From Gracilimonas mengyeensis (GTDB lineage: Bacteria; Bacteroidota; Rhodothermia; Balneolales; Balneolaceae): a stretch of 64,000 nt of DNA. The stretch spans positions 62,001 to 126,000 of the forward strand of contig NZ_FXTP01000009.1 of assembly GCF_900182705.1 (NCBI RefSeq), written 5' to 3'. Shown one piece after another: positions 1 through 64,000 of the stretch (the stretch's first letter is position 1; each line of letters begins with the position of its first letter). The position numbers were made by a program, and so were the translations under genes. The notes beneath the pieces are model-generated. The model did not search any database. It was not told where the DNA came from and worked only from the letters and a program-made list of their open reading frames with translations.

Positions 1-2
1 AC

Positions 3-782
3 ATCGCTTCTCCTTTTCCCCGAAAGCTTCCGGATAATGAAGAAGAACTTATCAAGCCGGCACGGGGTGGCACGCTGAACATTCTCCAAGCAGCAGAAGC
101 TCATAATGTAAAGCGTGTTGTGATTACATCATCAACAGGATCTATAGTTTATGGTAAACAAAAGGGCCATAGGAGTGGCACTTTTTCTGAGGAAGACTGG
201 ACGAATGTACAGAACAAAAAAGATACAACCCCTTATTTCCGCAGTAAAACCATAGCAGAACAAGCCGCATGGGAGTTTATGGAAAAAGAAAGAAGAGACA
301 TGGAATTAGCGGTGGTTTGTCCGGGAGCGATATTAGGTCCGGTTTTGGAAAAAGATTTTGGTACTTCGGCCAATATTGTCATCAAAATGCTGGACGGAAG
401 TACACCTGTGCTACCTGATATTGGATTTGATATCGTTGATGTACGTTCTGTAGCAGATCTGTTAATCAGGGCCATGGAGCAACCGGAAGCGGCCGGTCAA
501 CGCTTTATTGGTTCAGCAGGATACCTCAAATTTAAAGATGTTGCAGATATTCTAAGGGAAGCCTATCCTTCCAAAAAAATCCCCAGAAGGGTAGCACCGG
601 ATTTTATGGTTCGTCTATTTTCTTATGTTGATGCCTCTCTAAAGCCGATATTGATAGATCTTGGGGTAGAACGAAAAGTTGACCACTCCAAAGCAAAAAG
701 ATTATTGAACTGGACGCCCATCCCCAAAGAAGAGGCTGTGCGGGCTTGTGCAGAAAGTGTACTGAAATTAGAAATTGTTTAA
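3..782 (+). CDS. NAD(P)-dependent epimerase/dehydratase (dihydroflavonol-reductase-like), 5' end outside window
   Basis: The frame is open from the first bases of the window, so the gene begins upstream and its N-terminal nucleotide-binding glycine loop is not visible. The visible 259 residues start in the typical region ending PARGGTLNILQAAEAHNVK and continue with RVVITSSTGSIVYG, a hydrophobic strand followed by the serine of the extended SDR active site. The catalytic YxxxK pair is visible as YFRSK, about 40 residues further on. The C-terminal part (VVCPGAILGP, then a substrate-binding segment) fits the dihydroflavonol-4-reductase/cinnamoyl-CoA-reductase branch. Substrate cannot be told. 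A GTG at 120 is an internal codon rather than the start, because the homology runs through it. The Crp/Fnr gene at 794 follows after 11 bases and may be co-transcribed. Confidence 0.85.
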   Translation: MASPFPRKLPDNEEELIKPARGGTLNILQAAEAHNVKRVVITSSTGSIVYGKQKGHRSGTFSEEDWTNVQNKKDTTPYFRSKTIAEQAAWEFMEKERRDMELAVVCPGAILGPVLEKDFGTSANIVIKMLDGSTPVLPDIGFDIVDVRSVADLLIRAMEQPEAAGQRFIGSAGYLKFKDVADILREAYPSKKIPRRVAPDFMVRLFSYVDASLKPILIDLGVERKVDHSKAKRLLNWTPIPKEEAVRACAESVLKLEIV

Positions 783-793
783 ATAAGCTAATC

Positions 794-1363
794 ATGGAAA
801 GTTTAAAAAATGCCTTGACCTTCGGAGGTATATTATCTGAGAAGGAGGTAGAACATGTCGCTAGTTCATTTGAAGTAGAATGGCTGGATTCCGGGGACAA
901 TTTTCTAAAGTTAGGTGGATATTCTAACCATATCGGCTTTGTGGATGAAGGCATACTAAGAGTATTTATAGTAGGCGGAGAAGCTGAAGAGACAACCAAG
1001 TATTTTGTACGTAAAGGGCAGTTTGCCCTGGATATTGAAAGTTTCTATGAAGATTCTCCCAGCCGGTCAGCTATTCAAGCAGTTGTAAAGAGCAAGATAC
1101 TGTCCATAAGTCGCAAAAAATGGAATCGTCTCTATGAGGAAATACCTAAGCTCTACATTCTCACCAAAAGTCTGACTGAAGCCGGATTGCTGAATAAAAT
1201 CAAGGACAATGAGTTTTTGGACTTTGGCTCAGCTAAGGATAAATACTTGGAGTTTATCAAAAGATACCCGGATTTAGCAGTTAAGGTGCCGCAAAAATAC
1301 ATCGCTTCGTATTTACAAATCACGCCACAGTCATTGAGTAGAATCAGGAAGGAGCTGCTATAG
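794..1363 (+). CDS. Crp/Fnr-family transcriptional regulator
   Basis: 189 residues when started at the ATG at 794. The frame is open to 746, but that extension overlaps the upstream gene and looks unrelated to the family. The N-terminal two thirds match a cyclic-nucleotide-binding-type beta barrel (GDNFLKLGGYSNHIGFVDEGILRVF). The C-terminus ends in a short helix-turn-helix, KVPQKYIASYLQITPQSLSRIR, characteristic of the Bacteroidota Crp/Fnr subgroup. No Fe-S cysteines of the Fnr type and no clear cAMP phosphate-binding cassette are seen, so the ligand is unknown. It follows the epimerase gene closely and converges on the ketoacyl synthase gene. Two further regulators of the same build lie at 9039 and 12365. 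Confidence 0.9.
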   Translation: MESLKNALTFGGILSEKEVEHVASSFEVEWLDSGDNFLKLGGYSNHIGFVDEGILRVFIVGGEAEETTKYFVRKGQFALDIESFYEDSPSRSAIQAVVKSKILSISRKKWNRLYEEIPKLYILTKSLTEAGLLNKIKDNEFLDFGSAKDKYLEFIKRYPDLAVKVPQKYIASYLQITPQSLSRIRKELL

Positions 1364-1406
1364 TTTGAATACGGGAAGTTGATTTTGCAACCAATTTTGC
1401 AAGGCA

Positions 1407-2654
1407 CTACTTCTCATATTTTTTCATTATGATAGCTGCACAGTGCCCGCCAAATCCAAAGCTGTTGCTTAATGCAAGACGGATATCTTTTTGTTTTTTC
1501 TCCTTGAGAGTAAGGTCTATTGTCTTAGGAATTTGTTCATCAATCTCTTCCGTGTTGATGGTAGGAGGAATAATGTTTGATTCTAAAGCCAGGCAGGTGG
1601 CAATAGCTTCGACAGCACCTGCAGCTCCAAGCAGGTGTCCGGTCATGGACTTTGGAGCACTTATATGGACGCGATTTATATTTTCTTCCATGACCCTTTC
1701 AATGGCCCTGATTTCAGATAAATCTCCCGGACCTGTAGAGGTGGCGTGAGCATTGATATGATCGATATCAGAAGAAGATATGCCGGCTTCCTCAATCGCC
1801 TGGCTCATAGCTAGGTAAGCTCCCTCGCCGTTTGGATGAGTACCTACAATGTGGTGGGCGTCGGAGCTTTCGCCGCCTCCTACAATTTCAGCATAAATAT
1901 GGGCGTCTCTTCGTAAAGCACTTTCAAGACTTTCTATAACCAAAGCGCCAGCACCTTCGCCCACTACAAATCCGTCTCTGCTTTTATCAAAAGGCCTGGA
2001 AGCCGAGGCGTAATTTTCGTTATTGGTGGAAAGCGCCTTCATGGTATTGAACCCACCGATGGATGTTTCTGTGATGGGAGCTTCAGAGCCTCCCGTAATA
2101 ATGAGGTCTGCCTTGCCCCATTTTATGTAATTAAAGGCTTGGATAATCCCATTTGTGGAAGAAGCACAAGCCGTTACCGGAGCGTAGTTAACACCTCGTA
2201 ATCCATATTTTATGGATAGCTGTCCGGCTATCCCATTGGCTATAATTTTTGTAATAAAGAACGGACTAAACCTTGGATTAAAATCATTTACCGCGTAATT
2301 CAGTGTTTCTTTTTCAAAAGTTTCGAAACCGCCGATACCGCTGGAAAAGATAACGCCAGACCGGTTTTTATTGAGCTTGTTGAACTGTAGATTGGCATCT
2401 TGAATAGCTTCTTCAGCCGCAACCAACCCATACTGGCTGAACCGGTCTAACCTGCGTATTTCCTTACGATCAAAATGGTTGGCAGGATCATAGTTTTTCA
2501 ATTCACAGGCGAAATCCGTTTTAAATTTTGTAGTATCAAACCGGGTGATTTTATCGGCTCCCGATGTCCCATTTTGTAAAGCGTTCCAGTATGCTTCTTT
2601 TGTTTCTCCAATTGGGGTGAGGGCACCTACCCCTGTAATGACGACTCTTTTCAT
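1407..2654 (-). CDS. 3-oxoacyl-ACP synthase II (FabF-type), second copy
   Basis: 415 residues, the usual FabF length. It would catalyse decarboxylative condensation of malonyl-ACP with an acyl-ACP in the cytoplasm. The Cys-His-His triad is visible: C163 in VTACASSTNG, H303 in NAHATSTGPGD and H340 in KSMTGHLLGAAGA, with K335. The glycine-rich C-terminus (SNSFGFGGHCAA) is also present. A second fabF sits in the fatty-acid cluster at 37075, so this copy is redundant for basal synthesis. It lacks a neighbouring ACP gene, and its promoter region holds a palindrome (2678-2695) repeated before the adjacent tetR gene, so TetR-type control is likely. The role, perhaps adjusting membrane lipid composition or making a special acyl chain, is inference. 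Confidence 0.93.
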   Translation of the reverse strand: MKRVVITGVGALTPIGETKEAYWNALQNGTSGADKITRFDTTKFKTDFACELKNYDPANHFDRKEIRRLDRFSQYGLVAAEEAIQDANLQFNKLNKNRSGVIFSSGIGGFETFEKETLNYAVNDFNPRFSPFFITKIIANGIAGQLSIKYGLRGVNYAPVTACASSTNGIIQAFNYIKWGKADLIITGGSEAPITETSIGGFNTMKALSTNNENYASASRPFDKSRDGFVVGEGAGALVIESLESALRRDAHIYAEIVGGGESSDAHHIVGTHPNGEGAYLAMSQAIEEAGISSSDIDHINAHATSTGPGDLSEIRAIERVMEENINRVHISAPKSMTGHLLGAAGAVEAIATCLALESNIIPPTINTEEIDEQIPKTIDLTLKEKKQKDIRLALSNSFGFGGHCAAIIMKKYEK

Positions 2655-2677
2655 AATGATTATGCTTTTTTTAGGTT

Positions 2678-2695
2678 ATATACCGTTCGGTATAT
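2678..2695. promoter_or_regulatory. TetR-type operator upstream of the second fabF
   Basis: ATATACCG-TT-CGGTATAT: two perfect 8-bp arms around a 2-base centre, 23 bases upstream of the minus-strand start at 2654. The same sequence with one arm mismatch occurs at 3307-3324, directly in front of the adjacent tetR gene. The shared palindrome suggests that one repressor controls both genes. Confidence 0.75.
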
Positions 2696-2711
2696 TAAAG
2701 GGTAAAATTTT

Positions 2712-3299
2712 TTAGATAGTTATCTCGTGAATTTTTGACTCTAATCTGGTGATGTTATCAATTAGAATATCAGGTTCCTGCAATGTTTTGGCCATCATAA
2801 CACTGCCTTCAATAAGTGCAATCATTTCGTTGGAAAACTTGGCTGTATCAACAGGTTGAATTTCATTGTTACTGATTCCCGTTTTTAAAATGGTCTCCAG
2901 TTTTTTCTTCCAATTTGAAATGGCTTGCACTACTTCTTCTCTTAACAAGTCATTGCCGTCATCGGCATCAATGGCTGTATTAAGTATGGCGCATCCGCCT
3001 CGTTCAAAAATATCCTGGTGCTGTTCCTTGTAGAAAATCAAAAAGGCCAGCAGTTTCTGATCCGCCCGTTCCAGGCTTTGCAGTTTTTTGTTGATTTGAC
3101 CTATTACTTGTTGATAGTTATACCGGAATGCTTCTAAGGCTACTTCGTTTTTATTTTGAAAATTACCATAGATGCTGCCTTTCGTTAAACCGGTAGCTTC
3201 CGTTAAATCAGAGAGATAGGTTCCTGTGTAACCTTTCTTGTTAAAGATAGGAGCGGTTTTTTCTATGATGAATTGTCGGGTTTTCTCTGAACGAATCAT
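2712..3299 (-). CDS. TetR/AcrR-family transcriptional regulator
   Basis: 195 residues. The N-terminal TetR DNA-binding domain is clear: the first 50 residues contain the helix-turn-helix YLSDLTEATGLTKGSIYGNF followed by the family's K-N-E-A-L segment. The C-terminal ligand-binding part is all-helical and not recognisable at ligand level. The gene lies 57 bases upstream of the second fabF on the same strand. Near-identical palindromes sit in front of both genes (3307-3324 and 2678-2695), the arrangement expected for an autoregulated repressor that also controls its neighbour. An acyl-CoA, fatty acid or other lipid ligand would fit the target, but this is inference. Confidence 0.92.
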   Translation of the reverse strand: MIRSEKTRQFIIEKTAPIFNKKGYTGTYLSDLTEATGLTKGSIYGNFQNKNEVALEAFRYNYQQVIGQINKKLQSLERADQKLLAFLIFYKEQHQDIFERGGCAILNTAIDADDGNDLLREEVVQAISNWKKKLETILKTGISNNEIQPVDTAKFSNEMIALIEGSVMMAKTLQEPDILIDNITRLESKIHEITI

Positions 3300-3306
3300 G
3301 AAGCAA

Positions 3307-3324
3307 ATATACTGATCGGTATAT
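3307..3324. promoter_or_regulatory. TetR-type operator upstream of tetR (autoregulation)
   Basis: ATATACTG-AT-CGGTATAT, 8 bases before the start codon at 3299. Arms match at 7 of 8 positions, and the right arm is identical to that of the palindrome at 2678-2695. Its position over the probable promoter or leader fits negative autoregulation. Confidence 0.75.
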
Positions 3325-3412
3325 CATATTCAAAAAAATTGGCGCCCATATATTTAGATTGCCAAGAATGCGTAGGTAAATAGTAAGAGTTAAAGATTTT
3401 CACCTACTCTGA

Positions 3413-3994
3413 TTAATCCAGTAATGATAATTCCGTATATACCGATTGCATCAGTTCTTCTCTGTCAGGTTCAGTTTTACAGACTACCCTGAGCCCGTTA
3501 TAAAAGGTGAATAAGAGGAAGGCAAGAGATTTCAGGTTTTTGTCGGTAGTAATATGACCGGCTTCCTGACCTTTTTTTAGATAGTCATAAAAAAGGTTTT
3601 CCACTTGTTTCCGGTTCCCTTTTAGCACCATCTGCATTTCTTTATTACCGGGAACAAGCTCGGTAGTGGTATTGACGGCAAAACAACCTTTCATATCCTG
3701 GTCGTTAACAGATTCATCAACGGCCATTTCAAAAAGCTTGTTAAAGCCTTCTTTTGGGTCGGGATGATTCTGAAAAAATTGGTTCACCCGTTCAAAGTTG
3801 CTTCTGTGATAATGCTCAAAAGCTTTTTTAAACAGTTTTTCCTTATCACCAAAAGTACTGTACAAGCTGGCGCGGTTGATCCCTAAATGGCTCACCAAAT
3901 CCTGTACAGAAGTGGCAGCATACCCCTGTTTCCAGAACAGAGTCATCGCTTTGGTTAGTACTTCCTGCTCGTCAAATTCTTTTGTCCTTGCCAT
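3413..3994 (-). CDS. TetR/AcrR-family transcriptional regulator (partner of the SDR gene)
   Basis: 193 residues from the ATG at 3994 (MARTKEFDEQEVL). The frame stays open to 4081, but that stretch crosses a palindromic operator and lacks family similarity. The DNA-binding domain is typical: KAMTLFWKQGY, SVQDLVSHLGINRASLY and FGDKEKLF in the first 60 residues. The C-terminal half carries a conserved cysteine (KGCFAVNTT), a feature of several TetR proteins of this subgroup. The gene lies downstream of and co-directional with the dehydrogenase at 4074. One operator copy precedes it and two precede the dehydrogenase. The inducer is unknown; electrophiles are possible given the cysteine, but that is inference. 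Confidence 0.92.
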   Translation of the reverse strand: MARTKEFDEQEVLTKAMTLFWKQGYAATSVQDLVSHLGINRASLYSTFGDKEKLFKKAFEHYHRSNFERVNQFFQNHPDPKEGFNKLFEMAVDESVNDQDMKGCFAVNTTTELVPGNKEMQMVLKGNRKQVENLFYDYLKKGQEAGHITTDKNLKSLAFLLFTFYNGLRVVCKTEPDREELMQSVYTELSLLD

Positions 3995-4041
3995 AATAAA
4001 ATATTTGTGGGAACTGTTGATGCCCCCACAAATATAACTTA

Positions 4042-4059
4042 TTGGAATTTTCGTTCCAA
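4042..4059. promoter_or_regulatory. TetR-type operator, copy 1 (before tetR)
   Basis: TTGGAA-TTTTCG-TTCCAA, two 6-bp arms with a 6-base spacer, 48 bases upstream of the regulator's start at 3994. The same arms recur twice upstream of the dehydrogenase (4865-4882 and 4898-4915). Confidence 0.7.
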
Positions 4060-4073
4060 AATGCGGTGAAAAA

Positions 4074-4829
4074 TCATCCAAGTACCGGATTGATATTTAC
4101 ACCTCCGTCAATATTGTATTCACTTCCTGTTATGAAAGAAGCTTCTTCAGAAGACAAGAATGCTACCAGGTTCGCAATTTCTACAGGTTGGCCGTATCGT
4201 TTCAGGGGGATTCTGTTTTGCATAGCCTCACCCAACCCTTTTATTTGTTCTTCCTCTAGATCCGTTTTGCCAAATATCGGGGTTTCTACCGGACCCGGGT
4301 TTACAGAATTGATTCGAATTTTTCTGGGTGCCAGTTCTGTGGCAGCTGTCCTGGTAAAAGCGTTAAGCGCAGCTTTGGATGCTGCATACACAGCCGTGTT
4401 TGGCATACCCGTGTATGCGTTAATCGAAGACAGGTTGATGATGGATGCCCCGTCATTTAAAACCGGTAAAAACTTTTGGATGGAGAAGAATGCGCCCTTA
4501 AAGTTGATGTCCATTTGTTGGTCGAACATCTCTTCGCTTACATGACCCAAGGGAGCGGGATGAAAAACACCCGCATTAATAAACAGGATATCTACCATGC
4601 CAAACTCTTTTTTCACCTGTTCCGCAAGGCTGTCAATAGCCGACAGATCACTTACGTCGGCTACAATGCCCTTTACGCCTAATTCCTCAGCTGCTTGTTG
4701 TACCCGTTCTGTTGACCTACCGGTGATAACTACCTTGGCGCCTTGTTGTTTTAATTTCTCTGCGGTTGCATAGCCAATGCCGCTGTTACCTCCGGTAACC
4801 ACAGCTACTTTTTCATGTAATGTGTTCAT
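4074..4829 (-). CDS. Short-chain dehydrogenase/reductase (SDR)
   Basis: 251 residues, the classical SDR length. The N-terminal nucleotide-binding loop TGGNSGIG (about residues 12-19), the NAG motif (INAGVF), the catalytic Ser (INLSSINAY) and the YxxxK pair (YAASKAA, about residue 150) are all present. The C-terminus ends with the common ITGSEYNIDGG motif. An Arg after the first glycine loop (TGRSTERV) suggests NADP preference. Substrate cannot be told. Regulation is probably by the adjacent TetR protein: two operator-like palindromes lie upstream at 4865-4882 and 4898-4915. Together the two genes form a repressor/oxidoreductase module of a type often linked to electrophile or aldehyde detoxification. 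Confidence 0.92.
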   Translation of the reverse strand: MNTLHEKVAVVTGGNSGIGYATAEKLKQQGAKVVITGRSTERVQQAAEELGVKGIVADVSDLSAIDSLAEQVKKEFGMVDILFINAGVFHPAPLGHVSEEMFDQQMDINFKGAFFSIQKFLPVLNDGASIINLSSINAYTGMPNTAVYAASKAALNAFTRTAATELAPRKIRINSVNPGPVETPIFGKTDLEEEQIKGLGEAMQNRIPLKRYGQPVEIANLVAFLSSEEASFITGSEYNIDGGVNINPVLG

Positions 4830-4864
4830 GTCTTAATAATTCTTTGTGTTATGAGTGAGATTAA

Positions 4865-4882
4865 TTGGAACGTTCATTCCAT
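4865..4882. promoter_or_regulatory. TetR-type operator, copy 2 (before SDR gene)
   Basis: TTGGAA-CGTTCA-TTCCAT, with 5 perfectly paired positions per arm and the sixth imperfect, 35 bases upstream of the SDR start. It is spaced 33 bases (about three helical turns) from copy 3, which suggests two repressor dimers on the same face of the DNA. Confidence 0.65.
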
Positions 4883-4897
4883 TTAGAACTTACAATA

Positions 4898-4915
4898 TTG
4901 GAATGATTGTTCCAA
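4898..4915. promoter_or_regulatory. TetR-type operator, copy 3 (before SDR gene)
   Basis: TTGGAA-TGATTG-TTCCAA. It is perfect over 6 bp per arm, extending to 7 bp with the flanking A and T. It is the best of the three copies and lies 68 bases upstream of the SDR start. Confidence 0.7.
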
Positions 4916-5001
4916 TTTAAATTTGCATAGAGCAGGAGGGAAAATGAGGAGGAATTTTTAACTAGGGTTTAATCCTTCAGAGGAAAAAGATACGTGGCAG
5001 C

Positions 5002-5472
5002 TTACACAAACTTCTCAATACTCTTCATATAACCAAGATGTAAACCTTCATGATAGTTGTTGAACTCAAAAGCATCCTCCAGAGAAGAAAGGTAAAAGCC
5101 TGTACCGGTCATGCGCTCCTTGTAAGTTTTGAAAAGTCCCTGGTCAAGATCATCGGTAGTCTTATTGACCAAATCGATTAACAGCTTTTTTAGCTCGTTG
5201 GCTTCTTCTTGCGTTACAGGTTTAGCTGGCTTGGTACCTGGTTTATATAGCTTATACAATTGGGAGGGGAGGTAGCCATCCAGGCCCGACTGCAAATAAA
5301 TAAGAGCTTGTTGTGCTACAATTACGTGCCCAATGTTCCAGATCAGGTTGTTATTAAAACCGTCGGGGACTTTATTTAATTGATCCAGGGAATAGTTATC
5401 AAAAAATTCCAGAAACAATTTCCTGCCTGTTTCCCAGGTTCTAAGGGTTGATTTCAAATTTTCAGTATTCAT
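5002..5472 (-). CDS. DinB-family (DUF664-like) putative metal-dependent protein
   Basis: 156 residues from ATG 5472 (MNTENLKS); the longer frame to 5529 runs into the upstream gene. It has the four-helix DinB/YfiT architecture: an N-terminal W-E-x-G-R-K helix, the first putative metal-binding histidine in WNIGHVIVAQQ (about residue 52), and the final histidines in NYHEGLHLGYMKS near the C-terminus. This His triad normally binds a divalent metal. DinB proteins include thiol transferases and damage-inducible proteins of unknown function, so no reaction is assigned. It lies 13 bases downstream of the isochorismatase-type hydrolase and is probably co-transcribed with it. Confidence 0.85.
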   Translation of the reverse strand: MNTENLKSTLRTWETGRKLFLEFFDNYSLDQLNKVPDGFNNNLIWNIGHVIVAQQALIYLQSGLDGYLPSQLYKLYKPGTKPAKPVTQEEANELKKLLIDLVNKTTDDLDQGLFKTYKERMTGTGFYLSSLEDAFEFNNYHEGLHLGYMKSIEKFV

Positions 5473-5485
5473 AGGGTAATGGTGA

Positions 5486-6058
5486 TTATAATTCGGCCAA
5501 TAGTTTATGGGAGTCCCAAACAGTCGCAAACTCTTCGTTTAGGCTAGCCAGGGTGACAGAATGAACGAGCTCTGCATCAAACGTTTCTCCATTGACTCCC
5601 TCCCGATCAAAAGTGGCAGTGGCATCCGCTATGACATAGGTTTCGAAGCCAAGATCGCTTGCCATCCGTGTGGTAGCAGATACACAGTGGTTTGTGGTCA
5701 AGCCTACCAGTACCAGCGTTTTTATGTGCAGCTGATCCAATTGTTCTTGCAGGTCGGTTCCAATAAAGCCGCTGTTGACGTGTTTTGTGATCACAGGCTC
5801 GTTCTCCGCAGGCAGCACGTGTTTGTTAAATGCTATTCCTTTGTTGGATGGATGTAGCTTAGATTCAGGATTGGTTGAACTGTGCCTTACATGAAATAGG
5901 GGTAAGCTCAATGTTCGCCATTTATCCAAGAGCTTACCACAGAGAACTTCCGCATTTTGATTATTCCTGTTGCCTCCCCAATATTTCTCATGGTTAACTG
6001 AAAGCCCCTGTTGGATGTCTATGAGGATCAATGCCGGTTTCTTATCTCTTAATTTCAT
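5486..6058 (-). CDS. Isochorismatase-family cysteine hydrolase
   Basis: 190 residues. The Asp-Lys-Cys triad of the cysteine hydrolase fold is visible: D14 in LILIDIQQG, a lysine in the VITKHVNSGFIGT segment and the cysteine in GLTTNHCVSATTR, preceded by the usual cis-peptide region. Related enzymes are nicotinamidases, N-carbamoylsarcosine amidases and other amidohydrolases; the exact substrate is not evident. It is the middle gene of a compact minus-strand run, OsmC - isochorismatase - DinB, with gaps of 10 and 13 bases, so an operon is likely. Confidence 0.9.
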   Translation of the reverse strand: MKLRDKKPALILIDIQQGLSVNHEKYWGGNRNNQNAEVLCGKLLDKWRTLSLPLFHVRHSSTNPESKLHPSNKGIAFNKHVLPAENEPVITKHVNSGFIGTDLQEQLDQLHIKTLVLVGLTTNHCVSATTRMASDLGFETYVIADATATFDREGVNGETFDAELVHSVTLASLNEEFATVWDSHKLLAEL

Positions 6059-6068
6059 TTCCTGTTCC

Positions 6069-6539
6069 TCATTTCATAACTGATTTAATACTGATTTTTG
6101 TCTTCACTGAATTGGCTATAAAACAGACTTCGTGTGCTTCATGGTGCATTTCGTCATTCCGTTGTTCGGTGGGTTGATGTTCTTCAGCATATGTTACTTT
6201 GGGATGCAGCGTCACTTCAGTCATGGCCAGTTTCCCCTCCGCGTTCTTTTCCATAATGCCTTCTACCTCATCTTCGTACGCTTCCACCACAAACCCACGC
6301 TTGGCCACAATGGAGAGAAACCAAAGCATGTGGCAGCTGGAAAGAGAAGCAATGAAAGCCTCTTCGGGATCAACGGCAGATTCATCGGAATAGGGCAGAG
6401 GCACGACCTGGGGCGAGGAAGATGCGTTTATAGTTTCCCCGCCGTCGAACTTCCAGCTATGGGCTCGTGAATAGCGGTTATTGGTGAATTTCTCACCCTC
6501 TTGGCGAGACCATGAAATAGTTGCTGAGTAGGTAGACAT
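6069..6539 (-). CDS. OsmC-family peroxide-reducing protein
   Basis: 156 residues. The OsmC/Ohr fold is recognised by the two redox cysteines, one in SLSSCHMLWFLS (about residue 90) and one in HEVCFIANSVK near the C-terminus, and by the PEEAFIASLSSCH motif that precedes the first. These proteins reduce organic hydroperoxides in the cytoplasm using thiols. The first gene of the run with the isochorismatase-type hydrolase and DinB gene, it hints at a small stress-response operon. Confidence 0.92.
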   Translation of the reverse strand: MSTYSATISWSRQEGEKFTNNRYSRAHSWKFDGGETINASSSPQVVPLPYSDESAVDPEEAFIASLSSCHMLWFLSIVAKRGFVVEAYEDEVEGIMEKNAEGKLAMTEVTLHPKVTYAEEHQPTEQRNDEMHHEAHEVCFIANSVKTKISIKSVMK

Positions 6540-6575
6540 AGTTTAATTCATTTTTGGAGTGATGATATTTAAAAA

Positions 6576-6618
6576 GTCCCGTAGGGACGGTATAACATAG
6601 CCCGGACTTCAGTCCGGG
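6576..6618. repeat. Intergenic hairpin doublet (REP-like)
   Basis: Two adjacent perfect hairpins: GTCCC-GTA-GGGAC (6576-6588) and CCCGGACT-TC-AGTCCGGG (6601-6618), 12 bases apart, between the OsmC and methyltransferase genes. Paired GC-rich hairpins in an AT-richer spacer, without a T-tract, resemble dispersed palindromic repeats of Bacteroidota genomes rather than a terminator. Confidence 0.6.
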
Positions 6619-6759
6619 GAAACTCAGAAAATTAAAGAAACTTCCGCCCGCATGAGATTTAGGGAAGTCTGTTTGCCGGAGGTTGAGCTATAATGCCTTT
6701 TTACTCGCTACCAAGCTCCTGCTTCATTTTTAAGGTCAAAGCTTGAAAAGAGCGCCAAG

Positions 6760-7485
6760 TCACTCTTTCACCGCCCCAAAAGCTGCAAAGCAAGAATTCT
6801 TGTGCAGGATATCCACTTGCACAAACCCCACTTTCCGGAGTAAATCCAGTTGAAAGGTAACCGGCCGCGGCGAATCTTCTTTGTCGATATATGCAAATAC
6901 TTTGTCCCGGTATTCGGCTCCGCCTAATGATTCCAAGTATGCTCCATAGCGGTCCCACATCATCTGATGCACTTCATCATTTTCATGCGTCACTAAATCG
7001 GTAATCCAAACGCTGCCGCCGGGTGCCGTAAGTTCAAAGATCTTAGCGAAAGCTTCCTCCCAGTCCCGTTCATCTCGCAAATGATGAAGTACGGCCGCCG
7101 CGATAATCACATCATAGCGTTCGGCTGGTAAATCAGCACCTCTAAAGTCTTCCTGAAAAGTTCGGATGGTTCCTTTGTTTACTTTACCAATGCGTTCTTT
7201 AGCGTGTTTCAGCATGGGTTCACTTAAATCTACCAAATCACAATTCAAAGGGTTGATATGTACAAGTAGCTTCAGCGTGTTGTTGCCGGCTCCACAGCCA
7301 ATATCCAGCAGGTTTTGTGCATTGGGATTATGCGCCGTAGCCGCCTGGGTGATAAGCTCCATAGCCAGCGGGGCATCAATAGTGGTCTGCTGACCAGTGT
7401 CTAATTTAGAAAAGCGTTCAACGTCCCCGTCAAATCGGTTCCTGATTTCTTCTGTGGTGGATTTATTTTCTAATGAGATGGACAT
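6760..7485 (-). CDS. Class I SAM-dependent methyltransferase
   Basis: 241 residues. Motif I is LLDIGCGAGNNTLKLL (about residues 60-75), the SAM-binding glycine loop. An acidic residue follows in CDLVDLS, and motif IV is VIIAAAVLHHLRD. The overall layout fits the Methyltransf_12/25 group (small-molecule or tRNA carboxymethyl-type methyltransferases); the substrate is not evident. The start is the ATG at 7485. The VTT membrane protein gene ends 35 bases upstream on the same strand, so the two may share a transcript. Confidence 0.88.
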   Translation of the reverse strand: MSISLENKSTTEEIRNRFDGDVERFSKLDTGQQTTIDAPLAMELITQAATAHNPNAQNLLDIGCGAGNNTLKLLVHINPLNCDLVDLSEPMLKHAKERIGKVNKGTIRTFQEDFRGADLPAERYDVIIAAAVLHHLRDERDWEEAFAKIFELTAPGGSVWITDLVTHENDEVHQMMWDRYGAYLESLGGAEYRDKVFAYIDKEDSPRPVTFQLDLLRKVGFVQVDILHKNSCFAAFGAVKE

Positions 7486-7520
7486 GTGAAAGTGAGTGAT
7501 TTCGGATTTTCTTCATTGGA

Positions 7521-8177
7521 TCAGGCTTGCTGTGTTTGATGGTACCTCCGAAACACGAACCAGGAACCCCATAGCACTGCAGTTAACCCGATGGTAGTAT
7601 AAATAGCCGGCATGGGATTATCCAGTGAACTTACTGATCCGGCATAAGAAGCTATCAGGGCATAGGGCACGCTGCTTAACAGCCAGGCCGTTAAGAATCG
7701 TGAAAAAGACATTCCCGTGATACCTGCCAGGCAAGCGGATACTTCCGGGAAGATAGGTACAGCCCGGCTCATCAGGATCATCACAAAACCGTATTGTTGA
7801 AAGGTTTCTTTAGCTTCAATTCTGCGTTGTTCATCCCGAACAATGAAGGAAAACAATACATCTCCGTATCTGCTGCTGATTGCATAGCCTGCAATACCAG
7901 CCAAAAACATCCCGGCGATGGCACTGATTCCTCCATAGGGAAACCCGAGAAAATATCCGGATAGAATGGTGATGGTGAGCGTGGGTACGGCTACAAATAA
8001 ATCAGAAAAAAGTAGCAGTATAACCAGGCTACCTACTAATAGCGGGGATAAGTCCTGTGCACTCTGTAGCCAGAGTTTACTTTGTTCAATGGTTAACACT
8101 CCGGTTAGATTAGCGATTAAGAAGGTAGAGGCAAAGGCCGTAGCCAGCACAAGTATGAGTTTAGCCAGATCTTTCAT
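7521..8177 (-). CDS. VTT-domain (TVP38/TMEM64, DedA-like) membrane protein
   Basis: 218 residues with about five to six hydrophobic segments. An N-terminal helix comes first, followed by a VTT core with the re-entrant-loop signature FPYGGISAIAGMFLAGIAGYAISSRYGD and the motif MSRAVPIFPEVSACLAGITGMSFSRF, where the R-x-x-P arrangement is typical. Proteins of this group act in the cytoplasmic membrane and some flip phospholipid or undecaprenyl-phosphate carriers; the activity here is unproven. Co-directional with the SDR gene upstream (25-base gap). Confidence 0.85.
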   Translation of the reverse strand: MKDLAKLILVLATAFASTFLIANLTGVLTIEQSKLWLQSAQDLSPLLVGSLVILLLFSDLFVAVPTLTITILSGYFLGFPYGGISAIAGMFLAGIAGYAISSRYGDVLFSFIVRDEQRRIEAKETFQQYGFVMILMSRAVPIFPEVSACLAGITGMSFSRFLTAWLLSSVPYALIASYAGSVSSLDNPMPAIYTTIGLTAVLWGSWFVFRRYHQTQQA

Positions 8178-8202
8178 AGGTATATTTTGATTTATTGAGT
8201 TT

Positions 8203-8946
8203 TTAGTTTTCGCCGCCGTTCTTGAGAATACGGTCGGCCAGGGCGGGACTAAGTCGGTGTAACAGCTTCAGCAGTTTTACTTTCCCAATGGCAATTTCAT
8301 AGCGGTTTCTTCTGAACTTTGTGAGGAATTCCTGTACCAGCTGCTCGGTAGATATTTTATTCTTACCACGGCCTTTTGTCATATTGGTATCTACGATGGG
8401 TGGAATAATTTCGAATACACGAATGCCGTGACCTTCGAGCTGATAGCGCAGGGACTTGCTAAAGATGTGGATGGCTGCTTTGGTACCGCAGTATACCGGG
8501 GCCTGCTTTTTCGGGGAAAGGGCAAGACCAGAAGAAATATTAACAATAGCCGGTTGACGATTCATGGATAACACAGGCAGCAGTAAGCCGGTGAGTGCCA
8601 AAGGAGCATACAGGTTTACCTGAAGCTCCTGCTGGATTTTTTCGGTGATGTGCTGTTCATCCCAAAAAGAATAATTGTACTGAATGGCGGCATTGTTAAC
8701 CAGTATATTGGTGTCGGGATGCTTTTTCTCAATGAACACGACCAGCTTCTCGAGCTCGTCCTTGTCAGCTAAATCACACCTAAAAGGAATAATATCATCA
8801 GATAGGGACCTAAGATCCTTAAATTTCTTTTCATCCCGTCCCACGGCTATTATCGTGTTATTTTGTTGGATGAATGCCTTGGTAAGGGCTTTGCCAATGC
8901 CAGCGGTGGCCCCGGTGATTAATATTTTGTTGTTTTCCAGTTCCAT
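8203..8946 (-). CDS. Short-chain dehydrogenase/reductase (DltE/SDR type)
   Basis: 247 residues. It has the TGATAGIG nucleotide-binding loop (about residues 11-18), VNNAAIQ, the catalytic Ser in NISSGLAL and YCGTKAA (YxxxK). After the active site the sequence FEIIPPIVDTNMTKG resembles the DltE-like, oxidoreductase-of-unknown-substrate group. The arginine in VGRDEKK suggests NADP(H). It is probably transcribed with the VTT protein and methyltransferase genes downstream. The Crp/Fnr gene that ends at 9039, 92 bases upstream, also reads in this direction. Confidence 0.9.
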   Translation of the reverse strand: MELENNKILITGATAGIGKALTKAFIQQNNTIIAVGRDEKKFKDLRSLSDDIIPFRCDLADKDELEKLVVFIEKKHPDTNILVNNAAIQYNYSFWDEQHITEKIQQELQVNLYAPLALTGLLLPVLSMNRQPAIVNISSGLALSPKKQAPVYCGTKAAIHIFSKSLRYQLEGHGIRVFEIIPPIVDTNMTKGRGKNKISTEQLVQEFLTKFRRNRYEIAIGKVKLLKLLHRLSPALADRILKNGGEN

Positions 8947-9038
8947 AGGTCAAACCTTATTGGGTTGTGGTTAATCAGGACTGAAAAACTATGGGAAGGG
9001 AAGTGCTAATCCATTTACATAGGTAAATAAATCAGGAT

Positions 9039-9623
9039 TTATTGCTTGGCCCGGATGCGGCTGAGTTGTGTAGGGGTAATACCAAGGTAAGAGGCGATAT
9101 GATATTGGGGGATACGCTGTTCCATATCAGGATAGTGCTCCCGGAATAGTCTATAGCGTTCGGAAGCGTCCAGCGTAACCAACTGAATTTCCCGGGTTTC
9201 TTTGTTGACAAAATACTGTTCGGCAATGATGCGGGCCATTCGCTCCACTTCCCGGTGCTCATCATACAAAGCAGTAAAATCCGCATAGTGGCATTGGAGC
9301 AGGGTTACATCAGTAAGGCATTCTATATCAATGAGATTCTTTTGCCCGGTAACCAGGGAAGAATAAGCACCTGTAAAATTCCCCTGGGTGAAAAAATGCT
9401 TGTTGTAGGTGTCTCCGCTTGGGGTTTGATGATAAGCACGGAGAATACCATCCACTACAAAGCCCATGTTTTGAGAATGCTCTCCGGCCCGTGCAAAGTG
9501 ATGTCCTTTTTCAAAATGTTTAACGGTAAATAACTGAAGGATGGCATTGGTTAATTCCTCACCAATCTCCACCAATCCATTGAGTTTTTGAGTCAGCATT
9601 TGTTGATAATCCGATCGGGACAT
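9039..9623 (-). CDS. Crp/Fnr-family transcriptional regulator
   Basis: 194 residues. The effector barrel is recognised by EKGHHFARAGEHSQNMGFVVDGILRAYH, and the C-terminal helix-turn-helix by QRIPQYHIASYLGITPTQLSRIR, almost the same as in the regulator at 12365. No cAMP phosphate-binding cassette can be confirmed. The likely target is the co-directional SDR/VTT/methyltransferase run that starts at 8946, judged by proximity only. Confidence 0.9.
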   Translation of the reverse strand: MSRSDYQQMLTQKLNGLVEIGEELTNAILQLFTVKHFEKGHHFARAGEHSQNMGFVVDGILRAYHQTPSGDTYNKHFFTQGNFTGAYSSLVTGQKNLIDIECLTDVTLLQCHYADFTALYDEHREVERMARIIAEQYFVNKETREIQLVTLDASERYRLFREHYPDMEQRIPQYHIASYLGITPTQLSRIRAKQ

Positions 9624-9691
9624 ATAGGGCAGGGGGGCTAATTATTTTTGAAATCCAAAGTTTTGATTCTTAGTGAGGCATCCATTTCTAC

Positions 9692-10390
9692 TTACTCTGA
9701 ACCTAAAAACCGGTCCAATAACTGTTCCATCATCTGGTGATTATCTGTATAAAGTTGCTTGTTTAACATGGTGTTGGCATGCTGAATAAACGGTCCTTTA
9801 GCCTTAGCCAGTTCATCGGTACTGTTTTTGATCAGGGCGGCCAGTCCTTCTTGGGTCATTTCCATATGAAATTGCAGGCCCAGCACCCGCTCATTCCATA
9901 AAAATCCCTGTTTATTACATCCTTTACTGGCAGCCAGCGGCAACGCGCCTTTTGGTATTTCAAAACGGTCGCCATGCCAGTGCAGCACGGTTTGTTGTTT
10001 TGGAAAAGAGTGGAACAGAGGATGTTCTATGGCCTTTTCTGTCCACTTCAATGGAAACCAGCCGATTTCTTTTTGAGGCATTGGTGTTACTTCTGCATCC
10101 AGCACATCAGCAATAAGTTGAGCGCCCAGGCAAATACCCAGCACTTTTTTGTTGAGTGTAATGCATTCTTTGATGAATGCTTTTTCCCGGCGCAGCCATA
10201 GATATGCTTCCTCATCCGCTACGCCCATGGGACCACCCATAACGACCAGTGCATCAATTTCTTGAGGTGAGGGCAGCTCTTGGCCATCAAATAAAAAAGT
10301 GCCTGTCAATATATGGCCATTCTCCTCCGCCCAGGTTTTGATGTATCCGGGGTTTTCGAAGGAAACGTGTTGGATGTAATGGATACGCAA
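9692..10390 (-). CDS. Class I glutamine amidotransferase (GMP-synthase-like domain)
   Basis: 232 residues. The nucleophile elbow KVLGICLGAQLIADVL carries the catalytic cysteine (about residue 88), with the histidine in LQFHMEMTQE. The early VVMGGPMGVADEE segment is the oxyanion-hole region. This is a stand-alone amidotransferase of the YfeJ/GuaA-like group, probably cytoplasmic. Enzymes of this group hydrolyse gamma-glutamyl bonds; no partner synthetase is adjacent, so the true substrate is unknown. Confidence 0.9.
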   Translation of the reverse strand: MRIHYIQHVSFENPGYIKTWAEENGHILTGTFLFDGQELPSPQEIDALVVMGGPMGVADEEAYLWLRREKAFIKECITLNKKVLGICLGAQLIADVLDAEVTPMPQKEIGWFPLKWTEKAIEHPLFHSFPKQQTVLHWHGDRFEIPKGALPLAASKGCNKQGFLWNERVLGLQFHMEMTQEGLAALIKNSTDELAKAKGPFIQHANTMLNKQLYTDNHQMMEQLLDRFLGSE

Positions 10391-10549
10391 AATAGAAGCA
10401 TTAAGAGGTTATAGGAAAAGGAATTAATGTAGCCGAAAAAACCTACAGATGACAAAAGCATTTATTAAGCAGCTAAAGTATATCATCCGTTTGAGGTGGC
10501 TTAAAGTTAACCTTCAGGAGCTTCTGAACCCCTGAAGGCATTCACATTG

Positions 10550-11305
10550 CTACTTCTGCACTTTATAGGGCAGGCTCAAATCACCGGAAAGTACCTCATA
10601 TACCGCGTATACACCAAGCATCGGCATGTTTTCTTCCGTGGACACTTCCATGTAAGCCGTTACTCCATCATAGTTGAACGAGGTTTTGTGGTGCACCCGT
10701 TGGGCCGGAACGGCTACCCGTACAGCCTGATCTCTGAATACTACAGAAAAACCGGGTGAGTCAAGGTATATGGGCATGCCGGGATTGGTGGCCGGTAGCA
10801 CTACGCTTTGGTCTTCAGGCTTAAAAGCTTTAACGGAAAGTCCGCCAGCTACGCGTTGATCTTCCACAAGTACCACCCAGTGCGTATGAAACTGTTTGCC
10901 GTCGTTTTCATAATTGCGATCGTTGTTTTCATCCCAAAGCGGGGTATCGTCAAAATCGGGATGAGAGGTGATAGCAAAGGCCAGAATACCTTCTGTATCT
11001 CCAAATCCTACATCGGCCGGACTTAAGCTGGTAGGGAACACATATCCCAGAACCGGCGCTCCGTTTAATTGTCCTGCCGCAGTTGGAGTGGTATTCCCGG
11101 CTTTACTTTCCACCCGCATTTCAAATACCAGAAGATCCAGGTCTTCCTGGTAGCTTACTTTGGCTTTGGTAAGGTTCATATCTGCGGTATTCAACCGGCT
11201 GATCTGTTTTTTAGAAAGTCTTTGAGCGTATGAAAATTCGGTTCCCAGCCATGTGATTAGTACAAATACTAAGAAAAAAGTTGAGTGAGTTTTAATGTTG
11301 GTCAT
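10550..11305 (-). CDS. Secreted protein of unknown function
   Basis: 251 residues with a clear signal peptide (hydrophobic FFLVFVLITWLGTEFSYAQ, cleavage after the AQ near residue 28). The mature part is beta-rich, has no cysteine pairs and contains an acidic DENNDRNYENDG loop followed by FHTHWVVLVED. I do not recognise a family. The gene is divergent from a lysR gene at 11416 with a palindromic intergenic region, so control by that regulator is likely. It would be periplasmic or extracellular. Confidence 0.75.
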   Translation of the reverse strand: MTNIKTHSTFFLVFVLITWLGTEFSYAQRLSKKQISRLNTADMNLTKAKVSYQEDLDLLVFEMRVESKAGNTTPTAAGQLNGAPVLGYVFPTSLSPADVGFGDTEGILAFAITSHPDFDDTPLWDENNDRNYENDGKQFHTHWVVLVEDQRVAGGLSVKAFKPEDQSVVLPATNPGMPIYLDSPGFSVVFRDQAVRVAVPAQRVHHKTSFNYDGVTAYMEVSTEENMPMLGVYAVYEVLSGDLSLPYKVQK

Positions 11306-11355
11306 GATGTTTTGACTTGATTGAAATTGGAATCAAAAAGTAGCTGGATTGTCAT

Positions 11356-11403
11356 TATAAGTCTATCGATATTTACTTCTGATAGATATAAGTAAAACTT
11401 ATA
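11356..11403. promoter_or_regulatory. Probable LysR-type operator between divergent genes
   Basis: A perfect 17-bp palindrome TATAAGT-AAA-ACTTATA lies at 11387-11403, and a further TATAAGT half-site at 11356-11362, 31 bases upstream. It sits 13 bases before the lysR start and between the divergently transcribed secreted-protein gene and lysR, the usual location of a LysR binding region. Confidence 0.55.
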
Positions 11404-11415
11404 GTTTAAAAAGGT

Positions 11416-12312
11416 ATGGAAGTTCGACAGCTAAAATATTTGCTTTCAATAGGTCGTGAGGGAACGTTTACGGCAGCGGCCGAAAAACTGTTTATCTCAC
11501 AATCGGCTTTGTCTCAACAGGTGAAAAGCATGGAGGAAGAGTTGGGCGTGCCTTTATTTGACCGTTCCAGAAACAGGCTTCATTTTACGGAGGCTGGGGC
11601 ATTGCTGCATCAAAGAGCCAAACATATTGTACGTGAGGTTGAAGAGGCCAAAAAGGCCATCCATGAGCTGGAGCAATTGTACCGGGGAACGCTTCGTATA
11701 GGGGTGGTTCAAACCATTAATGCTTACTTGATCCCCAAAATTGTAGCACATTTTTCTTCCCGCTATCCTGAGGTGCAGCTGAGAGTGCATGAACTATCAG
11801 CCCCCGAAATTGAACGTCAGCTGAGCGAACACGAACTGGATTTGGGGCTCAGTTTTAAACCCACTGATTATCCAAAACTGACTTTTGATCCGCTTTTTGA
11901 AGAAGAGCTGATGTTAATAGTAAATCCCCAGCATCCGTTTGCAAGGCGTGAAGAGGTAGAAGCTAAAGCGCTTGAAAGTGAACAGTTGATGTTACTTTCG
12001 GAAGGTTACTGCACCCGGCGTATTTGGGATGAAGCGGCTAAAATGGCAGATATCAGTCCAAAAGTATTAATAGAAATGAATACAATCAGCAGTTTGCTCT
12101 CCGCATTGGAAGATCATCCCAAAGCCGGTACTATTTTACCTGCGCTAACCATGAAAATGAAAGCGGCTCACGGCCTCAGTGCCATACGAATCGTACATCC
12201 ATCTCCCACAAGAACGGCAGGAATCCTTTGGAGAGCACAAGGATACAGAAGTAAAGCTTCGCGGAAACTGGCAGAGATCGCGACCAACATGGTACAGGAA
12301 CTGAAACAGTAA
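11416..12312 (+). CDS. LysR-family transcriptional regulator (CynR-like)
   Basis: 298 residues, standard LysR length. The N-terminal winged helix (MEVRQLKYLLSIGREGTFTAAAE, SQSALSQQVKSMEEELGVPLFDR) is followed by a periplasmic-binding-protein-like co-inducer domain (GTLRIGVVQTINAYLIP). It is most like the CynR/CysB/OxyR-type group, but OxyR redox cysteines are not evident: the single visible cysteine is in SEGYCTRRIW. Divergent from the secreted-protein gene; an ACTTATA half-site also occurs just after the stop codon (12319-12325). Its ligand is unknown. Confidence 0.94.
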   Translation: MEVRQLKYLLSIGREGTFTAAAEKLFISQSALSQQVKSMEEELGVPLFDRSRNRLHFTEAGALLHQRAKHIVREVEEAKKAIHELEQLYRGTLRIGVVQTINAYLIPKIVAHFSSRYPEVQLRVHELSAPEIERQLSEHELDLGLSFKPTDYPKLTFDPLFEEELMLIVNPQHPFARREEVEAKALESEQLMLLSEGYCTRRIWDEAAKMADISPKVLIEMNTISSLLSALEDHPKAGTILPALTMKMKAAHGLSAIRIVHPSPTRTAGILWRAQGYRSKASRKLAEIATNMVQELKQ

Positions 12313-12364
12313 AAGTTCACTTATAGGACTTTCATTATAAAATTTTCAACAGCTTACTAAAACA

Positions 12365-12946
12365 TTGGCTTACAAGAAATTATTTACATACATCGGGCAA
12401 CATATTTCTCTGACGGAAGAGGACAAAGAGCAGATTAAATCATCTACCCGCATAAAAAAAGTTCGCAAACATCAGTTTGTAGCTGAGCAGGGGGAAGTCT
12501 GCCGGTATGAGAGTTTTGTGGTTGAAGGCTGTTTGCGCTGTTATCACACCGATGAAGAGGGAAAAGAACACGTGGTGCAATTTGCCATTGAGGACTGGTG
12601 GATTGCAGACTTGCAGAGCTTTCTGAGTCAAACACCAGCTAATTTCAGTGTGGATGCATTAGAGCCTTCCGTACTCATACAGTTCGAACATGAAGATCTG
12701 CAAGCTCTTTATAGAAAAATTCCTAAACTGGAACGCTTTTTTCGGTTGATTATTCAAAAGGCATTCATTGCTTCCCAAAACAGAGTAGTTGCTTCTTATA
12801 GTCAGGATGCGGGCAAAAGGTACATCGAATTCAGGAATCGGTATCCAACCATAGAGCAGCGGGTGCCCCAGTATATGATTGCTTCATACCTGGGTATCAC
12901 ACCAGAATTTTTAAGTAAAATTCGTAGCCGTTTTGGGGAAGATTAG
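12365..12946 (+). CDS. Crp/Fnr-family transcriptional regulator
   Basis: 193 residues from a TTG start at 12365. An in-frame stop at 12338 rules out an earlier start, and the next ATG lies inside the domain. The effector barrel (VRKHQFVAEQGEVCRYESFVVEGCLRCYH) carries cysteines but not the Fnr cluster pattern. The C-terminal helix-turn-helix reads QRVPQYMIASYLGITPEFLSKIR. The next genes downstream on the same strand, a SnoaL-like protein and DoxX, are plausible targets by position. Confidence 0.9.
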   Translation: MAYKKLFTYIGQHISLTEEDKEQIKSSTRIKKVRKHQFVAEQGEVCRYESFVVEGCLRCYHTDEEGKEHVVQFAIEDWWIADLQSFLSQTPANFSVDALEPSVLIQFEHEDLQALYRKIPKLERFFRLIIQKAFIASQNRVVASYSQDAGKRYIEFRNRYPTIEQRVPQYMIASYLGITPEFLSKIRSRFGED

Positions 12947-13057
12947 GGCAAATCTTAAACTGGTTTAAGCAAATTAAATAACCTACTTCATTGGCTTACT
13001 GTTACCTTCTGCATAGCTTATTTCTGGAATTAAACCACAATCAAAAAGAAATAAGTA

Positions 13058-13411
13058 ATGCAATCATTATCAGAAAATATCCACCGATTAAACGATTTGT
13101 TCAGCCGTGGAAAAGTGCTTGAAGCGTTCGACACATTCTATGCCGACGAGGTAGTAATGCAGGAAAATGAAGACGAACCAACCATTGGGAAAGCTGCCAA
13201 CCGAGAAAGAGAACAGGAGTTTTTAGCCAATGTAACGGAGCTAAGAAAGGCAGAACCGCTTAAGGTAGCGGTAGGGGTGCATTGTACTATGGTGGAATGG
13301 CACTTCGATTATACACATAAAGAATGGGGCGTTCGAAACTACCGGCAGGTATCGGTTCAAGAGTGGAAGGATGGCAAAATCGTCAAAGAGAAGTTTTACT
13401 ACGCAAATTAG
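13058..13411 (+). CDS. SnoaL-like / NTF2-fold protein
   Basis: 117 residues. The N-terminal helix with LNDLFSRGKVLEAFDTFYADEVVMQENEDEP and the closing beta strands (VQEWKDGKIVKEKFYYAN) are typical of SnoaL-like proteins of the NTF2 fold. Such proteins bind small hydrophobic molecules, and some are isomerases or hydrolases. No catalytic residue can be assigned. It is followed after 10 bases by the frameshifted doxX gene, so they were probably co-transcribed. Confidence 0.8.
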   Translation: MQSLSENIHRLNDLFSRGKVLEAFDTFYADEVVMQENEDEPTIGKAANREREQEFLANVTELRKAEPLKVAVGVHCTMVEWHFDYTHKEWGVRNYRQVSVQEWKDGKIVKEKFYYAN

Positions 13412-13421
13412 GGAGCAGGCT

Positions 13422-13873
13422 ATGTTATACAAATTTTTAGAAAGCCAGGAAGAATGGAGTCCGGTTATTATTCGCTATACGCTTGCCCTTGTTATTTTCC
13501 CTCATGGGGCGCAAAAGCTATTTGGATGGTTTGGCGGGTACGGTTTTACGGGCACTATGGAATTCTTTACTGCTACTGCAGGCCTCCCGTGGTCGGTAGG
13601 TTTTTTAGTGATATTGATAGAATTCTTCGTTCCGCTATTACTGATAGCCGGATTATTGGTCCGCCTGAATGCCATAGCAATTTTTGGATTATTTGTGGGT
13701 ATCATATTTACCTCCCACATCCAGTACGGGTTTTTCATGAATTGGTATGGAAACCAGCAAGAGAAGGTTTTGAGTTTCATCTGCTTGTATTAGGTATGGC
13801 CGCGGCCCTGATGGTATCAGGTGCCGGAAAAATTGCTTTAGATCAATACCTGTCTGACAAATTATCTGAATAA
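13422..13873 (+). pseudogene. DoxX-family membrane protein, interrupted by a one-base frameshift
   Basis: The frame starting at 13422 (MLYKFLESQEEW) encodes most of a DoxX/SURF4-like protein: four hydrophobic segments, PHGAQKLFGWFGG and FMNWYGNQQ. It then runs into TAG at 13791. The family's usual continuation, EGFEFHLLVLGMAAALMVSGAGK, is present in the neighbouring frame up to 13873. The consensus G between NQQ and EGFEFHL would be restored by a single extra G in CAAGAGAAGG around 13758-13764, giving 150 residues. Either a genuine inactivating deletion or a sequencing error. DoxX proteins are inner-membrane components linked to thiol redox systems. Confidence 0.85.
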
Positions 13874-13894
13874 ACCCGAAAATACACCAATAAC

Positions 13895-13929
13895 AAAAAA
13901 GCCTCTCTTTATGCAAGAGAGGCTTTTTT
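13895..13929. terminator. Bidirectional terminator between doxX and the tRNA array
   Basis: AAAAAAGCCTCTCTT pairs perfectly with AAGAGAGGCTTTTTT around a 5-base loop (TATGC). A-tract on one side and T-tract on the other make it able to end transcription from both the doxX side and the minus-strand tRNA operon. Confidence 0.85.
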
Positions 13930-13930
13930 A

Positions 13931-14006
13931 TGGTACCGCGTACGGGATTTGAACCCGTGCTACCGCCGTGAAAGGGCGGCGTCCTGGACCCCTAGACGAA
14001 CGCGGC
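13931..14006 (-). tRNA. tRNA-Glu (anticodon TTC), copy 1
   Basis: Read on the minus strand the gene folds as a full cloverleaf: acceptor GCCGCGT/ACGCGGT, anticodon loop CTTTCAC with anticodon TTC, T-arm GTTCAAAT. The 3' end reads A-CCA, so the CCA tail is encoded here (13931-13933), unlike the second copy. It differs from copy 2 at one position (13986 versus 14236) in the D region. Confidence 0.95.
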
Positions 14007-14094
14007 GTTAAAAAAACAATAATCAGAAAAATAGTGACCAACAAGCAGCATCAAAAGTTAGATTACTGTCTACTGGTCACTTGATATGGTATTG

Positions 14095-14169
14095 GGAGCC
14101 CGATGGGATTTGAACCCACGGCCTCTAGGGCCACAACCTAGCGCTCTAACCAACTGAGCTACGAGCTCC
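14095..14169 (-). tRNA. tRNA-His (anticodon GTG)
   Basis: Minus-strand cloverleaf with acceptor GAGCTCG/CGGGCTC, the extra G at position -1 opposite C73 that marks tRNA-His, D-arm AGCTCAGTTGG, and anticodon loop TTGTGGC with GTG. CCA is not fully encoded. Confidence 0.95.
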
Positions 14170-14183
14170 GTGTATAAATAATG

Positions 14184-14256
14184 TACCGCGTACGGGATTT
14201 GAACCCGTGCTACCGCCGTGAAAGGGCGGCGTCCTAGACCCCTAGACGAACGCGGC
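14184..14256 (-). tRNA. tRNA-Glu (anticodon TTC), copy 2
   Basis: Nearly identical to the gene at 13931-14006, with one substitution (14236). The three bases after the discriminator are not CCA. The tRNA-His gene separates the two copies. Confidence 0.95.
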
Positions 14257-14307
14257 ATCATATATAAATCAAATTTTCAAAAAGCTTAGAACAAGAATAA
14301 GCCAAAG

Positions 14308-14378
14308 AGGCGACAGGCGGACTCGAACCGCCGTACGAGGTTTTGCAGACCTCTGCCTAACCACTCGGCCATGTCGCC
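14308..14378 (-). tRNA. tRNA-Cys (anticodon GCA)
   Basis: Minus-strand cloverleaf with acceptor GGCGACA/TGTCGCC, anticodon stem GAGGT/ACCTC around loop CTGCAAA with GCA, and T-loop GTTCGAGT. 71 bases, a common length for tRNA-Cys; no CCA encoded. Confidence 0.95.
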
Positions 14379-14400
14379 TTAATAAAAGCAATCGAGTTTG

Positions 14401-14474
14401 TACGCCCGACAGGACTCGAACCTGTAACCTATTGCTTAGAAGGCAATTGCTCTATCCAGTTGAGCTACGGGCGC
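14401..14474 (-). tRNA. tRNA-Arg (anticodon TCT)
   Basis: Acceptor GCGCCCG/CGGGCGT, anticodon stem ATTGC/GCAAT with loop CTTCTAA carrying TCT, and T-loop GTTCGAGT. It decodes AGA/AGG. Confidence 0.94.
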
Positions 14475-14525
14475 TCAACTTGTACAAACATTTCAAAAAA
14501 CAAAAAGCAGTAACTGCTTTTTTAG

Positions 14526-14599
14526 TCGGGGAGACAGGATTTGAACCTGCGGCCCTTCGCTCCCAAAGCGAATGCGCTACCGGACTGCGCCACTCCCCG
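14526..14599 (-). tRNA. tRNA-Pro (anticodon TGG)
   Basis: Acceptor CGGGGAG/CTCCCCG, anticodon stem TCGCT/AGCGA with loop TTGGGA including TGG, D-arm GGCGCAGTCCGG. It is the first gene of the minus-strand tRNA run (Pro-Arg-Cys-Glu-His-Glu). Confidence 0.94.
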
Positions 14600-14659
14600 T
14601 AATCCGTTAACAGGACAGATTCCAAAAATACGGAGTTGAACATTTTGAGGCAAATATAA

Positions 14660-15790
14660 TTAAGAAATTTCTTCACTTATTTCTGTAATCAACTGCTTGG
14701 TGAACATCTTCCAGCTCAGTTGTTCCTTTAAAGGGATTAAAGCGGCTTTTATCTCCTTTAGCTGGTTGGGGTCAGTTAAGGATAATATCGCTTTTGACAG
14801 ATCTTTTACATCTTCTTTCTCTACAACCCATGCTGTTTTCTGGTGTTCTATGTGCTCGGTGAGTCCCTTTAAGTTCGTGACAATAGATGGAAGGTGAAAA
14901 TTGATGGCATTAGCCAAGATCCCACTTTGGCTGGCTGAACGATAGGGCATGACTAACGCATCTGAGAGTGTAAACAACTCAGCCATCTCTTCCTCACTTA
15001 CAAAACGGTCGTCAATGGTATAAAAACCCCGGTGTGTATCCTTAATCTTTGAAAGTATCGGTTCTTTATCCGTATAAAATTCCCCAACAATTAAAGGACG
15101 GATATGATGCTTCTCAAGATCAAGAGTATTTAGCGCTTCGATAAATAAATCGAGGCCTTTGTAAGGGCGAACCAATCCAAAAAACAAAAACACCTTATCC
15201 TTATTGGAGTAGCCAAAAGCATTACGAAGGCTATTTCGGGACTGAATGGGTTTCTTTTGCTCGTATACCGGATGAAAAAGTTTAATAATGGTTGACGATA
15301 CCCCAATCTTTTTGGCTTCATCACAACTTTTTTCGGATAAAAGAATCAGTGTGTCTGCTTTATCCAAAAGCGCTTTAGATAAGCGGTGACCTAAGGGGAA
15401 AGATTCATGAGGGACTACATTATGTGCAAGAACATGAACGGGTAACTTAGGTCGCTGCTTTTTTATTTCATTCATAACCTTTAGCAGAGCCAGGGCAAAA
15501 AAAGGATGCCAGTAACATAAGATTACATGATCCGGGTTATCCTCAAGGATCTGCCGGGCTGTTTTCTTCCAGTTAAAAGGATTACAGGAATGGAAAATCC
15601 GTTTGGCATAATTACCGGCTGCATCATCCTCTGTAAACTGGGATTTCCCCGGGAACAAAAACGAAGGGTACAGATAACTAAAATTGTAGGCATTCACATC
15701 AGTGATATCGTCTAAATTCCGATACAAATAATCACTAAAGGTGGCAATGCCTCCCCGGTAAGGAGGAAAAACACTTAATATAGAAATCAC
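14660..15790 (-). CDS. Glycosyltransferase family 4 (GT-B fold)
   Basis: 376 residues. The start MISILSVFPPYRGGIATFSDYLYRNL shows the N-terminal acceptor-binding glycine loop of GT-B enzymes. The C-terminal donor domain begins at FFGLVRPYKGLDLFIEAL (about residue 205) and contains the DALVMPYRSASQSGILANAI segment, where the E of the usual E-x7-E motif is replaced by S/Q. It probably transfers a sugar from a nucleotide donor to a cell-surface glycan at the cytoplasmic face. No other polysaccharide gene is adjacent. The tRNA-Pro gene follows 60 bases downstream. Confidence 0.9.
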   Translation of the reverse strand: MISILSVFPPYRGGIATFSDYLYRNLDDITDVNAYNFSYLYPSFLFPGKSQFTEDDAAGNYAKRIFHSCNPFNWKKTARQILEDNPDHVILCYWHPFFALALLKVMNEIKKQRPKLPVHVLAHNVVPHESFPLGHRLSKALLDKADTLILLSEKSCDEAKKIGVSSTIIKLFHPVYEQKKPIQSRNSLRNAFGYSNKDKVFLFFGLVRPYKGLDLFIEALNTLDLEKHHIRPLIVGEFYTDKEPILSKIKDTHRGFYTIDDRFVSEEEMAELFTLSDALVMPYRSASQSGILANAINFHLPSIVTNLKGLTEHIEHQKTAWVVEKEDVKDLSKAILSLTDPNQLKEIKAALIPLKEQLSWKMFTKQLITEISEEIS

Positions 15791-15916
15791 GGATTTTTAA
15801 AAAGATGGTACAGGTTAGCGTCAGCAAAAACAAACATAATACCTTGTAAATATTATGCTATTTTCATGCAAAATCCATTTCTTTGCAGGGCTAAATCAAA
15901 CGACTATTTATTATTT

Positions 15917-17005
15917 ATGAAAACACTTGTGTTCAGCTTATTTATTTCATTTGCATGGTTTCAGGGCTTTGCCCAATCAGTTCAAATCAGTGAGGTACAA
16001 CAAACAGCTGATGCCGGTAATCAATTTGAGCTTGCTGACGCCAGCTTTACTTTAGAGAGGGGAGCACCTTCTTTCGTGGCGGGAGGTTCTTATTCGGCTG
16101 ATATTAATGTAGCATCAGGCTTGTCAATTGCGGCGTTGGGTACTGGTAACATTCAACTATACGGAACCAATGGTACAGTACTTCAAAGTAGAGATTATGA
16201 TTTTCAGCCTGATGACTCGTCGATTGAAGTATATGCCAAGCCGGATGGTGGATTTGTTCTCAGAGAGAACATCGCCAATTTCCTGTTTTTTGATTCTTTC
16301 GGCGAGATCAGCAATTCCATTTCCAATAGTTCACAGAGTACGGAAGGCGAGGCTATATCCGAGCTAGCAGCGGACCCCATGTTCGAAACCATTGTACTTT
16401 ATAACCCGGTGATTGTGCGTGATGGGGTAGAAGGATCCAGGGCAAGCGTGGTCAAACCAAATGGCATCACCCAAAACATTTTTAACAGCCAGGACCGTGC
16501 CATTCGTTTTGTGGAAGTGAGCGAAGACGGACAATTTATTGGTGTGGTAACCTATCTTTCCGGTACCGATGATATAATCACACTGCTGGATCGCAATGGA
16601 AATGAGCTCAATTCTTTTAGCCTGAATCAGGATATCAGTGACTTCCGGGTTTCTAAGGATGGCCGTTATCTAACCTTACGCTCAGATAGTCGGGTAGCCG
16701 TTTTCTCTGTGACGAGCGGGGAACGAATGGGCAGCACCAGCATACGGTCTGGCAGTATTTATTTTGCTGATTACGTGCCGGAAGAAGCTACGATCATTGC
16801 TTTAAGTGCAGAGCGAAGTGGGGACTTTTTAAATGATGTTCAATTTCATGCGATTAATCTTGAAGAACGTTCTCTGGAGCGTAAAGAATATGGACTGGCA
16901 CTTGGAATCAGTGATGCGGTGCCATTGCGTCTCAATCGAAGTAACGCCGGTAACTACGTACTTACAGGTTTGAGCACTACGTTAGCACTGAACGTTAGCT
17001 GGTAA
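15917..17005 (+). CDS. Secreted protein, beta-propeller-like, function unknown
   Basis: 362 residues from ATG 15917, chosen because MKTLVFSLFISFAWFQGFAQ is a signal peptide; the frame upstream to 15866 would bury it. The mature part has recurring strand-loop units such as DGQFIGVVTYLSGTDDIITLLDRNG and DGRYLTLRSDSRVAVFSVTSGE, which look like WD40/YVTN-style blades. No enzyme motif is seen. It has a terminator shared with clpC downstream. It is possibly a surface or periplasmic sensor, but the function is unknown. Confidence 0.75.
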   Translation: MKTLVFSLFISFAWFQGFAQSVQISEVQQTADAGNQFELADASFTLERGAPSFVAGGSYSADINVASGLSIAALGTGNIQLYGTNGTVLQSRDYDFQPDDSSIEVYAKPDGGFVLRENIANFLFFDSFGEISNSISNSSQSTEGEAISELAADPMFETIVLYNPVIVRDGVEGSRASVVKPNGITQNIFNSQDRAIRFVEVSEDGQFIGVVTYLSGTDDIITLLDRNGNELNSFSLNQDISDFRVSKDGRYLTLRSDSRVAVFSVTSGERMGSTSIRSGSIYFADYVPEEATIIALSAERSGDFLNDVQFHAINLEERSLERKEYGLALGISDAVPLRLNRSNAGNYVLTGLSTTLALNVSW

Positions 17006-17046
17006 CGCACTTCTGATTTAGATTTTAGAATTTTTGGATCCAATAA

Positions 17047-17080
17047 AAAAGCCCCGTAGCTGAATGCTGGCGGGGCTTTT
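17047..17080. terminator. Bidirectional terminator between the propeller-like gene and clpC
   Basis: AAAAGCCCCG and CGGGGCTTTT form a perfect 10-bp stem around a 14-base loop. Both convergent genes end within 110 bases, and A/T tracts on the two sides let it act in both directions. Confidence 0.85.
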
Positions 17081-17107
17081 AATTTGGTGAAGTTTTCTTG
17101 GGTTTGG

Positions 17108-19693
17108 TTAAGCTTCTTTAGCTTCCTCTGAAGTGTTTTCCTGCTCAGAACTATCTTCGTTCTTAGCGTTCTCTTCTACAGGTTCAGCTTCGTCCCAATC
17201 AAAGTCTAAATCGTCACGAGATTTATTCATCTTGATTTTGATTACAGAGCCGGGCTCATGCTTATTTTCAAGCAATTCTTCAGCAAGCGGGTCTTCAATA
17301 TATTTTTGAATTGCGCGCTTGAGAGGACGAGCACCATATTTCTGGTCAAAACCTTTGTCCGTGATAAACTCTTTGGCCGCCTTGGTGACTTCCACTTTAA
17401 AGCCGAGTTCTTTAATACGAGCAAACAAGTCTTCGTTCATCAAGTCGATGATTTGGTAGATATCCTCTTTCTCGAGTGGCTTAAAGGTGATTACGTCATC
17501 AATACGGTTTAAGAACTCTGGATTGAATACCTTTTTCAGAGCATCCTGAATGGTAGACTTCATTTTCGCATAGTCGAAGGCAGAATCATCGGTATCAAAG
17601 CCAATGCCTTTACCCATGTTGCGAATATCACGTGCCCCGATATTTGAGGTCATAATGATAATTGTATTTCTGAAGTCAACTTTACGTCCCAGGCTGTCGG
17701 TAAGAATACCATCATCTAATACCTGGAGCAGGATGTTAAATACGTCGGGGTGTGCTTTTTCAATTTCATCAAGCAGCACTACGCTGTAAGGCTTACGACG
17801 TACTTTTTCTGTAAGGATTCCACCTTCTTCATATCCAACATATCCCGGAGGTGCTCCCACAAGACGTGAGACGGAGAATTTCTCCATATACTCACTCATA
17901 TCGATACGAATAAGGGAATCTTCTTTATCAAATAAATACTTGGAAAGAACTTTAGCCATTTCGGTTTTACCAACCCCGGTAGGACCAAGGAAGATAAAGG
18001 AGCCGATGGGACGGGAAGGATCTTTAAGACCGGCACGAGTACGCTGTATAGCTTTTGTAAGCTTAACGATAGCTTCATTCTGTCCAATTACTTGCCCAGA
18101 CAAGCTTTCTTTCATCTTCAGCAGTTTCATGCCTTCGTTCTGGCTGATCTTATTCACAGGAACGCCGCTCATCATAGCGACTACGGAGGCGACATCTTCT
18201 TCCTCAACATCATACACGATGTTTTCGGATTCTTTTTCCCATTCTTTCTGAGCCATTTCAAGTTCTTCGATCAGGCGCTTCTCCGTATCACGCAGACGGG
18301 CTGCTTCTTCAAAGCGCTGCTTTTTGACCATAGAATTCTTTTCAGCACTGGTCTCTTCAATTTCCTCTTCAAGATCAATAATATTTTGAGGAACGGTGAT
18401 ATTAGACAAGTGCACCCGGGCTCCGGCTTCATCCAGAGCGTCAATGGCTTTATCCGGGAGAAAATGATCAGTAACATAGCGGTCGGTAAGTTTCACGCAG
18501 GCCTCAAGGGCTTCTTCGGTATACCGTACGCTGTGATGCTTCTCGTACTTAGGTTTAATTTGGTTAAGAATTTCCTGGGTTTCTTCAGGTGTGGTAGGAT
18601 CCACCATGATTTTTTGGAACCTGCGTTCCAGAGCACCATCTTTTTCAATGAATTGACGGTATTCGTTCAAAGTGGTTGCTCCAATTGCTTGTACTTCGCC
18701 ACGCGCTAAAGCTGGCTTAAGCATATTGGAAGCGTCCAGTGAACCACTTGCTCCGCCGGCACCAACGATAGTGTGGAGCTCATCAATAAACAGGATAACA
18801 TCATCTGTTTTTTCCAGCTCAGTCATCACCGCTTTCATGCGTTCTTCAAACTGTCCACGGTATTTGGTTCCAGCGACCAGGGCTGCAAGGTCAAGAGCAA
18901 TCACACGTTTATCATAAAGCACTCGTGATACTTTGCGCTCAACAATGCGAGTAGCCAGGCCTTCAGCGATAGCTGTTTTACCTACGCCTGGTTCACCTAT
19001 AAGTACAGGATTATTCTTTTTACGTCGGCTCAAAACCTGAGCTACACGCTCAATTTCTTTTTCACGGCCGATAATGGGATCAAGGCTACCCTCTTCGGCC
19101 ATCTCAGTTAGATCCCGTCCAAAGTTATCCAGTACGGGTGTTTTAGATTTTTCCATTTTCTTTTCCCTTGAACTTCCAGAGCCGGAAGAAGAGCCTTTGG
19201 ATGCAGAAGCACTTGCGGTCATGGATGATGAATCCGAAGATTGGTCATCGCGTGATTTTCCGGAAATGATCATGTCCAGCTCTTCACGAACGGCATCGTA
19301 GGAAACACTAAATTGTTGTAAAATTTGGGCCGCAATATTTTCATCATCCCGAAGCAGAGATAATAAAAGATGCTCGGTTCCAATAGTATCACTCTTGTAA
19401 AGCTTAGCTTCCAGATAAGTAATTCTGAGAACCTTCTCAGCTTGCTTGGTTAGTGGAATGTTGCCAACCTGAACTGAACCACCTGTGCCTCGCACAGTGT
19501 CTTCGATCGTCTTCTTAAGTTTAAAGAGATCACAGTCCAGATTTTTAAGTATGCGCACTGCCACGCCATCTCCTAATCGAACAATACCTAATATTAGATG
19601 CTCGGTTCCAATGTAATCGTGCCCTAACCGCAGAGCTTCCTCTCGGCTGAACTGAATCACATCGCGAACTTTGCTTGAAAAATTTCCCTCCAT
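17108..19693 (-). CDS. clpC: ATP-dependent Clp protease ATPase subunit ClpC
   Basis: 861 residues, usual ClpC length slightly extended. Domains in order: Clp N-domain repeats (residues 1-145, [28 protein letters not shown]), a Ser-rich linker (150-178), AAA+ D1 with Walker A GEPGVGKT (about 233-240), a UVR-type coiled coil with [18 protein letters not shown], and AAA+ D2 with Walker A GPTGVGKT and the ClpB-D2-small domain, plus an acidic tail. It unfolds proteins and feeds them to ClpP in stress. UVR presence separates it from ClpA and ClpB. No ctsR/mcsAB neighbours are in the window. Confidence 0.97.
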
Positions 19694-19836
19694 CTGACGT
19701 ATACCTTATTTGCTTGTCTTAAATAATTTGGTGGATATTCGGATAAAAAAACGAGTAAAACGTCGCTTTAGTTCATTACAGGTATGAAGGTAGTAGCGCG
19801 GTAAAGTAAATGCAAACTAAATGCAGTGACTCCGAA

Positions 19837-21351
19837 TTAAAATAAAGCGGAGCCGGTCATTTCCTCAGGTTTTTCTAATCCCATTAGCTTTAACAGGGTA
19901 GGAGAAACATCGGCCAAAATCCCGTTTTTCATAGATATGGACTCAGGATAATTGACGATAATAGCTGGAACCAGAGCAGTTGTGTGCGCGGTGTGAGCAC
20001 TGCCATCTTCTTTAACCATGCAGTCAGCATTACCGTGGTCTGCAATGATAAGTGAGCGATAGCCGTGCGCGTTTGCAGTGTCGATAACCCTTTTGAGCTG
20101 AGTATCAACGGTTTCTACGGCCTTGATGGCTGCATCCATATCGCCGGTATGGCCAACCATGTCAGGATTGGCGAAGTTGAGTACTACAAAGCTGCATTCC
20201 TCAGTAGACAGTTTTTCACAAAGTGTGTCGGCTACTTCTTTAGCGCTCATTTCTGGCTGAAGGTCATAGGTAGCTACTTTGGGGCTGGGAATTACCGTAC
20301 GTTCTTCTCCTTCATTGGGAGTTTCCACTCCACCGTTAAAGAAATAGGTAACATGTGGGTATTTTTCGGTTTCGGCAATGCGGAATTGCTTTAGACCTTG
20401 TTTGCTGACCCATTCTCCTATAGTATTGACGAGCTCTTGTGGGGGATAGGCTACCCGTGCAAAATCAAAAGTCTCATCATAGGAAGTGAAGGTAGTGTAG
20501 TGCAGATCCAGTTCTTCTGTTTCAAACTCATCGAAAGCAGGATCATTCAGAGCACGAGAAATTTGTCGTGCGCGGTCACCGCGAATATTGTAATAAATAA
20601 CCGTATCGCCTTCTTCAATACGGGATCGGTCGGAATCATTGAGAAGCACTGGTTTGATGAATTCGTCGGTTACATCGTCATCGTAAGAGGCTTGGAAAGC
20701 TTGCTCTGCGGAATCCATTTTAGTGCCTTTGCCGTGCACCAGCAAATCGTAAGCCAGCTGTGTGCGCTCCCAACGGTGATCTCTATCCATCGCATAATAG
20801 CGACCAATAATAGAGGCTAACTCACCCTTTCCAATCTCTTTTGCTTTTTCCTCAAACTCACGGGCGTATTCAATTCCTCCGTTAGGGGAAGTGTCGCGTC
20901 CGTCTGTAAATGCGTGCACAAACACGTCATCAATGTCATGCTTCTTACACAATTTGAGCAATGCAAAAAGATGCTCGTTGTGGCTATGCACGCCGCCATC
21001 GGAAAACAGCCCCATAATGTGAATCTTATTTTTGGGCTTGGCGTTTTCCACCGCTTTCAGCAACTCAGGGTTCTCAAAGAAAGAGCCATCGTTGATTGCT
21101 TTATTAATACGGGAGAGTTCTTGCCAGACAATACGGCCGGCACCAATATTAAGGTGACCTACTTCTGAGTTGCCAAATTGCCCGTCAGGCAATCCAACAT
21201 TCTCGCCGCTGGCCGAAAGCCTGGAATTTGGACTGTTCTTAAAGAGTGAATCTATAAAAGGTGTGTTAGCTTTGTTAACAGCGCTAACTTCCGGGTTTTC
21301 AGCTAACCCGAAACCGTCTAAAATTACGAGTAATGCTTTGGAACTGTCCAT
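19837..21351 (-). CDS. gpmI: 2,3-bisphosphoglycerate-independent phosphoglycerate mutase
   Basis: 504 residues, the usual length of the Mn-dependent iPGM. It interconverts 3- and 2-phosphoglycerate in glycolysis. The start LLVILDGFGLAENPE provides the first metal aspartate, and the catalytic serine is in FGNSEVGHLNIGAGR (about residue 62). Further metal ligands lie in VGHTGDMDAAI and IADHGNAD near residues 400-450, the alkaline-phosphatase-type core. Both a glycolytic kinase (pfkA) and pgi lie elsewhere in the window. It ends 143 bases upstream of clpC's start. Confidence 0.97.
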   Translation of the reverse strand: MDSSKALLVILDGFGLAENPEVSAVNKANTPFIDSLFKNSPNSRLSASGENVGLPDGQFGNSEVGHLNIGAGRIVWQELSRINKAINDGSFFENPELLKAVENAKPKNKIHIMGLFSDGGVHSHNEHLFALLKLCKKHDIDDVFVHAFTDGRDTSPNGGIEYAREFEEKAKEIGKGELASIIGRYYAMDRDHRWERTQLAYDLLVHGKGTKMDSAEQAFQASYDDDVTDEFIKPVLLNDSDRSRIEEGDTVIYYNIRGDRARQISRALNDPAFDEFETEELDLHYTTFTSYDETFDFARVAYPPQELVNTIGEWVSKQGLKQFRIAETEKYPHVTYFFNGGVETPNEGEERTVIPSPKVATYDLQPEMSAKEVADTLCEKLSTEECSFVVLNFANPDMVGHTGDMDAAIKAVETVDTQLKRVIDTANAHGYRSLIIADHGNADCMVKEDGSAHTAHTTALVPAIIVNYPESISMKNGILADVSPTLLKLMGLEKPEEMTGSALF

Positions 21352-21401
21352 AAGAATCTCTTGAGAGGATGGCGAGTGGGTGCTCAGTTATGAGCGTGAG
21401 C

Positions 21402-21653
21402 TTAGAGGTTGTTAACGTAATTAGTTAACTGAGATTTTTTGCGAGCTGCATTGTTTTTATGGATAATCCCTTTCACAGTCATGCGATCGATGTAAGATAC
21501 AGCTTCTTTGAGAGCCTTTTCGGCTTCGGCCTTATCATTTTGGTCGTAAACTTCTTTGATAAGTTCGCGCATTTTAGAACGCCGGCTACGGTTGTGCTTT
21601 CGGTTTTTCTCGGCCTGGCGAACGCGCTTAATGGCTTGTTTAGTAATTGGCAT
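21402..21653 (-). CDS. rpsT: 30S ribosomal protein S20
   Basis: 83 residues, highly basic. The start MPITKQAIKRVRQAEKNRKHNRSRRSKMRELIKEV and the end HKNNAARKKSQLTNYVNNL are typical of bS20, a primary binder of 16S rRNA. The gene stands alone, divergent from cmk, and precedes gpmI on the same strand by 50 bases. Confidence 0.96.
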   Translation of the reverse strand: MPITKQAIKRVRQAEKNRKHNRSRRSKMRELIKEVYDQNDKAEAEKALKEAVSYIDRMTVKGIIHKNNAARKKSQLTNYVNNL

Positions 21654-21782
21654 TGTTAATATGCTTTGTAAAGTTAATTATTGCCCGATTCTTTTCGAGA
21701 AACCAAAATTAAGAGTTATGAAAATATTAAACAAGAAATGATTGAATAATTACAAAGATAAACTTAATTTATCTGTTCTGTT

Positions 21783-22448
21783 ATGATAGTAGTAATTGAT
21801 GGGCCCGCAGGATCGGGTAAAAGTTCAACAGCAAGAGCCGTAGCGGCTAACCTTCAAATCCAATTTTTGGATTCAGGAGCGTTATATCGTGTAGCAACCT
21901 TGTTATATATTGACGCCCAGCAAGAATTTACTACGTTCTTTGACAAGCTGAAAGAAAGCGAGATTTCCTTTTATTTCAAAAATGAAAAATTCCACGCCTT
22001 TTTGGATGGACAAGAGGTTAGCGACGAAATTAGGAGCATGAAGGTTTCCCAACATGTGAGTGAAGTTGCCTCAAACCCAAAAGTTCGTGCATATGTCAAT
22101 GATTTGATGCGCGAAGTTGTTAAGCATGATGCTTACATAGCGGATGGCAGGGATTTAGGTACCGCCGTTTTCCCGGATGCCGACCTTAAATTTTTTATGG
22201 TGGCTGATTTGGAAACACGAGCCCGGCGCCGTTTTAAAGAAGAAAAAGACAAAGGAAGTAATGTTACGCTCGAAGAAGTGAAACAAAATATAGCCCAGCG
22301 GGATCAAACCGATGCCAACCGCAGTTCTGATCCACTGAGAAAAGCTGATGATGCTATTGAGGTAGATACTTCAGAAATGAGCTTTGATGACCAGGTCGCT
22401 TTCATCAGTAAAAAAGTTGAAGAACTAATTTCATCACAGAGCAAATAA
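21783..22448 (+). CDS. cmk: Cytidylate kinase
   Basis: 221 residues, near the usual length. The P-loop GPAGSGKSSTARAVA occupies about residues 7-21. The later ADGRDLGTAVFPDADLKFFMVA is the hallmark CMP/dCMP-binding region. It phosphorylates CMP and dCMP for pyrimidine pools. The gene sits 61 bases before rpsA, a pairing conserved in many bacteria, and is divergent from rpsT. Confidence 0.96.
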   Translation: MIVVIDGPAGSGKSSTARAVAANLQIQFLDSGALYRVATLLYIDAQQEFTTFFDKLKESEISFYFKNEKFHAFLDGQEVSDEIRSMKVSQHVSEVASNPKVRAYVNDLMREVVKHDAYIADGRDLGTAVFPDADLKFFMVADLETRARRRFKEEKDKGSNVTLEEVKQNIAQRDQTDANRSSDPLRKADDAIEVDTSEMSFDDQVAFISKKVEELISSQSK

Positions 22449-22509
22449 TTAATTTTAACTTATCCCACAGTTGAAAGTCAATTGTGAGGTAAACCAATAA
22501 CCACATATA

Positions 22510-24537
22510 ATGACTGAAGATATAAACAAAGAAAAAGAACAAGCCGAAGCAGCCGAAGAACAAGCTGAAGCAACTACTGAGGTAGCTGAAGCCGAAGCTG
22601 AATCTGTAGAAGAAGAAACGGAAGAAACAGCTGAAACTTCTGAAGAAACTACGGCCGAAGCCCAAGAGAATGGAGAACAGGAAAAAGAAGAAGCCCTGAC
22701 CCATGTGTACTCCGGAGATGTAGAAGGAGAAACATACAAGCTGGAAGATTTACAGCGCTCATCAGAAGAATATACTGATGAAGAATTTGATGAGATGGTG
22801 GGTATGTATGAAGATACCCTCAATGAAATTGAAGAAAAGGAAATTGTACACGGACGTGTTGTTTCTGTTGATGAAAAATACGTTGTAGTAGACATCGGCT
22901 TTAAGTCAGAAGGTATTATCCAGGTAAATGAGTTCTCAAATGAGGCTCTGGAAGAAATGGAACCTGGTGATGAAGTAGAAGTATTCCTTGATCGTGTTGA
23001 AGACAAAGAAGGACAATTAATCCTTTCTCGCCGTAAAGCAGATATTCTGCAAGCCTGGGAGAAAATTGAAGCCTCTCACGAAGATGGCGAGATCCTTGAA
23101 GGATATATTAAACGTCGTATTAAAGGTGGTATGGTTGTGGATGTCATGGGCATCGATGCCTTCCTGCCTGGTTCGCAAATTGATGTGCGTCCCGTTCGCG
23201 ACTTTGACGCTTATGTAGGAAAAACCATGGAGTTCCAGGTAGTGAAGCTAAACATGGCTGCCGAAAACGTGGTTGTTTCTCACCGTGCTCTTATCGAGTC
23301 TGACCTTGAAGATCAGCGTGAAGAAATTCTCGAAACGATTGAAGCTGGTCAGGTACTTGAAGGTTCCGTTAAAAACATTACCGACTTCGGTGTATTCATC
23401 GACCTTGGTGGCGTTGACGGACTGCTGCACATTACCGACCTATCCTGGGGCCGTGTGGATGATCCCCACGAGATCGTATCTCTGGATCAACGCATGAACG
23501 TTGCTGTTATCGACTTTGATGAGAAGAGCAAGCGCGTTTCTCTCGGTCTCAAGCAACTGCAACCACACCCTTGGGAAGCTATCAATGAGAAGTATCCTGA
23601 AGGAAACAAAGTTCAGGGCCGCGTAGTGTCTATCGCAGATTACGGTGCGTTTATTGAACTTGAAAAAGGTGTTGAAGGTCTGATCCACATTTCTGAAATG
23701 TCGTGGACACAACACATTAAACACCCATCTCAATTGGTTGAGAAGGACGACATCGTAGAATGTATCGTTCTGAACATCAACGAAGATGAGAAGAAAATTT
23801 CGCTTGGTGTTAAGCAACTGGAAGAAGATCCATGGGCAGATATCCTGGAGCGCTTCCCCGTTGGTTCCAAGCACACCGGTGTTGTTCGCAACCTTACCAA
23901 CTTTGGAGTATTCGTTGAGCTCGAGCCTGGTATTGACGGCTTGATCCACGTTTCTGACCTCAGCTGGACTGAGAAAGTAGATCATCCAAACGAAGTGGTT
24001 GACAAAGATCAGGAAATCGAGGTTGTAATTCTGGGCGTTGACTTTGACAACCGCCGAATTACTCTCGGCCACAAACAAGTGGAAGACAACCCTTGGAAGA
24101 AATATGCTGAAGAATACGCACCCGGCAACAAAGTTGAAGGGGAAGTAGTTAAGACTACTGATAAAGGCGTATTTGTGAAGCTGCCACTGGGCGCTGAAGC
24201 ATTCCTGAACTACAGCAAGTCTGTTGAAGGTGAATACAAAGTAGGCGACAAAGTGGAAGACGCTTTTGTGCTGAACTTTGACGAAAACAGCAAAAATATT
24301 GAGCTGAGCCAGCTTGATTCTGACAAAGGTCAGGCTAAAGAATCCAAGAAGCGAGTGGAACAGTCTAACGTTGAAACCGGTGCTCCAACACTGGGTGAAA
24401 TGTCTGGATTGGCTGCACTCAAAGCTGATATGGAGAAGAAAGAAAAAGCTGAAGCTCAGAAAAAAGCAGATGCTGCTAAAGCCAAAAAGGCTGAAGAAGC
24501 AGAAGAAGAGGAAGATTCCTCTGACGAAGAAGAGTAA
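22510..24537 (+). CDS. rpsA: 30S ribosomal protein S1
   Basis: 675 residues, longer than the roughly 560 of E. coli. An acidic N-terminal extension (first ~60 residues, mostly E, A and T) is followed by about six S1 repeats, recognisable from the recurring [20 protein letters not shown]-like motifs ([35 protein letters not shown]). A Lys/Glu/Ala-rich tail closes the protein. S1 binds mRNA leaders and helps initiation, which matters in organisms with weak Shine-Dalgarno signals. A terminator follows at 24569. Confidence 0.97.
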   Translation: [675 protein letters not shown]

Positions 24538-24568
24538 AATCTCCTTCTAACATTCTGTTTAAAGAATT

Positions 24569-24606
24569 ACCCCTTGTTCAATTGTATTGGGCAAGGGGTT
24601 TTTTAT
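24569..24606 (+). terminator. Rho-independent terminator after rpsA
   Basis: ACCCCTTG pairs with CAAGGGGT around a 15-base loop in which CAAT and ATTG may pair too. A run of T follows. Confidence 0.85.
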
Positions 24607-25075
24607 GGCTTGTATTTTTGGCAGATTAGCAGGGGACGCATGGTTATATAGAGTAGTGATAAAAGAAGAACCACCAACGACTATTCCGACCTCTAAGACG
24701 GTTTGTATATTTATGCTATCCTAAAAGTATTAAGGAGCTACAACTGCTCTCTCGTCAGAATTATAAGTGTTTTATTGTATTAGGTTTGAGATACTGCATA
24801 AGCTTCACCGATAGTAAGTATAAAGCAGGTGAGGTATAAGAAAGTAAAAGTTTTGTTTCGGTGCTTCTAAGATTGAAGTCATTCATCTCTGAACAACCAA
24901 AGGAAGGGTAAATTAAGTAAGATTATGAGGCGGCCTTCTATACTATCTCTGGCAAGAAGATGCTTGCCTCTTCTGCGAAATGATAAGCTATACTCTTCCT
25001 TTTACAAGATCAGAATTAAAGCTTAGACAAGTTTTAGGTCACTCCCCAAATAGCACTGTATTAGCTGGCAGTTAA
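24607..25075. other. Long intergenic spacer, no confident gene
   Basis: About 470 bases between the rpsA terminator and the end of the PBP1A gene. All frames contain frequent stops. The only visible coding signal is a 31-codon frame at 24980-25075 on the plus strand whose product contains LRQVLGHSPNSTV, faintly like the C-terminus of tyrosine recombinases. It stops immediately before the PBP1A stop codon. Otherwise I see no repeat, tRNA or strong hairpin. Confidence 0.4.
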
Positions 25076-27433
25076 CTACCAGCCAATCTTTCCTTTGTCC
25101 TGATCTTTAAGCAGCTCGTCCTGATTTTCTTCCGGATCTTCAGGCATCACAAAGCCGGCAGGTGGTTCAAACCCATCATATTTCCAATAAGCTTCTTCAT
25201 CGGCTGTGACATAGTTAATGAACTGTCCTACAATGGGAAGGGCGGAACGGGCACCCTGACCAATACTGTAGCCGATGTCCTGGTTAAATCTTACACGACG
25301 ATCTTTACCGCCCACCCAGGCACCCATTACCATGTGGGGCGTCATGGCTATGAACCAGTTATCGGCAGCGTTGTTTGTGGTACCTGTTTTACCGGCAATA
25401 TCTTGGCGAACTCCATATACATTACGCAAACGAACTCCCGTACCATGGTAACCATCTCCACCTCGGATCACCCCGCGTAGCATATCAGTAATGATATAAG
25501 CCGTTTCCGGGCTGATGGATTCTGATTTATAATCCGGATTAAACTCCTTCAGGATGTTGCCTTGTTTGTCTTCAATTCGTGTAATGGCAAGAGGCTCAAT
25601 ATGTACGCCTTTGTTGGCAAATGTGGTGTATGCACTCGTTAATTCAAGTAGAGAGACTTCAGCGGTTCCCAGGGCAATGGAGGGATAAGCCGGGGTATTA
25701 CTCATATCGATACCCAGGTTCGAGGCCATAGCCTTAATTTTTCGGGCGGCAGGATCCAGCTCCCACAGTTTATTGGTTTCCGGGGCACCGGCAATTTCTG
25801 GTAAAAGCCGGACGGTTACATTATTCATACTGCGGGCTAAAGCTTCCCGGAGAGGAACCATCGTTGGACCGTCATGGACCGATTGATCTTTGGGATTCCA
25901 AATATTTCCGGCACGGTCCCGAAAAGTGACGGGATACTTAGAAAATTTATGATAGGGTTTATATCCGTTGTCAATAGCTACGGCATATACAAAAGGCTTA
26001 AAAGTTGAACCCGCTTGTCTGCGCGATTGATACACATGATCAAACTGAATGTTGCCATAGTCGGTACCTCCAACCCAGGCCAGGATGTTGCCGTTCGAAG
26101 GTTCGATGGCTACAAAACCTGCTTCAAGCTGCGTGCGGGCTCGTTTCACAGAATCTACAAATGCACTATCGGCAAAAAGCGAATCAAACACCACTTTCTC
26201 AAGATTGGTGTTGTAGTTGGAAAAACCGTTTTTATAGCGATCGGTTTCCCGGATAAAACTTTTTAGAAATAATGGATATTCGTCCCAAAATAGATCCATA
26301 TACTCATCGCTTCCGCGTGACGTCCATTCATTTACAAAGATATTTTGTAGAGAGTCCAGTTTGGTTTTAACGGCCCTTTCGGCGTGATGCTGAATGCGAG
26401 AATCTATAGTTGTATAAATTACCAACCCATCTTTATACAGGTCATATCCGTTTTCCTCGAGCCAGGGATTGATTTTTTGGCGCACATATTCGCCAAAGTA
26501 GCGACTTTGACGTCCGGTTTTGAAGGGTGGATGGTAGTCCAATTCAATAGGCTGCTCCCGCATCGCGTCATATTCCTGATCGGTAATAAATCCACGGTTG
26601 TTCATGAGTTGCAATACGATATTCCGACGGTCTTGAGAGCGCTCAGGATAAATGCGGGGATTGTAAGCGTAAATGGCCTTCAGTGAACCAATCATGACAG
26701 CAGCCTCGGGAATGGTAAGCTCTTTGGCCGGTTTTCCGAAATGGGTTTGTGCAGCTGCTTCAATGCCAAAGGTGGAGTTGGGATATTCCACAGTGTTGAG
26801 ATACATCTCCGCAATCTCACGTTTAGTGTAGCGGCGCTCCAATTGAACTGCCGTGATCATCTCCCGGAACTTTCGGGTCACGGAAAATTTTTGCCCGATT
26901 TTTTTATACAGGTTACGCGCCAACTGCTGGCTAATAGTAGAGGCTCCCTGCCAGCGGCCATTCAGTATGTGCCAGGGAATAGCCAGTGTGCGGAACATAT
27001 CCATACCCCAGTGGTTGTAAAACCGGTGATCTTCCGTAGCAACCAGGGCATCAATTACATGAGGAGAAATGTCTTCGTAGTTGACCCATTTGCGGTTTTC
27101 GGTGAAATACTTGTCGAGCGTTACACCGTCGCGACTGCGAACTTCCGAGGCAATAGCAGTCTCGGGGTTTTCAAACTCATCAGCAGAAGGTAATCCCGTA
27201 AATAGATAGATGACATAGGCACCGATTAATAGTAAGAATACAGCAGCCACACTGCCCAGACCTATCCAAACTTTTCTGTACGCACTAAAGATGCCTTCTT
27301 TGTTTTGGTTGGGTACTTCTTCTGTATTGGCACTCTTTTCGTTTTCGCGGCGCTCTTGTAGTATCTTTTTCCGGTATTCGGGATCGTTAAAATACCGCTC
27401 GTGATCAATAGGTTCTTTATTCTCGTCGCTCAT
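25076..27433 (-). CDS. Penicillin-binding protein 1A (bifunctional transglycosylase/transpeptidase)
   Basis: 785 residues, class A PBP. A short cytoplasmic region precedes one transmembrane helix (VWIGLGSVAAVFLLLIGAYV, about residues 53-72). The glycosyltransferase-51 domain shows ATEDHRFYNHWGMD and ISQQLARNLYKK. The transpeptidase domain has the catalytic serine in SRRQAGSTFKPFVYAVA (SxxK), SMNN (SxN) and GKTGTTNNAADNWF (KTG). It polymerises and cross-links peptidoglycan at the periplasmic side. The LpxH-like gene lies 9 bases upstream on the same strand, a likely operon of envelope genes. Confidence 0.95.
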   Translation of the reverse strand: MSDENKEPIDHERYFNDPEYRKKILQERRENEKSANTEEVPNQNKEGIFSAYRKVWIGLGSVAAVFLLLIGAYVIYLFTGLPSADEFENPETAIASEVRSRDGVTLDKYFTENRKWVNYEDISPHVIDALVATEDHRFYNHWGMDMFRTLAIPWHILNGRWQGASTISQQLARNLYKKIGQKFSVTRKFREMITAVQLERRYTKREIAEMYLNTVEYPNSTFGIEAAAQTHFGKPAKELTIPEAAVMIGSLKAIYAYNPRIYPERSQDRRNIVLQLMNNRGFITDQEYDAMREQPIELDYHPPFKTGRQSRYFGEYVRQKINPWLEENGYDLYKDGLVIYTTIDSRIQHHAERAVKTKLDSLQNIFVNEWTSRGSDEYMDLFWDEYPLFLKSFIRETDRYKNGFSNYNTNLEKVVFDSLFADSAFVDSVKRARTQLEAGFVAIEPSNGNILAWVGGTDYGNIQFDHVYQSRRQAGSTFKPFVYAVAIDNGYKPYHKFSKYPVTFRDRAGNIWNPKDQSVHDGPTMVPLREALARSMNNVTVRLLPEIAGAPETNKLWELDPAARKIKAMASNLGIDMSNTPAYPSIALGTAEVSLLELTSAYTTFANKGVHIEPLAITRIEDKQGNILKEFNPDYKSESISPETAYIITDMLRGVIRGGDGYHGTGVRLRNVYGVRQDIAGKTGTTNNAADNWFIAMTPHMVMGAWVGGKDRRVRFNQDIGYSIGQGARSALPIVGQFINYVTADEEAYWKYDGFEPPAGFVMPEDPEENQDELLKDQDKGKIGW

Positions 27434-27442
27434 AATACGTTT

Positions 27443-28210
27443 TTAATTCCCTGTAAAGGTAGTGAATTTTTGTGAACCGGCCTCCCACCTAACGAGCTGC
27501 ATGCCACTATTGTTATATAAAGCAAGGCTCCGGTGATTAAAAAAGGTTCCAAGATTTATATACTCTCCGCTCCCAAAAGTTTCCTTCCTCGGAATATGAT
27601 CGTGGCCGCTTAAAATATAATCTAGCTGATGCCGGTTAAACATCTTTTCAGCCTGACGATTTAGTGGTTTTGGGTTGATATAATTTCTTTTCCGGGTCAT
27701 GGATGAAAACCACTTCATCAGCTTAACACCTGTTTGCGGTGGAAATACTTTTTGATAGACATCAACAAAATAACGACTGCGCAGAAGTTTATGAAAGCCT
27801 GCTCTGGGAAAATCAATTCTGGAGCTGGCTACGCCGTCTCCGTGCATCAGTAACATTCGCTTATCTTCTAATTCTAAAAGCCGGAAGTTGGGCTCTACAT
27901 CAAAGCCGCGGTCTTTAAAATGGCCGAAGGTCCAGTTGTCGTGATTGCCGGTTACATACAGTGCGGGGGCCACTGACTTATTATATTCTTCAAAAGCATC
28001 CAGTACATTTTTGCCAAGTGATGGTACGTAGTTTTGATCCGGATATTCCATCCAGTAATCAAATAAATCTCCCAAAACATACAAAGCAATTTTGTGCCGG
28101 GCGCAATGATGTATCAATGCTATCAAATCGTCTTCAATATGCTGATTGGTAGCCTGTGAAAAAGCGCCGAGATGTACATCTGATAAGAAAACATGCTGTT
28201 CAGGATTCAT
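27443..28210 (-). CDS. UDP-2,3-diacylglucosamine diphosphatase, LpxH-like metallophosphoesterase
   Basis: 255 residues. Calcineurin-type metal motifs occur in order: VFLSDVHLGAF (D-x-H), LGDLFDYWMEY (GD), VTGNHDNWTFG (GNHD), LLMHGDGV (H) and ILSGHDHIPR (GHxH). LpxH hydrolyses UDP-2,3-diacylglucosamine to lipid X in lipid A synthesis, in the cytoplasm at the membrane. The D-YW and SRIDFPRAGFHKLLRS segments fit LpxH rather than generic phosphoesterases, though Bacteroidota LpxH-like proteins vary. It is immediately upstream of PBP1A. Confidence 0.88.
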   Translation of the reverse strand: MNPEQHVFLSDVHLGAFSQATNQHIEDDLIALIHHCARHKIALYVLGDLFDYWMEYPDQNYVPSLGKNVLDAFEEYNKSVAPALYVTGNHDNWTFGHFKDRGFDVEPNFRLLELEDKRMLLMHGDGVASSRIDFPRAGFHKLLRSRYFVDVYQKVFPPQTGVKLMKWFSSMTRKRNYINPKPLNRQAEKMFNRHQLDYILSGHDHIPRKETFGSGEYINLGTFFNHRSLALYNNSGMQLVRWEAGSQKFTTFTGN

Positions 28211-28218
28211 TCAACCGG

Positions 28219-29241
28219 CTACTTTTTGCGGGTGATAACATAATGAATCAGGTCGGCCAAATCTTGTTTGGCATCCGAAGCTGGCAATGTATTGAGCCCG
28301 TCGATGGCTTTATTCGCATACTCATACATACTCTCGCGGGCCGATTCCATCCCCCCGTTTTGATGAACAAAATCTACAATGTCTTCAACATTTGAGGAGG
28401 TCTTCTTGCGTTTTTTCATCAGTGCGCGGATATGGGCTGATTTCCTTTTAGGGGCTTGCTCAAAGGCTTTGATCAGTGGCAGGGTTACCTTCCGTTCCTG
28501 AATGTCATTACGCGTAGGCTTTCCTACATCGTAGGCTCCATAATCAAATAAATCATCCCGGATTTGAAAGGCGATACCAATATTCATCCCGATTTCGCGC
28601 ATTAGCTCATGAATCTCTTCGTCGTCGGTGGTTGATACGGCTCCGCACTCACAACAAGTAGAAATAAGACTGGCGGTTTTTTCAGAGATGATCTGGAAGT
28701 ATCGCTCTTCCGTCATATTAAAAAGCCCGGCTGTTTTCAATTGCCGCAACTCCCCTTCACTCATACTCTGCACCGCTCGCGACTGCACTTTCAGTAATTG
28801 GAATTCCTCATGCTCCAGGGCAATTAGCAATCCTTTAGACAGTAGAAAATCACCCAGTAAAACTCCGGCTTTGTTATTCCATATTTTATTGATACTTAGG
28901 AGCCCCCGGCGGGTATCGGCTTCATCTACCACATCATCGTGAATGAGGGTGGCCGTATGTAGCAGCTCAATCATGGTGGCGCCCACGTAAGTGCGCTCAT
29001 TGATATCTCCGAACAGGCGTGCGCTCATGAACACCAGGGTAGGGCGAAGCTCTTTTCCTTTTTGGCGGATAAGATAACGCACAATTTGATCTAAAAGAAA
29101 AACATCAGAACGAATAGTGTCCTTAAAAAACCGGCGAAATTCCGATAAATTCTCTGAAACAGGGGCGGTTATTTCCTTTAATGTTTTGTGGGTAACCGTT
29201 TCTGAATTTATTGGTTCTAACTCTGAGTTATCAATCATCAA
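28219..29241 (-). CDS. Polyprenyl diphosphate synthase (octaprenyl/heptaprenyl type)
   Basis: 340 residues. The first aspartate-rich motif is HDDVVDEADTRRG and the second is QIRDDLFDYGAYDVGK, both of all-trans prenyltransferases that condense isopentenyl diphosphate with an allylic chain. The product length cannot be read; it probably gives the side chain of a menaquinone. The start follows from MMIDNSELEP. Eight bases separate it from the LpxH-like gene and it is divergent from pfkA. In the minus-strand run it forms the promoter-proximal gene. Confidence 0.93.
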   Translation of the reverse strand: MMIDNSELEPINSETVTHKTLKEITAPVSENLSEFRRFFKDTIRSDVFLLDQIVRYLIRQKGKELRPTLVFMSARLFGDINERTYVGATMIELLHTATLIHDDVVDEADTRRGLLSINKIWNNKAGVLLGDFLLSKGLLIALEHEEFQLLKVQSRAVQSMSEGELRQLKTAGLFNMTEERYFQIISEKTASLISTCCECGAVSTTDDEEIHELMREIGMNIGIAFQIRDDLFDYGAYDVGKPTRNDIQERKVTLPLIKAFEQAPKRKSAHIRALMKKRKKTSSNVEDIVDFVHQNGGMESARESMYEYANKAIDGLNTLPASDAKQDLADLIHYVITRKK

Positions 29242-29334
29242 TTGTGCTGAAATTTTCTTAAACTTGCCGGTGAAATAATTTACTCATTATAAAGAACAAT
29301 TATTTACTCTCAATCACTCACTCACTGAAAATTT

Positions 29335-30324
29335 ATGGCTGACGATATTGTAAAAATTAAGACCATAGGAGTTTTAACCAGTGGCGGCGATTCACCGGGT
29401 ATGAATGCAGCTATCCGCGCAGTTGCCCGCGCTGCTTTTCACTCCAACATAAATGTAATTGGAATTAAGCACGGTTATTATGGACTTATCAACGATGAAT
29501 TTGAAAAACTGGATACACATTCCGTTTCAAATATCATCCAGCGTGGCGGTACCACATTAAAATCTGCCCGCTCCGAAGAGTTCAGAACAGAAGAAGGACG
29601 TGCTAAAGCCGCCGAAAACCTCAAAAAATATGAGATAGACGCATTGGTTACCATCGGTGGTGATGGAACATTCACTGGGGCAAATAAACTCAGTAAAGAG
29701 CACGGAATCAATGTAGTTGGGGTGCCGGCTACCATTGATAATGATATAATCGGAACCGATGAAACCATCGGATACGATACCGCTCTAAACACCGCCCTGG
29801 ATGCTATCGATAAAATCCGGGATACTGCCGATGCGCACGAGCGTATGTTTTTGGTAGAGGTAATGGGCCGTGATACCGGCTTTATCGCGCTCGAAACCGG
29901 CATTGCCAGTGGGGCAGAGCTCGCACTTCTCCCTGAAGAACTCACTCATGTAGATGAGGTGAAAGAGCAACTGCACGATATGCTGAAGCAACAGCGCAGA
30001 AGTAGTCTTGTGGTAGTTGCCGAAGGGGATGAAACCGGTGGCGCCATGAAACTGGCAGATAATATTAAAGACGATTTTTCTCAGTACGATGTGCGTGTAT
30101 GTATTTTGGGGCACGTGCAGCGCGGCGGGGCACCAACTGCCCGGGATCGCGTATTGGCTAGCCGTTTGGGAGCAGCCGCAGTGAACGTGCTGATGGAAGG
30201 CCATAGCGAAGTTATGGTTGGGGTAGTCAACAACGCGCTGAAAATCACTCCGTTGCGTGTTGCTATTTCCAAGAAAAAAGCATTAGATCACACACTAATA
30301 GACTTAGCAAGAGTACTTAGATAA
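29335..30324 (+). CDS. pfkA: ATP-dependent 6-phosphofructokinase
   Basis: 329 residues, standard bacterial PfkA. The ATP-binding loop TSGGDSPGMNAAIRA (about residues 14-28) and the substrate motif VPATIDNDIIGTDETIGYDTA are visible, followed by VEVMGRDTGFIAL. It phosphorylates fructose 6-phosphate in glycolysis. It is allosterically regulated in the classical family; this is not testable here. It leads the pfkA-pgi-kinase run. Confidence 0.97.
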   Translation: MADDIVKIKTIGVLTSGGDSPGMNAAIRAVARAAFHSNINVIGIKHGYYGLINDEFEKLDTHSVSNIIQRGGTTLKSARSEEFRTEEGRAKAAENLKKYEIDALVTIGGDGTFTGANKLSKEHGINVVGVPATIDNDIIGTDETIGYDTALNTALDAIDKIRDTADAHERMFLVEVMGRDTGFIALETGIASGAELALLPEELTHVDEVKEQLHDMLKQQRRSSLVVVAEGDETGGAMKLADNIKDDFSQYDVRVCILGHVQRGGAPTARDRVLASRLGAAAVNVLMEGHSEVMVGVVNNALKITPLRVAISKKKALDHTLIDLARVLR

Positions 30325-30345
30325 AATAATAACACAACATATATT

Positions 30346-31635
30346 ATGATTACATGTGATATTGGGTTTGCTCGAAAATTTATTAAGGATGATGAATACC
30401 TTAAAGCCCGGCGAAAAGCCGACATGGCTTTGGATCAACTTAAAAATAAAACCGGACCGGGGTCTGAATGGTTAGGTTGGCGGGATTTGCTCGCTGATCC
30501 TAATGATGCCGAAATTGAAGAAATCAGCTCGCTGGGAGAAGAAGTACGCGAAAAAGCTGACATATTTATTGTGTGTGGCATTGGGGGATCTTACTTGGGA
30601 GCCAAGGCTGTAATTGAAGCCCTGACTCCTCACTTCGGAAGTAAAGGCCCGGAAATTCTTTTTGCCGGACATCACATTGGGGGTAAATACCTGGAAGAAT
30701 TGATGGCTTATCTTAAAGAGCCCAAAGAAGACGGTTCCCCAAAAAATATTTATGTAAATGTTATTTCAAAATCAGGTTCCACGCTCGAGACGGCTCTTTC
30801 ATTCCGTCTGTTAAGAGAATTGATTGAAGACCTGTATGGAGATGATGCCTCTGAACACATTATTTGTACTACCAGCAAAGAAGGTGGTTTGCTCAATAAA
30901 GTGATTAAAGAAAAAGGCTACCGAAAGTTTATCATTCCAGACGATGTGGGCGGGCGTTACTCGGTCCTTACACCGGTTGGACTTCTGCCTATCGCAGTGG
31001 CCGGTATCGATGTGCGAACTTTATTATATGGTGCGGTTTCTGCTTATAACCGATATAAAGAAAACACGGAAGACATCCTGGAATATGCTGCTCTCCGTAA
31101 TGCCATTCATGAAACCGGCAAAACGATTGATGTTTTTGCAACCTTTGAGCCGGAGCTCAGTTCCTTTGGCGGATGGATACAGCAGCTGCTTGGAGAGAGT
31201 GAAGGAAAAGAAGGGCAGGGTATTTTCCCAACCGTTGCCACCTATTCTACCGATCTGCACAGTTTAGGGCAGTTTATACAGCAAGGTCAGCGCAGTTTGA
31301 TGGAAACTTTCATCATTGTAGAGAAACCATTCTCAGATCTTGAAGTAAATGAGCTGGAAGGGAATGATGATGAACTAAACTACCTGGCCGGTAAGTCATT
31401 TCATGAGATTAACACTAAAGCCCGGGAAGGTACCATTGAGGCGCACAGCGAAGGCGATGTGCCTATTGTTAAAATATGCTTGTCTGCATTAAATGCTGAA
31501 AACATTGGCGAGCTTATATATTTCTTTGAGTTGTTAACAGGTATCTTTGTTTACAGTTTAGGGGTTAATCCCTTTAACCAGCCGGGAGTGGAAGATTACA
31601 AGAAAGCCATGTACCGCCTGCTGGGTAAACACTAA
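30346..31635 (+). CDS. pgi: Glucose-6-phosphate isomerase
   Basis: 429 residues, slightly shorter than the roughly 450-residue Bacillus-type enzyme. The GIGGSYLGAKAVIEAL loop (about residues 84-99), ISKSGSTLETALSFRLLR sugar-phosphate-binding motif and C-terminal GVNPFNQPGVEDYK identify PGI. It interconverts glucose 6-phosphate and fructose 6-phosphate and lies 21 bases after pfkA; the two are likely co-transcribed, consistent with adjacent glycolytic steps. Confidence 0.97.
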   Translation: MITCDIGFARKFIKDDEYLKARRKADMALDQLKNKTGPGSEWLGWRDLLADPNDAEIEEISSLGEEVREKADIFIVCGIGGSYLGAKAVIEALTPHFGSKGPEILFAGHHIGGKYLEELMAYLKEPKEDGSPKNIYVNVISKSGSTLETALSFRLLRELIEDLYGDDASEHIICTTSKEGGLLNKVIKEKGYRKFIIPDDVGGRYSVLTPVGLLPIAVAGIDVRTLLYGAVSAYNRYKENTEDILEYAALRNAIHETGKTIDVFATFEPELSSFGGWIQQLLGESEGKEGQGIFPTVATYSTDLHSLGQFIQQGQRSLMETFIIVEKPFSDLEVNELEGNDDELNYLAGKSFHEINTKAREGTIEAHSEGDVPIVKICLSALNAENIGELIYFFELLTGIFVYSLGVNPFNQPGVEDYKKAMYRLLGKH

Positions 31636-31643
31636 ATAGTTCT

Positions 31644-32282
31644 ATGATCGAAAAAGAGAAAGCGTCGAAGTATATAGCGGTAGCCGGCAATATTGGAGCT
31701 GGAAAATCTTCATTAACAGGTTTATTGGCCAAACATTTTGGTTGGGAAGCTTTTTATGAATCGGTGGATGATAATCCTTATTTATCAGATTTTTATGAGG
31801 ACATGCGCCGATGGAGTTTTAACCTGCAGATTTATTTCCTCTCCAGTCGGTTCCGGCATCAAAAGGAGATGCTCAATGATGATGTAAACCTGATACAGGA
31901 TCGCACGATCTACGAAGATGTGGAGATATTTGCGAAAAACCTGCATCAGATGAACCTCATGAGTGACCGCGATTTTACCAATTATGAGGCGCTGTTTCAT
32001 GAGATGAGCTACTATCTGCGTCCGCCCGACTTACTGATCTATTTGCGGGCACAAGTTCCTACACTTGTGCGTCAAATTCAGCAGCGCGGCCGCGACTATG
32101 AGAACACTATTCGGATTGAATACCTTGAACGCCTGAACAACTTGTATGAAGACTGGATAGGCCGTTATCCGCACGAGAAGCTGATTATTGATACCGATGA
32201 CCTCGATTTTGTAAATAACAAAGAGGATTTAGGAAAGGTAATTGAGCTGATTGAACAGCGGATGTTTGGCTTATTTAATTGA
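31644..32282 (+). CDS. Deoxynucleoside kinase
   Basis: 212 residues. P-loop VAGNIGAGKSSLTGLLAKHF (about residues 12-31), then the family's WSFNLQIYFLSSRFRHQKEM and QDRTIYEDVEIFAKNL motif with the conserved D-R-T-I-Y-E. It phosphorylates deoxyadenosine, deoxyguanosine or related nucleosides in a salvage role; specificity cannot be read. Only 8 bases after pgi, so it may share its transcript. Confidence 0.92.
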   Translation: MIEKEKASKYIAVAGNIGAGKSSLTGLLAKHFGWEAFYESVDDNPYLSDFYEDMRRWSFNLQIYFLSSRFRHQKEMLNDDVNLIQDRTIYEDVEIFAKNLHQMNLMSDRDFTNYEALFHEMSYYLRPPDLLIYLRAQVPTLVRQIQQRGRDYENTIRIEYLERLNNLYEDWIGRYPHEKLIIDTDDLDFVNNKEDLGKVIELIEQRMFGLFN

Positions 32283-32335
32283 TTGAACCACACAACTATA
32301 ATGCTTATTTTGGGTAGCTATTGTGGAGATGTTCT

Positions 32336-32839
32336 ATGCTTACATTTAAGATCTTTGAAATACCTGAAGGAGAAAGTGAAAAAACCCTTGATTTAGCTTC
32401 ACAAGAGTTAGATTTAGGAGAACTCACTTTTAACGGGGGAACTATAGATATAAAGTTCTACCGTACACTCCATTTCATCCGGACTACGTTTTCGGTTGAT
32501 GCAAAGGTTGAATTAATTTGCGACCGTTCGCTGGATGCCTTTGACTATGAGGTTCAACAGGATTACGAAGTCTTGTTTAAAGCCGAAGAGGTAGAAGAAA
32601 CCGCTGACGAGAGTGGCGCAGTTCGCAATTATGATCACGGAGGCAATCAAATAGATTTGGAGCAAGACGTACGAGATACGATTTTGCTCAACATCCCTAC
32701 AAAGAAATTACATCCCCGCTTTTTGGACGATGACGGGAACCCGAAGGAGATGCTGGACGAACAGTTTGGCGATATTCCTGATGAGGAAGAAGATCGCATC
32801 GATCCGCGCTGGGAGAAACTAAAAGAATTAAAAGATTAA
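32336..32839 (+). CDS. DUF177 (YceD-like) protein, rRNA-associated, precedes rpmF
   Basis: 167 residues from ATG 32336; the frame is open to 32321 but no family similarity is seen there. The DUF177 core carries the conserved C-D-R-S-L motif (ELICDRSLDAFDYEV) and later LLNIPTKKLHPRF. In other bacteria YceD affects 23S rRNA maturation or abundance and is always linked to rpmF, as here (18-base gap). It is the leader of the lipid-synthesis cluster. Confidence 0.88.
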   Translation: MLTFKIFEIPEGESEKTLDLASQELDLGELTFNGGTIDIKFYRTLHFIRTTFSVDAKVELICDRSLDAFDYEVQQDYEVLFKAEEVEETADESGAVRNYDHGGNQIDLEQDVRDTILLNIPTKKLHPRFLDDDGNPKEMLDEQFGDIPDEEEDRIDPRWEKLKELKD

Positions 32840-32857
32840 CGACTATACCATAGATTA

Positions 32858-33037
32858 ATGGCACATCCTAAACGAAGAACTTCGAATGCGCGCAAAAACA
32901 AACGTCGCGCACACCATGCAATCTCTGATGTAACATTAGCTAAATGCTCAAACTGTGGAGCCCTGCACCGCTACCACCATGCGTGCTCCGAGTGTGGCTA
33001 CTACCGTGGCCGTCAGGTAATGAAAGCAGCTAACTAA
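32858..33037 (+). CDS. rpmF: 50S ribosomal protein L32
   Basis: 59 residues: MAHPKRRTSNARKNKRRAH begins the classical bL32 sequence. Two CxxC pairs (CSNCGALHRYH and CSECGYYRGR) form a probable zinc ribbon, the zinc-containing form. The length is standard. It is between the DUF177 gene and plsX, the common bacterial arrangement that links ribosome and fatty-acid synthesis. Confidence 0.96.
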   Translation: MAHPKRRTSNARKNKRRAHHAISDVTLAKCSNCGALHRYHHACSECGYYRGRQVMKAAN

Positions 33038-33050
33038 ATATCAATAAAAC

Positions 33051-34034
33051 ATGATTGTTGCCGTAGACGCAGCTGGTGGAGATTATTATCCGCAAAATCC
33101 CGTAAAAGGAGCGATAGAGGCCGTTGAAGAAAATAACGAGCTCACCGTCATCCTTGTAGGGCCGGAGGATATCATTAAAGAAGAACTCGCTAACCATGAG
33201 TATGATAAGAAGCGGGTTCTGATACATGATGCACCTCAGGTTATTGGGATGGATGAGTCTCCTGGCCAGGCCGTTAAAACCAAACAACAATCATCCATAG
33301 TTGTAGGCGTAGGCTTGCATAAAGCCGGTAAATGTGATGCATTTGTGAGTGCGGGCAATACCGGGGCTTTATTAGCGGCTTCTATGTTCATACTGGGTAA
33401 ACTTCCCGGCGTATTACGCCCAACCATCGCAGCTTATTACCCTACATTTAAAGGGTTTAGATTATTGGTTGATGCAGGTGCAAATCTGGAGATTAAGCCG
33501 GAAACAGCCCTGCAGTTCGCCAAAATGGGAAGTGTTTTCTGTGAGCAAATTCTGGATATTTCCAATCCTAAAGTTGGCTTGCTGAATGTTGGAGAAGAAG
33601 AGGCTAAAGGCACTGAGTTATTGAAAGAAGTGCATAAGGAGCTCAAATCCCTGGACAGTTTCGTTGGTAACCTGGAAGGTAAAGATATCTTTCCCGGTAA
33701 AGCCGATGTTTACGTTTGTGACGGGATGGTGGGCAATATTGTACTCAAATTCGGTGAATCCATACCCGATATGCTTGAAAAAATGATTGGCATGGCGGTT
33801 CAGAAAATGGAACTCTCTTCTGAAGAAGTACAAAGAACCCAAAAAATATTAAAAACTGCCCTTTCGTCATTCAATTACGAAAATGTTGGCGGAATTCCTT
33901 TCCTGGGCGTCAATGGCGTAAGTGTTGTTGGGCACGGAGGCAGCTCGCCTTTAGCCATTAAAAACATGATTAAAAGTGCCGTACAAACTGTTGAACAAGA
34001 TGTGAACGGCAAAATTGTAGCATCTCTAAACTGA
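33051..34034 (+). CDS. plsX: Phosphate acyltransferase PlsX
   Basis: 327 residues. The opening IVAVDAAGGDYYPQNPVKGAIEAV and GNTGALLAASM are typical of PlsX, which forms acyl-phosphate from acyl-ACP as the first step of membrane phospholipid synthesis. A C-terminal GGIPFLGVNGVSVVGHGGSS motif completes the match. Cytoplasmic, probably membrane-associated. It is 13 bases after rpmF and 15 before fabH. Confidence 0.96.
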   Translation: MIVAVDAAGGDYYPQNPVKGAIEAVEENNELTVILVGPEDIIKEELANHEYDKKRVLIHDAPQVIGMDESPGQAVKTKQQSSIVVGVGLHKAGKCDAFVSAGNTGALLAASMFILGKLPGVLRPTIAAYYPTFKGFRLLVDAGANLEIKPETALQFAKMGSVFCEQILDISNPKVGLLNVGEEEAKGTELLKEVHKELKSLDSFVGNLEGKDIFPGKADVYVCDGMVGNIVLKFGESIPDMLEKMIGMAVQKMELSSEEVQRTQKILKTALSSFNYENVGGIPFLGVNGVSVVGHGGSSPLAIKNMIKSAVQTVEQDVNGKIVASLN

Positions 34035-34049
34035 GCTAAACTCTCTTAA

Positions 34050-35042
34050 ATGGACGTTAAACGAGCAAAAATAACCGCAGTAGGGCATTATCTGCCTGAT
34101 GAGCGGATTACGAATCACGACCTTGAAAAAATGGTGGATACCAACGATGAGTGGATCCGCACCCGAACAGGAATTGAAGAACGCCGAATTTTAAGAGACC
34201 CCGAAAAAGCTACTTCTTATATGGCGGCCAAAGCAGCCCAGGAGGCCTTGGACGAAAGAGGCATGAAAGCCGAAGAAATTGATTTGATTATCGTGGGTAC
34301 GGTAACCCCGGATTATCTCTTTCCGGCCACCGCATGTTTGGTGCAAAAAGAAATTGGCGCTGAAAATGCCTTCGCTTTTGATCTATCCGCAGCGTGCTCT
34401 GGCTTTTTGTATGCACTAACTACCGGCTCTATGTATATTGAATCTGGCCGGGCCAAAAAAGTATTGGTGATCGGGGCGGATAAGATGAGTTCAATCCTCG
34501 ATTTTACCGACCGTACTACCTGTATTTTGTTTGGAGATGGTGCCGGCGCTGTTATCCTGGAAGAATCGGAAGACGGCACTGGGATCATCGACCACAAGCA
34601 TTACACAGACGGCGATACCAATTGTAGTTTGTATCAACACGCAGGTGGTAGTAAAAATCCTGCAACCAAAGAAACCGTGGAAGCCAAGCAGCATTACGTA
34701 CGGCAGGATGGTCGTGCGGTGTTTAAAAAGGCAACCATGGGGATGGCCGATGTTTCACTGGAAATCATGGAGCGCAACGATCTTGAGCCGGATGAAGTAG
34801 CATGGCTGGTGCCGCATCAGGCTAATTTAAGAATCATTGACGCCACCGCGCGCCGAATGGGACTTTCGAGTGAAAAGGTTATGATAAATATCAACAAGTA
34901 CGGCAACACTACTGCGGCCACTATTCCGCTTTGCCTGTACGACTGGAAAGATCAATTGAATCATGGCGAAAACATTGTATTGTCTGCCTTTGGTGGTGGC
35001 TTTACATGGGGCGCTATCTATTTAACCTGGGGGATTAAGTAA
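34050..35042 (+). CDS. fabH: 3-oxoacyl-ACP synthase III
   Basis: 330 residues. The catalytic Cys is C116 in FDLSAACSGFLYAL, His in WLVPHQANLRI and Asn in KYGNTTAATIP, completing the KAS III triad. It initiates fatty-acid synthesis from acetyl-CoA or, in many Bacteroidota, branched acyl-CoAs, with malonyl-ACP. Two bases separate its stop from the start of fabD. Confidence 0.96.
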   Translation: MDVKRAKITAVGHYLPDERITNHDLEKMVDTNDEWIRTRTGIEERRILRDPEKATSYMAAKAAQEALDERGMKAEEIDLIIVGTVTPDYLFPATACLVQKEIGAENAFAFDLSAACSGFLYALTTGSMYIESGRAKKVLVIGADKMSSILDFTDRTTCILFGDGAGAVILEESEDGTGIIDHKHYTDGDTNCSLYQHAGGSKNPATKETVEAKQHYVRQDGRAVFKKATMGMADVSLEIMERNDLEPDEVAWLVPHQANLRIIDATARRMGLSSEKVMININKYGNTTAATIPLCLYDWKDQLNHGENIVLSAFGGGFTWGAIYLTWGIK

Positions 35043-35044
35043 TT

Positions 35045-35932
35045 ATGAGTACAGCCTATTTGTTTCCCGGACAGGGATCGCAATTTGTTGGGATGGGAAA
35101 AGAGTTATACGGCTCCAACCCCGATGCAGCGGCTTATTTTGATAAAGCCAATGAAATTTTAGGCATCGACCTGAAAGGGATTATGTTTGAGGGACCTGAA
35201 GAAACCTTGAAGCAGACTGAGTTTACTCAGCCCGCTATCTTTCTTCATTCCATCGCTTTATTTAAAACACTGGATGCCAATCCGGATATGGTAGCCGGGC
35301 ACAGCTTGGGCGAATTTTCAGCCCTGGTAGCCTGTGGCGCCATTTCTTTTGAAGAAGCATTAAAAATAGTACGCCGACGTGGCGAACTGATGCAGCAAGC
35401 TGGTACCGATAACCCCGGAACTATGGCTGCAATAATCGGTATGGATGATAGCGAGGTTGAAGTCGTAAGTACTGAAGCAACCAAGGCTACCGGCAAAGAA
35501 GTGATCGCAGCTAATTATAACTGCCCCGGACAGCTGGTGATTTCCGGTTATCAGGAAGCAGTGGAAAAAGCCGTTGAAATTGCTAAAGAGAAAGGTGCCC
35601 GCATGGCAAAATTACTGCCGGTAAGTGGCGCATTTCACTCTTCACTGATGCAGCCTGCTTATGATGGGCTAAAAAATCAATTGGAAGATCTGAATATTCA
35701 TACTCCAAATTGTCCGATTTATAGTAATTACACAGCTAAAGCTACCACAGATACCGAGAAAATCCGGGAGAACTTGTTGAAGCAACTCCTAAATCCGGTT
35801 CTTTGGACACAAACGCTGAAGAACATGCATGCCGATGGTGCACAAGAGTTTGTTGAAGTAGGCCCGGGCAAAGTATTGCAAGGGTTAGTGAAACGAACGC
35901 TTAAAGACGTAGAAATTTCAGGACATCAATAA
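35045..35932 (+). CDS. fabD: Malonyl-CoA:ACP transacylase
   Basis: 295 residues. The GQGSQ start motif (FPGQGSQFVGMG) and the catalytic serine S87 in AGHSLGEFSAL, with the histidine in SGAFHSSLM (about residue 198), are present. It loads malonyl groups onto ACP. The gene abuts fabH and lies 10 bases ahead of fabG. Confidence 0.96.
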   Translation: MSTAYLFPGQGSQFVGMGKELYGSNPDAAAYFDKANEILGIDLKGIMFEGPEETLKQTEFTQPAIFLHSIALFKTLDANPDMVAGHSLGEFSALVACGAISFEEALKIVRRRGELMQQAGTDNPGTMAAIIGMDDSEVEVVSTEATKATGKEVIAANYNCPGQLVISGYQEAVEKAVEIAKEKGARMAKLLPVSGAFHSSLMQPAYDGLKNQLEDLNIHTPNCPIYSNYTAKATTDTEKIRENLLKQLLNPVLWTQTLKNMHADGAQEFVEVGPGKVLQGLVKRTLKDVEISGHQ

Positions 35933-35942
35933 AGAAAGAACC

Positions 35943-36692
35943 ATGAGTTTATCATTAGAAGGAAAAACCTGTCTGGTAACCGGCGGTAGTCGAGGGATTG
36001 GAAAAGCCATCGCACTCAGACTGGCAGAATTTGGAGCCGATGTGGCCATTACCTATGCTCGTTCTGCAGATGCAGCTGAAGAGGTAAAAGAAGAAATTGA
36101 GAAGCTGGGCAGAAAAGCCAAAGCTTTACAAGCGGATGCCGTTGATTTAGCTCGCACAGAAGAAGTGATCGCTGAATTGGTGGACGACTGGGGTAAAATT
36201 GATATTATTGTAAACAATGCCGGCATCACCAAAGATAACCTGATCCTTCGCATGAATGAAGAACAGTGGGACGATGTCATCAACACAAATTTGAAGAGTA
36301 TTTTCAATTATTCAAAAGCTGCCGCCAAGCCTATGATGCGCAATCGCGGTGGTTCTATCATCAACATTAGTTCAGTGGTAGGTATTTCCGGTAACGCCGG
36401 ACAGAGTAACTATGCGGCTTCTAAAGCAGGTATTATTGGCTTTACCAAGTCGTACGCCAAAGAATTAGCCTCACGAAATATCCGTGCAAATGTAGTTGCT
36501 CCGGGATATATTCTAACCGACATGACCGACCAGCTGGATGAGAAGGTTTTACAGGGTATTAAAGACGAAACCCCTTTGGGGCGCGCCGGCAATGCTGAAG
36601 AAGTGGCCGATGCGGTAGTCTTTCTTGCCTCTGACATGAGTTCATACGTCACCGGAGAGGTGATTCGTGTGGATGGCGGGATGGCAATGTAA
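35943..36692 (+). CDS. fabG: 3-oxoacyl-ACP reductase
   Basis: 249 residues. The NADPH loop TGGSRGIGKAIAL (about residues 13-25), NNAGITKDNL, catalytic Ser in INISSVVG and YAASKAG (YxxxK) are typical of FabG. The VTGEVIRVDGGMAM C-terminus is canonical. It reduces ketoacyl-ACP in the elongation cycle. The gap to acpP (99 bases) is the largest in the cluster and may hold a separate acpP promoter. Confidence 0.96.
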   Translation: MSLSLEGKTCLVTGGSRGIGKAIALRLAEFGADVAITYARSADAAEEVKEEIEKLGRKAKALQADAVDLARTEEVIAELVDDWGKIDIIVNNAGITKDNLILRMNEEQWDDVINTNLKSIFNYSKAAAKPMMRNRGGSIINISSVVGISGNAGQSNYAASKAGIIGFTKSYAKELASRNIRANVVAPGYILTDMTDQLDEKVLQGIKDETPLGRAGNAEEVADAVVFLASDMSSYVTGEVIRVDGGMAM

Positions 36693-36791
36693 TTGTGTGT
36701 ATATTGCAGATGCTCTGCTGAATTTTTAAGTTGAAAACACTTATTTTATCAAAATTATAATTACCAACTAATCACTGAAAAAGGACACAAA

Positions 36792-37031
36792 ATGTCACAA
36801 GACGTAGAATCAAAAGTAAAAGCTATCATTGTAGATAAACTTGGCGTGGACGAATCAGAAGTAACTGCTGACGCCAACTTCACCAACGATCTTGGAGCTG
36901 ACTCTCTGGATACGGTAGAATTGATTATGGAATTCGAAAAAGAATTCGACTTGAGCATTCCTGACGAAGATGCTGAGAATATTGCTACAGTAGGAGATGC
37001 TACAACTTACCTGTCAGGTAAACTCTCCTAA
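36792..37031 (+). CDS. acpP: Acyl carrier protein
   Basis: 79 residues, strongly acidic. S38 in [16 protein letters not shown] is the phosphopantetheine attachment site. It carries growing acyl chains. The 99-base leader ahead of it suggests its own promoter. It is followed 43 bases later by fabF. Confidence 0.97.
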
Positions 37032-37074
37032 GTAAACTCACTTCTTAATTTTCCAATTTCTTTAAAAATAAATT

Positions 37075-38319
37075 ATGAGCACTCGCAGAGTAGTAGTAAC
37101 GGGTATTGGGGCTCTTACACCCATTGGCAAAACCGCACCTGATTTCTGGAACGGATTGGTTTCGGGAAAGAATGGTGTGCGCCATGTGGAGCATTTCGAT
37201 ACGTCCGACTTTGCCACTAAATTTGCTGCTCAGATTGAGGATTACGAACCTACTGACTATTTCGATCGCAAAGAAGCCCGGAGGCTGGACAAAGTGGCCC
37301 AATACGGGATCATTGCCTCCGACGAAGCGATTGAAGACAGTAAACTTGATCTGGATAAAATTAACAAGGATGAAGTAGCTGTTCTGGTGGGTACCGGAAT
37401 TGGGGGGATGGAAACCTTCTATAATCAGTCCGTCTCGTTCCACGAACACGGGCCGCGAGGCGTTTCCCCTTTCTTCATTCCGATGCTGATTCCTGATATC
37501 GTATCAGGGCAGATTTCCATCCGACATGGATTTAGAGGTCCAAATTTCTGTGCGGTATCTGCATGTGCTACCGGCTCGCATAATATTGGCCTCGCGTATG
37601 ACGCTATCCGTCACGGGCAGTCGACTTATGCCATCGCCGGAGGTACCGAAGCCCCGGTTACCCGTATTGGGATATCTGGTTTCAACTCCATGAAGGCGAT
37701 GTCCACGCGTAACGATTCCCCGGAAACAGCTTCCCGTCCGTTCGATAAAGACCGGGACGGCTTTGTGCTGGGTGAAGGCGCTGGTATTTTTGTGCTGGAA
37801 GAATTGGAATCAGCCCTGGAACGTGGTGCACGTATTTATGGTGAGATAGCCGGTTACGGTTTTTCTGCCGATGCGTACCATATCACCGCACCCGATCCAG
37901 ACGGTAACGGCGTGATTTTGGCGATGACCAAAGCCATGGAAGCGGCCGGCATCAAGCCAGAAGATGTAGATCATATCAATATGCATGGAACTTCTACACC
38001 ATTGGGTGATGTAGCCGAAAGCAATACCATCAAGAAGGTATTTGGAGAGCATGCCGAAAAGATCAATTGCAACTCCACCAAAAGCATGCACGGACATACC
38101 CTCGGTGCTGCCGGAGCTATTGAGTCTATTGCGTCCCTGCTTTCAATTTACCATGGCATGGTGCCGCCTACTATCAACCTTGAAAATCAGGATCCTGAAT
38201 GTGATCTGAATTACACGGCCAATGAAGCAGCAGTGCGTGATGTTGAGTACGCACTGAATAATGCTTTTGGTTTCGGAGGGCACAACTCTACTTTGGTTTT
38301 AAAGAAGTACAAAGACTAA
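37075..38319 (+). CDS. fabF: 3-oxoacyl-ACP synthase II (main copy)
   Basis: 414 residues. Catalytic C164 in VSACATGSHN, histidines in NMHGTSTPLGD (about 305) and SMHGHTLGAAG (about 340). It is similar throughout to the TetR-linked copy at 1407-2654, but is in the fatty-acid cluster directly after acpP, the usual place for the housekeeping FabF. It elongates acyl chains. Confidence 0.97.
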   Translation: MSTRRVVVTGIGALTPIGKTAPDFWNGLVSGKNGVRHVEHFDTSDFATKFAAQIEDYEPTDYFDRKEARRLDKVAQYGIIASDEAIEDSKLDLDKINKDEVAVLVGTGIGGMETFYNQSVSFHEHGPRGVSPFFIPMLIPDIVSGQISIRHGFRGPNFCAVSACATGSHNIGLAYDAIRHGQSTYAIAGGTEAPVTRIGISGFNSMKAMSTRNDSPETASRPFDKDRDGFVLGEGAGIFVLEELESALERGARIYGEIAGYGFSADAYHITAPDPDGNGVILAMTKAMEAAGIKPEDVDHINMHGTSTPLGDVAESNTIKKVFGEHAEKINCNSTKSMHGHTLGAAGAIESIASLLSIYHGMVPPTINLENQDPECDLNYTANEAAVRDVEYALNNAFGFGGHNSTLVLKKYKD

Positions 38320-38325
38320 GACGTT

Positions 38326-39078
38326 ATGCCCAAATGGTTCAGGTCGCTTTTTAGTAAGCCAAAGCAGAGTACTTCTGAGTTAAGTCCTGAATTAATAAAC
38401 CGAATAAAGAAAATTGAAGGGATCGTTGGTTTTTCAATCGACGATCCTTCTTTATTTCTAAAAGCCCTGCGACACCGCTCTACCTTGTCGCAGGAGCAGT
38501 ATGAAACATATGACTCGTACGAACGCCTCGAGTTTCTTGGGGATGCGGTATTGGACCTTATAGCCGCCGAGATTCTTTTCAACAAATATCCCGAAAAAGA
38601 TGAAGGCTTTCTCACCAAAGTACGGGCAAAGCTGGTACGAGGTGAAACCTTAAGTGGGTTTTCCAGGGCATTGGGTATTGAAGACCTTATGGAGCTGGGA
38701 GAACGCAATGGAGGCGGCATATCAAAAAGTATTCTGGCGGATGCCTTTGAGTCTATCATTGCAGCTATTTATATAACCCAGGGCTATGAACATGCTTACG
38801 AATTCGTAGATCGTGTGATACGTGAAAACCTGGTATTGAAAGATCTCATCGATACGGTCGATAATTACAAAAGTGCCCTTCTCGAATATGCCCAGGCCAA
38901 AAAGATGAGCATTCCCTACTATGAAATGATTGCAGAATACGGCCCCGGTCATAATCGAACCTTCGAGGTGAAAGTGCTAATAGACAAACGGGAGCTGGGA
39001 ACCGGCAAAGGCAAGAGCAAGAAGAAAGCCGAGCAGAAAGCGGCTAAAGAGGCGCTAAAAATGTTGAAGAAAGAGTGA
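38326..39078 (+). CDS. rnc: Ribonuclease III
   Basis: 250 residues. Signature ERLEFLGDAVLDLIAAE (about residues 67-83) and the second acidic cluster near ADAFESIIAAIY form the metal site. The C-terminal double-stranded RNA-binding domain (about 180-250) ends in KKKAEQKAAKEALK. It processes rRNA and other structured RNA. It directly follows fabF (6-base gap), as in many bacteria. Confidence 0.96.
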   Translation: MPKWFRSLFSKPKQSTSELSPELINRIKKIEGIVGFSIDDPSLFLKALRHRSTLSQEQYETYDSYERLEFLGDAVLDLIAAEILFNKYPEKDEGFLTKVRAKLVRGETLSGFSRALGIEDLMELGERNGGGISKSILADAFESIIAAIYITQGYEHAYEFVDRVIRENLVLKDLIDTVDNYKSALLEYAQAKKMSIPYYEMIAEYGPGHNRTFEVKVLIDKRELGTGKGKSKKKAEQKAAKEALKMLKKE

Positions 39079-39260
39079 CGTTGGTTCGTAGTTATTTCTA
39101 AAGAGGTTATTTCCCATCTAAGTTATTTTTATAACATTTTGTTAAATAAATACTCTTATTTAATACAAGTCAAATGTCCGGGGCATTGATACAATAGTGT
39201 GTCGATTTATCTCCCCCATTCACTATAATATTTAGGATTATTAAAAAAGAGGGTTAAGGT

Positions 39261-39950
39261 ATGAAAGAGAATCAATTACTATTCCCGGTTATTGTCAGTA
39301 CGATAATCCTTGTTCTCCTTACTGGAAGCGGATGTGGATTATTAGGTGGGAAAGATAAAAAAGAGGTCTCGGGAGATCTAATGCCTCTTTCGGTAGGGAA
39401 TTATTGGGAATATGAATTCACATATATTTGGAAAGACACCCTCCGATATGAAGTGGTAAAAGAAGTTCAAGTACCTTTTGGTGGGGAAAAATACACGGCT
39501 TACGCTTTTAACTTGGTTCCTTTTCCCTCTGATGTTCCAGAGTATTATTGGCTGTACCGGAACGGGGAAGCAGGGTTATATCAAATGGGCGGCATAGCCA
39601 ATACGGATACCCTGTTCACTCAGTATGTGGACAAACCCTGGCCTGCGGAAGAAGGGGAGAATTGGAATATCCCACGATTGGCTTTTTCCAGGGACAGCCT
39701 GAAATTTTATGTCTCTGATACGCTCAGTATTACCTTAGTAGATAAAAGCCGGGAGATTGATACCCCGGCAGGAAAATTTGAGTGTTATGTGTATAAATTT
39801 ACTATCTCAAATGGGGACGATGTACCAAGATGGGATTATTTTATGTACTACAGCTCAGGAGTAGGGTTAATAGCACAAATTGCAACATCAGAAGGCGATC
39901 CGGAAAATATTAAAGAAGAAATGTACCTGATGGATTTTCATTTAGAATAA
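39261..39950 (+). CDS. Putative lipoprotein of unknown function
   Basis: 229 residues. The signal peptide ends in LTGSGC with the lipobox cysteine at C25, so it is probably lipidated and exported. The mature chain is beta-rich with aromatic strands (GNYWEYEFTYIWKDTL, FECYVYKFTISNGDD). No family is recognised. It stands alone between rnc and a convergent small gene. Confidence 0.75.
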   Translation: MKENQLLFPVIVSTIILVLLTGSGCGLLGGKDKKEVSGDLMPLSVGNYWEYEFTYIWKDTLRYEVVKEVQVPFGGEKYTAYAFNLVPFPSDVPEYYWLYRNGEAGLYQMGGIANTDTLFTQYVDKPWPAEEGENWNIPRLAFSRDSLKFYVSDTLSITLVDKSREIDTPAGKFECYVYKFTISNGDDVPRWDYFMYYSSGVGLIAQIATSEGDPENIKEEMYLMDFHLE

Positions 39951-40124
39951 TACATATCCAAGTAATGACAATTATGAACCAAAAAAGTCCTGCCGGGCCA
40001 CCACCGAGTTTGATCCGACACGATAAATAAACCACGGACGGACGAGACGCTAAAAGTACTAATAAAGGGGTAAATAGCATTACCCATTGATCTTACTTAT
40101 TTCAATCATATTCAATTAGTGAGC

Positions 40125-40388
40125 TTATACTGATAAGTTCGCAATAGCCAGTATTAGCCATCCTGCTGTAATTGTGCACATCATTTGCTCATTGTTGAGC
40201 GGACGCCTGATTATCCAATAAAAAAGCATGGGTATCAGTGCCACAATTATTGAAAAGAGAAGGTGGCCAGCTACACTGATCAACAGGCTCATAAACGCAA
40301 TGTTTGAAGAAGTGAGCAGGGAAACAACGAAAGTACCTGCAACAAGCAGCAACCACCATAATTTAAAGTGAAAGAAAATCTTCATCAT
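40125..40388 (-). CDS. Small hydrophobic membrane protein, unknown
   Basis: 87 residues with about three strongly hydrophobic stretches (WWLLLVAGTFVVSLL, HLLFSIIVALIPMLFYW, TAGWLILAIANLSV). Length and composition fit a small integral membrane protein. No family is recognised, and neighbours give no hint. The probability that it is a real gene is moderate. Confidence 0.5.
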   Translation of the reverse strand: MMKIFFHFKLWWLLLVAGTFVVSLLTSSNIAFMSLLISVAGHLLFSIIVALIPMLFYWIIRRPLNNEQMMCTITAGWLILAIANLSV

Positions 40389-40475
40389 TGCGAACCCGAC
40401 TTTTTAGTTCCTGCAATTTAGCTTGCTATATCGAACAAGTACCAGCAAATAAGTAAATGGATTTGAAGATTATAT

Positions 40476-40790
40476 TTAGTCTGTGAACTCCATGAGCTCG
40501 ACGGGAGCCCCATTTACTTCTATAAATGCTACTATAAGTCCTTCGCTGGGGGAGTTAGGTTCAATGAGAATATGCTCACCCTCTAAAGCTTTATCCAAAT
40601 CGTCAACTTCAAAAGCTACATGTGGCACTGATTGCACCAAGTCAGGATAAGGCGCATCTTTCCAATAGCGTTGCCATTGTATACCATATTTATTGTTGGT
40701 ATGATCAGAAACGGTCATTTGGAGATGAGGCAGATCAATTTCATTTTCGAAGGAATCTTTAGTGGGGATGCCAATGTGATTGAACTTCAT
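40476..40790 (-). CDS. Glyoxalase/VOC-family protein
   Basis: 104 residues from ATG 40790 (MKFNHIGIPTKD); the upstream extension to 40826 looks spurious. The beta-alpha-beta-beta-beta VOC module shows FNHIGIPT near the start and VPHVAFEVDDLDKAL in the second half, ending in GAPVELMEF, with possible metal ligands H5 and E in the last strand. Function is unknown; VOC proteins include lyases, dioxygenases and resistance proteins. Confidence 0.8.
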   Translation of the reverse strand: MKFNHIGIPTKDSFENEIDLPHLQMTVSDHTNNKYGIQWQRYWKDAPYPDLVQSVPHVAFEVDDLDKALEGEHILIEPNSPSEGLIVAFIEVNGAPVELMEFTD

Positions 40791-40985
40791 ATTTTTGGGA
40801 GTAATTTTTTTGGATACACATTTCACCTTCGATAGAAGACATTATAACTATACTAAAAACAATACATTTATCACTACAAATGGTTGTGTGTCAACAAGCA
40901 AAACGGAATACGATAGCAATATATCAAAACTTGTTTTTTGCGGGATTAACCCCGATTCTTAGCCCGACAACCACAGGCTTATTTT

Positions 40986-42380
40986 ATGCAAAAACCGATG
41001 TTCGTTCAACTTATTAAACCGGAATTCGAGGAGCTCATAGAGGCCAAGGATTGGGTAGCACTCAAAGAGGTGCTCAACGATGTGCCCTCTGCCGATATTG
41101 CCGATATGCTGCTGGAATTACCCGGTGATATTGCCGTGGTAGTCTTTCGGTTGCTCAAAAAGCCGATCGCTGCTGATGTTTTTGCCGAAATGCCTTCCTC
41201 AAAAGGAGTAGAGTTGTTGGAGCTGTTCAACAAGCAGCAGTTGAGCGATGTGATGGTAAACCTGGAGCCTGACGAACAGGTTTCGATTTTAGAGGAGCTA
41301 CCAGGGCATCTTACCCAGCGGGTGATGAATTCGATCCGTCCGGAAGATCAGCGACAATTAAAGAAGCTGTTGGGATATCCCGAGGAAAGTGTAGGGCGTT
41401 TGATGACGCCCCGTTATGTGAAGGTGAAGTCGGATTGGACCATCTCCCGCAGCATGGCGCACATCCGCAACTTTGGAGAAACGGCCGAGACCATCAACGT
41501 GATTTATGTGGTGGATGAAACGGAGCATCTGATTGATGACCTCCGTATTACGCATTTAATTTTAGCCGATCCCGATGACCATATTGAAAGCCTGATGGAC
41601 CGTTCTTTTGAGGCACTTTCGGTATATGATGACCAGGAGGAGGCGGTGAAAATGCTGGCCAAGTATGACCGTGTGGCCTTGCCGGTAGTTGATTCAGACG
41701 GCGTGTTGGTTGGTATTGTAACGGCTGATGATGTGATTGACGTGGCCGAAGAAGAGACCACCGAGGATATGCAGAAAATGGCCGGTATGGAAGTGTTGGA
41801 TGATTATTACTCCCAGACAACAGTATTTGGCATGGTCAAAAAAAGAGTACGTTGGCTTATTTTACTTTTTGTTGGCCAAATGTTGACGGTAACAGCCATG
41901 AGTAGCTACGAATCGGTATTGGCAAGTGCGGTATTATTATCCGTTTTTATTCCTATGATTATTTCAAGCGGCGGTAACTCCGGCTCACAGGCCGCCACTT
42001 TGATAATCCGCGCTCTTGCTACCGATGACATCGATTCATCAGATTGGCCAAAAATCCTGAAAAGGGAAGTCATGTCAGGTTTAATGCTAGGCAGCTTGAT
42101 TGGGATTATTGGGGTTGTTATCACCTTTGCCTGGGGGGTGTTCCAGGGAGAAATGATGGACCAGGCATTGTTTTTAACCTCGCTGACAATAGGCCTGAGT
42201 TTGCTGGGAGTTATTTTATTTGGAAATTTAAGCGGGTCAATGCTACCATTTATTTTGACAAAGTTTAATCTTGATCCAGCTGTTACATCAGCTCCTTTTG
42301 TTGCAACTTTGGTAGATGTTACAGGAATAATCATTTATTTTTCAATCGCTATCTTATTGCTTAGCGGAACTTTACTTTAA
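40986..42380 (+). CDS. mgtE: Magnesium transporter MgtE
   Basis: 464 residues. The N-terminal helical superhelix domain (first ~130 residues) is followed by paired CBS domains (about 140-260, with GRLMTPRYVKVKSDWT and ITADDVIDVAEEE) and a C-terminal membrane region with five helices, including IPMIISSGGNSGSQAATLIIRAL, the pore signature. It is an inner-membrane Mg2+ channel gated by cytoplasmic Mg2+. A VOC gene is divergent upstream. No M-box riboswitch is recognisable in the 150-base leader. Confidence 0.95.
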   Translation: MQKPMFVQLIKPEFEELIEAKDWVALKEVLNDVPSADIADMLLELPGDIAVVVFRLLKKPIAADVFAEMPSSKGVELLELFNKQQLSDVMVNLEPDEQVSILEELPGHLTQRVMNSIRPEDQRQLKKLLGYPEESVGRLMTPRYVKVKSDWTISRSMAHIRNFGETAETINVIYVVDETEHLIDDLRITHLILADPDDHIESLMDRSFEALSVYDDQEEAVKMLAKYDRVALPVVDSDGVLVGIVTADDVIDVAEEETTEDMQKMAGMEVLDDYYSQTTVFGMVKKRVRWLILLFVGQMLTVTAMSSYESVLASAVLLSVFIPMIISSGGNSGSQAATLIIRALATDDIDSSDWPKILKREVMSGLMLGSLIGIIGVVITFAWGVFQGEMMDQALFLTSLTIGLSLLGVILFGNLSGSMLPFILTKFNLDPAVTSAPFVATLVDVTGIIIYFSIAILLLSGTLL

Positions 42381-42395
42381 GCATCCTATACTCTC

Positions 42396-43244
42396 ATGAA
42401 ACAGTATCATCAGCTTGTAAAAAATGTACTTGAAAATGGTGTCCGGAAAGAAAACCGCACCGGGACCGATACCATCTCCAGCTTTTCGGAATTCTATAAG
42501 GTGGATTTGTCGGAGGGCTTTCCGCTGTTGACCACCAAAAAAGTGTATTTCAGATCGGTGATTTTGGAACTGTTGTGGTACCTGAGAGGCGAAGACCATA
42601 TCCGCTGGTTACGGGATGAAAACGATTGCCACATATGGGATGCCTGGGCCGATGAAGATGGTCATGTTGGGCCGATTTATCCAGTGCTTTGGAGACGTTT
42701 TCCGTATTTCGAAAAAGAGTCTGTACGTTTTGAAGGAAATGGTTCTGCCCTGGATAAAGAGGTATGGATGCAAAAAGAGTTTGATCAGGTGCAGCGGGCT
42801 ATCACCATGTTAAAAGAGAACCCTAATAGCCGGCGTATTGTAGTAAGTGCCTGGCACCCGGGATTGTTGGAAGAAATGGCTCTGCCGCCTTGCCATATCA
42901 TGTATGTGTTTAATGTGAGTGACGGTAAGCTGAACTGTCACCTTACACAGCGTTCCGGTGATATTGCTTTAGGAATTCCCTTTAACCTGGCTTGCTATTC
43001 GGCCCTGACGATGGCCATAGCTCAGGAAGTAGGCCTTAAACCCGGTACCTTTGCTCACACCATAGTAGATGCACACATTTACGAGAACCACGTTGAGGGA
43101 CTAAAAGAACAATTGAAACGAGAGCCTAAGGAGCTTCCTACCTTAAAAATTGCCAACAAACCTGTTGACGAGCTCACTTTTGATGACTTCACCCTTGAAA
43201 ATTACAATCCAGATCCAGCTATTAAGTTCGAGGTAGCTGTATGA
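42396..43244 (+). CDS. thyA: Thymidylate synthase
   Basis: 282 residues. The catalytic cysteine is in ALPPCHIMYVFNV, with Arg and Asn-rich folate-binding regions (CHLTQRSGDIALGIPFNLACY). It converts dUMP to dTMP using methylene-tetrahydrofolate. It overlaps folA by 4 bases (ATGA), so translation is coupled; together they recycle folate. Confidence 0.97.
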   Translation: MKQYHQLVKNVLENGVRKENRTGTDTISSFSEFYKVDLSEGFPLLTTKKVYFRSVILELLWYLRGEDHIRWLRDENDCHIWDAWADEDGHVGPIYPVLWRRFPYFEKESVRFEGNGSALDKEVWMQKEFDQVQRAITMLKENPNSRRIVVSAWHPGLLEEMALPPCHIMYVFNVSDGKLNCHLTQRSGDIALGIPFNLACYSALTMAIAQEVGLKPGTFAHTIVDAHIYENHVEGLKEQLKREPKELPTLKIANKPVDELTFDDFTLENYNPDPAIKFEVAV

Positions 43245-43708
43245 TCCTGACCCTGGTTGTAGCTCATGACCCAAACCTGGTAATTGGTAAAGACGGCGGA
43301 CTTCCCTGGCGATATCCAGAAGACCTCAAACATTTTAAAAAAACCACAACGGGCGGCACTATTATTATGGGGCGCGGAGTGTTTGAGGAACTGAATGAGA
43401 TTCCTCTTCCTAAACGCCGCAATATTGTGCTCAGCTCCACGCGCAATTATGACAATGTAGATACCTATTCTTCGCTCGAAGAAGCTCTGGGTACCTGCGA
43501 CAATGAAGAGATCTATATAATTGGAGGAGGGGTGTTATATCGGGAAGCCATTGAAAAAGCCGATAAGCTAATCATTACCGAGATTCACAAAGAGTATGAC
43601 GGAGACACCTTTTTTCCGGAGTACAGAGATGAGATTGGGAGCACTTGGAAAGAGGTTTCAAGAGAAGACAAAGGAGAGCTTTCTTTTGTTACATATATGC
43701 GTTCCTGA
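43241..43708 (+). CDS. folA: Dihydrofolate reductase
   Basis: 155 residues. The start VVAHDPNLVIGKDGGLPWRYPEDLKHFKK is the DHFR signature with the catalytic acidic residue in the WRYPEDL motif, then IIMGRGVFEEL and IIGGGVLYREA. It regenerates tetrahydrofolate for ThyA, with which it overlaps by 4 bases. Confidence 0.96.
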   Translation: MILTLVVAHDPNLVIGKDGGLPWRYPEDLKHFKKTTTGGTIIMGRGVFEELNEIPLPKRRNIVLSSTRNYDNVDTYSSLEEALGTCDNEEIYIIGGGVLYREAIEKADKLIITEIHKEYDGDTFFPEYRDEIGSTWKEVSREDKGELSFVTYMRS

Positions 43709-43935
43709 GGTTTATGAGCAGGTTTTAATTAAGAAAGATTAACCTGTATTAGCCTCCGCGATTTAATAAGTTTAGTACGTAATAATAAGACAGTTGTAGC
43801 AACCTTGAGTCGGTATTATTGTTCCGTCCACAGAGTTAAATAAATCCGCTAAAATCTATTTGTCAGGATATAGCCAGGAAGCGCGTTTAATAAAAAGCCG
43901 TAAAGGTGATATCTGTAGCATTGGAGCATATCAGA

Positions 43936-45129
43936 ATGAAAAATAAGAGGACTTTAAAAATCACAAATCTCGTTGAGCAACTTTCCCACGAGCTTAGAAC
44001 TCCATTGAATGCCATTTTGGGATATTCTGAGTTGCTTAAAAAGGGGGATAACCTGAATGATGAGCAAAAAGCACATTTGGAGAAGATTTCAACAAGTGGC
44101 AACCGTCTGGTTGATGTAATTAATGATATTATTGAGATTTCAAATATTGAAGCGGGACAAACAAAGATTACAGAGCAAGCAATTACCTGTTTTGAGTTGA
44201 CTGACCAATTGAATGAAAAGTTTGCCCCCCTGTTTCGAAGGAAAGAACTTTCGTTTGAGGTATTGACAACTGACCATCCAAAGGCCCATTTTTTATTGGA
44301 TGTTAAGAAACTCAAAACGATTCTCTATTCACTATTAAACAACGCATTAAAGTTTACCGATAGCGGTTCTGTACAAGTGAATATGGATCTGAGATTAAAA
44401 AGTGCTGCAAATTCTAAGTTGGTTATAGAAGTCACCGATACGGGTACAGGGTTGACCAATAAGGAACTTGAGCATATTTTTGAACCTTTTTGGCAGGCAA
44501 ATGTGGAAGAGCGAGAAGGTACGGGCTTGGGTTTAACTACCGTATGGAAACTGGTAAATGTGCTGGGTGGTACTATCAATGTGAAAAGTAAACACCTGAA
44601 AGGATCAACATTTAAAGTAAGCCTGCCTGTAACACCTTTGACTGAAGAAGAAATGAGAGACAGACCTGCCGGGAATATCTTAGAAGAACCAAAGCGATAT
44701 ACGAGAAATATATCATCCCTAAAAGCTTTGATTGTAGATGATATGGCGATCAACAGGACGCTGGCTCGCATTATGCTGCAGATGAACAACTTTTCCACCA
44801 TTGAGGCATCCAACGGGGTTGAAGCCCTGGATCATTATTTAGTGCATCAACCGGATGTAATACTTATGGATATATCTATGCCGGAGATGGACGGCATTGA
44901 GGCGATGGAGAAAATCAGAAGTATAAACGGGGAAGGCCAAAAGACGCCCATTATTGCCATCACTGCCGGCGGTCATAACGGTACACCCAGTGATCTGATG
45001 AATTTGGGTTTTTCGGAGTACATTCAAAAACCCTATAAAGAAAAGGAGCTGTTCGACAAGATTAGCTTGTTTCTTCCTTTAAACAGAGAAAACGGTAATG
45101 GTACAACTAATGTGACTTATCAGGTGTGA
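43936..45129 (+). CDS. Soluble hybrid histidine kinase with C-terminal receiver domain
   Basis: 397 residues from ATG 43936 (a GTG at 43906 would add 10). The HisKA box starts almost at the N-terminus, with H18 in QLSHELRTPLNAILGYSELL. HATPase boxes follow: N (LLNNALKF), G1 (DTGTGLTNKEL), F (FEPFWQA) and G2 (GTGLGLTTVWKL). A receiver domain at the C-terminus has paired acids (LIVDDMAINR), a phospho-Asp in LMDISMPEMDG and K in QKPYKE. No sensor or membrane domain is present, so the input must be another protein. It ends overlapping the convergent HD gene by 23 bases. Confidence 0.93.
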   Translation: MKNKRTLKITNLVEQLSHELRTPLNAILGYSELLKKGDNLNDEQKAHLEKISTSGNRLVDVINDIIEISNIEAGQTKITEQAITCFELTDQLNEKFAPLFRRKELSFEVLTTDHPKAHFLLDVKKLKTILYSLLNNALKFTDSGSVQVNMDLRLKSAANSKLVIEVTDTGTGLTNKELEHIFEPFWQANVEEREGTGLGLTTVWKLVNVLGGTINVKSKHLKGSTFKVSLPVTPLTEEEMRDRPAGNILEEPKRYTRNISSLKALIVDDMAINRTLARIMLQMNNFSTIEASNGVEALDHYLVHQPDVILMDISMPEMDGIEAMEKIRSINGEGQKTPIIAITAGGHNGTPSDLMNLGFSEYIQKPYKEKELFDKISLFLPLNRENGNGTTNVTYQV

Positions 45130-46369
45130 TGCTTTTTAAATGAATACAATAATGCTTCACAACAGGCTCGGTAAGCGCAATAATATTTTTTGTTTCTGCA
45201 GCTTTGGAAAATTCTACAGCTTGTTCATCTTCTAAAATCCAGATGCTTTCATTTTTATATTTATAAGCCTCCGAATAGCTTCGTTCAAAGCTTAAATAGT
45301 GTGATATGGATTGGTCGTCGTCAGGTAGCCTTTTTCTTTTCAATGCCTTGGCCGTCTTTTGCTTCATCTCTTCCTGAAAAGCCTTACCGGGTTTCTTATC
45401 CAAAAACGTAGTGCGGAAAAGATCACGGTTTAAAAACCTAAAACATAAATCAGCCAGTATTTTATCGTCAGCATCGGCCCATTGTTTGATGCAAACATAT
45501 ACATCGTAATCATCGAGCCTGGCATAAAGGTCAATCATTTTGGGGCTGATTTGCTTCTTGGCTGAGGGCTGCTCCCTGAGAAAATATTCCAGCGGAGGCG
45601 AAGGAAATTGTAAGGACTGGCCTTCATCAATTAGTTTTCTAACACGCTTAAAAATGCTACGTAGCAGAAAATCCGCACTTAATACGGTTTTATGCTGATA
45701 GACCTGCATATACATCAACCGCCGGGCAATAATATAGTTCTCAATCGCATAAATGCCTTTTTTTTCAATTACGATGTTGCCCTTAAACACCCGCATGGTT
45801 TTTAAAATGCGGTTAATACCCACAGTCCCTTCCGAAACGCCCGTAAAAAAGCTGTCACGACGCAGGTAATCCAGCCGGTCCAAATCCAATTGGGAGGATA
45901 TAAGCTGGTGCAGGAATTTCTTTTTGTATTGATTGGTAAATATGGAAATAGCGGTATCCAGCTCGCCCTCGAACTCGCGGTTCAGTTCCTTCATGATAGA
46001 CAGGCTCATCATCTCGTGGTTGAAGTCTTGTATGAGTGAGTGCTCCAGCGTATGGGAGAGCGGTCCGTGGCCTACATCGTGCAGCAAAATGGCCATGAGT
46101 GTGCCATCATATTCAGGCTGACTGATTGTGGTGTCTTTTTCCCGAAGATTGTTCAAAACTCTCTGAGCCAGCTCCAAGGCGCCCAAAGCATGTGAAAACC
46201 GGGAATGCTCGGCCGCCGGAAATACCAGGTATCCCAAACCCAGCTGACGGATTCTGCGCAATCGCTGTACATAAGGATGATCAATGAGTCGTAGAATTGG
46301 TCCCTTGGGAACGGTGATAAATCCGTGTATGGGATCATTAAATATTTTATAGCGCGTGCTTTTATCCAT
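45107..46369 (-). CDS. HD-domain phosphohydrolase (dGTPase/SAMHD1-like)
   Basis: 420 residues. Metal residues of the HD fold: H-x-R-x-x-H in AEHSRFSHALGALELAQ, HD in LLHDVGHGPLSHTLEH and D in SSQLDLDRLDYLRRDS. The group includes dNTP triphosphohydrolases (SAMHD1-like). The C-terminal helical domain is less clear. It would hydrolyse a nucleotide or related phosphate ester; specificity is not evident. Its start lies 54 bases from the left end of the inverted-repeat unit at 46423. Confidence 0.88.
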   Translation of the reverse strand: MDKSTRYKIFNDPIHGFITVPKGPILRLIDHPYVQRLRRIRQLGLGYLVFPAAEHSRFSHALGALELAQRVLNNLREKDTTISQPEYDGTLMAILLHDVGHGPLSHTLEHSLIQDFNHEMMSLSIMKELNREFEGELDTAISIFTNQYKKKFLHQLISSQLDLDRLDYLRRDSFFTGVSEGTVGINRILKTMRVFKGNIVIEKKGIYAIENYIIARRLMYMQVYQHKTVLSADFLLRSIFKRVRKLIDEGQSLQFPSPPLEYFLREQPSAKKQISPKMIDLYARLDDYDVYVCIKQWADADDKILADLCFRFLNRDLFRTTFLDKKPGKAFQEEMKQKTAKALKRKRLPDDDQSISHYLSFERSYSEAYKYKNESIWILEDEQAVEFSKAAETKNIIALTEPVVKHYCIHLKSITPDKSH

Positions 46370-46422
46370 GCCGGCTGTATCGATTTATGAGGAAAGAACG
46401 CCGGAAGATATTAAAAATGGAT

Positions 46423-46449
46423 GATATAGTGATATGGTGATTTAGTGAT
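46423..46449. repeat. Left inverted repeat of the four-helix-bundle unit
   Basis: 27 bases that match the right-hand repeat (46935-46961) in reverse complement at 25 positions. It is also the start of a four-fold 8-bp tandem array continuing to 46454 (GATATAGT, GATATGGT, GATTTAGT, GATATGGT). Confidence 0.85.
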
Positions 46450-46537
46450 ATGGTAGTGATAATGATTTTCAAAAATTCTTCGTAAGGAAGTGCTGTTTAT
46501 TTGCTCTTACTTTTGAATAATAAATCAAAAAATATCT

Positions 46538-46942
46538 ATGCAAAAATATGAAGAATGGGTAGAAGTAGTACCAAATGAGATAAGAAGTGATATTATCTGG
46601 AAAATAGAGGCTTATAAGTTTGCACTCTATTTGTATGATATTTGTTGGAATGATTCTGAGAAAATAATGGCAATTAGGAGATTCAGTTTAGCAGATCAGC
46701 TTTACCGTTCTGTCGGTTCCATAAGTGCAAATATAGCAGAAGGTTATTCCAGGATTTCAGATAAGGAAAAAGCGCGATTCTGCGAAATTGCATTAGGCTC
46801 AACCAGAGAAGCAAGGGACTGGTATTTTAAAAGCAGGCATATACTTGGCAATAGTGTGGTTCAAAAAAGGATAAGTATGCTTACTTCAATAGCAAAGTTA
46901 CTTCAGACTATGATTGTGGGGCATAGAGCCAGAAATCACTAA
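46538..46942 (+). CDS. Four-helix-bundle protein (23S rRNA intervening-sequence, S23-type family)
   Basis: 134 residues. The family signature LYRSVGSISANIAEGYSRISDKEKARFCEIALGSTREARDW is clear, and the protein is all-helical. Such proteins are encoded by intervening sequences in 23S rRNA genes of Leptospira and other bacteria, and also occur alone in Bacteroidota. They resemble the Avd accessory protein of diversity-generating retroelements; the biochemical role is unknown. The last codons (NH-stop) lie inside the right inverted repeat, so the gene end coincides with the element boundary. Flanking genes run the other way. Confidence 0.9.
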   Translation: MQKYEEWVEVVPNEIRSDIIWKIEAYKFALYLYDICWNDSEKIMAIRRFSLADQLYRSVGSISANIAEGYSRISDKEKARFCEIALGSTREARDWYFKSRHILGNSVVQKRISMLTSIAKLLQTMIVGHRARNH

Positions 46943-46961
46943 ATCAACATATTACTATATC
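46935..46961. repeat. Right inverted repeat of the four-helix-bundle unit
   Basis: Reverse complement of the left repeat with two mismatches. It contains the stop codon of the four-helix-bundle gene (46940-46942) and ends 6 bases before the thioesterase stop codon at 46968-46970. Confidence 0.85.
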
Positions 46962-46967
46962 ACCACA

Positions 46968-47399
46968 CTAATCAATCAACATCTCCTCCAGGTTTTTGAT
47001 ATCAGGCAACCGTGTAGGGCGCTGATTTTTCATATCAAACCATACGCCTGTTGTTTCGGCGACGCCCAGTAAGTCTTTGCTTTCTTTGTGATATAATCCC
47101 TGTTTTGCTGTGATGCTAGTATTGCCCACTTCACCGATGCCTGTGCCCACTAAAACCGTAGCAGGATATTTGATTTGTTTCAGGTATTCGATAGTAGATT
47201 TGACCAGCACAAAGGTTTTTCCATCGGTGAATTCACTTTGCATTTGCCCAACTTCGGCCAGGAACTTAATCCGGGCTTCTTCCAGGTAGGTGTTGAAAAG
47301 GGCATTGTTTACGTGATTGAGCGGATCCAGATCCCGGAAGCGTACGGGAATTTCGGTCCAGTGAAAGAAAAAGTCGGGGTCGTATTCGGGTCTAAACAT
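46968..47399 (-). CDS. Acyl-CoA thioesterase (4HBT hotdog fold)
   Basis: 143 residues. The motif VRFRDLDPLNHVNNALFNTYLEEARIKFL is the hallmark of 4-hydroxybenzoyl-CoA-thioesterase-like proteins, with the D-x-D-x-x-N-H-V-N-N segment carrying the catalytic aspartate. It would hydrolyse acyl-CoA or acyl-ACP; chain preference is unknown. Co-directional with the HD gene, which it would have followed closely before insertion of the 539-bp unit. Confidence 0.92.
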   Translation of the reverse strand: MFRPEYDPDFFFHWTEIPVRFRDLDPLNHVNNALFNTYLEEARIKFLAEVGQMQSEFTDGKTFVLVKSTIEYLKQIKYPATVLVGTGIGEVGNTSITAKQGLYHKESKDLLGVAETTGVWFDMKNQRPTRLPDIKNLEEMLID

Positions 47400-47554
47400 C
47401 TGCGGTAATTATTTTTACCTGAAGATGCGGGAGTTAGTGGCAAATGACAAGCCGAGAAGAATATTGAACAAGGAAAAGTGAATATCGAATATTGATCGGA
47501 TTTGTTCCCTTTCCGCTGCGTAATGCTTTTTGCCTGAAGCACCGGGTCCGTTTA

Positions 47555-48343
47555 TCACTCCAATTCTTTAATGCGGATGTTACGGAATTCCACACCCTGT
47601 CCTTCGGCCTGTAAAGCAATGTACCCCTCCGTAAGCGGAGTACCATCTACTTTGAGCTGCGGATCAAAGCCGTCAACCACGCCGCCCCCAATCTGTGGTT
47701 TGGTATATTCCAGTACCTTTTCTCCATTAATTTTGTGGATTACCAGCGAATCACCGTAAACAATCAGGTCGGCTTCTACCCATTCATCCAACTTATGGGT
47801 AGCTGAAGAGGACTCAATACAATGCCGGGGATCCAATGCTCCATCATAAAAGACATCCGTACCGGGAGAACACATATTGCCGGTAGGACGCGGTTCCCCT
47901 TCCTCTGCCTCCGCAAGCATTTGAAATTCTACCGAAATGGGCCAGTTTTGATCTTTAAGGATAGTCTGCGGGTCTTGGCTATGAAACATGACCCCGCTGT
48001 TACGAAAGGCATAACTTGGCGCATCTTCCATCCACTGATCAGTAAACCGGTATTCAAATTTAAGGTGATAGGACGAGAAAGATTCATCGTAGAAAATATG
48101 GCCAAATCGTTCGCCAAAAGTATCATAATCATCATAATTTACCTGAATAATCCCGTCTACTACCCGAAAGGTATTGGCATAATTATCACCGGTTTCATGA
48201 TGGTGAATTTTTACGGTCCAGTTGTCCAGGTTCTTCCCGTTAAAAAGAGATCGCCACTCATCCGGCTTTTCCTGTTGGGAACATGAGATACCAAAAATGA
48301 GCGCAGGCAATAAAAGCAGGAAAATCTTTTTCAATAAGGTCAT
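47555..48343 (-). CDS. DUF1080 (3-keto-disaccharide hydrolase-like) lipoprotein
   Basis: 262 residues. The signal peptide (LLLLPALIFGISCSQ) ends in a lipobox cysteine at about residue 21, so it is probably an envelope lipoprotein. The mature region is a concanavalin-like DUF1080 domain, recognised by WRSLFNGKNLDNWTV, the central SGVMFHS and the C-terminal FRNIRIKEL. In other bacteria the family includes 3-keto-glycoside hydrolases in periplasmic sugar breakdown. No neighbouring 3-keto-sugar pathway genes are seen. Confidence 0.88.
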   Translation of the reverse strand: MTLLKKIFLLLLPALIFGISCSQQEKPDEWRSLFNGKNLDNWTVKIHHHETGDNYANTFRVVDGIIQVNYDDYDTFGERFGHIFYDESFSSYHLKFEYRFTDQWMEDAPSYAFRNSGVMFHSQDPQTILKDQNWPISVEFQMLAEAEEGEPRPTGNMCSPGTDVFYDGALDPRHCIESSSATHKLDEWVEADLIVYGDSLVIHKINGEKVLEYTKPQIGGGVVDGFDPQLKVDGTPLTEGYIALQAEGQGVEFRNIRIKELE

Positions 48344-48391
48344 AGTGGAATGTACGGGTTAGTGTCATGTGAAGTCTAAAATGTTGGGTTA

Positions 48392-48457
48392 AGACCTGTC
48401 AGGTTTGATAAAAACTTGTTTTGAACGTATGAAAAAGCCATAAAACCTGACAGGTCT
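48392..48457. repeat. Inverted pair of a palindromic 15-mer
   Basis: AGACCTGTCAGGTTT (48392-48406) and its exact reverse complement AAACCTGACAGGTCT (48443-48457) are separated by 36 bases. Each copy also contains an internal palindrome, ACCTG-T-CAGGT. Similar palindromes are scattered in Bacteroidota spacers. Confidence 0.7.
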
Positions 48458-48574
48458 GCGAACACAATATATTAGATATATAATTTGGTCTTCAGGGGGG
48501 GGAATAATGGTAGAACTTCCCGAGAACTCATACAAATAAAAGGTTCGGGATAATTTCTGCCTGAATTTTCCTCG

Positions 48575-48617
48575 TTCCCAACGTCCCGTTGGGAATGCCT
48601 GCCTGAACCTCCGGTTC
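48575..48617. repeat. Hairpin doublet with TCC loops (REP-like)
   Basis: Two hairpins, both with a TCC loop: TTCCCAACG-TCC-CGTTGGGAA (48575-48595) with 9 perfect pairs, and GAACC-TCC-GGTTC (48605-48617). Nine bases separate them. The arrangement recalls REP doublets. Confidence 0.6.
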
Positions 48618-48935
48618 TAAGATAGTTGATATAGAATAGCTGATATAAAATTGATAACACCATAAAGGTTATGGACGATATATCGTTATGAAACAGGGTT
48701 TAAAAGATTTGGTGGATTACCGGGATTAGGTGTTTGTTGTCGATACGAACGTCGTGTTGTAAGGCAAATACTGATCTCAGAGTCTGGATGGTAGCTGAGA
48801 TTGCAATTGTCGTGGCTGGTATACGCAGGACTCGTAATGAGTAAAATGCAGGGTAAAACCCTTATCTATTTCCCCAAACCCCGAGCTTATTTTTGTATAT
48901 TTAGCCCTCTAATAATCAACCCAAAAAATACATTT

Positions 48936-50018
48936 ATGGCCAAGCAGAACGAGCGCGATTTTTTAGAAGAATTACTCATCACCCCAAGCCCGACCGGATA
49001 TGAAAAAGAGGGCGTGAAAGTCTGGAAAAAGTATGTGGAACAGTTTGCCGATGAGGTGGTAACCGATGCTTACGGCTCTGCGGCAGCCAAGATCAACATG
49101 AGTGGCGATGTGGCTACGGTGATGCTGGAAGCACATTGTGATGAGATCGGGATGGTGGTACAGCACATCACTGAACAAGGTTTTATTTATATCAACAAAC
49201 TGGGTGGAAGTGACTCAACTATTGCCCGTGCCAAAAAGGTATTCATTCATAACAAACGTGGTCGTGTGGTAGGAGTGACGGGCAACACGGCCATCCACCT
49301 GCAAGACAAGAAGAATGGCGGAGGAAAGGAACCAGCCTGGAAGGATATTTACGTAGATATCGGGGTTTCTTCTAAAGAAGAAGCACTGGAATTGGTGCAG
49401 ATTGGAGACCCTATCACCTATGCTACCGATACGGAATTTTTGAATGACGATATGCTTTCTGCTCGTGCACTGGATAACCGAATTGGCGGGTATGTGATTG
49501 CCGAAGCCATGCGAAAAATTCGCGAGCGAAAGAAAGATTTAAAAGTAAATGTGATTGCCCTCAATTCCGTACAGGAGGAAGTAGGCGGTTTTGGTGCCCG
49601 CATGATGAGTTATCGTTTTATGCCGGATGTGGCCTTAGTTACGGATGTAACCCACGCCACCGATACGCCGGGCATCGATCAAAAAGAACATGGAACTGTG
49701 GAGTTAGGCAAAGGTCCTACGGTACAACATGGCGGAGCTAATCATCCCAAAGTGGTGGAGTTCATCGAAGAAGTGTGTAAGAATAACGAAATCGAGATCC
49801 AGCACGAGGCCACCAGCGTACGTACCGGTACCGATACCGACAGTATCTTTTACCAGCAGACCGGAATTCCAAGCGCACTGCTTTCAACACCGCTGCGCTA
49901 TATGCACTCGCCGGTGGAAATCGTTTCTCTAAAGGATGTGAATACACTAATTGACATCATGGTGGAATCGGTGATGGCGATGCGTCCCGATCAAACATTT
50001 GGAGTGTTTGAGGACTAA
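48936..50018 (+). CDS. M42-family metallo-aminopeptidase
   Basis: 360 residues from ATG 48936; the open frame upstream to 48801 looks non-coding. The metal site follows the M42/TET pattern: HCDEIGMVV (His and Asp), ALDNRIGGYVI (Asp), QEEVGGFGARM (paired Glu), VTDVTHATD and a final His in RYMHSPVE. M42 enzymes are large self-compartmentalising cytoplasmic aminopeptidases; some homologues were named endoglucanases by error. No signal peptide is seen. A bidirectional terminator follows. Confidence 0.94.
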   Translation: MAKQNERDFLEELLITPSPTGYEKEGVKVWKKYVEQFADEVVTDAYGSAAAKINMSGDVATVMLEAHCDEIGMVVQHITEQGFIYINKLGGSDSTIARAKKVFIHNKRGRVVGVTGNTAIHLQDKKNGGGKEPAWKDIYVDIGVSSKEEALELVQIGDPITYATDTEFLNDDMLSARALDNRIGGYVIAEAMRKIRERKKDLKVNVIALNSVQEEVGGFGARMMSYRFMPDVALVTDVTHATDTPGIDQKEHGTVELGKGPTVQHGGANHPKVVEFIEEVCKNNEIEIQHEATSVRTGTDTDSIFYQQTGIPSALLSTPLRYMHSPVEIVSLKDVNTLIDIMVESVMAMRPDQTFGVFED

Positions 50019-50042
50019 TCTGAAAAGAAAATAGTTCCAAAA

Positions 50043-50074
50043 AAAAGCCCGCAGTGTTGAAGCTGCGGGCTTTT
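50043..50074. terminator. Bidirectional terminator between the aminopeptidase and fasciclin genes
   Basis: AAAAGCCCGCAG and CTGCGGGCTTTT form a 12-bp perfect stem around an 8-base loop between two convergent genes; T-tract on both strands. Confidence 0.88.
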
Positions 50075-50099
50075 CTAATTTTATGGAAAGAATTAAAAT

Positions 50100-51026
50100 T
50101 TATTCGGTATAACTTGGAGGTAACAATACACTGTCAATGATATGAACGACTCCATTTGTGCCTTGCAGGTCTACCTCATTTACACCGGCTGAACCGTTAA
50201 TGACTACTTCAGCGCCAGATAAGGTTATTGTGATGTTTTCTCCCTGTACGGTGGGTAATTCCGTCAGATCATTTGAGGCAATTTCGGTTGAAAGGGCTTC
50301 AACGGTAGCTACGTGATACGTCAGAACTTCACGCACTTGTTCCGCTGATAATCCCTCAAGCGTGGAGCTCACTTCTTCAAAAGCTTCATTGGTAGGGGCA
50401 AACACGGTAAATGGTCCATCACCTTGCAAGGTTTCCACCAGTCCGGCTTCTGCTACCAAAGATACCAAGGTGCTGAGCTCATAATTTTTTGATGCGATCT
50501 CAACAATGTTCTGGAACTCGTTAGGCAATATCACACCATCAATAGCATGTATAATACCATTAGAGGCTTCGATATTTGGATTTATCACTTCTGCAGTATT
50601 ATTCACCATTACTTCACCTTCGCTGGATACCGTTACATAAATGGTTTCTTCAGTAAGCGTTTGCACGGCTTGGGAAGACTCAAGATCACCGGCCGCAATT
50701 TCTCCTGCCAGCACATGATATTGAAGTACTTGTGCAAGCTGCTCATTGGTTAAACTTTCGAGCAGTCCGCTGGGTAAAGCATTGAAGGCATCGTTGGTAG
50801 GGGCAAAGACGGTAAACGGCCCCGGACCACTTAATGCGGCGTCAAGTTCGGTATCGTAAAGTGCTTCTACTAAGATGGTGAAATTATCACTTTCCTGGGC
50901 GGTCTCCACCACGGTTAAGCCTGAATCAGATCCGGCACCATTATCATCACAAGCCGTAAATGTAAAGGCAGAAATGAGTAATAAAGTTAGTACAGAAAAT
51001 AATTTTGATGTTTTTAGGTATTTCAT
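50100..51026 (-). CDS. Fasciclin-domain lipoprotein (two FAS1 domains)
   Basis: 308 residues from ATG 51026 (MKYLKTSKLFS). A lipobox (FTFTACDD, cysteine near residue 27) follows a hydrophobic signal. Two FAS1 modules follow, each with the hallmark FTVFAPTNDAF / FTVFAPTNEAF early motif, the YHV motif of H2 and a closing NGVIHAIDGVILP / NGVVHIIDSVLLP. FAS1 domains act in surface adhesion. It is probably surface- or periplasm-anchored. Confidence 0.93.
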   Translation of the reverse strand: MKYLKTSKLFSVLTLLLISAFTFTACDDNGAGSDSGLTVVETAQESDNFTILVEALYDTELDAALSGPGPFTVFAPTNDAFNALPSGLLESLTNEQLAQVLQYHVLAGEIAAGDLESSQAVQTLTEETIYVTVSSEGEVMVNNTAEVINPNIEASNGIIHAIDGVILPNEFQNIVEIASKNYELSTLVSLVAEAGLVETLQGDGPFTVFAPTNEAFEEVSSTLEGLSAEQVREVLTYHVATVEALSTEIASNDLTELPTVQGENITITLSGAEVVINGSAGVNEVDLQGTNGVVHIIDSVLLPPSYTE

Positions 51027-51226
51027 AGGTCTCTCGTTTTTGAAAATGAATAGTTGACTACTCAAAAAATTGGACGGCAAATAAGTTCCTGCTCACAATG
51101 ACTGCACTAAATTTTTACAATGAGTCTAAATCATTAGTGATTCTATTTTCCAGAAAAACAGTTTTAGATTTTTAGAATTACACCGATAAATCCAGTAAAC
51201 AATTATTCATTAAAAATATCAGTGAG

Positions 51227-52033
51227 ATGTTGTACTTGTCATTTACTATATCAGGAAGTAAATACGCAGTACCTGTTAGTTTCATAGAGGAGACCATTCA
51301 ATCAACAGCCATTACCCGCATTCCAAAAATGCCAAACCACGTATTAGGGGTGATGAATTTGCGTGGAAAAATAGTTCCGGTTTATGATACCCGTTTACGG
51401 ATGGGGGTAAAATCGAATTATGAAATCCGGCAGGAATTAAAGGAACTTTTAAAAGCCCGGGAACAGGAACATATCAATTGGTTGAAAACGCTCGAGAATG
51501 AAGTGGAGCAGGAGAAGAAAATTTCTGTACAGCGAGATCCTGCTTTGTGTAATTTCGGAAAGTGGTATAAGCCTTATTTAAACAATTTGATCGAGAGGCA
51601 GAAGCAACAAGGCAATGTTGACAATGTATTCCTGGGAATTCTTAAGCAGTTTGATGAACCGCACCGGGAAATTCACGGCCTGGCGGATAAGGCAGATACA
51701 TTAATGAGAAAGGGAAACACTGAAGCTGCAAAAAAGCTAATAAGTCATGCTCGCGATACCACATTAAAACAAATGCTGGACTTGTTTAACCGGTTCTATG
51801 AAGCTATTGATGAACAGCAGCGCAGAGATGTAATTGTTGTCGTCAAGAAAGGTGATTTTCAGTTTGGCATTACGGTAGATGCCATTAATACCACAGTAGA
51901 AATTGATGAGCTACAGGAACTGAGCCGTGAAAATGAGGTGGTTGAAGCCATCTGTATGACGAAGGATCAGCCTATTCAAATTCTTAACCTGGAATCTTTT
52001 TGGGTGAACAATGCGGATGATCAGGCTGCATAG
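51227..52033 (+). CDS. CheW-like protein with an inserted chemoreceptor zinc-binding (CZB) domain
   Basis: 268 residues. The first ~62 residues form half a CheW fold (ISGSKYAVPVSFIEETI, GVMNLRGKIVPVYDTR). A helical CZB domain follows with candidate zinc ligands H82 (EHINWL), C108 (CNFGKWY), H146 and H150 (HREIH). The second CheW half comes at about 202-268 (DVIVVVKKGDFQFGITVDAI). CZB domains bind zinc and in other proteins sense zinc or hypochlorous acid. No other chemotaxis gene is near; the partner is unknown. Confidence 0.82.
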   Translation: MLYLSFTISGSKYAVPVSFIEETIQSTAITRIPKMPNHVLGVMNLRGKIVPVYDTRLRMGVKSNYEIRQELKELLKAREQEHINWLKTLENEVEQEKKISVQRDPALCNFGKWYKPYLNNLIERQKQQGNVDNVFLGILKQFDEPHREIHGLADKADTLMRKGNTEAAKKLISHARDTTLKQMLDLFNRFYEAIDEQQRRDVIVVVKKGDFQFGITVDAINTTVEIDELQELSRENEVVEAICMTKDQPIQILNLESFWVNNADDQAA

Positions 52034-52198
52034 ATATGAAATACTTCAAAAAATCAAAGACTTATAAGACATTCTCTACCAAAAAAAAATAAAACCGGTT
52101 TTGAGGCTGATTTCAATACAGGTTAAGCTTAAAAGCCATCAGTGTCGAGGTGAATACTTATTGAAAGGTTTAAATTTTAATAATTAAAATTAGCTATC

Positions 52199-52633
52199 AT
52201 GAAATCATTACTCAAAACAGCCGCTTTCTTAGTTTTTCTAATTAGCATTATAGGATGTGATGATGACTTATCAAAAGTAGAAGAAACCAAAATCATTCAA
52301 GAAGTTCAGTCATTTGATTTGGATTCTCTGTTGTTAACCACTTTGGAACCACATTTCGATTCTTTAAAAAAGAAAGTACTTTTGCGCCTTGAAGCCAAAA
52401 TCAACGAACCCGCACCTAAAGGTCTGGGTGAAGGATCAGCGCTACCTTTCACTAAATGGGAAGGTATTCCCGATCATGTTAAAACATGGGAGGAATTCGA
52501 TAAATACACCTATGAACGACGAAAAGAAAACTTCCTTAACGAAATTGAACGCCAAGGTGGATTCAAGAATGCCAGCCCTGGTTTAATTAAAGCATACAAA
52601 CGATTTATCGGAAACGATAATCCCTCAAATTGA
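52199..52633 (+). CDS. Putative lipoprotein of unknown function
   Basis: 144 residues. The signal peptide ends in LISIIGC, with C20 in the lipobox. The mature chain is charged and probably helical (KIIQEVQSFDLDSLLLTTLEPHFDSLKKKVLLRLEAKI). No domain is recognised. It stands alone after the CheW gene. Confidence 0.75.
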   Translation: MKSLLKTAAFLVFLISIIGCDDDLSKVEETKIIQEVQSFDLDSLLLTTLEPHFDSLKKKVLLRLEAKINEPAPKGLGEGSALPFTKWEGIPDHVKTWEEFDKYTYERRKENFLNEIERQGGFKNASPGLIKAYKRFIGNDNPSN

Positions 52634-52693
52634 TAAATTGGTCCAGTTGATTTCTTTTATTAAACTCTCTGTAAATTGTGCCAATTTTATAGA

Positions 52694-53638
52694 TCAACTT
52701 GATGCAGCCTTCTCTATGCGGTTTATTAAAGCAGCATAGTAGGCAGGGAAATCATCCTTAAAAGCTTCGATGGGTTCAATAAAAACAGCCTGATAACTTT
52801 CCAGGTCTGCCTGACGAAAACGATCGTACAACTCCCGCGACAACAACTCCAAATTGCCCCGGTAGTTGATTACATTTTTTGAAGCCGGGGATTCATCACC
52901 ATCCTGCAATAAGTATAAGTTCTCAGGTTTTCTGACGGTGATTTTGTCATAGAAAACCGAAGCCTTTGGTTTGTAATGTGAATATTTCTGTCCGGGACTT
53001 TTCGGAGCTTCTTCTTTTTTGTTTTGGGGTGAACCGAATTTGATGCCAATACCCAGAACTTGGCTAATTTCTTCTGCCCCGATTTTACCAGGACGAAGAA
53101 TGGCCGGTACTTCCGAAGTCAGATCCAGCACGGTGGATTCCAATCCCACCTCGGTAGGGCCGCCATCAATTACGGGGAAATCTTTGCCAAAATCTTCATG
53201 AACATGTTCAGCTTTCGTAGGACTGGGCCGACCTGAAGTATTCGCACTGGGAGCAACCAAGGGCCCAGCTTTTCCAATAAACTCCAACGCCAATCCATGA
53301 TTAGGCATTCGAAGTGCTACGGTATCCAGGCCAGCTGTAATGAGATCCAAAACTTCCGACTTTTTATTTAAAACCAGGGTAAGCGGTCCGGGCCAAAAAG
53401 CATCCATCAATTTTTGAGCATTTTGGGAGATATGAGCAGCAAATTGCTCAAGCTGTCTCTCATCTGAGATGTGAACAATCAGCGGGTTGTCAGAAGGACG
53501 GCCTTTGGTTTCAAATACTTTGCGTATGGCTGAAGGATTCCAGGCATCGGCTCCTAAACCATATACCGTCTCCGTCGGGAAGGCCACTACTTCGCCAGAT
53601 TGTATGAGCTGAATGTATGGTTTCAGGTTGTTCTTCAT
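52694..53638 (-). CDS. L-threonylcarbamoyladenylate synthase (Sua5/YwlC type)
   Basis: 314 residues from ATG 53638; the open frame upstream to 53731 covers a spacer. The N-terminal YrdC domain shows VVAFPTETVYGLGADAW, the KxR motif KVFETKGRPSDNPLIVHI, and SANTSGRPSPTKAEHV. A Sua5 C-terminal domain follows from about residue 205, joined by a linker with SPGQKYSHYKPK. It makes threonylcarbamoyl-AMP for t6A37 modification of tRNA. The partner TsaBCDE genes are not in the window. Confidence 0.95.
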   Translation of the reverse strand: MKNNLKPYIQLIQSGEVVAFPTETVYGLGADAWNPSAIRKVFETKGRPSDNPLIVHISDERQLEQFAAHISQNAQKLMDAFWPGPLTLVLNKKSEVLDLITAGLDTVALRMPNHGLALEFIGKAGPLVAPSANTSGRPSPTKAEHVHEDFGKDFPVIDGGPTEVGLESTVLDLTSEVPAILRPGKIGAEEISQVLGIGIKFGSPQNKKEEAPKSPGQKYSHYKPKASVFYDKITVRKPENLYLLQDGDESPASKNVINYRGNLELLSRELYDRFRQADLESYQAVFIEPIEAFKDDFPAYYAALINRIEKAASS

Positions 53639-53941
53639 TGTTGAGTAGTTATAAAGGAAAAATTTTTTCCAAGAGAAGGTGATGTCCGAAACGGGTAGCA
53701 AACCACCACTGTGGTCATTGCTACATCTCACATCCCCCTGTCCCGAATTGTCGGGGGCAAGCTCATTTACGGTCCCTCTTCAAAGAGGGATTTTGCTTAG
53801 TCCGAATTTTTAATCATTTCCAAATTCTTTGATTTTTTCCTCAATTATATCCATAGGTGATTCATTCATCCATTATACTTTCTAAAGTATCTGTTTCAAG
53901 CGTCTCGCTTGGAACAATAAATATTGCTTGGGATGAAAACA
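53639..53941. other. Intergenic spacer between sua5 and mfd with two hairpins
   Basis: About 300 bases without a gene. It holds two hairpins, CCCGA-ATTG-TCGGG at 53743-53756 and TCCCTCTT-CA-AAGAGGGA at 53773-53790, in a GC-richer segment. Confidence 0.55.
53743..53790. repeat. Hairpin doublet near sua5/mfd (REP-like)
   Basis: Two hairpins as described for the spacer. The second is followed by TTTT on the plus strand, so a terminator role cannot be excluded, but neither flanking gene (both on the minus strand) needs one reading that way. The arrangement resembles the dispersed doublets elsewhere in this window. Confidence 0.5.
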
Positions 53942-56900
53942 TCAGGCTGCTACCTCTTCTCCCGAAAGTTCCTTCAGGTATTCAACCGCCGCTTCCATAT
54001 CGGGAATGTCCTGTATGGCAAAGCGTACGGTATCTTTTTTCTGAACCACCTGGAATTTATTTTTTCGGGTCATTTCTAACTTCTCAAGGATGTCCTGGAA
54101 TTTCCCGGAATCGTAAAAGGCATGACCCAACTCGGAATCCTGTTTTGGACAAATCGTCCACATGCGCTCGGCGCGGATCGTTACTTTGGTAAAATAGCAG
54201 CGAGAAGCAAACAGCTTCACTTTGCTGGCCAGAAGCAAATATTTAGCTTCTTTGGGCAGCGGACCAAAACGGTCTTTGATTTCTTCCTGCCAGTCTTCAA
54301 TTTCTTGTTCGGTTTTAGCCTGAGCCAGCTTCCGATAGAGGTTGAGGCGTTCCACATTATCAGAAACATAATCTTTAGGCAGCAGGGCAGTTTCATCGAA
54401 TTCAACAATAGTCTCGGGCAGTTCTACTTCCACTTCCACATCTTCAAAGGTATCACTGAATTCGGATTGCTTGAGTTCTTTCACCGCATCGTTCAGGATT
54501 TTGGTGTACAAGTCAAAGCCAATATCATTGATAAATCCACTTTGTTCGGCGCCAAGGATATCACCGGCTCCGCGGATGTCCAGATCACGCATGGCAATGT
54601 TGAAGCCGGAACCCAGGTCCGAAAACTCTTCCAGTGCCAGCAATCGTTTGCGGGCCTCGGGGCTTAGTGTTCGAATGGGGCTGGTTACCAAATAGCAAAA
54701 GGCCTTCCGGTCCGACCGGCCTACACGTCCGCGCAGCTGGTGCAGCTCTGCAAGCCCAAAGTTGTTGGCCTGGTTGATGATAATAGTATTGGCATTGGCG
54801 ATATCAATGCCGTTCTCTACAATGTTGGTAGAAACCAGTACGTCAAATTTGTGCTGGTAAAAGTCATTGATAATCTTCTCAAGCTGGGCTCCGCTCATCT
54901 GTCCGTGTCCAAAACGAACGCGTATTTCGGGGACGAGGCGGCGAATCATTTCCGCTATTTCCTCGATATTCTTTACCCGGTTATGGATGAAGAAAACCTG
55001 TCCGCCCCGTGATATTTCCTGAAGGATGGCATCCCGGATGAGTTCTTCGTCAAAGCTGTGAATTTCGGTGTACACCGGTTGACGATTGGGTGGCGGCGTG
55101 TTGATTACACTCAGGTCGCGGGCGCCCATCAGGGAGAACTGCAGCGTACGGGGGATAGGGGTAGCGGTAAGGGTAAGAACGTCAACTGATGCGCGGAAGC
55201 TTTTTAATTTTTCCTTGGCAGATACCCCAAAACGCTGCTCTTCATCCACGATAATCAGGCCAAGGTCCTTAAACTTCACATCCTTGGAAAGCAGCCGGTG
55301 GGTGCCGATAACAATATCTACCTCACCATCTTCAAGTTTCTCAATCACTTTCTTCTGTTCTTTAGAAGTCCGAAATCTTGAGAGCGCCTCAATCTTCACC
55401 GGGAATTTTTCCATCCGTTTGATAAAGGTTTTGGAATGCTGCTCCGCCAGAATGGTGGTGGGAACCAGTACGGCTACTTGCTTGTGATCCAGCACTGCTT
55501 TGAAGGCCGCTCGTACGGCAACCTCGGTTTTTCCAAAGCCCACATCCCCGCAAATAAGGCGGTCCATGGGGTGTTCATTTTCCATGTCTTCTTTAACCGA
55601 CACGATTGCATCATGTTGATCCGGCGTTTCCTCAAACTCAAAATTGGCTTCCAGCTCTGTTTGCCATTCGTTGTCTTCAGAGAAAGCATGGGCCGTTTCA
55701 GCCTTCCGCTTGGCATACAGCTTGATGAGCTCACGCGCAATATCCTTAACTTTTTTCTTCGTTTGTGCCTTCTTGCGGGCCCATTCGCCTGATCCCAGTT
55801 TGGTGATCCTCGGAGCCGTGCCCTCTTTGCCTGAATATTTCTGCAGTTTATTCAGGCTGGTCACGTTTACGTACAGGGTGGAATCTTCCTGGTACTGTAG
55901 CACCACCACTTCCTGTTCGGTGTTTTTTACATTGATTTTCTTGAAGCCCATGAACTTTCCGATGCCGTAATCCACGTGCACCACAAAGTCTCCGATACTC
56001 AAATCCTTCAGTTCTTTAAAGGAAATACCGCCATGGAAACGTCGCCGTTTGGTTTTGGGACGATGATAGCGGTTAAATATCTGGTGATCGGTGTACACGG
56101 CCAATCCGCCCGGTTCGTAGATGAAGCCTTCGTGCAAGGATTCTACCACCAGCCGGTAATTGAACTCGTGGTTGGCCTCGCCCAGCAGTTCCTCAAAGCG
56201 ATCATGCTGCCCGTCATTATCACACAAAATAACCGTAGTGAGCTTATTCTTGGTGTTTTTGGTGATGGCTTCGCGCAACAGCTTAAAGTTGCCATGAAAA
56301 TCGGGCTGGGGACGCGCATCCAGTGAAACGGTGTCGTCGCCGCTTTCTGATGCTCCTACATTCCCCACAAACAACTGATGCTTAAATTTGGCCAGTTCTT
56401 CCTGGAAAACCTCCTCGGATAAATACAGCTTTTCGGGTTCTTCCGGCTCTTCTTCGCCATCATATTCCCCAAAAGCTTCTTCGGCTTTTTCGTACTGTTT
56501 GGCGATCTCGGCCAGCACTACTTCGCGGCTGGAGGTGACCATCAGCGCCTCTTCATCAAAATAGGATAGAAAGCTGGATTTGCCTGCCTGGGGTAAATTG
56601 GTTAGATCCGGGATGATACGCGTCTGGTTCAAGAAGGCAATGGATCGCTGGGTTCCAGCATCAAATTCCCGGATGGTATCCAGTTCATCCCCAAAAAATT
56701 CGAGTCGAACGGGGTACTCGCCGGAATACGGAAATATATCCAGGATACCGCCACGGACGGCAAATTCACCGGGTTCATCCACAAAGCGCACGGGATCGTA
56801 ACCCTGATCCACCAACTGCTCCCGAAGCTGTTCCATATCCACTTCGTCGCCTTTTTTAAGCACAATGCTGACTTCATCCAGGGCGGCCGGCGGGGCAATT

Positions 56901-57286
56901 TTCTCCCCAATGGCTTCCACCGAAGTAATCACAATCTTTTTTTCATGATCCTTGATAGCCTGCAAGGCTTCAGAACGCTGCACCAGCAGGGCGGTATCGG
57001 TAAGCTGCTGTCGGTCGTAGGGTTTTTTGTTGGAAGCGGGGAAGAGGATGACGGGATTTTCAGGGGTGATGATATCCAGGTCGGATTTCAAAAACCGGGC
57101 GCCTTCATCATTTTCTGAAATAACCAACAGGGTATCTTTTTTTCTGGAAAGATTCTCCAGAAGGAAACTGTTTAAAGCCCCGATGCTCTTCTTCACATTC
57201 AGGGATTGCTGTTCCTTTACCTGTTCAAAAATCCGGTCAAAGACTTTTGTTTTCTCAAGTTGCTCCTTGATAAAAGAAATGCTCAT
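53942..57286 (-). CDS. mfd: Transcription-repair coupling factor Mfd
   Basis: 1114 residues, near the usual ~1150. The N-terminal UvrB-homology region precedes the RNA-polymerase-interacting domain (FVVHVDYGIGKFMGF, about residue 440). Then come the superfamily 2 helicase motifs, Walker A LICGDVGFGKTEVAVRAAF, DEEQ in IIVDEEQRFGV, TATPIPRTLQFSL, and VGRSDRKAFCYL, and the C-terminal TRCF domain. It displaces stalled RNA polymerase and recruits UvrA. It lies alone as a long transcript in the region. Confidence 0.97.
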   Translation of the reverse strand: MSISFIKEQLEKTKVFDRIFEQVKEQQSLNVKKSIGALNSFLLENLSRKKDTLLVISENDEGARFLKSDLDIITPENPVILFPASNKKPYDRQQLTDTALLVQRSEALQAIKDHEKKIVITSVEAIGEKIAPPAALDEVSIVLKKGDEVDMEQLREQLVDQGYDPVRFVDEPGEFAVRGGILDIFPYSGEYPVRLEFFGDELDTIREFDAGTQRSIAFLNQTRIIPDLTNLPQAGKSSFLSYFDEEALMVTSSREVVLAEIAKQYEKAEEAFGEYDGEEEPEEPEKLYLSEEVFQEELAKFKHQLFVGNVGASESGDDTVSLDARPQPDFHGNFKLLREAITKNTKNKLTTVILCDNDGQHDRFEELLGEANHEFNYRLVVESLHEGFIYEPGGLAVYTDHQIFNRYHRPKTKRRRFHGGISFKELKDLSIGDFVVHVDYGIGKFMGFKKINVKNTEQEVVVLQYQEDSTLYVNVTSLNKLQKYSGKEGTAPRITKLGSGEWARKKAQTKKKVKDIARELIKLYAKRKAETAHAFSEDNEWQTELEANFEFEETPDQHDAIVSVKEDMENEHPMDRLICGDVGFGKTEVAVRAAFKAVLDHKQVAVLVPTTILAEQHSKTFIKRMEKFPVKIEALSRFRTSKEQKKVIEKLEDGEVDIVIGTHRLLSKDVKFKDLGLIIVDEEQRFGVSAKEKLKSFRASVDVLTLTATPIPRTLQFSLMGARDLSVINTPPPNRQPVYTEIHSFDEELIRDAILQEISRGGQVFFIHNRVKNIEEIAEMIRRLVPEIRVRFGHGQMSGAQLEKIINDFYQHKFDVLVSTNIVENGIDIANANTIIINQANNFGLAELHQLRGRVGRSDRKAFCYLVTSPIRTLSPEARKRLLALEEFSDLGSGFNIAMRDLDIRGAGDILGAEQSGFINDIGFDLYTKILNDAVKELKQSEFSDTFEDVEVEVELPETIVEFDETALLPKDYVSDNVERLNLYRKLAQAKTEQEIEDWQEEIKDRFGPLPKEAKYLLLASKVKLFASRCYFTKVTIRAERMWTICPKQDSELGHAFYDSGKFQDILEKLEMTRKNKFQVVQKKDTVRFAIQDIPDMEAAVEYLKELSGEEVAA

Positions 57287-57455
57287 AAATAGCGATTCGC
57301 GGTGTAAAAATATTGCGTTTCAAAGACCTCAAAGATACGCTCTTTTTGAATGAATTGTGAGGAGAAAGAGTGTTGAGTTGTTAGGTTTTAGTTATGAGTT
57401 CAATCAGCATACGGCTCAAAACTAACACCTAAAAACTCACAACTATAACCTATTC

Positions 57456-57824
57456 CTAAATAAACACCAGATATCCAACAGGCAGTAAAAGCAGACTTAC
57501 AATCAACAAAATCAGGCGAAAGCGGGTTTTTACAAATATGGGATGAAAAAAGATACCATAGGTGAGGGGCTTTTCCTCCGTCATCCATTCGTAATAAAAA
57601 TGCCGGTGTACTGAGCCAAGGGCCATGGTAACGTGTCCGTGTAGAATCGTCATCATAAAGGGAATGGCAAAAATGAAGGCCCCGAAATAGGCAAAAAACT
57701 CATTGATTTCCAATAAACGAGCCACATAAAAATAGGGCCAGGCGAACAGCACCATCAGGGGCACGCTAAGGGCCCAGTTGATAAGGGCGATACGCCGGTA
57801 GTTGGATTCATTAAGTTCTGACAT
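57456..57824 (-). CDS. Small membrane protein of unknown function
   Basis: 122 residues with about three to four hydrophobic helices (NWALSVPLMVLFAWPYFYVA, YFGAFIFAIPFMMTILHG, RLILLIVSLLLLPVGYLVFI) and a central HGHVTMALGSVHRHFYYEW region rich in His. Not recognised; the His pattern may be a metal or haem feature but no family is assigned. It is upstream of mfd on the same strand, with alanine dehydrogenase further up. Confidence 0.7.
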   Translation of the reverse strand: MSELNESNYRRIALINWALSVPLMVLFAWPYFYVARLLEINEFFAYFGAFIFAIPFMMTILHGHVTMALGSVHRHFYYEWMTEEKPLTYGIFFHPIFVKTRFRLILLIVSLLLLPVGYLVFI

Positions 57825-57913
57825 CTGTAGTAATTGGAAACGTTGAATTTTGGATTGTGAATGAGTTTTCAGGAAATAATAAATTTAAAATTCAACATTC
57901 CGAATTTAGCATT

Positions 57914-59128
57914 TCATATTTGAGAAGCAATCAGCATTTCGATTTCACGGTAGGGCATGTCGAACATTTCAGCCAGCGACTTTTTGGTGAGATGCTTTTT
58001 GTAGGAATAGGTTCCGTTGCGCAAAGCCACATTTTCCCACAGGCACTGTTTTACTCCACCGGCATCGCCAATGGCCAGCACGTACGGCACCAACACGTTG
58101 TTGAGGGCATAAGTAGCCGTTCGTGCCACTCCGGATGGAATATTGGGGACACAGTGGTGAATGATATCATGCTCAACATATGATGGCTCCGAGTGGGAGG
58201 TAGGCCGGCTGGTAGCCACACATCCGCCATGATCTATCACCGTGTCTACAATTACGCTGCCTGCTTTCATTCCAGCTACCATATCTTCGGTAACCCAGCA
58301 GGGCGAGCGTTCACCTTCGGCCATGGCGGCTCCAATAATCACATCAGCAAATTTTAAGGCTGAACTCAGGTACTGGTGGTTGGCCACAGCCGTAATAATC
58401 CGGCGGTCCAATGCATTTTCCAATCTACGAAGGGCGGCAAGGTCGGTATCCATTACAAAAACCTGGGCTCCATAACCCAGGGCGGTACGGGCGGCATACT
58501 CACCGGTGATGCCGGCTCCCAAAATAACGACTGTTGCCGGCGGAACCCCTGAAATTCCTCCCAGCATAATGCCCTGTCCACCACTCATGCTTTCCAGGTA
58601 GTGGGCGGCAATTTGCATTGCCATTGAACCGGTGATTTCATGCATCATTCGAACAATCGGAAACTCTTTATCTTGCCCGCGGATGTACTCATAGCCAATA
58701 CCCGTGATGGATTTGTCCATGAAAGCTTTCATGTACTCTTTGGTCTGACTGCCGATATGAAGGGCTGAAATAAGAGCCTGCTCAGGTTGCAGGAGTTCCA
58801 GCTCATCATCACTTAGCGGAGCAATTTTCAAAACCAGCTCTGATTTTTTGAATACATCTTCGCTGCTGAGTGCGATTTCTGCTCCGGCATCCGCATATTG
58901 TTGATCCGGGAAATTGGCATTTTCGCCGGCACCCTGTTCAATAAAAATCTCATGTCCGTTGGCTTTTAGAATAGATACGCCACCAGGGGTAAGTGAAATG
59001 CGGCGTTCGTCATTGGAGATTTCTTTTGGTAAGCCAATTTTGAGGGAGACCTCACTTTTGGATCGAATTAAATGTTTCTCCAAGGTTTTTAATCCGATTT
59101 GCTCCGTATCCAGTGGGTTGATATCCAT
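57914..59128 (-). CDS. Alanine dehydrogenase
   Basis: 404 residues, about 30 longer at the N-terminus than typical Ald. The conserved KIGLPKEISNDERRISLTPGGV starts only near residue 31. NAD-binding loop VVILGAGITGEYAARTALGYGAQ (about 205-226), the H and K of the substrate pocket (HEITGSMAMQIAAHYLE) and VDTVIDHGGCV support the Ald assignment. It converts alanine to pyruvate with NAD. Lone gene, minus strand. Confidence 0.92.
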   Translation of the reverse strand: MDINPLDTEQIGLKTLEKHLIRSKSEVSLKIGLPKEISNDERRISLTPGGVSILKANGHEIFIEQGAGENANFPDQQYADAGAEIALSSEDVFKKSELVLKIAPLSDDELELLQPEQALISALHIGSQTKEYMKAFMDKSITGIGYEYIRGQDKEFPIVRMMHEITGSMAMQIAAHYLESMSGGQGIMLGGISGVPPATVVILGAGITGEYAARTALGYGAQVFVMDTDLAALRRLENALDRRIITAVANHQYLSSALKFADVIIGAAMAEGERSPCWVTEDMVAGMKAGSVIVDTVIDHGGCVATSRPTSHSEPSYVEHDIIHHCVPNIPSGVARTATYALNNVLVPYVLAIGDAGGVKQCLWENVALRNGTYSYKKHLTKKSLAEMFDMPYREIEMLIASQI

Positions 59129-59284
59129 ATTCCGCGGGGATTTGGTGAGTTTTTAAAAAGATATGGAATTTGAACCGCGGATGCTTATCTCGGCTTAAAT
59201 ATAAATAAGCTGTTGGTGCTCAACTTCTTCTCGTTATTCGTATGCGTGGATTAGTCAATGTCCATACATCATCGGATGCACTCT

Positions 59285-60583
59285 TTAACGCAAGGAATCC
59301 GGGTTGATTCGGCTTGGTGTTTTTGTTCCTCGTATAATTGGCTTGCAGCTTTTGGCGATTGCGTCTATTGTTTTGCTTACGTGTTCAATGTTGATGGTAT
59401 GAAATTCATCGCTCACGGTATGATAGTCTCGATCCAGATCAATGGGTGTGGTACTGATAGTGTGAGCTGGAACACCAAGACGGGCTAAAGAAGCATTGTC
59501 CGAACGGTAAAACAGATTTTGTGCGGGATACGGGTCGGGGTAAAAGGTAAAGCTGCTGTCGGTTTGTGAAGACTGAAGAATAGAGCCGAGGTCTGATAAT
59601 TCAAAACCGGTGATCCAGGCAGAGTTTGGACCTTCAGAAGAGGGCTTCCCAATCATTTCCATGTTAATCATAGCGATGATTTCTTCTGGATTTATCCTCT
59701 CAGAAAAATATTTTGAGCCAAGACCTCCGTTTTCCTCGGCAGTAAAGGCGGTAAAATAAAGGCTGCGTTCTTGTTTGGGAAGCTGGCTGTAATAACGGGC
59801 CAGCTCAATAATTGCAGCCACTCCCGATGCATTGTCATTGGCACCATTCGCAATAGAATCCCTCCCGGTTGGTGCCGCTATCCCAATATGATCATAGTGT
59901 CCTGAAAATATCACAACCTCGTCTTTTCGTTTTCCTTCGAGCACACCAATTACATTAGCCAGCTCGGTAGCAGAAACCTCATTTTGAAAATAAATTTCAA
60001 AGCGGTTAGCCGTAGCATTTGAAAAGATAAAAATATCGCTTGGTCCCTGATTCAGTTTAAACGTTCGATTCCGGCTTGCAAACCAATTGCGATAGCGGTG
60101 AAACCAGTTTTTGTGATTTTTACTGATGAGAACCAGAGCCGATTGCTCATCGTCGGTTAACTTCCTGAACTCCTTCCTGAAGTCCTCGTCCTGACTTATG
60201 GCCTCTACTTGAACATCTCCTGTTTTCCAATGAATAGTTTCTCCATTTAAAACGCCAAAATAATGTTTGGGTTCAATGATCTCGCCATTTAGCATTACGG
60301 CAGTTGATTCAGGGAGGATAGTATGGATAGTAAATTCCTGAAGAAAATCATCTTCGCCTGGCAAATAGCTTAAGCCGATTTTTTCAAATTCAGAAGAAAT
60401 AATTTTCGCTGCTTCTTTGATTTCCGGACTAAACGCATGGCGCCCCTTCAGCGAATCTGAGCTGAGTGTTTTGATAACACGGGCCACATGGCTTTCCGAT
60501 ATTTTTGCATCTTGTGAAGTGCAAGATATCTGCGACAGAACGATTACAACCGGTATGATTAACCAGAAAAAAGTGCGATTCAT
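59285..60583 (-). CDS. M28-family metallopeptidase (exported)
   Basis: 432 residues. A signal peptide with a lipobox cysteine (IPVVIVLSQISCTS, C21) is followed by M28 zinc ligands: H and D in FSGHYDHIGIA and GANDNASGVAAIIELAR, and paired Glu in FTAEENGGLGSKYF, with a final D/H region in RSDNASLARLGVPAHTI. It is probably an envelope aminopeptidase. Substrate specificity is unknown. Confidence 0.92.
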   Translation of the reverse strand: MNRTFFWLIIPVVIVLSQISCTSQDAKISESHVARVIKTLSSDSLKGRHAFSPEIKEAAKIISSEFEKIGLSYLPGEDDFLQEFTIHTILPESTAVMLNGEIIEPKHYFGVLNGETIHWKTGDVQVEAISQDEDFRKEFRKLTDDEQSALVLISKNHKNWFHRYRNWFASRNRTFKLNQGPSDIFIFSNATANRFEIYFQNEVSATELANVIGVLEGKRKDEVVIFSGHYDHIGIAAPTGRDSIANGANDNASGVAAIIELARYYSQLPKQERSLYFTAFTAEENGGLGSKYFSERINPEEIIAMINMEMIGKPSSEGPNSAWITGFELSDLGSILQSSQTDSSFTFYPDPYPAQNLFYRSDNASLARLGVPAHTISTTPIDLDRDYHTVSDEFHTINIEHVSKTIDAIAKSCKPIIRGTKTPSRINPDSLR

Positions 60584-60722
60584 TGTTGGTAAAGGTCAGG
60601 CGATTTATTTTAACGAATTGCTATTTTAAGCAACCTGAAATAGTGTATTTGAAAAAAAATGATATAAGAGCGTAAACCTCTGTAAAAGAAAATAAAATTC
60701 AGAGAAAGCAATAGGCGAAATT

Positions 60723-61922
60723 TCAGGAAGAAAGCCAGTCGGAAATTTCCAGCCCTTTGGCCTGCAGCCGGTTGGCCAACTTTTTCCCAAAAGCCGAAGC
60801 GGGTGTCAAGAACCCCGCTTTTAGAGTATCCGTTTCCAAAAGATCTGCCAATAGCAGAGCAGATTCACATAGAAAAAATACGGTACTTTTATTACCAGGA
60901 TCTCCCGGATAAAACATTTGCAACCCGGCTTGATTGCCTTTCTCATCCTCTGCAATAGCTTTCAGCTTGAAAAACCCATTTTCGATAGTCTCCTTAGAAG
61001 GACCTTCTCCGGGAGCGGGCATTATTTTTTTCAGCAGGTTTCGAAACCAGGCTTTTGGTCCCAGTGTTTGTAGGGCCGCGAGCAAAAGAGTAGTCCCGAT
61101 GTAGGGTAGTGGATTATATCGTTTACCCAAAAGCGAGTGCTCACTGTAAGAGATACTGTCTGCATAGGGTGTGTTTTTCCTGCGCATTAGTTCTGCAGAT
61201 CTGTATACAACTTTAGTATTGATGGGGCCCATGATGAAGGGCGTGGTCCATCGTCCCATTTTTTTCCGAAAACCGAAATAATGAGCATCTTCTTTTTGAT
61301 GAATCTTTTGCTCGTGATGTTCAAGCAGTACATCCGGCGTATTCATTTTTTTATAGGCACCAGTCTCAAACTTGTTGAGCATGGTAGCGATGGTGCCACC
61401 ATTGAAACCACCTTTAATGCTGTAAAAGCTGGTTATAGAAAGCCGTTTGGGCTGATCAAATTTTTGGCTGAGAAGCATGGTGGTGAGGTCGGCGGGAACA
61501 CTGTCAAATCCTGAAAAAGGGATGAGAGCAGCCCCGTTTTCACGAGCTGTGTCTCCATATTGATCCATCATGTCACGGATAAATTCAGTTTCTCCGGTGA
61601 TATCGAGATAATGAGTACCGTAGTGTGCGCAGGCTTTGATCACCTGTTCTCCATATAGAGAAAAAGGTCCTGCAGTAGTTACAATGATATGCGCCTGTTG
61701 TACTACTTTTTCTACCTGCTCGTAATTCAGGGTATCAACCAGAAAAGTTGCAGACGCGGGAAGGTCCAGCTTCTCGGCCAGCTTTTTTAATTTTTTGGGA
61801 TTACGTGCTGCAATTCCCCAACGCACGGATGAGGGGGCACGATCAAGAAAATACTGCGCGGCTTGCTTCCCCGTAAAACCGGTAGCCCCGATAAGAATAA
61901 TGTCAAAAGGTTTTTGCTCCAT
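60723..61922 (-). CDS. Saccharopine-dehydrogenase-like oxidoreductase (trans-acting enoyl reductase type)
   Basis: 399 residues. The Rossmann loop IILIGATGFTGKQAAQYFLDR sits at the N-terminus. The region TYHLDITGETEFIRD-like YLDITGETEF and PFSGFDSVPADLTTMLL belongs to the saccharopine dehydrogenase C-terminal group, to which mycobacterial trans-acting enoyl reductases belong. Substrate is unknown; a lipid role is possible. It follows the cold-shock gene after a terminator. Confidence 0.85.
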   Translation of the reverse strand: MEQKPFDIILIGATGFTGKQAAQYFLDRAPSSVRWGIAARNPKKLKKLAEKLDLPASATFLVDTLNYEQVEKVVQQAHIIVTTAGPFSLYGEQVIKACAHYGTHYLDITGETEFIRDMMDQYGDTARENGAALIPFSGFDSVPADLTTMLLSQKFDQPKRLSITSFYSIKGGFNGGTIATMLNKFETGAYKKMNTPDVLLEHHEQKIHQKEDAHYFGFRKKMGRWTTPFIMGPINTKVVYRSAELMRRKNTPYADSISYSEHSLLGKRYNPLPYIGTTLLLAALQTLGPKAWFRNLLKKIMPAPGEGPSKETIENGFFKLKAIAEDEKGNQAGLQMFYPGDPGNKSTVFFLCESALLLADLLETDTLKAGFLTPASAFGKKLANRLQAKGLEISDWLSS

Positions 61923-61955
61923 ATCAAAATAAGCTAAAAACTAAAACACATAAAA

Positions 61956-61985
61956 AAACCCGGTCTGAAGATCAGTACCGGGTTT
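61956..61985 (-). terminator. Rho-independent terminator after the cold-shock gene
   Basis: AAACCCGGT pairs with ACCGGGTTT around a 12-base loop. Read on the minus strand, a run of seven T follows. It separates the cold-shock gene from the next gene downstream. Confidence 0.85.
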
Positions 61986-62003
61986 ACATAAAGAAAAATG
62001 AGA

Positions 62004-62213
62004 TTAAGCTAAACGGGAAACGTTAGTGGCACTCAGTCCTTTAGGGGTTTCTTCCACGTCAAACTCAACTTCTTCGCCATCAGCTAAGCCTTCTTCGAAG
62101 CCAAGATTTTCAATGTTGTTGCGGTGCACAAAGATATCTTTTCCACCGTTTTCAGGTTCGATGAATCCAAAACCTTTTTGTGCATCAAACCATTTTATTT
62201 TACCGTATTCCAT
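62004..62213 (-). CDS. Cold-shock protein (CspA family)
   Basis: 69 residues. RNP1 is in KGFGFIEPE and RNP2 in DIFVHRNN, the RNA-binding surface of cold-shock-domain proteins. It would act as an RNA chaperone. Start ATG 62213. A terminator at 61956-61985 follows. The upstream 376-base spacer may hold a regulatory leader. Confidence 0.96.
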
Positions 62214-62589
62214 AATTTTATTGTTGTATTGGTGCTATTACCTCAGGTTATCCGTTGTGTATAAGCCTGCTGCAACAGCGGTATTAAATGTTAGTTGTAC
62301 AAACTATAGAGGGGAAACAAATACTAAACTCGGAAGGCTAATACTGATTCTTACCATACATTTGCGATTCGTAATATCTGCTTTATTACAATTAATACCA
62401 AATAGATATGTCTACCTATGGCTTTTAGCTGCAATTTTTTCGACAACAGGCTTGTACCATTGGAATAATCTTGGTAGATAGGCTGTTATAAGACACGGTA
62501 TTGGATTTTAAAAATCCAACTTTAATGCGGAATAGAAACTTAGTTTGGAAGATCACGTTATCAAGACGGAATAAATCACTAGCATCTTA
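62214..62589. other. 376-base spacer between divergent cold-shock and protease-like genes
   Basis: No supported gene. The plus-strand open frame here overlaps the cold-shock gene and is a shadow. The spacer is a likely seat of both promoters and of the long 5' leader common for csp genes, but I cannot identify its structure. Confidence 0.5.
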
Positions 62590-63897
62590 TTGACTATATC
62601 GAAGCATACATATCGGTTTCTTGGGAGTTTACTCTGTCTTTTGGGGTTGTTGAGCGGGTCAGCTTTTGCACAAACTCAGCAAGCCGATAGCAGCTATTTT
62701 GAAATAAATGGCAGAGAAGACCGACGCGTTACCATTCCTTTTGAGCTTATCAACAACCTGGTGGTTATAGAAGCACAAATTAATGGTTCAACGCCCCTTA
62801 AGTTCATTGTAGATACCGGGGTTAGATATACGCTCATTACCTCGTTGTATAACAGGGAAGTGTATCTGAACAGTACACGTATCATTAACCTTGCCGGATT
62901 GGGAGAGGGGGAGGTGCTACAGGCTTATTTCTCAGAAGGTAACATCCTGGATATAGATCGTGTTAGCGGCCGGAATATGGAGGTAGTGATATTACAGGAA
63001 GATATTTTTAAGCTGGCCTCCTTTATGGGAACCGAAGTTCATGGACTTATAGGCTACGATCTGTTTAAAAATTTTGTGGTAGAGATCAACTATAAAAGAA
63101 AGCACATCTACTTATATAAACCGGAGGAGTTCGAAGAAAAATTTGAAAAATTACCCCGACATCGTAAATGGCATGAAGTTTCCCTGTTTCTCGATGAGCG
63201 TAAGTCATACGTAAATGTTGATTATCATAGTCCGGTTACTGACTCTACCGTACCCTTGCGGTTACTGGTAGATACCGGTTCCAGCAATGCCTTTTCTTTG
63301 TACGAACTGGCACATCCCGCCATCAAGGTTCCTGAGAATACCATCGATACCTTTTTAGGAACGGGGTTAAGCGGAGACGTAACGGGAGAGCTTGGCCGAA
63401 TCCCATCCATACAATTAGATGAGTTCACTTTTGAAGAACCCGTGGTAGCTTATCCGGACAGTATTTCAATCCGGCGCGCATTTAAAATTGGCAAACGGCA
63501 GGGAAGTATTGGGGGAGAAGCATTCCGGCGGTTCAAAGTGATATTTCACTATCAAAATGAGGCTATGTATATGAGGAAGAACAGTGATTTTGGGGATGAG
63601 TTCCATTACAACGCCAGTGGTATTGAAGTGCATACGCCCATTGCAAATCTGCCGTACTACGTGATTTCGGATGTCAGAAAAGGGTCTCCGGCAGAAGAAG
63701 CTGGCGTAAAGGTTGGAGATGTAATTCAATATTTAAACAGACGGCCGGTTGAATCCTATACGTTGAATGAAGTTCACAATCGGTTTTACAACAAAGAAGG
63801 AAGCAGAATTCGCATGACGGTATTAAGGGATGATACTGCCAGACTGGAGTTTAATTTCAGAATGAAAGATGAATTGCAGCTGCAAATGGATAATTAA
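62590..63897 (+). CDS. Exported double retropepsin-like aspartyl protease with PDZ domain
   Basis: 435 residues from a TTG start at 62590. A signal peptide (LLCLLGLLSGSAFAQ) is followed by two retropepsin-like modules, with D75TG (FIVDTGVRYTLI) and D228TG (LLVDTGSSNAF). Each ends in a HGLIGYDLFKNF / GSIGGEAFRRF turn. A PDZ domain (about residues 345-425, DVRKGSPAEEAGVKVGDVIQ) closes the protein. It is probably a periplasmic protease with peptide-binding PDZ; substrate unknown. Its neighbour upstream is the divergent cold-shock gene. Confidence 0.85.
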   Translation: MTISKHTYRFLGSLLCLLGLLSGSAFAQTQQADSSYFEINGREDRRVTIPFELINNLVVIEAQINGSTPLKFIVDTGVRYTLITSLYNREVYLNSTRIINLAGLGEGEVLQAYFSEGNILDIDRVSGRNMEVVILQEDIFKLASFMGTEVHGLIGYDLFKNFVVEINYKRKHIYLYKPEEFEEKFEKLPRHRKWHEVSLFLDERKSYVNVDYHSPVTDSTVPLRLLVDTGSSNAFSLYELAHPAIKVPENTIDTFLGTGLSGDVTGELGRIPSIQLDEFTFEEPVVAYPDSISIRRAFKIGKRQGSIGGEAFRRFKVIFHYQNEAMYMRKNSDFGDEFHYNASGIEVHTPIANLPYYVISDVRKGSPAEEAGVKVGDVIQYLNRRPVESYTLNEVHNRFYNKEGSRIRMTVLRDDTARLEFNFRMKDELQLQMDN

Positions 63898-64000
63898 AAT
63901 CAGGTTTTACTGATTTTGACAGGTAATTATTGATCAAAATTGCTAATTACTGCACTCACAATTTCTAATACTCGAAAAACTATCGCGGTATGAATGCAGT

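What the first reader, a model, noticed from the sequence alone, without database searches (positions are those of the whole stretch)
46423..46961. Four-helix-bundle gene packed between 27-bp inverted repeats: possible small mobile element outside rRNA
A plus-strand S23-type gene is bounded by 27-bp inverted repeats (25 of 27 matches) and sits between two minus-strand genes (HD hydrolase and thioesterase). Removing the unit would leave those two genes about 60 bases apart. The gene's stop codon lies inside the right repeat. The known home of such genes is the intervening sequence in 23S rRNA, which also ends in inverted repeats; here the same arrangement lies in an ordinary intergenic spacer. 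No transposase or target-site duplication is visible, so any mobility may be RNA-level or borrowed.
Basis: partly seen in the sequence, partly recalled or inferred. Interest (0 to 1): 0.75.

Follow-up and report, generated by a model that had tools for sequence, protein, structure and literature searches.

The report
S23-gene cassettes between matched heptad-repeat arms
A small gene of unknown function, known until now mainly from insertions in ribosomal RNA genes, turns out to sit in many bacterial genomes inside its own pair of mirror-image arms built from repeats spaced exactly 7 or 8 letters apart, with a different repeat 'word' for each gene subfamily, which points to an undescribed kind of mobile element and a possible job for this protein family.

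Summary
In detail: an S23-type (PF05635) gene at 46538-46942 lies between 28-nt inverted repeats (26/28) in a spacer that is otherwise about 57 bp. It is not a one-off. The genome has 11 such genes. In 98 copies from the order, 81% have flanking inverted repeats above the 95th percentile of mismatched flanks (about 5% expected). The arms are tandem arrays with a period of 7 (105/132 arms) or 8 (25/132). The unit sequence differs between loci but follows the protein subfamily even at unrelated loci. The rule also holds in Bacteroidota, Cyanobacteria, Gemmatimonadota and one 23S rRNA intervening sequence (Azospirillum). Orthologous spacers in relatives are empty, hold gene-less arrays of the same or another family, or hold the cassette inverted. 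At six sites, one of two sister species has a cassette and the other a different gene-less hairpin. No transposase is encoded, and 8 of 10 congeners have no reverse transcriptase. Best reading: a transposase-less mobile cassette, an S23 gene plus cognate heptad/octad arms. Solved S23 relatives have five chains and arrays usually hold 4-5 units, so I propose that a ring reads one unit per subunit on one strand. Movement itself and binding are inferred, not shown. I found no paper linking the two.

The parts
46417..46454 (+). left arm: tandem octamer array (GTGATATG/GTGATTTA type), G-rich on the gene's sense strand
   Evidence: inverted repeat 46422-46449; homology to the paralogue starts at 46417
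46482..46510 (+). 29-nt motif GTAAGGA..N..GCTCTTAC (short stem, fixed 19-nt spacing) upstream of the gene; function unknown
   Evidence: the same fixed-spacing motif upstream of 29 of 100 related genes, 1.6 expected
46538..46942 (+). S23-type four-helix-bundle gene (134 aa), PF05635 / TIGR02436
   Evidence: AlphaFold pLDDT 92.6, Foldseek best hits 2rld, 2gsc
46935..46971 (+). right arm: inverted copy of the octamer array; overlaps the stop codon
45107..46369 (-). flanking HD-domain hydrolase gene (host gene, not part of the element)
   Evidence: orthologous spacers read
46968..47399 (-). flanking 4HBT thioesterase gene (host gene, not part of the element)

Best explanation
The unit is a transposase-less mobile cassette made of an S23-family four-helix-bundle gene and a pair of inverted arms, each an array of about 4-5 short units spaced 7 (here 8) nt apart. 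Each protein subfamily has its own unit sequence, so protein and arms behave as a matched pair that spreads together, leaves gene-less hairpins, and turns over at intergenic sites. Proposed mechanism (inferred): the S23 protein forms a pentameric ring that reads one repeat unit per subunit on one strand of an arm (the G-rich strand, on the gene's sense side). The paired arms form a stem, as in 23S rRNA intervening sequences, which makes insertion into operons or rRNA tolerable because the stem can be cut out of the transcript. Copies arise when host replication or repair copies the arm-bounded hairpin into another array or spacer; the protein would supply specificity, not chemistry. Shown: gene-arm association, period, protein-unit matching, strand polarity, concerted change of the two arms, purifying selection on the gene, presence/absence and swap polymorphism. 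Not shown: binding, RNA excision, the movement step.
For: Association: 79/98 copies exceed the 95th percentile of mismatched flanks, displaced control 4.2%. In 78 named loci across Bacteroidota and beyond, 54% score >14 against 0/151 displaced controls. Period: 7 in 105/132 and 8 in 25/132 arms; 94/96 period 7 in the survey set. Matching: different-locus pairs with protein identity >=60% share arm 6-mers (Jaccard 0.14-0.19, n=29) against about 0.02 for distant pairs; Mantel r 0.30, maximum of 5000 permutations 0.11. Polarity: left arm G-rich in 59/65 copies, 21 of 25 distinct unit families. Concerted arms: same-locus orthologues under 65% protein identity have self inverted-repeat scores of 19 against 10-11 crossed, 37/37. 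Turnover: the home site in 9 congeners lacks the gene, mostly with gene-less octamer hairpins. nuoF-nuoG: cassette, remnant, 15-bp empty, or a different hairpin. Cassette inverted at the C1 paralogue's site in three congeners. Six cassette/other-hairpin swaps between two sisters. Selection: median dN/dS 0.08 (19 usable pairs). Ring: 2gsc and 2rld each have 5 chains and are the best fold matches; 62 of 89 arrays have 4 or 5 units. Breadth: cyanobacterial and Gemmatirosa plasmid copies, several inside operons, with arrays; Azospirillum copy inside LSU rRNA with period-7 arms.
Against: No transposition event, target-site duplication or perfect empty/filled pair was found; boundaries of swapped segments are ragged and reach the flanking ORFs. 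Some copies lack detectable arms (19/98; for example L055 and L057 in another family of the order). Many cassettes are old and inherited at one site (comM-priA and recN sites). The protein has no known catalytic site and nucleic-acid binding was not tested. The 4-5 unit count is a median of an approximate measure. The order-level copies are not phylogenetically independent.
Confidence: 0.7

Rival explanations
1. RNA-level intervening sequence: the arms matter only as a stem that RNase III cuts out of transcripts, as in 23S rRNA IVSs; the repeats are by-products of slippage in the stem.
For: The unit folds with both arms paired (z -2.56). One copy lies in 23S rRNA. 23S IVS excision by RNase III is shown for Coxiella (PMC4990558). 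Cassettes sit within operons.
Against: A stem alone does not require a 7/8-nt period, a unit sequence that follows the protein, or a G-rich left arm. Single-sided gene-less arrays also exist (L004, L006).
Confidence: 0.3
2. The arrays are binding sites of a global regulator or nucleoid-type protein (the S23 protein) and are kept for host regulation, not mobility. Paired arrays of four octa- or five heptanucleotide repeats in Geobacter were interpreted that way.
For: PMC2700814; gene-less arrays next to many genes in this genome; purifying selection on the gene.
Against: Array families at the same site are swapped between sister species, and 8-15 S23 genes with diverse units coexist per congener genome, neither expected of a conserved regulon.
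Confidence: 0.2
3. The cassettes are non-autonomous and moved in trans by a Y1 (RAYT) transposase, like REP elements.
For: Y1 genes occur in all 10 congeners. A RAYT element sits in place of the S23 gene at the comM-priA site in two congeners.
Against: Flanks of Y1 genes carry REP-like palindromes without a 7-nt period (autocorrelation near background in most, against 0.60 in S23 arms). Arms match the S23 subfamily.
Confidence: 0.08
4. Retroelement: the S23 protein works as an Avd-like partner of a reverse transcriptase acting in trans.
For: Avd is a structural relative (4dwl, 8ub7 hits; PF05635 resemblance noted in PMC10053308).
Against: 8 of 10 congeners carrying 8-15 cassettes each have no RVT_1 match, including both sister species with six swaps.
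Confidence: 0.05

Closest known systems
23S rRNA intervening sequences (IVS) encoding S23 protein
   Same: Same protein family, similar length, inverted ends that can form a stem; one rRNA-located copy (Azospirillum) has the same period-7 arms.
   Different: Here the cassette lies in ordinary spacers, in many copies per genome, with subfamily-specific repeat arrays and gene-less derivatives.
REP/REPIN elements with RAYT transposases
   Same: Dispersed short inverted repeats with a dedicated gene whose relatives carry cognate repeats at their flanks.
   Different: No HUH/Y1 transposase in the unit; the repeats are 7/8-nt tandem arrays, not palindromes; RAYT flanks in the same genomes look different.
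Geobacter paired heptanucleotide/octanucleotide repeat sites (PMC2700814)
   Same: Paired opposite-strand arrays of four octamers or five heptamers.
   Different: Described there as sites of an unidentified global regulator, with no link to S23 genes in the passages read.
Avd of diversity-generating retroelements
   Same: Four-helix-bundle fold related to PF05635.
   Different: No reverse transcriptase, template or variable repeat here; RT absent in most congeners.
MITEs / insertion sequences
   Same: Terminal inverted repeats, presence/absence between relatives, gene-less derivatives.
   Different: No transposase, no target-site duplication seen, arms are repeat arrays that change in concert.

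Membership tests
S23 / 23S_rRNA_IVP protein family (PF05635, TIGR02436) | profile match above curated cut-off | tested here: met
   64.7 bits against 33.8; 71.1 against 24
S23 / 23S_rRNA_IVP protein family (PF05635, TIGR02436) | four-helix bundle fold of the solved members | tested here: met
   AlphaFold pLDDT 92.6; best PDB matches 2rld and 2gsc, target-normalised TM about 0.8-0.9
S23 / 23S_rRNA_IVP protein family (PF05635, TIGR02436) | homopentamer | not testable with these tools
   relatives 2gsc and 2rld have 5 chains; oligomer of this protein not determined
23S rRNA intervening sequence | located inside an rRNA gene | tested here: not met
   window unit lies between HD and thioesterase genes
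23S rRNA intervening sequence | inverted ends able to pair around the unit | tested here: met
23S rRNA intervening sequence | excised from RNA by RNase III | not testable with these tools
   no RNA data
Insertion sequence / MITE | transposase in the unit or an IS with the same ends | tested here: not met
   only the S23 ORF lies between the arms; own-genome matches to the unit and arms, read around, were S23 copies and gene-less arrays
Insertion sequence / MITE | target-site duplication | tested here: inconclusive
   no clean empty/filled pair; ragged junctions
REP/RAYT | associated Y1 transposase with matching palindromes | tested here: not met
Diversity-generating retroelement | reverse transcriptase | tested here: not met
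   no RVT_1 in 8 of 10 congeners; one weak match in the own genome on another contig (C7)

The most novel reading that the evidence does not exclude
S23-family rings are the sequence-reading factors of a widespread, undescribed class of transposase-less selfish DNA. 23S rRNA intervening sequences, the intergenic octamer hairpins of Balneolota/Bacteroidota, cyanobacterial heptamer repeats and the Geobacter paired heptanucleotide sites would all be forms of it, with a one-unit-per-subunit code spaced 7 or 8 nt.
Probability: 0.45. Interest if true: 0.95.

Novelty: categorically new. Interest (0 to 1): 0.87.

Why it matters
S23 proteins have had no known function since they were found in rRNA intervening sequences, although they are common in environmental bacteria. 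The matched 7/8-nt arms give the family a directly testable ligand and explain why such genes turn up inside rRNA, CRISPR-cas operons and other operons. They also link the gene to classes of short repeats that have been described without a protein. If the ring reads one unit per subunit, the unit-protein pairs form a natural code for sequence recognition that could be worked out from genomes alone.

Tried and rejected
Same octamer around all copies: rejected, units differ by subfamily. Reverse transcriptase in trans: rejected for most congeners. RAYT mobilisation: flanks of Y1 genes differ. Rfam: no credible family on the elements (all hits were below gathering scores). Alignment-based scan of all genomes failed (no conserved stretch), so a single-subfamily query was used. 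Papers: none of 10 searches found the association; the library holds only open-licence papers.

Full report
WHAT IS THERE. A 134-aa PF05635/TIGR02436 gene lies between arms 46422-46449 and 46935-46962; its stop codon is inside the right arm; HD and thioesterase genes flank it. The only close paralogue found in the genome (C1:462579-463145, 70% DNA identity) is homologous over 46417-46971, so the copied unit ends at the outer edge of the arms.

A FAMILY-WIDE RULE. The genome has 11 PF05635 genes. Reading their flanks showed inverted repeats around essentially each one, but with different sequences. For 98 copies from the order, a local alignment of the 350-bp left flank against the reverse complement of the right flank exceeded the 95th percentile of mismatched flank pairs in 79 cases (81%); the control shifted by 700 bp gave 4.2%. 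For 78 named genome loci, mostly Bacteroidota and Balneolota with single Ignavibacteria, Chlorobi and Nitrospirales records, 54% scored above 14 against 0 of 151 shifted controls.

THE ARMS FOLLOW A SPACING CODE. The arms are tandem arrays. Self-match peaks at a period of 7 (0.60 against 0.32 shuffled); the best period is 7 in 105, 8 in 25 and other in 2 of 132 arms. In the survey set 94 of 96 arms have period 7, with a unit like AG-N5. Arrays usually hold 4-5 units (62 of 89). The left arm is G-rich on the gene's sense strand in 59 of 65 copies and in 21 of 25 distinct unit families (p = 9e-4). That polarity suggests that one strand is read, as RNA or single-stranded DNA (inference).

PROTEIN AND ARMS TRAVEL TOGETHER. 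After removing same-locus orthologues, pairs of copies with at least 60% protein identity share arm words (6-mer Jaccard 0.144 and 0.194 in two identity bins, 29 pairs) while pairs under 50% do not (about 0.02, about 2000 pairs); Mantel r is 0.30 and the largest of 5000 permutations is 0.11. At the same locus, when the protein has diverged below 65% identity, left and right arms still match each other (score 19) but not those of the orthologue (10-11) in 37 of 37 pairs. Some of these may be replacements, but the comM-priA site shows arms that change in concert while staying paired.

TURNOVER AT FIXED SITES. At the window's own site, nine congeners lack the gene. Most carry a gene-less inverted array there, two have almost none, and several other genera of the family have spacers of only 10-26 bp. 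Two sister species (G001, G007) differ there by whole 8-nt units in both arms. At nuoF-nuoG there are cassettes (G000, G006), a remnant (G008), a 15-bp empty spacer (G001, G007) and a different gene-less hairpin (G004, G005). At the C1 paralogue's site the cassette is inverted relative to the neighbours in G003, G005 and G007. Between the sisters, at six sites one has a cassette and the other a gene-less inverted array of another family. Gene-less arrays of three families that have a cognate gene here are dispersed in the own genome. The direction of these changes and the mechanism are not known.

BREADTH. Plasmid-borne S23 genes in Cyanobacteria sit inside operons: between ribonucleotide reductase subunits in Nostoc edaphicum, between cas6 and cas4 in Pseudanabaena and Anabaena, between cas10 and a cmr3-family gene in Picosynechococcus. 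Most have inverted arrays of period 7, a few of period 8 or without clear arms. A Gemmatirosa copy has them too. In Azospirillum lipoferum the copy lies inside the 23S rRNA gene (LSU_rRNA_bacteria spans it) and its arms are also period-7. One rRNA case is a lead and not a rule. An own-genome copy also sits between cas4-like and cas1-like genes (named from the sequence), consistent with a published note that such genes occur in cas loci (PMC3936711).

WHAT MOVES IT. No transposase is in the unit. Eight of ten congeners have no reverse transcriptase match, which argues against an Avd-like retroelement even though the fold is related. Y1 transposases are present in all congeners, but their flanks carry palindromes without the 7-nt period. 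The gene is under purifying selection (median dN/dS 0.08 in 19 usable pairs; many dS saturated). The solved relatives 2gsc and 2rld have five chains each and are the best structural matches to the model. I therefore propose a pentameric ring reading about five units, one per subunit, comparable in logic to the TRAP ring (from general knowledge), with host replication or repair doing the copying. Binding and copying are untested.

PRIOR KNOWLEDGE. S23 genes in 23S IVSs are known (PMC4990558). Paired octa- and heptanucleotide arrays were described in Geobacter as sites of an unidentified global regulator (PMC2700814). None of ten searches of the held library found the two linked; subscription papers are not covered.

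LIMITS. Copies in the order are related; arms were chosen by inverted-repeat score (not by period) for the period and Mantel tests; gene-less arrays were not counted genome-wide; no experiment shows movement.

Noticed in passing
window 46482-46510 and upstream of 28 other S23 genes: 29-nt motif GTAAGGAnTTnnnTTTTnATnGCTCTTAC with a fixed 19-nt spacing between GTAAG and CTTAC, in 29 of 100 upstream regions (1.6 expected), inside or outside the arm; nearly absent from the wider survey (1 of 78).
   Followed up: partly
window 57882-57913: gene-less array of the AATTTTGAATG type (own-genome hit C9:119882-119913; read as L298), same family as the arms of the recN-site cassette.
   Followed up: partly
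L016 (G000 C5:32196-32501): S23 cassette between cas4-like and cas1-like genes, with a Y1/RAYT-like gene just upstream (identified from the sequence only).
   Followed up: no
L179, L184 (comM-priA site in G003, G004): RAYT element in the place where other congeners have an S23 cassette; in G003 remnants of a 7-nt array flank it.
   Followed up: partly
L345 (G001, site of L111): at the site of an S23 cassette in G007, the sister species carries a longer, different insert.
   Followed up: no
L295 (G000 C2:246174): arrays of at least three different unit families lie head to tail (CAGTGAT-, CAGAACT- and AATTCAA-type), as if new arrays land in old ones.
   Followed up: no
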